A stretch of DNA of 64,000 bases from Mycteria americana (taxonomy: Eukaryota > Chordata > Aves > Ciconiiformes > Ciconiidae): positions 16,142,001 to 16,206,000 of the forward strand of contig NC_134373.1 in NCBI RefSeq assembly GCF_035582795.1, given 5' to 3'. Every line of letters begins with the position of its first letter. The stretch's first letter is position 1. Positions 1-64,000 of the stretch are shown here, one piece after another. The notes below the pieces were generated by a model. That model had not been told where the DNA came from and did not search any database. It worked only from the letters and a program-made list of their open reading frames with translations. The translations under genes were made by a program, and so were the position numbers.

Positions 1-418
1 TGCACCTTCATTGGTTTTAAATTCACTGATTTTGCATACTTATACTCTAACTAATATACCACAAGAGGTGCTGGCATTACCTACACTAAATCTGAAAACA
101 GCAGGCCATATGTGAGAACTGGTGTCAATTCATACTCTGCCCTAGAAAAGGGGAATTCTCATGTTGCACAAAAATACCAGAAGTTGTGATCCTTACATGC
201 TTCTTAAAACTTTATGCACAATGATTCAAGCTGTTACTGAGAATACTACCTTTTGTTTCCATAACAGCCTCATGAAAACTGCAGTCCATGCAGTATTATG
301 GCATACTGCAGGTTTTGAGCTACAAAGAAACCCCAGCAGCCAAGGTAGATAGCTCATGTGATCCCCACTCTGTTTGCACAGAGTTGGACGACGGACTTGC
401 TGCACAAATGCAAGTCAC

Positions 419-447
419 AGAGCTAGCACAAATGCTGTGCTAGCTCT
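419..447. repeat. Perfect 12-bp inverted repeat
   Basis: Arms AGAGCTAGCACA and TGTGCTAGCTCT are exact reverse complements separated by the five bases AATGC. As single-stranded DNA or RNA this would form a clean hairpin. It lies in an NBEAL1 intron and has no recognised family. Confidence 0.8.
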
Positions 448-987
448 ACAGAATGTATGCTGTGAGAACGGACCTGAGGTTTTACAAGACTAGGTAACAT
501 AAGATATGATCTCTCTGTGCCTTTAGTTATTTGCATGCACAGGACCAATATTTGGTGCACATCAAAATGGTCCTGTTAGAAATAAAACTGACCTAAATGA
601 AAAGCAGCTCTGAATGATAGCAGCAAGGAGCAAACAACAACTTCAGCCCTTGTACGCACAGCAGAAAAACACGTTAACTATACAAGACTATGTACATTTA
701 ACATTATTGTAATTAATTTGAGGCTATTAAAGGAGAACTGTACATGAAAAAGATCTCACAGAAATTTATCGGAGGTATCTGAAGAGCCAGTCATAGCAGA
801 TAAAGTGAATCACTAGCAGTTTCAAAGAACAGGGCCTGTGCCACAGTTTTCTTTGTGACTACTCCAGGAATTGGGGAATCAGAGTCTAACTATGATGTTG
901 AAACCCACAGAGCAGATTTCTCTAGACTTTATGCAACTTAATAATGAAACAAACCCACATCTTCAGTTTCCTTGATTTTACGTGTGT

Positions 988-1361
988 GTTGTTTAGCCTG
1001 GAGAAAAGGAGGCTCAGGGGAGACCTTATCGCTCTCTACAACTACCTGAAAGGAGGTTGTAGCGAGGTGGGTGTCTGTCTCTTCTCCCAGGTAACAAGCA
1101 ATAGGAGAAGAGGAAATGGCCTCAAGTTGCACCAAGGGAGGTTTAGATTGGATATTAGTAAAAATTTCTTCACTGAAAGGGTTGTCAAGCATTGGAACAG
1201 GCTGCCCAGGAATGTGGTGGAGTCAACCATCCCTGGATGTAGTTAAAAGACATGTAGATGTGGTGCTTTGGGACATGGTTTAGTGGTGGACTTGGCAGTG
1301 CTAGGTTAATGGCTGGACTTGATGATCTTAAAGGTCTTTTCCAACCTAAATGATTCTATGA
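988..1361 (+). mobile_element. CR1 LINE, 5'-truncated, 3' end intact
   Basis: This is a chicken-repeat-1 non-LTR retrotransposon remnant. Reading forward, it begins in the distal part of ORF2 and encodes a still-readable stretch ([20 protein letters not shown], later [15 protein letters not shown]) typical of the CR1 ORF2 C-terminal tail. It then runs through the 3' non-coding segment (GATGATCTTAAAGGTC, CCAACCTAAATGATTCTATG) to the characteristic terminus. Most of the element is missing, as usual for CR1 copies. The open frame of about 100 codons here is transposon sequence, not a host exon. Confidence 0.93.
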
Positions 1362-1767
1362 CAGAAATTAAGCATCTCGGAAAGCCCATTTCCTGGCTCT
1401 GTACACTTCCCACCTTTCAAAAAGCCTCACAACTCAGCTTCCCACCAAATGGAACAGGATATATTAGTACTCTGACACCTTTGGTGGCAATGAAGTTCAG
1501 TTTCAAGCACACCTGCTTCATGATGTTAATTTTGGTAGAAAAACTATTTCATTAATGCTATTCTAAAGAGTGTATCTTCGGGGGGAAAAAAAAAACCTGA
1601 AGCACCGTGTCAAGTGCTCAAGGCTATCAATTCTAATAGTTGTAAAATGGAACAGCAGAAAATATACATGTAACTACTTTTTATTTTAGTTTGACATCAG
1701 GCAGCAGTAGTTCTGTCAGAAACTTTACATATTGTTTATGTAAAGTTATCATAAACCACAGTATTTA

Positions 1768-26788
<25,021 letters not shown>

Positions 26789-27745
26789 TCCTTCCCCTCC
26801 TCTTTTCGTCAATACCAGCTACTTTCGTTCAAGATCCTACCATGCTCGGTTCCCAGGTGCTCTTTCCGCAGTTTTTGCTTTATTATTACAGTTATATCAT
26901 AACCCGAGAAGAAGTCAAGGATGAAAATAACAGGGTCTCAGCCTCTCCTTTTCGGGTAAACAACGTAGCACAACACAAGCAACTGCAGACAAGTGTCAAG
27001 CATGTCCGTTCTTCGCCAGCGCTGCTTCGGTTTTAATCTCTGAAAGTGAAAACATACCCTTCAGGCCTTTGGTGGAGGAAGGAAAAAACAAATCCGTACT
27101 TAAAGCCCACAGACGACCTCGGGAATTGCGCGGCGGCAGGTCGCATTGCTTTCGTCTCTGACATTATCACCCCTAAGACGGAGAAGTCTGATTTCTAATT
27201 TTCGTGGAGCTTTCTCTTTTTTGCAGGGAGTCTGCGGGGGGGAAGCACAGGGCTGCTGAGAGGTGACGCCGGAGCCCTGAGGGCGCGGGGAGAGGCGGCG
27301 GTGGTAACGCGGCTTATCCTCCCGCCGGGGGGGGACGGCCGCCCCCCGCACGCCGGGGCCCCGGCCCGGCAGTGACAGCCGCCGCCCTGCTCCCCCCACC
27401 CCCAGGCTCCACAGCCAGCCCCAGAGCCCGGCGGGCCCAGGCAGCGGCGTCTCCCGCAGATCAGCGGCTGCCCAGGCAGAGGCGCCGGCCGCGGCCTTCC
27501 CCGTCCCCCGCGGGAGAAGCGCTGCGCTGCCCCGCGCCGCCAGCTACCGCACCCTCGGCCTCCCTCAGCTCCCCCCGCGCCACCGCGGCCTCTCCTCACA
27601 GCCTACCCGGGCCACGGCGTATGGCGGCCGGGCAACGCCGCGCGGCAGCCGGGCAGCGGAGGGGGCTGGGCCTCGCCACATCGCCCGCCCCGCCCGCATT
27701 CCGGCACACGCCCCGGGCCGCCGCCGAGGGGCGGAGAGGCCGCGG

Positions 27746-27757
27746 GCGCCATCTTGG
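27746..27757 (-). promoter_or_regulatory. YY1-type motif in NBEAL1 promoter
   Basis: The minus strand reads CCAAGATGGCGC, which contains the AAGATGGCG core bound by YY1. In CpG-island promoters this motif commonly lies in sense orientation just downstream of the transcription start, so it supports a minus-strand promoter here. Confidence 0.55.
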
Positions 27758-27897
27758 CTGCGGGCAGGCGGAGGGGAGCAGCTACCCGCAGGAGGAGCGC
27801 CCGGGGCTGCGCTGCACCGCCCGCCCGGCGGCCGTGGCGTAGCGCCCCGCAGAGCAGCGCGGGGCCGCTGGTGGGGCCGGAGGGAGCCGCGCGGGGC

Positions 27898-27920
27898 GGG
27901 CCGGGGCCGGGGCCGGGGCC
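27898..27920. repeat. Short GGGGCC hexanucleotide array
   Basis: Three full GGGGCC units preceded by a partial GGGCC, inside the NBEAL1 CpG island. Such arrays can form G-quadruplexes. The copy number is low. Confidence 0.85.
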
Positions 27921-27965
27921 GCGGCGGGCAGCCCCGGCGGCAGAGCCATGCCGCAGCCCACGGCG

Positions 27966-27972
27966 CCTCACC
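27966..27972 (-). promoter_or_regulatory. Strong splice donor, probable NBEAL1 non-coding exon end
   Basis: On the minus strand CTCCTCAG is followed by GTGAGGC, a near-consensus donor. It would end a short 5' UTR exon lying at about 27972-28050. The partner acceptor upstream of the ATG exon is not identified, so this is a candidate only. Confidence 0.45.
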
Positions 27973-28060
27973 TGAGGAGCAGCCGGTCCCTGTCACGCAC
28001 CGCGCCCGTCTGCCGCGCGAGGAGTCTGCCTGTAAAAGGATCGGCATTCCCGATCCTTGT

Positions 28061-31000
28061 GGGACAGAGCATCTCAGGAAACCTCCAGACTGTTTTACAA
28101 GTGATAACGGTTATCAAGCACATACATGTATTTTACATACGCTCCAGAGAGGCCTGCCTGCGTTGCCTGAGGAGCGCGGGTATACAGACGCATACAATCC
28201 GCTACCGCTTTAAAGCAGCCCATACCTCGCATGCAGAGCTTCCGTAGGACTAAAAACGCTCCTAAAATAAGTTAGATTTCTAAAGGAGAAATGTGAAAAG
28301 ACATTCCTCAGCTTATTGGTGTGGCTCTTTGCAAGCATACCGGTAGTGTGCTGACCCTCCTGAGGCAGAGCGCTCCAGCAAAGGACTTTCCTCCTGCTCG
28401 TTCAATAACGCGACTTTTAGCGAGCCTGGCAGGGCACTCCCTGGGGCACGGGCTTCCCTCGGTGTCCGTCTGTGCCCTTGGGAAGTGGGGCTGGAAATTA
28501 GCGTTGTGTGAGGCTCCAAAGCAGGGAGAAGGAAGATTTAAGGAGACCTGGGCTTCTCCCCAGTTTGCTGGGAGAATCACAGCCCTGCAACCTCCGGCTG
28601 CAGCCCTGGTACTTCTGCTGCTGGTTCATCTCCTCACCTGGTTAAATCTCATACAGCTCCACACGATGAAGCATTCATTGCCATTTGTTGCACAGTCGAC
28701 TCCTTTGCAGGGGATTTCCACACCACTGCAATGGTTTCATGCGAGGTTTGGAAACCCTTTGCACAGGAATTGACTGTGCAATATCATTATATTGTCTGGT
28801 GTATAAAAAATTGCTAGGGATGGATAAGCATCACCAAGAGCCCAGAGAGTCTGAGATCAGTCCCTGCAACATGCCTTTGCATATTTGTCTTGCTTTTAGA
28901 AGATCAGTGAAGTTGTCCTGGAGAAATTTAAGGGCTAATCTGTGCTCGGTGGTGTATCATGTGGATCAGCAGTGTGCGAATGGGAGAAGTATCTTTTACT
29001 GCAATATCTAAACACAGTTCCTAGCACGGATGGAGGGATGGGAGAAGTATCTTTTAATGCAATATCTAAACACAGTTCCTAGCACGGATGGAGGGACACT
29101 GACAAAAATGAGTCTGTAAAATTATTTTTAGTCGTGTGATACATGTGCTCTGGTACTTGCTGCTAGCCACAACAGTCTCCCGCCTTGAGGTTATGACATA
29201 ATTTTTTCCATCAAGAAAAAACCAAGAGATCAGAGTCCAGCTCTGTCCCCAGGGCAGGATCCACTATGCTTAAACCACCCTGGACCCCTCTGTGAGCAGC
29301 CTCCAGGAACGGAAGAGATTCTGCCTCCTCCCTGAGGGACTTATCTCAGGGCTTGAGTTACTGCTAGGAGCTCCTCCCTAACAGCCAACCTGCATCGCCT
29401 TTGAAGCAAATGCAAACCATTGCTATTTGTCCCTTCCACAGTAAGATGGGAAAAGGAAGCTCGCTGTAGCATGCTTTTTGAGTTACAAATTTTGATCATC
29501 ACATCTTCTTACAGCCTTTTCTAGACTAAACAGCAGCCTATTTCAAACTTTTCTTACAACTCACTCCCTTTGAAGAAGTCAGGCCCAAGCAAAGCTATGT
29601 AGAAACCCCAATCCTCCCTTGAGATACTGCTCTGCTTTCTTGCATTACTGACTTCTGCAAGTGACAGCAGCTGCTCCCACATATAGATAGTCCTGCAACA
29701 GGCTCTAATGAAGCAATAAAAAACCATCCTCTGATAGAAATGGGAGACTCCTCCCTTGTTAAGTGCTGCCGCCCACATAATTAGAATGCTCACAGACTAT
29801 CACACAGCCATTTTCCACTCTGTTGGAGTTGTAGTGACATAGTTATCCCAGTGGGCCTCGGCAATCACTACTGCTTATGTAGGCAGTTCTTGCCTTACAT
29901 AGGTGCTCTGAAGGGAAAGTAAAGCATTTGTGTTTTGCAACAGGACAGTCTGTTCCAGTGGTATACAGGGTGAGTAGTCTCCTGGTCTGACCTTCTAGAG
30001 GTTTTCCTAAGCCAGGTAGCTCACTGTAAAGTTGTTAAAGTGGCTTTGTGTATGTCTGCATCACTGGGTGTGAGTCAAGTTTAGTCTTTCCCTGTTGGTA
30101 CAGACATTCAGTATTCACCATGAGTTCTTTTCCACAGGCAAATATGAGCAAGAATGAGAGAGGTCAGTGGAGAAAGATGGGCTACAGCTTTGTCTCCACA
30201 GGTGTTGTATAATTCTAGGTGAATTTATATTTCAGTGTACTTACTTTCATAAAGGCTCAGCTAAGGATATGGAAGTCAAAGAATGGAGGAAGATGTACAA
30301 AGAAGCATTACCAGCTATGTATGGCTACTTTAAAATGTGTTTATGGATTGGTCCAGCTGTGAAAGCTAATTTGGCTAATCTGATTAGCCTTTTCATCACC
30401 TTCTCTTCTATGATTATGTACCAATTGTTTCATGGACCTTAAATAGCCAGGTATGCAGTGTTCGTTTGTAGTTCATTGTCCTTTAGGTGCTGTCTTGTGG
30501 TTAACTGTCTGTTTACAACAGTGGTTGTTTCTCATACTTGGTTCATTACTTGTGGTTTTGTACTTTATCTCTCTTCAGTAGCTGTATATTAGTAACTCAG
30601 TCATCTTACTATGGACTGAACTTGTCAGTCAGCAAGTTCAGGTAACAGCATGGGTAGAGAGAAGGGAGTGGATAGGGAGAAGGCATGAATTTGAGGTTAA
30701 GGGAAGATTCAACAAAGGAATTGGCTGCATTGGATTGCAGCTTTGAGTCCAGGGACCTCTGAAGTGGCAGGAAAAACCACACACCTTATAGTAATGCTCT
30801 TGTTAAGCTATACTTATTTTCTGTAGAACCAAATGAAAAAGACAAAAATCTATATCTGACTTTCAGATATTCTCAAACCTGTTGTCTGGCTCTAAGGCTT
30901 CTACTAACATCATGCCCCAGGCCAGCAAAAATCATACTCAGATAGGTCTACGGCAAAGCTTTTATCTGAGGTTTTGCTTGATGTCTACGGATAATGCTTT

Positions 31001-33220
31001 GTTTACTAACAATAAAGACGTGAAATAGGCTTAGAAATGAACCTGTCTCTCAACTCTTCCATTGTCCTTTACAAACAGACCCTTGTAGAGAAGCAAGGAG
31101 TAATCTTTACATTCTAAGTAAGCAAGTGGCCTTAGCATCTGGGTGTAAAAACTCCCACTATCAAAATACCTTTTGCTGTATGTGAAGAAATAGGACTTTG
31201 TGGATGCTAGTTTCTAGGCATTCGAGCCAAATTAATCTGAGATTGCATTTGGTGTGGCTATTAGAAAGGAGCAAGCTGGCCCTTGCAAGATGCCAAGGCC
31301 TCTGAGATGGTGTTTTGCTGAGGGCAGCACAGGATCAGCTTGCCTTGAGTTTCTCTAGCTATGATTGCACAAAATCAGTGTGCAATTGTTCTATTGGGTA
31401 AGCCAGCAAACATAATTAGTGTTTAATCTTCCTTCTGTCACCATATTCATGTTGTACCCCAGGTAGTTCAAGGCTTGTTAGTTATTTGCAAAATTTGGAA
31501 ATGGGAAGGAATTTGTTTGCCCCTTGACACATAAGCTGGTATCTAGGGATTTTAGTTGCTTTCTTTCAAAGTGTTGGAGACTGGCCACAGCTAAAGCTGG
31601 GAGGTGATGATGGTCTGGCTAATAGTATTAAGTCCTTCTGGCCCTTGGCTGCTCTGCATTTATATATTCAAGGTTAAGCCATTCACCAGACTTAAATTCA
31701 GGAAGGAATTTACCCCAGGGTAGCCTGGGACCATGGTGAATGTTTTTGTCCTTCTCTGTCCTTTCAGCTGGTTTCCACAGGGGGCCTTCAATATAATGAA
31801 TCGCCTGCTGTAAAAGGCCCAGGTAGTGGCTTGATCTCTTCTGCTCCTTTTCTGCAGCATACACTCCTTTACTAGAGGCCTTAAGTTTGCAGCTGTGCTA
31901 GGAATGTTCTTGTGTAGGGTACTTCTTGGAGACTCTTCCAGACTAAATATATAGTATGTGTTAATATGCTTTGGTCTGCCTAGGTTCTTACAAGCTCTAA
32001 TTGCCAGTAAAGATTCATGGATGGGTGTTCAGGCATAGAACTGCCCCTGTCCTCTGCTGTCAGGTAGGTTAGCTATGCTAGAGCTAGCATGTGTAGACTC
32101 ATGCTACAGGTGTCTTTATTTTGCAGGTGCTCTAAGACAGTAGTTGTTACTGCACAAGATTGAGTGAAAAGTCAGTTTTGATGGAGGAAGAACAACAGTT
32201 TTATAATGCAAAGTAAACCATCCCTTACTGTCCACCATCTTATTGCCAGTGATCAGTGAAGTTACCATACTTGCACTTCAGATCATTCTGCTTTAGTTAA
32301 GAAGTTGTTTAATGAATTATTTCCTTATGTTGCAGTGCTCAGCAGATCTGGATCTGCAGCATGGCTCCTGAAAGCAATCAGTGAGTCAGGAAAAAAAAAC
32401 CATGGCAGCAACCAAGGTTTAAGTATGTGTAGGTGTTGGCAGTCTATGGCAATCTGTTGGAACTTAATTCCCTCTCAGCTGACAGGGTAAGGTGGTCCCA
32501 AGAATGCATGCTATAGCAACTTGGGGCATATGGGCACTCTATCAGATTTGGCAGGTTAACTCCTCTTGGTTTGGGGAAGGGTGCAAATGAAGGAAAGTAA
32601 CTAAAGGGAAATGGGCTTAGGAAAGCTCCAACTGCTGCTAGAGGTGGGATTCTAGCAAAATGTTAGCACTGTGGCCTCCCAGAAGTTAGATGTTGGCTGC
32701 AGCACAGTGCCTGCTTCTGAGTGGGATGTGAAACCAAGGCTGTGCCCTTCCCTGTGACCTTGTGAATCCTCCAGGGACTCTGCTGCCTAACTCCTGACAC
32801 AGAAAGGGTGTAGAGACCTGAATGATGGCTAGTGTTGTAAAACTTGAAAGCAGAGTTTTAAAGATCCTGCAGTGTTGTGTAAACAGTGTGCTGTTAAAGT
32901 ATGTGTGAGACTTGTGGGGGCCCACTTGCACACTGAATGGGTTGTAGGCTCCTTAACATAACGTGTCTCTCTTCTGGTTTCTAATCCCAGACCCTAGGGA
33001 AGGTTGCTACTTCTCTGTGCTACAGAGGGTCAACATGAGTTCATGCTTACAAATAGTGTGAGGTCCTAGCTAAACAAAAGAGCATAGTGTAGGCCCTGAA
33101 CTGGACACAGGAGCAATGCAGTCCTGTGCAGAACTTCAGACTTAATGCCAAATGGCAGCAGGAACTATTGGGCACCAGGACTGTTTTTTTTCATCATGAA
33201 GTAAATAAGCAACTGAAAGA
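28061..33220. other. Intergenic region, NBEAL1 promoter to CRYG copy 1
   Basis: No gene is recognised here. It contains a 58-bp tandem duplication (28982-29096). A 91-codon plus-strand open frame at 30167-30442 has no family resemblance and no promoter or splice support. No CR1 piece was recognised. Confidence 0.6.
28982..29096. repeat. 58-bp tandem duplication
   Basis: Two head-to-tail copies of a 58-bp unit starting GGGAGAAGTATCTTTTA, with one substitution (C to A) between them. The high identity indicates a recent event. Confidence 0.92.
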
Positions 33221-33899
33221 TTTATTTTGATATCTGTAGCATTACAAATTGTCATTGACAGAACTAACTCTTAATAAATATGGCAAATACTGTAAATGCG
33301 ATGCTCTGTCGTAAGTCATCTATTGTCAGAACTGCAGGTTTGGTATGCGGTACCTCCGTGATGACACTGTGGCTGTGAACTTGCCATTCTATCACAGGAG
33401 AACTACTTCTGAGAAAGACATTGCTTTTATGGGTCCATTCAAGATGTAAGGTATATCCTATAATAAATTCAAGCAGAGAGTTGGTCCCGTGGGCTCAGTT
33501 ACAGGTGGATTTTTGGATTTTCATGATTATAAATGAATGTTTCATTTTTTCTCTAAGGTCTAAAATAATCTCTTTCTTCAAAGATGCTATTTTTAATTTG
33601 ATCTAAGACTGCAGATAATTCATCTTGGCAATTTAGATGCAGGTTTCCTCTCAGCTTGGGTGTTACTCATTACCAGCCCATCTCCACTGACTTCAGGGGA
33701 ATTTTTCCTACCAGTAAAGCAAGCACAGGCTCTGAAGCCCACTGTAGTCAAGACAGTTTCTGACTCTGCTGGGCTTTAAATCAAAGGCTAAAAGCATTGC
33801 AAGAAATGGGAACCTAACCCGTGTAGACTCTGAAACTCCTTGGCCTTAATAAAGTGCTAATGGCACTACTCATTGATGTACAGCTTAGGAAAGTGCTGG

Positions 33900-34175
33900 T
33901 TAGGAAATATGCACTCTTGGTTGGAAGGATCCAACTTTGGCAGTCATGGCACCCCAGTTGGTCAATTGCCTGTACTCACCAGGCCTCAGGAGGTACTGCT
34001 GTCCTCGGAAGTGTGGCTGTTCATAGAAAACCCAGCTTCCTTCAAGTATGTTACAAAACTGGATGTCCCTGTAGTGAAAGTCATCCTGGAGAGCGGGGCA
34101 GTTATCTATGAAATCCAACATCCTGCCTCCAAAGTCATTCCACACATAGATCTGTAGCCGGCTGTGCTCTTGGGG
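33900..34175 (-). pseudogene. CRYG copy 1, exon 3 (Greek keys 3 and 4)
   Basis: This 276-bp exon is open from a TTCACAG acceptor to TAA, giving 91 residues. It starts PQEHSRLQIYVWNDFGG and ends WGAMTAKVGSFQPRVHIS. Both keys keep the Y/F-x4-F-x-G pattern (YVWNDFGG, FYEQPHFRG). Length and stop position match mammalian CRYG exon 3. There is no lesion in this exon. Confidence 0.93.
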
Positions 34176-36033
34176 CTGTGAAGGCAGATCCAGACATGGA
34201 TGCGCAGGATGTCAAGTGGCAGTTCTAGGTGACTATGGCTTGCTAGGTGCAATACTGATGCTAGCAACGCAACAGTGAATAGCCTCTAATATGTGCAGAA
34301 AAGTCAGTCTAACAGGAATAAATTTGACTGGGTCCTAATTTAAAGCAGCAGTGCTGTGAGTCCTTTCTGCTCCGGTGAGACTAGAACTGCAGTTGCTTTG
34401 AAGGAGTTGCAGTAGGGCAGGAAGCAGAAGGGGGGTCCAGCCAAGATCACCACACTTCAACTATACATGCAGATAAGAAATAAGCTCAGTGATATACCTG
34501 GATTGCCACAGCAGTCACATGCCCTCAGTGTTCTTAGATGTTGATGTAGTAACTGGATAAGGCTCTGGGACAGAGGGGAGCTTTTTCTGACCCTGTTTTT
34601 GTTGCACAGCCTTGGGTGGGCAGGCTTTTTTGCTTTTCATCTACTAAGATGTTAAACTGTTTCAAGACTGTCTCTGACTCTTGTATCTATCTAGCACAGC
34701 AAAGATTTGATATAGAAAAATACTTTCTGCTCTTGCATCAGTACTCAATACAGTTTTTGCAGGTGCTCAAGTGCAGTTGTATAGACACAAGAGTACTGCT
34801 GCTGTGCAAAGACCAACACCTTAGTTAAAAAAAAAAAAACACAACCAAAACCAACAACACTTTAGTAACTATGTTTGTGGAATCAAACTTTCTGGATGCT
34901 CTTGAATCTGGAAAGCATGCAGAAATGTGTCCTAATTTTAGTTTGTTTTTTTTTTTCTACCCCCATACTAATTCTCTGTTTCTCTGCTTCTCAGGTACTT
35001 CCGATCAGTCTCCCAAGTCAACTTCCCTTCAGACCATCTTGTTCCCACCCTCCTCATCTGTGACTTTTCCCTCTACAGCTTGAAAGGACACAAGAGTGTC
35101 TGCACTAGCTTTCAGCATTTGGACCCAGAACTTGGCTTAGCTAAGTGAAGCCCAGAACTGCATGTCAGTAAAAAAAAAAATAGCAGCATTATCCTGTGCA
35201 GATAGAATGTATCTGGAAACTTGCTGTGATGGTCTATGAAGCTTCTGCTGGACAGGCAAACTGTGAATTGTACATAAAGCGTACAATATGGATGAACTTA
35301 ACTTTTCATGAACATTGGAGGGACACATTTCAGCATCAAGGCCATTCCTGGGCCAAATCTGAAATCCTTAGCCTGATGTCTGAGTATTGAAATCTTTAAC
35401 ATCTTGGCAACCTCTCCCCTTTTAGTAAAACTCTTCCAGGGAATGAGTCTAGGAGATAAAAACACAGATCTATTCTGGGCTGAAGTATTCAGAAAAAAAA
35501 CCTATCATGAGGCAAATAGGCCTTCATTTGCAGCTCAAGTACATGGTGGTTTCTTCACAATGGGATGTGTCAGGTTGCCTCTGTAGTAGTGTAGTCACCA
35601 ACTTTGCCTACCTTGAAAGAAGAGCATTGACTGCAGCATGGGAGATGTGGGTTAGTTCTCAGATTTGTACTGACCTTTCTTGTGTAGATCATGTATAGCC
35701 AGAATGTTTTTAGAAGATTGGTGTTTTTATATATATAAAAGAATAGATAAATGTATTATTAAAATAAAAATTAATATAATAAACTCCCCCTCCCCCCCCA
35801 CCCCCAAGCACTATCCAGCCATTCATTTGGCTGAGAATTCCAACTGACTTATCTACCTCTTTGAGAGTCTAAACCCCATTAGGTGAACTTGGTAAGTGTC
35901 CTTTCTACTACCCTCCTTCTACATAGACGTCTCTGGGGAAGTTGTTACTTGTGTCAGAACTGTCAAAATGGGGTGTAGTGCTCTGATTCTAATATAGGCA
36001 GTAACATACATAGACACAATATGGAAAACTTAC
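34176..36033 (-). other. CRYG copy 1 intron 2
   Basis: A 1.86-kb intron with a GTAAGT donor and CAG acceptor. It includes an A-rich tract at 34828-34856 and a C-rich tract at 35786-35806. No gene is seen in it. Confidence 0.75.
35786..35806. repeat. C-rich simple tract
   Basis: A run of CCCCC, CTCCCC and CACCCCC-type sequence in CRYG copy 1 intron 2. Confidence 0.7.
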
Positions 36034-36272
36034 TGCTGTGATGATACAAGACCTAATGGAGTCATTGAAGCACATCCAGTGCTGGTAGTCAGGATATTCT
36101 CCCTTCCTCAGGAAGTACTGATGGCCTGTGTAGTTGGGACATTCATAGATCATCCAGCAGCCACTTTCCACCTCAAAAGAGCTGCAGCAGTTCAAGTGGT
36201 CATGCAGTCTGGCTGGTCTGTGGTGGCTTCACAGGAGCAGTCCTCAAAGTCTCTGTTCTCAAAGAAAGTGAT
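36034..36272 (-). pseudogene. CRYG copy 1, exon 2 (Greek keys 1 and 2), frameshifted
   Basis: The exon is 239 bp where 240 would keep frame. Acceptor (TTATTGCAG) and donor (GTAAGT) are intact. Key 1 reads FFENRDFED, with Asp at the conserved Gly. The frame then breaks at CCAGACTGCATG near 36207, where one base is missing compared with copy 2 (GACCTGCAG). The second frame runs cleanly through [19 protein letters not shown] and [11 protein letters not shown] to the donor. Confidence 0.9.
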
Positions 36273-37290
36273 CTGCAATAAAACAAAAGTAAGGTGGTTA
36301 CACTGGAAAGTGTTTGAAAGCTGGCTTTGTTTTGCCTAGATTGTACAAAACAATCCAAAGACTGCAAGGGTCCATAGGGATGCTTCTACCAGGCCCAAAG
36401 ACTAGCAAAGCCCTTATGTCCATTTTCTATAAGATGCACAGACAGTTACTGGTATCTTCATTTCTCTCGTACTACAAATGACAGGTGGATGTCCCTTTGG
36501 GACGCTGGGAAGTGGGGGGCAACTTTCATCATAATTTCGTGCTGGAAATAGCCTGTCAGCAGCTCCATGACAAGCTTTTGGGAGCATTTGGAGAAAGTGA
36601 AACCCAAATTGCTCTTTGACTAAAAGCTCCATGGACGACTTCTGTGTATCACACAATCATTCAACTTTGTGCCCATCTCCTGCACCCAGTCCTGGGTCCT
36701 AGAAATCTTCTGTGATGTAGAATACAGATGAAGGAAGGAATAATTCTCCTACATCTGAATTGTGCTGAAGCTTTCACCTCTTTTAATGATACAGGAACAA
36801 AACAAGACTGTTGTGTCTAACCTGAGTTAACCATTGAGCGCTCTAGGTCCTGTTGGGCAGCTATATCTTAGCAGCAGTGAAATCAATTTAGAGATACTTA
36901 AATTCAGTGGCATTGTTTGGCGGTATTTATTACATTTGTTTGGAATAGAGTACTTCAACCTTATTTTCCTTTCATCTTAGAAGTCTAAGAATATATAAAC
37001 TTTAGGTCTCTTTCAGCAGCTGACAAACTCAAAGGGAAACTAGCCAGACAGAAAAATAAAAACAAAAGATTTTTATGTGTAAATGTTTTAGCATTTGAAA
37101 GCTTCCAAGTACACTATAGGCTTTCTTTAGGAAACTTACCAAAGAGCTAGATAATAAAACAACCACTTGAGGTTTCCCCTCTGCTAATTTGTTGGTAGAC
37201 CAACAAACTATATTTGCAAACATACTTGTCTACAAGGAGCTATGCATGTGCTAGGTTGTTTCAGTGCTCCATTCACTCAGCTGTTCTCAC
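36273..37290 (-). other. CRYG copy 1 intron 1, unusually long
   Basis: A 1,018-bp intron, compared with 86 bp in copy 2 and roughly 100 bp usual for CRYG genes. It may hold an old insertion, or exon 1 may derive from a neighbouring lost copy. I recognise no repeat family in it. Confidence 0.65.
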
Positions 37291-37299
37291 CTTTGCCAT
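37291..37299 (-). pseudogene. CRYG copy 1, exon 1 (three codons)
   Basis: The minus strand reads ATGGCAAAG followed by GTGAGAAC. This is the family's diagnostic three-codon first exon (MAK here, MGK usually) with a good donor. The downstream TATA spacing supports it as the true start. Confidence 0.8.
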
Positions 37300-37352
37300 T
37301 TTTGCCAGGGTTTAGCTGTGAGACCTCAGCATGCAGCAGGAGTCAGCAGTCC

Positions 37353-37360
37353 TTTATATA
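37353..37360 (-). promoter_or_regulatory. TATA box of CRYG copy 1
   Basis: TATATAAA on the minus strand, 54 bp upstream of the ATG, which fits the short leader of gamma-crystallin genes. Copy 2 has the same octamer at nearly the same distance. Confidence 0.8.
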
Positions 37361-37368
37361 GAATGCAC

Positions 37369-37379
37369 AGTGCTGCATC
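37369..37379 (-). promoter_or_regulatory. Shared proximal element of CRYG copy 1
   Basis: GATGCAGCACT lies 8 bp upstream of the TATA box. Copy 2 has GATGCAGCATT in the same place. Its GCAGCA core faintly resembles a Maf half-site, but the binding factor is inferred, not shown. Confidence 0.5.
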
Positions 37380-40300
37380 CACAGGAATAGGATAAAAGAG
37401 AATTTTTTTGCTCAGTAAAGAGAATGAATGTTTTTCCTCCTCCCTCTCTCCATTGTCATTCTCTAAAGAAAAGGCAATGGCAGTAGTTTGCAGGGTACAA
37501 CTTTATTGTTACTGTCAGTAGGCAGAGGATCAGAGTAAGGGGTAGGTGAAGCAATATTTCTGTTACTTTACTGATGAAACATGTGCAAGTGAAGTGCTGG
37601 AAATGCTGCACTAGAATTGTTTCATGGCACTTTATTTTTAGTCTCTCTCTGTTCCCTGATTATATGAGACAAAGGTATTTTAATGCATATGGATTCCCAG
37701 TCATGATACTGTAAAACAGTTTTCACAGTATGCTGATAAAAACTGTCCTGACTTTCAAGACCCTTCAGACCAGGTATTGCTGCCTGTTTCCTTTAGCAGT
37801 AAGAGTATGCGTATGAGAGAGAAAATGAGGTAATAAAAAATGTGTGGTAATGGATGTTTATATCCATCCAGGCTTCACTGCTGAAATTCTATATTAATGT
37901 AATTCAGAGCTCTTAGATAAAGCAACTAGAAGTTGAAGGATGGATACCACTTGTTTAAGGCAGAGAACAGCCTTTTTAAATCTGCACAGAGAAATGTTTC
38001 CCTTGAGGGATGCACAGATTTTTGGAACTCAGGTATGAGTCCTTGAGGCAAAATGCAACAGCTTAGTAATTTCTTCAGCCGAAGAAACTTTAATTGCAGT
38101 TGAACTTAAAAAAATGTTATTTAGGAAGAACATTGTGGTAAGTTTTCAGTCTGATTAATCTCAAAGATGCTCATGACTGTGTTCATTCAGGCCCTTGTTT
38201 GTTATGGTGTAGTGCAATTCTCAGTCAATCGATACATTGCAGTGGTCTTCAGAAGTCTGGGCAATAGGCAGCCTCAAAGTCAGAGCTGTTTTGAATTTAT
38301 TGGAAGGGCAGGCTGAAGCTGATGTACTCTGGGGCTATTTAGGTAAAGTTATTCTGCTGCTGATCATCTCTGGGCTCTAGCAGAAACTCTTTTTCTCCGT
38401 TTCTCTCATTTGAGTAATGGGAGGTAACCTGAGTAAAAGTTTTGTGCTACCAGTGCTAGATCAGGCTTTTTAAGTATTTTCCATTCAGTCTAGTAATTAC
38501 AAGGCCTAAGTACAAACCAATGTTAAAATATCAAGGAAATGTTATCTATTTGAAATTGAGAAAAAAAAATCCAAGACTGGTTTTCAAAGGAAAAAGATGA
38601 TTCTTCTGGAGTTTTAAATATTTCTCTAACTTGTTTTTGTTTTGTTTTTTTTTTTTTCCCAGGGACCGTTCCTTTCTCTCCTGCTTGCCTTCCTTTCCTC
38701 TCCTTCCACACCCACCTTTGAACTAACCTTCACAAAATCCTGTCATGTGCAGTGCCACATTTTCATATTTCCTGCTCATACTGCATGGAGCAATAGTGGA
38801 TCTTTTTGTCTCACTGGCTTCTTGTTCAACCAAAACGCTACATGTTTGTGCTTTCTTGCATGTGTCTTTCACTGAGTCTTGTATGGTGATTTCATGAAGC
38901 TACAAAACTTCAGGGGCAAATCTTTAGCTGGCCTGTTTTTACACAGCTCTAGTTGTGCTTCTAATGGGTGTTGTAAATGGTATCACTCCTGTCAGCCTCT
39001 CTTGTGCAGGTGCTTCCTCAGCCATGAAATTGTAGCCTTTAACACTGAAAGCAGACTGAGGGAAGAGTGTGAATTTAAGTCTAGCAGTTGCTTCTGAATA
39101 CCTCCATGCTTTTTTTGGATCAAAAGTAACTGCTTCCTGATGGTTAATGCTAAGCAAATTGAATTCACTTACAGGAACAACTTCTATGTGTAGGCCTGTG
39201 CTTGCATTTCTCAAAGATCTTTGACAGGCTCTGAAGTGTTACACTTTTTTTTTTTTAATTTATTCTTTCTGTGATCATGCTTGCTTTGTGAAGCTGGCTT
39301 GTCATTGGGTCCCATATGGTCCTTCATAGTTTAATACAGGGGGCACTGGGCTTGGTGATGAAGTTTGGAACTTGAGAGACCAGAGTAGGGGCAGTGATAT
39401 GTGAATTCTTTGTTGTAGCTACAATGTAGAGCAGCCATCATGGGTCAGACTGGCAGTCCAGCTAGTCAAGTAACTTGGCAGCAACCACGACCATGAGTAG
39501 GCACCGAGGGAAGGGTAGATATGAAGCAAATACATATGATACTTCATTCAAACTTCAAGACCTCAAGTAATTTTTAGCTCAAGAGGTTTCCTGAGCAGGA
39601 GGTTACTTCTCTCTGGTTAATAACCCTCAGTGGATTTGTCTTCCAAGTACTCATCCAGCTTCTCCTTGAATCCTGTAGACTTTACCCTCGCAGGACCCTA
39701 TGCCACAGATGGGCTGTGCACTGCAGGAAGGGCTGTGGGTTGATCTTAAAATCTGGAGCCAAAATATCTCGTTAGCCAAATGGTATCCATGATCTGAGGA
39801 GTCTGGTTACTTACATCTGTTCCAACTGCCCTCAACTAGTATGCTGTTATGACAGCTGCTTTTGCGGGGGGATTGACTGCTTTTGCACCCCAGAAAAACT
39901 CAAGTGTAGGGGTAATCTGAAAATAGTAGAGTGTTTGTGTAGAGAAACACCCTGCATGCCAGCAACTGTAGTGCCGGCTACCAACCATAAAACAAACTAC
40001 AGGAACCTAGAAGACTTGCTAGTGAAAACTTGGGTGCTCTCTGTGAATTCCCAGTGCTCTGCTCCTCTCCTTTAGCACCCTTGTTCATAATGTCTGGTTG
40101 AGATTCTCTGAGCATTTGCAAAGAAAAGCAAGTAAATTCTCCCAGTGCTCCTTGAAAACTAGGAATTGCCACCATTCTTGTCTCAGGTGGAGAAATTTGG
40201 AAAGGTTTAGCCACCCCGAAACTCTAGGATGCAGCAGAGTCAAGAATCCAGGCATCCTAACTATTGCTCTGATCACTGAATAGTACATTTCTGTTCATTC

Positions 40301-42247
40301 TTGCCTTTGACCAAAGGAATGCCAGCATGTAACCTACACATCACTACATAGACATATTTCTCAATTGCACTAATTGAACTAGATACTTTGTTGGAGTAGG
40401 TAGGCATATGTTAATTGCTGTCTGGGAGCTGGTCTGTTTTTTCTTTATTTTATTCCTGCTGAAGGCAAATGGAATGTTTTGGCTCCCTGTTCTAAGCAGG
40501 CAAGTAGATACTGAGCTTGAACTCCCGTGTTATTTTGCAAACCTGGATTAGCACACTAACCTAAGCATGCTAATACACCTATTACTTACACTGCAGTTCC
40601 TATAAATGCACAATATTAGGCATTTGTGAACAAGAGGAAACACGCTTTTTCACACCTCTGACTTGAGAGCTGAATTGTTCATGCTCCATTTCTCTCTGGC
40701 TGAAGCATGGTGTTCTTACGTACACCAGACATGTGCAGCAGCTGAACAGCCTACTTTGTGCAGTAAAGGACAGGCAGGAAGGCAGAGGTAGTGTCCCATG
40801 TACAAAAGAAAGGATGAGAAGGGCAAAGAAGAGTTCTATTTTCTTCTCCAGTGTTGTCAGGGAAAGGCTGGTGAGGATCACTAACAGGCTATTACTGATG
40901 GGGCATGTGAGCGTGAAATAATGGCTAAATGAGGTCTCTGACATTAGCAAGTGGAGATGTGAGTTTTAAGCAGTCTACCTCACTGCTGTAGAAGTTGCTT
41001 GGTTTATTCAAGGGCTCCATTATCAGAATGTTTACTAGGCAAAACAAAATCAAAGCCTACCATTTAAAGCCCAGGTGAAATTATTTAAAATTAAACATCT
41101 ACTAGATAAGGTTGCAGAGTGTCCTAATAGTTGTATGCTCTCTGTACTGCTTTCTCTTTCCAAAAGTCTCCAGTACCTTGCTGAAGAGCAGTAGTATATT
41201 TGCCTAACTATGCCTGGAAAAAAACATCTAGACTCCACTACCTAAATGAGAAGAGGTATGTTAGGATGTGAGATCCCTTAACTGTCTTTTGTTACATTTT
41301 ATTATGGCTCTCATTCATTATTGCACAGAGTGCCTGCTGGCACAGGATTCAGTGATGATTAGTAGGCATATACATAATTACTTGAATGATAATTAATGCT
41401 GCAATAGAGTTTTTGCAGCACAACAAGATGTTGTCTTCTTTCTAATCCACACTGGTGTACTTATTTAATTCCTTTTGCATGCAGAATAGCCTGGCAATTG
41501 AGGGATTTGGGTCAATCTCCTGCTGCAGCAGATAGTGCAGCTCTGAATTTAGTAGAGGCAGGGCATATAGTTAATGAAGTACAGGTTCACTAAAACATGC
41601 TGTATAAAGGTGGTGTGATCTAAGGATCTGGAAAAACTCTTTCTGGAGGAATCAGCTGGGATAAGACTGGAAAGCTTTGCTAGACTGGTGGTAACATGGA
41701 GCAACTTGTTTGCATGAAGAATTTGATGCCAAATACAGTGTTCACCTTGTTCTGAGTTCCTCTGCATCTTTCTGTTCTTTTCCTCCTCAGTCAGTACTTC
41801 ACTGGATATAACTATTAATGGGACTTACTTTTCTGTTCCACAGTACGTGATATTTTAAATAACTGTTAAAGGTCCAACTGCATATTGTTAACCCTAGTTA
41901 TATGCCTAAGTATAGAGCTGGAATCTATTCCTAGATCAAAACTTGTAAAACTGGGGAAAACTTAGATGAAAGAATCAGACATTCCCATTAATAGTAATAT
42001 CCAGTGAGGTAATGACTGCGAGCTCTACACTTACCAGGGTTAGCAATATGCAGTTGGACCTGCAACAGGTATTCAAATTGTCACGTACTGTGGAACAGCT
42101 GGATAATTGTTAATATTTTTTAAAGTATTCCCCCTCTCCCCCTAAATGTGAGAGGAATCGGATTTCTCTCTGGACTGCACAACTTTAATTTGTTTGTAGT
42201 AGTGAAGGAACATTTGTTTGAACAAGGATTTTGGAATGCATTCACTG
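37380..42247. other. Intergenic region between the two CRYG copies
   Basis: No gene is recognised in these 4.9 kb. An old CR1-like relic is likely at 39425-39800. No third set of Greek-key exons could be read here, although a heavily decayed one could escape notice by eye. Confidence 0.6.
39425..39800 (-). mobile_element. Probable ancient CR1-family relic
   Basis: The plus strand carries phrases that recur in antisense sauropsid CR1 copies: CATGGGTCAGACTGGCAGTC near the start, a segment resembling CTCATCCAGCTTCTCCTTGA, and CTATGCCACAGATGGGCTGT towards the end. The copy is degraded and its limits are approximate. The family assignment rests on remembered repeat sequence. Confidence 0.55.
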
Positions 42248-42253
42248 TTTATT
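42248..42253 (-). other. Poly(A) signal of CRYG copy 2
   Basis: AATAAA on the minus strand begins 18 bases beyond the TGA stop of copy 2. Such a short 3' UTR is typical of gamma-crystallin genes. Confidence 0.7.
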
Positions 42254-42271
42254 TAGCATGGGAGCAATAAC

Positions 42272-42539
42272 TCAGTGCAAGTCAGCCAGCCTCTGCAAAA
42301 AGACAATTTTGGCATTTACTGTACCCCAGTCAGGGGATCTTCTGTATTCCCCAGGTTTCAGTAAATATTGTCGGCCCCTGAAGTTGGGCATTTCATACAA
42401 GATCCAAGAGCCACCTAAAACATTGAGGGAGCAGATCTCAGATGTAGCCTGGGACTGATGGGCAATCATCAGTGAGCTCCAACATTTGGCCTTGGAGCTC
42501 CTTTTTTTCATAGAGCTGAATCTTGTGGGAAACAGAATT
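42272..42539 (-). pseudogene. CRYG copy 2, exon 3, 8-base deletion
   Basis: The exon is 268 bp against 276 in copy 1. After an intact CACTGCAG acceptor it reads [20 protein letters not shown] and then [13 protein letters not shown] before a stop. In another frame it resumes [20 protein letters not shown] and ends [23 protein letters not shown]. Comparison with copy 1 places the missing 8 bases between these two segments. Confidence 0.92.
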
Positions 42540-43554
42540 CTGCAGTGGCAAACACAGCATAAGTGTAAGAAAGACAGAAATTTAACTGATTCTGACATTA
42601 CTGAACAAGACAGACATCCAGAAAAAGGCAACTTTCCCAGCTACTATGTGCATTTCTGAGAAATTGTGTTCTATTCTGGAGATGGGATTGCGAAGAGATT
42701 CACTTTTTGAAGCTAACAGAGGTTTAAGTCTTACCCACATGGAGGAGCTCAGGAGTGCCAGCACATGGGTATGATCACATGTGTGGTAGGAAGTAAATGG
42801 AGGATGCTTTATTATTTGAAGAAATGTGATTTATAAGGACTCTATATTGTGACAATAGGAGAAAACATATTCATGTGACTTTGAGATGATCTGTGTCGCT
42901 TACTTGTGACCAGGCATGAATAATATGGCTTTTTCAGAATTATGCTACTAATAACACATTTCCTGTGTTACTCCATATGCTCCCATTATACACTGGTGCA
43001 CAGGCAATTGCCATGTGGCAAACTGCTGAGCTATGTGAAGCACAGGCATGCGGAGTGTTCCTAATGCTATGGCTTCTGCTCGATAGCATATCTTACTAAC
43101 CAGAGAAGTACTTTAGCAAGTATTAGTTCTTTGCCTGATTTTAACCAACATAGCGTTTATGGTAGGAAAGCTGTACCCATTGCAAATCTGATTTAACATG
43201 TTCTTGTGTCATTGAATCATAGCATAGTATGGTCACGAGCAAGTTGCATACATCAGCCTACAGCAGAACTTTCTATCAGCTGGCCCTGCTAGCCCTTCCC
43301 TGAGCAATGTAAAAACATTCTCTACCTAGAAACAGTCACTCAGCTTTCTTTTAGCATCTCCAAATTATGAACAGGCCCTGGAAATAGCACTGATATTAAA
43401 CAGATTAGTTCCTTCATCTCCAGTGAAACTTTGCATTGCCTTACTGAACTTTGCCTGTCTCTTGAGTTACTTGAAGAGACTGTATAATTATATTATTAAA
43501 GGATAAACCACACCCAATTGCTTAAACTGTGATATGCTTCCAAGCAGAACTCAC
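42540..43554 (-). other. CRYG copy 2 intron 2
   Basis: A 1.0-kb intron with a GTGAGT donor and CAG acceptor. No recognisable element is present. A GAATCATAGCATAG string near 43215 looks faintly like a CR1 end but does not extend. Confidence 0.7.
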
Positions 43555-43793
43555 TTGTAGGACTGCATGACAAGACCTGATGGAGTCACAGAGACTGAAC
43601 CACTTCTGGAAGTCAGGATAGTCTCCCCTTTTTAAAAATTACTGGTTTCCCGAGTAATTGGGGTTCTCATCATCCCGCTACCTTTTTCCACCTGGATGGA
43701 ACTGCATTGTTTCCCATAGGACTGCAGGTCAAGGTGGTCACTGCTACATTCATAGCAGTGGCCCCGGAAGCTCTTGTCTTCATAAAAAATGAT
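43555..43793 (-). pseudogene. CRYG copy 2, exon 2, frameshift and stop
   Basis: The exon is 239 bp where 243 is usual. It begins IIFYEDKSFRGHCYECSSDH and keeps the Gly of key 1. TGC-TGG (Cys-Trp) is AGC-GGG (Ser-Gly). A 4-base deletion follows ATGATG. The remaining frame ENPNYSGNQ is followed directly by TAA, then [20 protein letters not shown] and a GTGAGT donor. Confidence 0.92.
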
Positions 43794-43879
43794 TGGCAAT
43801 ATAAACATTTGCAAAGACTCATAGTCCATCGCAGTGTCTGTGTCAGAGCAGAGTACGGCATACTGGGGCTTCCACTTAC

Positions 43880-43888
43880 CTTTCCCAT
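43880..43888 (-). pseudogene. CRYG copy 2, exon 1 (three codons)
   Basis: The minus strand reads ATGGGAAAG followed by GTAAGTGG, the standard MGK exon of gamma-crystallin genes with a strong donor. Confidence 0.88.
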
Positions 43889-43944
43889 TTTTGGCAGTTT
43901 GCTGAGGTGAAAGCTGAGAGCTGTGAGCAAACACTGTGGTTGCT

Positions 43945-43952
43945 TTTATATA
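43945..43952 (-). promoter_or_regulatory. TATA box of CRYG copy 2
   Basis: TATATAAA on the minus strand, 57 bp upstream of the ATG and equivalent to the copy 1 box. Confidence 0.8.
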
Positions 43953-43962
43953 CCGTAGTCCT

Positions 43963-43973
43963 AATGCTGCATC
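43963..43973 (-). promoter_or_regulatory. Shared proximal element of CRYG copy 2
   Basis: GATGCAGCATT lies 10 bp upstream of the TATA box, differing by one base from the copy 1 element. It survives although the coding region is dead. Confidence 0.5.
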
Positions 43974-45481
43974 TGCAAAAAGTAACACAAAAGGGCCCAT
44001 TCTAAGCTGTGGGGAGATCATGTTTTGTCTTTATTGTAGTTACGGCATTTATTGCATTTACTATGTAGGACTCTTATTTTTCTGGGTTTTGGGCTGCATT
44101 TGCTGATGCTATGTGCAAGTGAATTATTGTGTAACTGTGGAGTGGACTACGCTTTCAGCTGGTATCAACTATTTCATGTGGTGCACCTGACCCAATGGGG
44201 GATGTGTGTATAAGAATGGTTCTTTACAGAACCTCCTTTGCCTGAAAGCTATTGAACTCAGCAGACCTGAGCAGTTTCTGGTGTAGGTCTGTTCCTCTCC
44301 TTTCCCAACTCTGTGTCGATTACCTCTTGCCTAAGTCTGTTCCATGGTAATCCTTCCTTTTGTGAGAGCAGGTGAACTTTGCTTCAATTTCAATACTTTG
44401 TCACCTGCTTTATCCTGGAAACAGAAAAAGTCTCCATCTCACATGGTGGTGTTAGCTTTTGCCTACTAATCCCTTCTATTGTTTACAGATTTTAACACAG
44501 ACATGTTAGGAGGAAATAGTGATTAAAAGTTTCAGTCCCTTCCTGGTGTGTGGTTAACTGCTGCATCCACGAAGACTAAAAAGATTGCAATCAAATAGTT
44601 CTTATTAGATGTTTACCAGTGTATATGAATTAGTTGCTAACACTGTAAATCAGTTTGGGTCAGTTGGTTCAATTTTTTCCCTTTGAAAGTCTGCTTTAAA
44701 AATTCAAAGGGAGCAAGCTGCATTAAACTCAGGTTGCTCTCTATCTGGAATCAGGAAGGACTGTTGTTGAATACTAAAGCAGAGTGCTTTAACACTAAAG
44801 CACAGCTAGTAGGTTACGGAAAACTGTATTCCTCTGTTTCAGAACTTTTCATCTGTAATTTTTTTCTTGTTTGGTGCAGGGCTGGAACAAACCTTGACTT
44901 GTTCTATTCTGATAATCATTTTCTTGCACCTAAATCTTAGACTCTTAAAAACAAACTGCTTCATGGAATATGCAAAGCTGGTTATACAAATGTCTTATAT
45001 CACCAGTAGGTGAGGCTTCAGATCAAAAGAAACTACTGCACTCCAAAACCAGATTTATAATCTTATGTATTTGGGGAAACTCATTCAAGCATGTAAAGAC
45101 CTTGCCAACATGATTCATCAGTTAACTTGGCATGCAGATGAACACCTTTGTAGATCTAATTTATTTCAAAGAGCTTTATTTGCAACTACATAGTCTCCAC
45201 CTCCAGTGGAACAAATGAGTGTTTGTGGCTGTAAGGAGGGAGAGCAGGGCAAGGGTTGGGAGACTTAGTGAAGCGCAGCTTTGCTTATAAGTTTCAGGCC
45301 AAAGAAAAGGGCCTTCAGTGCTGTAGCAAGAAAGGAAAGAGAAAGACAAAGAGCGTCTTCTGGGGAAACGGATAGGGGGAATGTGAAACCTCCACCTTCA
45401 CATTCTTCCATCACAAACAACTTCACTGATGTTGTTTTTAACTGTATCCTTATGAAATGACAGGGGCTAATGTGCACTCAC

Positions 45482-45717
45482 CATTTCCAAACAGGTTAGA
45501 TACCCTCCTGTCCTCTTGAGTATATTCAGCTCTATTATTCCAAGCTTTCTGGGTTACCTCAGACCACCTGCCTTCATCCTGTTGGATTTCCTTGGCATGA
45601 TGTTTGCTTGACTGTTGTACTTGATTTGATGTATTGTTGCTCTTACTGTAAGTACACTGGTCAGGGATTGATTTTTGTCTGCAGGCTGGGTGGGTTGCTG
45701 ACCTGGACTCAGTGGAA
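45482..45717 (-). other. Unassigned open segment with splice-like ends
   Basis: On the minus strand a TGCCTGTTGCCAG acceptor precedes 236 bases open in one frame and ending at GGAAATG|GTGAGT, a strong donor. The peptide is polar, rich in S, Q, N and K (SIPDQCTYSKSNNTSNQVQQ, later NRAEYTQEDRRVSNLFGN). I recognise no family, and no partner exon has been found. It may be chance. Confidence 0.2.
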
Positions 45718-45832
45718 CTGGCAACAGGCAGTGTGAGCATGCAAGAAATACTTAATACTGAAAGTTAGTGCAAAGTTGTCACAGTGCTTTAATGTCACAT
45801 CTGACTCTATTTCAAAGTGTAATCCCTTGTGT

Positions 45833-45890
45833 ATAGAATCATAGAATCATTTAGGTTGGAAAAGACCCTTAAGATCGAGTCCAACCATAT
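45833..45890 (-). mobile_element. Short CR1 3'-end fragment
   Basis: The plus strand reads ATAGAATCATAGAATCATTT then GGTTGGAAAAGACCCTTAAGATCGAGTCCAACC-type sequence, the reverse complement of the CR1 3' terminus. Only about 55 bp are present, an extreme 5' truncation. Confidence 0.9.
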
Positions 45891-48800
45891 GGCAAACTGG
45901 CGGGTAAATCATTGGGATGGTGAATGATGTAGAGAAACAGTTATTGCTGCATGGATTGCACACGAGTTCTTTGAACAATGGATGTTAATGCAAGTCCCCA
46001 TGAAAGGCCATGAAGTCTGGCCCTGGATGTCTTTGGCCACCACACCACATACTTGCTTCACATAAATGGACTATGTGTTGAGCACTGGCAGTGGGAATAC
46101 CTGTGTGCAAGTACCTGGCAGATCACTTCCATAAGCACCCAACCTGGTGACAGTCTGTGCAGAATTTGGCAGTTGGTGTTCTCTCTGACTCTGCTTTGCT
46201 GCAAACAAACTCTGTTTTGGAGCCAGTCTGGGCTAGTTCCTGTTTTGAGTGCTCTAACCATTCTTAGATATAGAAAATGCAGCAGAGATGCTCGATCTTT
46301 CAACCATGACTCCCCTGTGGAACCAGCATCCTTTACATTGTTTTAGAGAGATTGAGTAAAACTGAATTTCTCATTGCTTTGACTCTGGTATTTGGTCTTG
46401 CTGCTGGCTGCCTCTTGAAGATATATAGTCCTATGCACTTACTATGTTAGATTCCGTCCTGACAAAATCAATTCTTTTCAGAACAGATTGGTTATATTTT
46501 TGTCCTACAGATAAACCAATCTCTTGCACAAAACAAGTATTTTGCCATTCCAAGACGGATGCTAGATGTTTCCACCTGACATTTGGCTAGGAAGAAGCTC
46601 TTCACCAAAATGAGTGAGAATTTTCAGGAATAGCTAGAGAATCATTAGTGACATGTCTGAAGTCAGGATTACTGTAGCAGAAATGAGGGGGAAATTGGGG
46701 CTTGCTTGCATGGGCAGTGCTTTGGTAACTCTCGCTACGGTCTAAAGAATCTGACTCGCAAGCTTGTGTGGGGCAATTTAAGAAGTTAGCACCTCTGGTC
46801 CTGCAGGTAGTATGTCTGTGCCTCAGCTGCTGTGCTGTTCACAGCCAAGAGTGTTAGCTGAAACCATCACTGATTTCAGTGTCATAAACTGGGCTGTGAA
46901 TTGCAGCACCAAGTTGCCACCGTGAGTTCTCCTACTGGAGTCAGTCTCTGGACAGCTCTTAAATTGCCAAAGGGAAAGTGGATGATGTCCTGTTCAGTTC
47001 CCCACTTGCTGCACAAGGCCTCACTACCATGATTTCAGGTACTTACAAAGAACAGACCCAGAATGGTCTCTTACCTTTCCCACTGTGGATAGTATTGCAG
47101 TGTCGTGGTAGGCACCAACTGTACAAATGTGACAACTGGTGCTAAGTGCACATATGATCAGAGTTCTCTTCTGGGTCCTGTAGAACAAATTCATGACTCT
47201 GCATTTCATCTGAGCTCTGAACTATGTTCATTGCTTTTTGCACAGCTGAGAAAAGATTTTGAAGTTGTCCTGGCTAATTGGTCTGGTCATAGCAAAGCCT
47301 TTTTTTTTTATTCAGGAGACAATACAGCTCAGGAAAGGAGGAAATTTCAGTCAAGGTGGCAGAAGGCTGTTGTTCACCAATCCCACTGTGTGCACATCTA
47401 CAAGCACCTTTCAGCTCCCTGATTTTGGCTGTCTGAAAATGTGAACATGTGAATGGCAAACCACCTGATCTGCTGGGCTTGATTATTTTTTTGTGTGTGT
47501 GTGTGCAGACAATCAGACACCAGGCAGCCAAGAGGGGAGGGAGTAGCAAAGGAGCAGGTACTTGCACTCTGAAAATGAAACACTGTTTTTATGCTTATTA
47601 GCATAGCAAGATTTCTGTTGCTTACTCCACCAGCCTCATCTGTAAAAGACCAGGAAGTATTAGCCAATGAAAAGTGAAGACCATGGCAGCACTCTAATAG
47701 CAAAGACAGCACTGGAATAACACAGCTAATCACCTATTTGTTAAAATCTTACTGTTTATTTTATTGCAGGTCAGTGAACAAAAATCAGTCATGAGATGTT
47801 AATCTCTCTCTCTAGCTGTTTAATCTTAACCACCCCCTCACCACTGTTCTCCTACTCACATGCTCAGCAGCAATATCCCCTCCTCCCCTCTTGTAATGAC
47901 CTCATTTCAAAGTACAATTTCCTTCTGCTTTGGCTTTTAAGGGGTCAGACTGATGCTGTTTGAGTTGGAATGAAATTTGCTCAGGTCCTGGCGCTGGCTG
48001 CTGCCTACTGCTCTACTGAATTTGTTTGCAAGAACAGAAGCCTCTGTTTGGAAGCTGATGGATGCTCTGAGCTGCAGGAATGAGCCTGTGGTAAATGTGA
48101 CAGGGCAGGCCTGTTCCAGCAGTGAACACAGGCCATGGAGGAGAGGTAGGAACTGCAAAATGGGATTGGATAGTGCGTTCCAGCAATCCTGCTTCCTGCA
48201 GAGTGAACTAACCAAGCCAAAACAGCTGATGCTGCAGAAATTCATGGCTAAAGAGTTCTTGTGTTAGGGAGGATGATGTTGCTGTTGATCTTAAGCCCCT
48301 TCTAGCCTTCTCATCTGACTCCCTTAGGCCTTGAATTTTGGCTCACGTGGCTTGAAAGGAAAGTGGGGGGGATGCATGGTATGGCCAAGAAGCCCCATCA
48401 ATATCAGAAGAAAGACTCAGCACTTGATCTATAATTTTTGAATGTACCAAGCTGTGGTTAGGTCTTTCCCTATGGACAGCTCAGAATTGAAAGGACAGGT
48501 GTTTACAGCAACTACATTTTATTTTAGACTGATTTTAACAGGAAATTTATGATATGTTTAAAAAAAAAGCTGTGAACCTGGTGAGTTGAAAGCAAGCTTT
48601 GAGCCCATGAGGATTTCTAAAAGACCCTTTGAATCCCTGATTAAGTTTAACCATTCCCAGCCTTTCTTGCATAGTGCTGTCTTTTGGCATCTCCATAAAT
48701 AGGCTCAGTGACTGAGGATCAGCAGGCAGAAGAAAAACAGTTTTGCTTCACAAGTGTTTATTGGTTTTTACTTTAGCAGATATTTTGCATTAGAGTACAG

Positions 48801-49795
48801 GACAATCTCAAAGGCATGGGTTAATACAGATGTACCGTACATAATAGGTGACCATACTTTGGATGGATGTCTATCCCCTGGCTAGAAGTAGCTGGGAATC
48901 TTCATTTCTATAATTTTTATATATGAAGAGCTCTAATGGAGTCTCTCTACCCTGCAGTTAGTTTTAAATGCACCTCTCAGCAGCAAACACTTCTACTACC
49001 CCACTGAGCTCTGAAACTTCTATGGAATTAAGTAGAAAGAGTCCTATAGAAACACCCCATGCTGTGTGCCCAGGCTTCCAGCCAGAGGAAGAGAGGGATG
49101 TGAAAGGAGAACCATGTGCACCCAACTCTTATCCCAAGGTAGAGTTAATACAAGGATGAGGGTTGTGACAGTCCATCTAGGAAATGGGGAGTGTTCTCGG
49201 GCAGCACAGCATGGACATAAGAGAGGCAAACCATTAGAGACCTACAAATGGGGAATGGAAGATGGTTAGGCTTCAGTGCTACACTGGCACAGCAGGGAGA
49301 AGCTTTTTCTTTAGCTGAGTCCTTTAAGGAAATAATAAAGTAGGATGGTTAAAGGGGAGAGCTGAAGAAAATTGGATCATCCTGAGAGGCACAACCCTCA
49401 TGTCACATGCAGGGAAGCTCATTCCTGCCCCACTCTGGATCATGTGTGGGAGTTGTGTAAGTGTATAATCCCTGCCTCTGAAGAAGTGCTGCATCCCCTC
49501 TTTGGCTCTGTAAAAGTAGCATGGTGGGTTGAGAAGCAGTAGGAATGCACTGGGAAAATAGAAGCTTCCAACACGCTGGCAGGGAAACAGGAGAGACGTG
49601 GCTAAGGGAAGAGGAGGGTATGTCAGAGTCTTGGGTACAAGATATGAGGAGTGGGAAGGAAGGAATGACTGCTAAGATTTAAAAACCAAAAAAAAAACCC
49701 AACCTAAACCACAAGTTGCAAATGCATTACCAAAGCTAAGGTAGAAGAGTTAGCTCACCTACAGCTAAGCGAGGTACATGAAGTCTGGGTCTTTG

Positions 49796-49882
49796 TTATG
49801 TCTTTGCTTCCTTTGCATTCCTTGCTTTTGAATCTCTTCCAGGCTTCTCTGGAGAGATTCCTTGTTTTGCTTCTGTAGCTCC
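49796..49882 (-). CDS. C2orf80: C2orf80 final coding exon (probable)
   Basis: After an ATCCTGCAG acceptor, the phase set by the previous exon reads GATEAKQGISPEKPGRDSKA and RNAKEAKT to TAA. The GATE start resembles an ATE motif recalled from the human tail. A second frame in the same exon is also open to a TAG at 49765, reading ELQKQNKESLQRSLEEI, so the true frame depends on the preceding splice choice. Confidence 0.55.
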   Translation of the reverse strand, partial: GATEAKQGISPEKPGRDSKARNAKEAKT

Positions 49883-52800
49883 CTGCAGGATGCAAATGTT
49901 AATAAGCGCAAGCACAGCATGCAGGGCTGAATCCATAAGGAGAGATGGGGACTGCATGGCAGATCAGCTCCCCTCCTGCTGTGTGACATGTGATGCACAT
50001 TGAACTCGAGGCTGCGGGGGAGCCCCCTCTACTTGGTGAAATCCAGCCCTGCTGCTGCTACAACTAATGTTTTCTTAGCTCTCCTGCAGCAAACAATAGG
50101 CTTTAGCAAATCATGGACAAATAGAAAGGCAGAGCCTAATCCATGTACATGCTAGGCTAATCTGACATTACTGGGTTCTTTATGGACTCAGGTTTTTGTT
50201 CAGTTTTTAAAAAATAGTCTTCAACTGTTTTTTAACCTAAAAGTGATAGTAGTGAATGTGTCTTGCAGGGGTATTAGCCAGAAGACGGCCTTCCATGAGT
50301 ATGTTGAGTTTTACTGGAGTTGACTTTCCAGCTCATGAGTGACACCTCCTGCCAAAGTACGATACAGTTGCTGTGAAAGTCCAGTTTAGCATTGACACTA
50401 TATTATAAATCAGTGCTACCATGAAACTTCTCATGCTAGAGTGCTGAGCAGGGCAGACAAGAAAGGCGCTGTGGGCTCTGGGTGGCCTGAGGTGCCGCTC
50501 TAGCTGTGACATTCAGTAGCAGTGTTGCAAAAACAGTTTTACTAGCTTGTGTGAATTCTTCACACCTACTTTGTCAACCTGTTGCTTTCCTCTGGTGAGT
50601 GAGTCCAGTTGCTTGCTGTCCTTCTTAGCTCTCCTTGCTGAACAAGGGTTGGTCTTCTGATATGCTGCTGCTCTCCGGTACTTGATGCCTTGGGAGGGAG
50701 AAAGGGCCTCACATAATCTTGGGCTTACAGGGAGCCACCAGGCTGGTTTACAGACCTACTGCATGGGATTAGTTGCAATACATGGTTGGAAGTAAGGAGT
50801 TCCAGCTTCAAATTCCCTAATGCTCCTGGAGTTACTCTGTTTTGCTGCACTTGGAGAAGAAGCAGGGAAGAGGGGGTGGCTCTTTCACTGGGCAGTACCA
50901 TAACTGACCTTTCCAAAAGTCCTAGTAATAGTCCGAGCTTAAGAACAAACAAGTGATTGTGAGACATGAAGGCTGATCCTATCAGAAATGTGTAATCTTA
51001 TTGTTTACATCAACTTGAGGAAAATGCTCCTTTTGCAATTGTCATGAGCTCAGGAACCTGAGCTAAACACTATTTCTAGGCTACAATGAGAAAATGCCTG
51101 TACCTCCCCCCCTGCAAGAGAATAGGTACAGACCAAGGTTTACACTATCCTTTCCATGTGCAGCTGTTGGAGCTCAGCAGGCTGTAACTTGGTGGCTCTG
51201 CTGGGCCAGGTGCTGCTGCTCCATGTCCCCCTACCCTGGCCTTGTGGGAGTTGGGGTGAAATGTGCTCACTTTGCTTCCAGGCACACTCTGCAGCTTCAG
51301 GGGCAGTCAGCATGGCAAATGGATGCAGGGAGAGCTTGAAAGGTTGCATCCAGTGATCCTGGAAGGACAATTCATAGATTAGTATGTCTGCAGAAACTAT
51401 GTGCCAAGCCAAATGGGCATACTCTTTTGTGGTCAGCTGGAGTAAGTAAGTAAGATAACTTACTTACTTATAAAGTAAGATTACTTATAAAGTAAGATAA
51501 CTGCTTCAGAGGTCCTGATGGATAAATGAGCACAGCTTTGCTGGCAGTTTTTGTCCTGGCTGCTTGGTCCACCCAGCTGCTTGAAATGCTCATCCCCACT
51601 GCCCAGACATTTCAGTTGCCCACGCAGTAGCTGAACTGCTGCATTTTATAGCCCTGTATGCACTGGTGCAGCCTGGGGATTGTGGTCTGCCAAAACATCC
51701 TGGCAGGCAGCCTGCGGCTGCTCAGCTGTTCACATGGCAGCTCCTGAAATGTCTGGACAATGGGGTAGGAATCTCCACAGCAGCAGTTGGGATAGCAACC
51801 ATTATGTTCATCTCAGGCTAGGATGTCCTTTCTCATGAATCAGAAATCTTCTGGATCCTAAATCCCACTAGGATGTGACTTAGGCTCCCTAAGTATCTAT
51901 ATATTTTGGTAAAGCTGGTGCTTGATTTTCAAGGATATCTAAGCCCAGGCTTCAAAAGTGATGGGGGATAATAGGAATCTCCACTGTTTTACTTTGATGG
52001 GAAATGGAGGGGGGGAAGAACAAAACCTGAGATCCACAGAAAATGAGTTTTGAGATGGGCTGGATTCCAGCTCTTTGAGTCTAGGACTCTTAAGGAGGCA
52101 TAAGCTGTGCTCCAAGAGTTATTGTTAATGAAAACAGCAGATTTAACCTCTTAAACTAATTAGGGCTTTGCAAAATGAATTATCCTTCGTTTCCAAATTC
52201 AGCAAAGCATTTCCGTTCCTTTCTCATAGAGTGGGAATGATCTTAAGTCCCTTAGTAAAATTAAGCAGCGTTGTTGGCTGAAATAGAAACTGGAGATCCT
52301 GATAACAATGGCTTATATTCCTCTTCAGAAAATTTTCTAACTTTGCTGCCTCATGACCATCAAGGAAGTATCCCTGAGTCCACTAGGGACAGGATCTAGG
52401 CAAGTGCACAGTAACATGAGATGAACAGAAAGACTGTTTCTGTTCTTTTTTTTTTTTTTTTTTTTTTTTGTCTCTGCTTACATAACATCAGAATATATCA
52501 AAACTAAAAAACCACTATCCTCAAAAAACCAAACCAAAACATGGGAAACAGTGTGAGTAGCTGGAAAACTTCCAAGAAAACATCACTCCTCTGCAGTGTA
52601 TGGTGTGCACTCAAAATGGAGATTTCTAAAAATATCCTGGGTGGGAAATTCCTAGAGAAAAGGATTCCTGCCCATGAGGAGCCGACAGCAAAAAATATAA
52701 GTGTAATGTTCACAGCAAAAGGAGGGAGAGCTGATCCACCCACTTATCCCAGGAGCAGAGGGGAAGATCCCTCCTTTGAACTAACATGTTGTGAAATGCC

Positions 52801-55800
52801 CCTACGTGGCATCTAGTGGCATTTCTAGTTTCCTGACATGTGGAAAATTCCCCTTGACATGGGGAAAAGGTTACGGCCAAGGCTGTTCTGATGCATGTAA
52901 CTGTGGGCTGGAGTGTAGCTCTAGCCCTTTCTGGACACCGGGTGGCAGTCTGTCATTAATATTACAGCTAAGCATGACAGGTAAAAAAATTAAGTGCACC
53001 AGAAACCCTGTGAATTACATGTGAATCACCTATTACAGCCTGATTACAATTCCACAGCAACTTTTAATGGTTGCTTGGGAAACACCAGTAAAGTCTGTGT
53101 TACTGAAAAGAAAATCTACATATTCCAGAACAAATGCTGTTTCGTTAAATAGCTGGGCCATACAGAATGCTTTCTTGTGACTGGAGTAATGAATTAAAAA
53201 TTGTAATACCTCCCCTATTTTTTAAAGGGCAATTACATTTATATGACTAAAGATATGCTGCTACAGAAACTTGCTCTGAACACAGGCAGGGCCCTTGTGA
53301 AGCAAGCTGTATCTCCTCAGACCTGCATAGCCTCCTTCCCCACTCCACATTAATGGTAATTAGAGCACACTGGTGGGAATGCTCCTCTGTAAAGCACTAT
53401 GCCAAAGGCCCAGGAGCTGGGTTACATCTTAGTGTGGTTGTGAGTAGTTGGACTGCCCTTTTCTTGCCTCTCCCTGGCGCATTGTAAGGTAGCAGAGGAG
53501 GTAATTAGTTCAGCTTTTTGCTGGGTTCAAAGAGAGAAGGCTGGAGCTAGTTTGCTATTACTAACGGGGCAAAAGCAAAAAGGGCAAATGACTGGAGTTT
53601 AACATATTTTTTTAAAAGGCACAGATATTACAGGATCCAAATGCATTATGCCTTTATGCAGCATGAGATTCCTTCCACTTCATTGCTCATAGCACACCAG
53701 TCTAGGCAGTAGGCTGGTAGGAGAAGGGACCAATATTTTACCATTGCTATGGCCAAAGCTAGGTGTCACTGGTACCACTGAACTGGTACCTCTTCTTTGG
53801 TGGACTCTCTCAGAACTAAAGGGCAGAAGACATCAAAAAGTTTGGGGTAGATTCTGCAAAGTGTGTGATGCTAGCAATGCCCAAAGTCTTTTAAATATGT
53901 TTGGTAATGGGATACCACTTTAAGACTGGGACTAAGTGTAGGTATTAGTGTCAGGGCAGGATAGGACTGAAGGCTTTTAACTGGTGTAATCTCTGCAGGG
54001 CCAAGATGAGATCTGATCGGTAAAGCTGGAGTAAGTATCTCCTTTTTGTCTACTGAAGGCTGCTTTTTTTGGTATCTATCTGGTTGCTCAGTTACATTTG
54101 TCTGCTGTATCCAGTTTTGCATGGACCAAATACACAGTTTCTTTTTCTGGTAGGCTGGGGATAATTTTCAGCAGAGGTCCAACAGAGGAAGAGCATGACA
54201 GAGCCAAGCAAGCTGCTTCTGCCCTTTGAAGAACAAAACCATCTCCCTGAAGGTCAGCTACTGAAGACAAAGAGCTTTTACGTGTCTGTGCTTTCCCTGC
54301 ACTAGCACTTTGTTTGCTTGGGTTGGCAAAGTCCCATGCCAGTGTGCAGGCCAGAAAGGAACCATGAAGTCTGTGGTCAGCCAGGCATTTAAGCCAGAAT
54401 GAGGCATGCCAATAAAAAGCCTTCATAAACCTCTAAACCCAGGAGCATATAATTCAAATATTCTAGCATGCAACAGGTGACTTTTTAGACTAAAAAGATG
54501 GAGCAAGGATTTTAGAAGTAGCCCTTATGCTGCCAGAGGTTTCTGATCCCAGTGGTGGTGTAGAGGGAAGCATCAAGAGGTCAAACTCTAGAGGTTAAAT
54601 ATAGTAAGCACCTTTCCTCCCCTGCCTAGTCTCAACTTCCCTTGTTTTTTCATGGTTACATTGAATCTGTCCCAATTCTTTCTGTGAGGTCATGGGCAGC
54701 AAAAGAGGTTGGGCCTGTGTGTGAATGGTTTCTGTCTGTCATTTCTCTGTACTTCTTTTCCTCTGTGCTTTTGTCCCTGCAGGCCATGGCATGGAGGGGA
54801 TGCCTCCTTCCAAGAGCATCCTTCCTCTCTTAACAGTCACCCCACACGTCTCCTTACATGTGTCCTCATGTCTCCTTCCCTAGCAGCTGCTGCTCTTTCT
54901 TAAATATGTTTGAGTAGAGGCACCATGTGTTCCTCTGGCTGAAGTTTTGGCTCATGCTTGGCTGCTTACATGGATTTCTGAGTTGACTGAGACAGGGTAG
55001 TTCATGGTCTCCTCCCATATAGGTAACCACTGCAGCCCTTGCTGCCTGAACTCTGCCATTTACACCTAACACAGCACCCATGTGTGAACTTGCATGAAAG
55101 CAGTAAACCCTGCAATTTATGCCCAATATAAATAGAAATGTATTTGAACTGGGGATGCAGAAGTTGTCCTGACATCTAAAACTGCTCAGGTCTTACAAGC
55201 TCCCTAAGACCTGATGGATCATTCCACATGGAGGTTTCGTTCCCAAAGAGCGGGGATGTGATTTGTCTGGAAGGTCTTAAACAGTATCAGATTCCTTTGC
55301 TTATGTAAATACACTCTTAGAAATCTCAGATGAAGGGAAGCAGGAGGCACGCACTCTGCTGCCTGCCTTGAGAGCTGACTAGACCCAAACAACTCTGATG
55401 TACGGGCTGACAGCAGGACACGTCAGAGCGCTGTGCCCAAGGAAACATAGCCTCCTTCTCTCTGGAGGCTTTTTAAATGCAAATAATGACCCAGACTGTG
55501 CCACAGATTGACAAGGACAGAGATTAAATGATTTGCCCAGAGTCAGATAGTGTAATCTAATCTGCAAGTCAGGGTAATGTTACCTCTTATCTCTGCAATA
55601 ATTGAATTGTAAAACCTTGTGCAAGTTTTCTGTTACTATTGTATGATTTGGCACAAGGATAATTCCAGACTCTAGAGCATCTCTTCCCTGCAGCTGCACA
55701 GGTAACACAGATGACCTTGGAGTGACAAAGTTGCTGGTTTGTTCTGTTTAATCTGTGTCCACCTTCCACAGGACTGCAATACACTGCAAGTAAAAATTGG

Positions 55801-58800
55801 CTTAACACTGTTTTCTTATTCTCCTCTTTTTCACACTGCAATAAAGGGAGTATTTAAGGCTCTCTGACAGGTGCCATCTCTGATCCTTTACTGGGATCCA
55901 GCAAGGATTCCTAGGATGTAGATACTGAATCTCCTTGAACAGTGTCATGTAATGCCTATGCAAGAGTCAGAGTGCCCTTCTGAGAGCTGGCTTCTATAAA
56001 CATAGCACTGATTGTATAAACCTGCCTAAACACGACCCCAGATTAAGACCTGCAGTGTTGGCACATTCTGCTAAGCAGCATACTATAGCTTACAAAAAAC
56101 CCCCACAACCCATGGAGGTATGGAAGGAAGTCTCTGTCTTGCAGGTTAAAGGTCTCTAGCCAAATTTCATGTCTTTGGTTCCTCTGATGAATGCCTCACC
56201 TCAGACCTACAGCACACTTTCTTAGCTGGAAGACTTATCATCTTACAAGGGAATAAGAATGAGTCAAGGAGACCATGAAGGATCTGCAGAGTCCATACAA
56301 AAGAGGAGGGCAGAAAAACTGTAGCAAAGAGGTAGGCTGTGCAGGGAGAGTTTTGCTTGTTTATACAACTGCTTACAGGATACACTGACCAGCAAAGCAA
56401 CTTTGGTTCCTTGGTGAGGCCAAGCGGTGCAACAGCGCCAGAGGCCAGGAGCTAGCAAAGGTTGGGTATTGTCACCTGATGATTTCTGGTTTGAAACCTG
56501 AGAGGACTGGGGAAGAAGACTGGGCACAGACAAAGTACATCTCTGGTAGCCAGATGACAATCCCAAAGGAAAGCGCTAACTTCAGATAAAATTCACGCTG
56601 TCATACCTAGCCTGTGGTCTTGAATGCTACCTGAATGCTTATATTCTGCTGTAACAAGGAGATACATGAAAGTTTATTGTAGGATGTTGCCAGCTATCAT
56701 CTGCATATCCCCAAACACTGCTGGTCTAACAGTAGCGATTGCTTTCCATAGAATGAAGTCCCTTCCTTTATTAGTATGGGAGAGCTGGAATAAGCAGTAG
56801 CTATAATAATAGACCAACATGCAATACAATCTGCAAGCAATTAAGAAATGTGCTGCACTCCGCAGCTTTGACAGACACACGCCCTCAAGACTAGCAGGAG
56901 GGATGAAGTACCCCATGGATAACTACAACTGCACATGGAGGCTTTACACCTCATTATGATGCTGAAAGGTCACCCACAAGGCTGTAAGCCATAATGGCAG
57001 ATGTGAGAAGGGAATAGTTCAACAATGTTTACTCTGAGCGAGAAGAGAAATAACCCATTTGTGGATCGCATTCCCAGAATGCCAGCCCAATGCGCTACAT
57101 GCTGGACCAGGCCACTACAGGTAAGAGAGATCTTTACTCAGACCTCTATTAGAGATGCTGAAAAAACCAACAAATCACTCACGTTTGCAGAGCTCTGCCA
57201 GTGTGTTGCTGAGGGCCTCATGCTGTAAATCTCAAAGATCTCTTCAACAGGAATGCTGTTCTGTGAAGACGGGTAAAGAGAGGCTCAGCTCTCAGACACA
57301 GTGTTCTTTAAAGTGAATGTATGAAATCTAGCTCATATCTCTTTCCTTTGATCTCTGAAACAGCTTTCATGTGAACTAGTATTGTTTCATGCTGCTAGTA
57401 CAAATCTATTGAGATCTGGTCCTGAAACTTGCTCACCATTTTGCACTTGGGTGAGACAACGTAAGTAACCTATACACATGCATAGGGCCACCTACTGAAA
57501 CTGCCTATTTTGTTTTCTAAGGCTGAGCAAAACTTAATGGCTACCTGATAAAAATGAAACAGATTTGTAATATTTGCACTGTCTCTATACTGTGCTTTCA
57601 ATGAACAAAGACATCCAGGGTACAGGGAGTGTTCCTAGACAGGTGTCATAGAGGAAAAGATATTGCTATCTTTCTTGCCCTCTTACCATTAATATTCCAG
57701 CATATGAAGATAATATCATAGCTTCTCTCTCAATTCGGTTGGGATACATGTGTCTGTTGCGAGCTGCAAAATTCCTGTATGGTGTTTTGAACAAGAAGAT
57801 TATTAGCCTGGTGTTATAAATGTAAAAAGTAGTCCTGCGCTCGATTCACTGCTGCTTTTACTCCATTTTCAGACTGGTGTAACCCACTGCAACAGCAGGG
57901 CTTTAGCTTTGCAATACTCACATTTTCTCTCTTGTCAGTGCAGTCTGAGCATCCAAGTCATTTAGCCACAACAAAGCAACACTGAAGGCTAAGTTGTAAT
58001 GGACCTGGAAAGACAGAAGAACCTTATGTGTTTTGTTTTACTGTAATTGCTTGACTAAGGGATGACAGAAAGACCAGAGAAATGCAGGAAAACATGAGCT
58101 GGAGCCCAGTATCTCTCAACCACACTGGGTAGCTCACCAGTTGCAAGACACTTGCTGAGGTTTGAGGGGTTTTAAACACACCCAGGAAGACTTTCTCAGC
58201 TTAGCTGAAAGATGTTTTGTTATGCACAGACACCTTTAGTTTGTGAATAATTCCCTTTGGTTAGTTGACTTGAACTTTATCAAATGTCCTCTGTGGATGA
58301 GCTATGTCTTGCTGAAAAATCAGCAAAAACTTGAGTTATCTTGGATACATTACACCTGGATGCTATTCACAGCCGATCTCTTTAGATGCTCATTTCAGTA
58401 ATTGGCTTTTATTGATCATTGTAGGAACAGGTTATTCAGCTGCACCAAACAGCCATCCTTCAGAGTTCTAAGTAGCCCTACAGTTAAAGAGGATAGGAAG
58501 TAAGAAGTCTGGTGATTACCATGTCATCTAGAAAGGTGGGCTGCCTTTGTCCTCTTGGATCAAATTCATTTTCTCGTAGTCTGATGCCAACATAATCTCC
58601 CCTTAAAGCAAGAAAATAACTCCAAATTACAACTGGTTCTAAGCAATCCAGTGCATAAGAAATGTAATAGATGACTCTAAAGCTAGTGCAAGGCCAGGGC
58701 TAAATTTGCTATGATTCAGGGCTAGGAATCTGCTGCAGAATTTCTCACAGACACCTCCTAAGTAGGAAAGCTGTTAGTTTTCTGCATCACTGCTAACCTT

Positions 58801-59477
58801 AGCTTCCCTCAAACCACACTGCTGTCTTCTCCGAAGGCTCCAAAATATAGGAGGAGGTACAAATATGAATCAAACATTCAAAGTCTGGGGACTCACAGAA
58901 AGATTTCACTGTACAGTCAAGAGACTGAAAGAGATGCTTCATTGGTGCTTGTTCTTCTCATTCAGGGGAAGCCTGATTCTGCAATCTTTCCTCAGACTAA
59001 GTACTACTGATCCATGCAAGCAGTCCTAGGGAAGATGGGCACAGGACTTCTACAGAATAGAGGGGATGCTGCTTACATCCTCTAGGAGTTGTCTGCTGGG
59101 CACTCCTGCATCCAAGAGCATGAGCCGCTGCTGCATGAACTAGGAGACTGGTGCTGGGTGCATGGCAAGGGAGGAACTCTGCACCACCATGGTCACTCCC
59201 ACTGACACAGAGCAAGTTCTGGGCTGTGACATCTCTACTGTCACATATACAGTCAGGTCTCACACTGCAGACTACATGTAAGAAAATGAAAGAGCATCTC
59301 GGAGGAAGTCTGTTCATACTTTCCAGCAAGAGAAGACTAAGGTTTTACAGTTGTCATCCAGCTAGGTCATACAACCCTTTATAATTAAACCAAATCCATC
59401 CATCCATGAAGGCAGTTGTGGGCAGTTAATACTTACAAGAGTTTTTCAATCTCTTTCTTTAGGCATTTTCTTTCCAT
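49796..59477 (-). CDS. C2orf80: C2orf80 orthologue, eight coding exons, about 214 residues
   Basis: C2orf80 is a small vertebrate protein of unknown biochemical role, next to CRYGA in mammals and linked in human work to gonad development. Coding exons (minus) are 59437-59477, 58520-58601, 57922-58004, 57687-57774, 57183-57260, 51271-51358, 50570-50667 and 49796-49882. Phases agree throughout, giving 214 residues (human about 193). Strong matches to the remembered family are [69 protein letters not shown] and KLSLHPFAMLTAPEAA. The first six exons are secure. The last two are less conserved, and their borders and final frame are probable only. Exon 5 to exon 6 spans a 5.8-kb intron. No lesion is visible. 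The start is chosen on homology of the MER..KKE opening; no CpG island lies upstream. Confidence 0.87.
49883..50569 (-). other. C2orf80 intron 7
   Basis: A 0.69-kb intron between the last two probable exons. No repeat or other gene is seen. Confidence 0.55.
50570..50667 (-). CDS. C2orf80: C2orf80 exon 7 (probable)
   Basis: It follows a GGAGAGCAG acceptor and reads AYQKTNPCSARRAKKDSKQL and DSLTRGKQQVDK, a basic tail in keeping with the family. The donor is taken as AAA|GTAGGT; a weaker CAG|GTTGAC nine bases earlier keeps the same phase. Confidence 0.6.
50668..51270 (-). other. C2orf80 intron 6
   Basis: A 0.6-kb intron with a GTGAGC donor. Nothing else is recognised in it. Confidence 0.6.
51271..51358 (-). 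CDS. C2orf80: C2orf80 exon 6
   Basis: The 88-bp exon after TCCTTCCAG reads DHWMQPFKLSLHPFAMLTAP and EAAECAWKQ and leaves one base before GTGAGC. LSLHPFAMLTAP is the best-conserved motif of the family's C-terminal half. Confidence 0.9.
51443..51470. repeat. Perfect 12-bp inverted repeat
   Basis: TAAGTAAGTAAG and CTTACTTACTTA flank ATAA, giving an exact hairpin. It directly adjoins a 17-bp tandem pair. Confidence 0.92.
51464..51497. repeat. 17-bp tandem duplication
   Basis: TTACTTATAAAGTAAGA occurs twice in contact with no mismatch. Each copy is itself nearly palindromic (TTACTT..AAGTAA), so the whole cluster can form alternative hairpins. Confidence 0.92.
52446..52469. repeat. Poly(T) tract, 24 bases
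   Basis: An uninterrupted T run in C2orf80 intron 5. Confidence 0.9.
57183..57260 (-). CDS. C2orf80: C2orf80 exon 5
   Basis: The 78-bp exon between CTTCACAG and GTGAGT reads [20 protein letters not shown] then WQSSAN, in phase 0 at both ends. NSIP.EE.F.IY matches the family. Confidence 0.9.
57261..57686 (-). other. C2orf80 intron 4
   Basis: A 426-bp intron with a GTAAGA donor and CAG acceptor. Nothing else is seen in it. Confidence 0.75.
57687..57774 (-). CDS. C2orf80: C2orf80 exon 4
   Basis: The 88-bp exon after CATACAG completes a split methionine codon (AT|G), then reads [20 protein letters not shown] and LSSYAGILM to [24 protein letters not shown] is close to the human protein. Confidence 0.92.
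57922..58004 (-). CDS. C2orf80: C2orf80 exon 3
   Basis: The 83-bp exon after CTTTCCAG reads VHYNLAFSVALLWLNDLDAQ and TALTREK, leaving AT before GTGAGT. HY.LA.SVAL.WL matches the family; the second half differs from human. Confidence 0.88.
58005..58519 (-). other. C2orf80 intron 2
   Basis: A 515-bp intron with a GTAATC donor. No other feature is seen in it. Confidence 0.7.
58520..58601 (-). CDS. C2orf80: C2orf80 exon 2
   Basis: The 82-bp exon after TTGCTTTAAG completes a split leucine codon, then reads [20 protein letters not shown] and PTFLDDM. This is the family signature and the main reason for naming the gene. Confidence 0.95.
58602..59436 (-). other. C2orf80 intron 1
   Basis: A 0.84-kb intron with a GTAAGT donor. 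The minus-strand open frame at 58997-59329 lies wholly inside it, with no splice support. Confidence 0.7.
59437..59477 (-). CDS. C2orf80: C2orf80 coding exon 1 with start codon
   Basis: The minus strand reads ATGGAAAGAAAATGCCTAAA onward as [13 protein letters not shown] plus two bases, then GTAAGT. The opening matches the human MER..KKE...LL start. Confidence 0.9.
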
Positions 59478-62400
59478 ACTCTAGCTGTCACTGTAACATA
59501 AGCTCAATGGGATCTAGGAGAGAGAAAAGTGCATCCTATCAAGTATGTCTATCAGTGAGCAAATCTGAAACACAGATAAAGAGTACGGGACTCTTGGAGA
59601 CCCCCTACAAAAATCTGGCCAAAACCATTTCCCAGGTAGCATTGCAATTGAAGCTGAGAAAACACTAGTCAAGAAAGAGAAGACAGCACGCACACTACTG
59701 AAAGTGAGGGTAAGGAGTTTGGTAATGGGAAATGGGCAGAATGAGCCCATTTAAGATGAACATCAGTCTTGAGTGTCAGCTTGCAGGTTGCTTGCATCCC
59801 CATCACAGTGATGTATATCCTCTCATATAATGCAATCTATTGACCTGCTGCCACTTCTGAGTTTGTAGCAGGTGGCCTGCTCTCCCCACTGTGTGTGTTT
59901 TAATTGGATTTATGTGGTACAAAGAGGGGACAGACTGGGAAGAGGACAGGCTGGAAGAGATGAGGTAACAGCTGGCCTGACAGGACACAGCAAAGAGAGC
60001 AGCCAACACCTGGCCCAATCTGTTGTAAAATCAAAGCGCATGCTTCACTCCTCTGCTCCATAATACACAAAGCAATGACATACCTAGTAAGCTCTCTGTG
60101 TTACTGGATATTGTCCCCCTATTCTCTCTCATACATGTACACAAGAAATCACGGACTACCTGTGTCAGCTCTTGGAATAGGCCTCAGGATCTGGGTTTGG
60201 AGCCTCTCTGACTTCAGGTATCTATGAAGAGGAATTCCCTCTTGATGTTGCTGTTCCTTTCTTGCCTCTGCCACTCAGTTTGTGTGACAGGGAAATTAGG
60301 CTATGGCTTCACGCAGGTCTGCAGCTTTCTCCTGTTGCTTAGAAACAATGCTGCTGAGCTGAGAGAAATTAAAAGAAAAAAAAACAAAACAACACAGAGA
60401 AGAGGTTAAACCTGCACCTTCAGGTTGGGTTATCAGTTTCAAGCTAAATGATCCTTTTACACTTCTAGGCATTGAGTTTCACTGCTGAGTGGCTGGTTGG
60501 AAACATGGAAGACTTGCTAACAAGGGAGGCAGAGACTATTCACTGGGTTTTCTGATGGATCTAACTGCTTGTAAAAGAAGCTATCAGCTTCCACTGTTCC
60601 AGCATTCCACCATATGGAACAGTGAAAAACTAGACCTGATACCTCCCAAGAGCCCATCTAGGGTTCCATTTGCAGTATTTATGCATATAGCAAGGATCTT
60701 GCTACTTGTTCTTTCATCAATGTTATGGTTTTGCTTACAGTATTAGGAAAAATTCTAACAGCCAAGAAATCCCAACACAACTTACTAAATCCTGCTGTTT
60801 TCCTTCCAGTGGATGCAGGGCACATCTTGCGCAGGATTGCTGATGGTAACCAATGCATCATGATGACTAACAAGTCAGTGAGAGGCTATTGGATTTTGTA
60901 GATTAGGAAGGTTTGCAGGCTGTAGTTCTGAATGGAATGAGCCATCCCCCTTGTTGTGAATGTACTTCTCATGTTATTAACTTATTACCTAGTAAACAAT
61001 AGGAATGGTTTGAGACATGATCATAATATTGCCTCTCTTTGTGATGGCCTAAAAAAACATAAAAGCAAATGTATTATAATGAGAAGTACATGTTTTCCAG
61101 GAAAAAGCCTACTTGGTATTTACAGAATTTGTGCTGTGCTTTCTCTTCCTTATTTCATTTCACTGCTCTCTTTCCAAAGCCCAAGCTTTAGGCATGTGCC
61201 CAGGCAGGTGCAAGAGGTAAAGGTGGTGGATATGGTTCTGCCACCTACTGTGTCTATGCCATAGCAGTGCAAAGCCAGGTGGGCAGCCACTGAGGGAGGG
61301 CTGGAGTTTGGGAATGGCCCCTTGTAGCAGCGTTAGATACTTATGGCCATTCTCATTCTATGGCAAAAGGAACACCAAGCTTAGCACTCTCGCACCTTTC
61401 ATTCCAGCTGCGGGGCTTTTAATCAAGTTGGATTTGATTTCTGAGGGCATCCGCCTGGCAGGCATCATGGCAACTCCATGTCTTCAGTAGAGCTGCTGCT
61501 TGTTTGCTCTGCTTTGAGAAATGGAGATCTGCCGCCTGCCTTTCCTCCAGTTACACCTACCCAGGGCTCATCTGCTGGTATGGCCAGGTGAGTGTGAAAA
61601 GTGGCCTTCACAAAGTGAACATAGCTATGCCAAGACTAACCCAAAGTCCTGCTAACCCAACTCCTCTTCTATTATGTGGCAAGGGTGATACCCTGATGAA
61701 GAAAGTGACTTTCCTGAAATGAGGCTGGTCCCTAGCCCTGAGGTGAACTGACCCCTGCTGTTTCCCCAAAAGCAAGAAATGCCTCTTTCATTGCAGGGCA
61801 GGGAGGGGGGGTGGCACTGTGTTTGTGCTCTTCCTGAAGAAAAAAAATAGCAGCCACAAGGGAGGGGATGCTAGGGGAAGAGATGGAAGAGCTGCACCAG
61901 TAGGCATCAAACTTTCTCAGTGTATTTCCCCATTCTCCGCTGATTTGCAGCTCAGGACCTTCTTGAGCAAAAAGTGTTGTCTGGTCAGTTAATAGCCCTT
62001 GCTTGTTTTTTACTTGATAAACTTGTCCAATCACTTTTTGAAACCTGAGTAATAGACATCTGCAATATCACCTGGCAAAGATTTCCACTGTTTAAATAGG
62101 GCTGCGTGGGAAAGGGTCTCTGGTTTTAAGCTGTCCACTGTTAATTTAATTTGCTGGCCAGTGTACTTAATACCCTTAGTAAAGTAACTTAGTAAACTTA
62201 GTAGGAGCAAGTTTAGGCCCCTCAATCTGTTGAATTTGTTGTGCACGGAGCACAGAATACATATTAGTGAAGGACACTTAAGTCTTTTCCCCACACCATA
62301 GCACATTTAATGCCAGTCACAGGTTCCCCAAAGCAAGAAGTAAAGCAACAGGCAAGTCTGCGTGTCTGCAGAATTGTTATTCACTGCAGGTCTGATTTTC

Positions 62401-62990
62401 AGGCTGGTACGGAGGCTGTTTTGTCAATCTGCTATTTAATTAAGTTGGAAGGAATAAATTTTTTTAATAATTTGCACGATTTAATGGTCATCAGCTAATG
62501 TACTAACAAGTACCACATAAAATAGTAATAGGAGTAGGACTTGGGACTCTTGGAAAGGGCTACCATTCACATGCCTGTGGCAGCAGGTAGAAGCGTTTTT
62601 GCCAGCCTTGTTTGTATTGCACATTCCCTCTGCACCTCCACTGTAAATTGCTGTTCTGCAAACTGGCTGCTTTTTCCTTACAGGCCATTTCCTTAAAATA
62701 TTTAACATCGTCACATCTGCACATGCAACATCAACTTCTTGAGGACAAATTCAAAGGTGTCTGGAAAGCAATGCGTTAACTTGGATTGAAATATAAATTA
62801 CTTAAGAAGAAAATTTTCCTTTTAATAGACCGTAAAATGTCACCTTTTCGCAGGTGAAAGCTGCAAGCCAGGTGCTGAATTCTGCGGACAAACAAACCCT
62901 AACTCTTGGGCAAGATCTGTCCTTCAGAACAACCCGCGGGCTTTTCCGAGCCGTTTCAGGAGCGTTTTAGCTCTGCGTGCCCAGGGCGAG
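59478..62990. other. Intergenic region between C2orf80 and the shugoshin gene
   Basis: The two genes are divergently arranged. No further gene, RNA gene or clear mobile element is recognised. IDH1, the mammalian neighbour of C2orf80, is not present in this interval. Confidence 0.65.
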
Positions 62991-63180
62991 CTGCCGGCAG
63001 CAGCGCCGAGGGCCCGCGCTGGCGCCTCACAAGCACGGCCTCAAAGTTATGCGCTTCCAGTCAGAAGGGCGGCGGGACCGCGGCGGCTGAGAAGGCGGCA
63101 TTTCGGGGTCCCCTTTCCCCGTGAGGGCGGAGAGCTCCCCCTCAGCAGCGGCTGCCTGGCCCACCTCGACATGGCAGCAC

Positions 63181-63191
63181 AAAATGGCGGC
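63181..63191 (+). promoter_or_regulatory. YY1-type motif in shugoshin gene promoter
   Basis: AAAATGGCGGC on the plus strand matches the YY1 core in the sense orientation, suggesting that transcription starts just upstream. Confidence 0.5.
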
Positions 63192-63570
63192 GCGGCCTGA
63201 CACGAGAGCGCGGGTGCCGCGGGCTCCCCGCACACGGAGGTCCGCCCGCGCCCTGAGGGACGGGGGAAGTAACGTCCCCACTCCAGCGCAACCGGCAGCA
63301 GGGATGGAAAGTTTGTGCGCCCCTGGTCTCGTCCCAGCTTTCCCCGGCGGAGCAGCGGGCGAAAGGAAACCGCCACTCCCCCCCGCCACCATCCCGCGGG
63401 GCGGGGCGAAGGGCGGGCTTCCCGCCGTCCCGGTTGCATTTCAAAAGTCTCCCGGCGGGCAGGGCTTCCTCTCCTCCCTTCCCTCCTTCTTCGGCCGCGG
63501 CGAGGGGCAGCCGCCCACCGTCCCGCAGGGCTCTCCGCGCCGGTGGGTGCCGAGGCCGCCGCACCGCACG

Positions 63571-63579
63571 CAGGTGAGG
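63571..63579 (+). promoter_or_regulatory. Splice donor ending probable non-coding exon 1
   Basis: GCACGCAG|GTGAGGC is a near-consensus donor 320 bp before the coding-exon acceptor. A weaker alternative, GGCCG|GTAAGC, lies at about 63831. Confidence 0.55.
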
Positions 63580-63893
63580 CGGGGTGTCCGCCCGCCCGCT
63601 CTGCTCCCCGCGACCGCTGAGGGGCCGCTGGCGCAAGGGAGGCGGTGGAGGGGCTGTAACGGCCCATGGGGGCCGTCGTGCCTGGGAGCGGCTCGGGGCG
63701 AGGTGCGGCGCGGTGTGGTGTGTCTGCGGCCGGCCCTGCGGCCTCGTTCCTTCCTGCGGGGGTCGGCGCAGCAGCGGGGCGGGGGGGTGAGGCCGCACGT
63801 ACGCTTCTCGGGGGGAATGTAGGACCTGGCCGGTAAGCACTTGCTGAAGGGAAGACGACGGGTGCTAACCCTGCTCGGTGTCACTCTCTCCAG

Positions 63894-64000
63894 CTATGGC
63901 ATCTTGGGAGGCTTCCAAAACATCCTTCTTCAGCCTGAGTGGCGTAAGAGAGCGGATGCGGGAGAAGAAAAACGGTGCCTTGAGGACTGCGAAGTTGAAT
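63894..64000 (+). CDS. SGO2: Shugoshin-like gene, first coding exon, cut by window edge (probably SGO2)
   Basis: The exon begins after a strong CACTCTCTCCAG acceptor with ATG two bases in (63896). The 35 codons visible read [20 protein letters not shown] and [15 protein letters not shown], running off the edge in frame. Shugoshins protect centromeric cohesin in mitosis and meiosis by recruiting PP2A through an N-terminal coiled coil. The pattern of an SG-x-R-x-x-K stretch followed by a TAKLN/TTKLN motif resembles recalled human SGO2 just ahead of its coiled coil. The RERMREKKN stretch also resembles SGO1. A chromosome-2q33-type neighbourhood favours SGO2, since human SGO2 maps to 2q33 and SGO1 to 3p24. 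The identity rests on only 35 residues. Confidence 0.55.

Follow-up and report, generated by a model that had tools for sequence, protein, structure and literature searches.

Layout of the locus

The window analysed here is the whole stretch of 64,000 nucleotides of Mycteria americana DNA. On its minus strand, at 37299..33900, is an unprocessed gamma-crystallin gene with three exons (copy A), and 5 kb upstream of it a second one (copy B; 43888..42272, minus strand) with at least four lesions. The features of the two copies are the following:

37300..37440, minus strand: copy A, putative promoter and leader, with TATATAAA and GATGCAGCA
37291..37299, minus strand: copy A exon 1, 9 bp, ATGGCAAAG, encoding MAK; donor GTGAGA
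36034..36272, minus strand: copy A exon 2 (239 bp), encoding the N-terminal domain and carrying a one-base frame lesion; acceptor TTTTATTGCAG, donor GTAAGT
36192..36194, minus strand: copy A TGA that ends the frame early, 158 nt 5' of the junction between exons 2 and 3
33900..34175, minus strand: copy A exon 3 (276 bp), encoding the C-terminal domain; open, with 91 codons plus TAA stop; acceptor CTTCACAG
43880..43888, minus strand: copy B exon 1, MGK; donor GTAAGT
43555..43793, minus strand: copy B, remains of exon 2, in which the acceptor AG is missing, a net 4 nt are deleted and a TAA occurs; donor GTGAGT (ends set by eye from the copy A alignment and the GTGAGT donor)
42272..42539, minus strand: copy B, remains of exon 3, with a net loss of 8 nt; an AATAAA lies 19 nt past the stop

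The TATA box TATATAAAG is found 5' of copy A exon 1, and an alignment of the two copies places the two upstream elements listed for copy A upstream of copy B as well. All four splice dinucleotides of copy A are kept, and neither its promoter box nor its start or splice sites show visible damage. After the 9-bp exon 1 there is one two-motif domain per exon, which is the layout of the gammaA-F genes. A canonical AATAAA was absent from the 673 nt 3' of the copy A stop, where an ATTAAA occurs at 303 nt; either another defect or a differing 3' end could account for this.

Intron 1 measures 1018 bp in copy A (36273-37290) and 86 bp in copy B. A DNA search of the whole assembly, in which very common words were skipped, gave no other genomic copy of the copy A intron.

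The sequence-only reading had described three exons with their splice sites, a TATA box, an open 276-bp exon 3 and a single missing base in exon 2 leading to TGA after about 29 residues. Every one of these elements was found; copy B was absent from that reading.

The frame lesion of copy A

Copy A is open from the ATG for 3+26=29 codons, followed by TGA at 36194-36192. Past the lesion the crystallin sequence resumes in a second frame, which runs through the remainder of exon 2 and joins exon 3 in phase. The lesion aligns with a tyrosine common to all six reference gammaB/D/S proteins. On both sides of it, none of the 172 codons is a stop, the count covering 516 coding bases and leaving out five bases at the lesion. 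With its early TGA, copy A lacks the open reading frame of a gammaA-F member, and combines kept introns with a coding lesion in the manner of an unprocessed pseudogene.

With promoter box, start and splice sites seemingly undamaged, just one coding lesion speaks for the death of copy A, which counts against the pseudogene reading, and a single lesion may stem from faulty assembly. A base missing in the assembly only, with copy A intact and perhaps working, would agree with the lack of any other stop and with the preserved splice dinucleotides. Around the lesion (36180-36215), however, no homopolymer exceeds two bases, the contigs are long and the window holds no N. Furthermore, gammaA-F are described as silent in bird lenses (PMC2358921, as excerpted). 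We consider such an error quite unlikely.

The lesion might also be a null allele segregating in the species, with an open gene in other individuals, and the presence of one lesion only speaks for this. On the other hand, one lesion is equally compatible with millions of years, and the assembly shows a single haplotype: a whole-assembly DNA search with copy A returned nothing beyond the query locus and a gammaS stretch at 71%. A null allele of this kind is thus, in our judgement, unlikely.

A programmed -1 frameshift was ruled out because the stop is not preceded by any slippery heptamer in frame. The TGA lies 158 nt 5' of the last junction, and the spliced message is therefore prone to nonsense-mediated decay by the usual rule. 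Copy A is taken as dead because of this TGA, because no slippery heptamer is present and because the first in-frame ATG 3' of the lesion is within motif 2.

Family assignment

Exon 3 of copy A alone matched the Pfam Crystall profile at 1.5e-26 (positions 2-81 of 82). The protein joined from the three exons, with the lesion written as X, was used in a phmmer search and had its best match to the chain 4w9a, which we take to be bovine gammaB, at 1.9e-64. What had been proposed from the letters, a bird gamma-crystallin gene carrying a single frame lesion, is right. For each of gammaB, D, C, E and F, the top chain outscores every listed gammaS, gammaM7 and beta chain; six further gammaD chains score slightly under the gammaS chain 5vh1. 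By this order and by the tree below, copy A is closer to gammaA-F than to gammaS, gammaN or beta. Its protein identity is 55-56% to bovine gammaB/D and human gammaB and 43% to the bird's own gammaS. Four tryptophans, the motif of the gamma fold, are found in the copy A alignment. Judged from its sequence, the crystallin identity of copy A is not a matter of chance.

In the tree, copies A and B together with three mammalian gammaB/D rows are split from gammaS and gammaN (support 86/97, not starred). The placing of A, B and the mammals among themselves varies: FastTree groups B with the mammals, whereas the careful tree joins A and B at 32/12, with p-AU of 0.34 and 0.28 for the alternatives. The comparison of exon 3b of copy B with gammaS was left out, being misaligned.

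As a separate candidate, the identity of copy A as gammaS was ruled out by the order of the matches; the bird's own gammaS is found on contig C7.

In mammalian CRYGA-F genes a first exon of 9 bp is followed by two exons that each encode one two-motif domain, exon 2 being 243 bp long. Copy A resembles them in exon layout, in identity and in its IDH1 neighbourhood, and differs in its broken frame. Apart from the lesion, its exon 2 is one codon shorter than theirs.

Copy B and other matches in the window

The window contains five of the assembly's 55 Crystall matches, two from copy A and three from copy B. A stop lies inside six of the 55, one of them in copy B; like the possible assembly error, this counts against the pseudogene reading of copy A. 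Copy B is decayed much further than copy A. When the window and four 10-kb loci flanking it (L027-L030) were searched with blastn and tblastn for further copies, all matches other than A and B were weak, with E of 0.02 or worse. No Rfam match reached the gathering score in the window, and ten of its 35 open frames gave no Pfam family (0/10).

Genomic neighbourhood

IDH matches were found at C9:16219300-16226189, approximately 13 kb past the end of the window and on the minus strand, which is that of the crystallin copies. One IDH exon matches cytoplasmic IDH chains at 1.8e-59 and mitochondrial chains at best at 7.9e-49. Since it matches the cytoplasmic chains better, we identify the neighbour as IDH1. 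The mammalian CRYGA-F cluster sits near IDH1, and copy A has the same linkage.

PLEKHM3 is a neighbour of the mammalian gamma cluster. Exons with Rubicon homology (L012, L013 and L016; contig C9, 14.19-14.23 Mb) lie some 2 Mb away on the plus strand. Should these be PLEKHM3, there may be an inversion between them and the crystallin cluster.

The bird's own gammaS and gammaN have open main exons and share the superfamily with copy A, but they lie on other contigs. The own gammaS matches 5vh1, presumably chicken gammaS, at 1.1e-110; its small first exon was not found with a simple pattern. Additionally, a tandem ASL pair is present on contig C15, with the members approximately 14 kb apart and three exon matches each. 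All of these matches fall under the whole-protein cut-off, as expected when searching exon by exon. The tandem ASL pair is the delta-crystallin arrangement. The assembly also gave ten globin matches; two were compared with the PDB, and their best single-chain hits are 1hbr haemoglobin D and 3wr1 alpha-A, both bird proteins. These globins, the own gammaS and the ASL pair all indicate a bird, while a lysozyme search yielded a single weak match.

Age of the loss and divergence

A lesion clock was applied to copy A with assumed inputs, i.e. an avian substitution rate of 1.5-3.3e-9 per site and year, with an indel/substitution ratio of 0.05-0.10. The resulting rate is 0.083-0.248 lesions per Myr. 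For a single lesion the best-fitting age is 4-12 Myr, the 5% upper bound is 19-57 Myr, and at 80 Myr the probability of at most one lesion is 0.01 or less. The count argues against a loss that predates the radiation of modern birds. Given the age of modern birds, the frame was probably still open after they arose, and the loss of copy A is possibly fairly late. That a gammaA-F-type gene was selected well past the rise of modern birds and lost only in the lineage of this bird is conceivable, and we lean somewhat against it. If it were true, intact copies would be expected in some living birds, even though no gammaA-F is said to be used in the avian lens.

Motif 1 of copy A is more divergent than the remainder. 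It shares 10/30 residues with bovine gammaB, compared with 81/134 for the rest (p=0.008); the same comparison gives p=0.014 with bovine gammaD and p=0.16 with human gammaB. Between copies A and B, second codon positions differ in 15/25 codons of motif 1 and 20/89 elsewhere (p=0.001). The motif 1 region was picked after the data had been seen, and one of the three mammalian comparisons is non-significant.

The earlier reading had suggested that the locus 'died very recently'. A very recent death is one of the ages allowed, but a loss up to 19-57 Myr ago fits at the 5% level, and motif 1 had already diverged.

The same divergence would agree with a shortened product, made from a downstream start or by internal splicing, in which motifs 2-4 are selected and motif 1 is free to change. 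Both the mammalian comparison and the A/B differences in this post hoc region point that way. However, a start at the first ATG in motif 2 would remove half of the N-terminal domain, and we know of no crystallin lacking it. We regard a shortened product as highly improbable.

We also counted departures from invariant columns. Across the columns that do not vary among four functional sequences, three gammaB/D and one gammaS, these are 23/77 for copy A, 16/74 for copy B, 7/78 for the own gammaS and 31/74 for the own gammaN. For the columns invariant in the three gammaB/D sequences only, they are 42/122 (A), 33/116 (B), 47/122 (own gammaS) and 44/122 (2m3t gammaS). The 23/77 of copy A against 7/78 in the own gammaS speaks against a fully functional gene having died abruptly, a point offset by gammaN and by the gammaB/D columns. 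Divergence alone is no proof of death.

Relaxed constraint in the invariant columns was accordingly rejected as a sign of death: gammaN stands at 31/74, and the own gammaS exceeds copy A on the gammaB/D columns.

Interpretation and published work

Copy A is very probably an unprocessed gammaA-F-type lens crystallin pseudogene in a bird, beside an older pseudogene, copy B. Transcripts of copy A, if any, would be spliced normally, halt after 29 codons and undergo nonsense-mediated decay, and no gamma protein would be made from it. The lens would instead be served by gammaS, gammaN and the delta-crystallin pair. Copy B would have lost function first, with the frame of copy A open for longer.

The avian absence of gammaA-F is already in print, and this locus is a further example, expected from it. 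In the excerpts used here, none of gammaA-F is expressed in the avian lens, with Van Rens 1991 given as the source (PMC2358921), and the loss of gammas in birds is mentioned in a 2012 review (PMC3554465). Chicken gammaS and gammaN mRNAs were detected, at low abundance according to the discussion, whereas the abstract of the same paper places CRYGN among the highly expressed crystallin genes (PMC9012887, excerpts). A dead copy A is consistent with these three sources, none of which, as excerpted, treats the locus of this species. A literature search of titles and abstract openings, with subscription journals little covered, gave no published description of this avian locus among the matches listed.

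The excerpted review also states that gammaA-F have no orthologs in non-mammalian vertebrates (PMC3554465); despite this, a gammaA-F-type pair is found near IDH1 in a bird. Human CRYGEP and CRYGFP, described there as largely intact, unexpressed gamma pseudogenes (PMC3554465, excerpt), are of the same cluster type as copy A, in another lineage and presumably by independent loss. Among archosaurs, the alligator gammaD-like crystallin A0A151N9E2_ALLMI clusters with mammalian gammaD and is listed as a protein (PMC11118217, excerpt); we liken it to copy A from that description.

The main interest of the locus is that two copies are seen at two stages of decay. Compared with their orthologs, copies A and B could date the order and time of avian gamma-crystallin loss.

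Two further observations were made. Three equal-scoring open frames of 288 amino acids (L006, L007 and L008; contig C1, 86.98-87.00 Mb) lie within 19 kb. Each of them carries two Crystall matches in a single frame, and they possibly belong to an epidermal differentiation-specific protein-like family. In the window, the crystallin copies are flanked by GC peaks of 0.554 (26001-28000) and 0.560 (62001-64000), which resemble CpG-island promoters.
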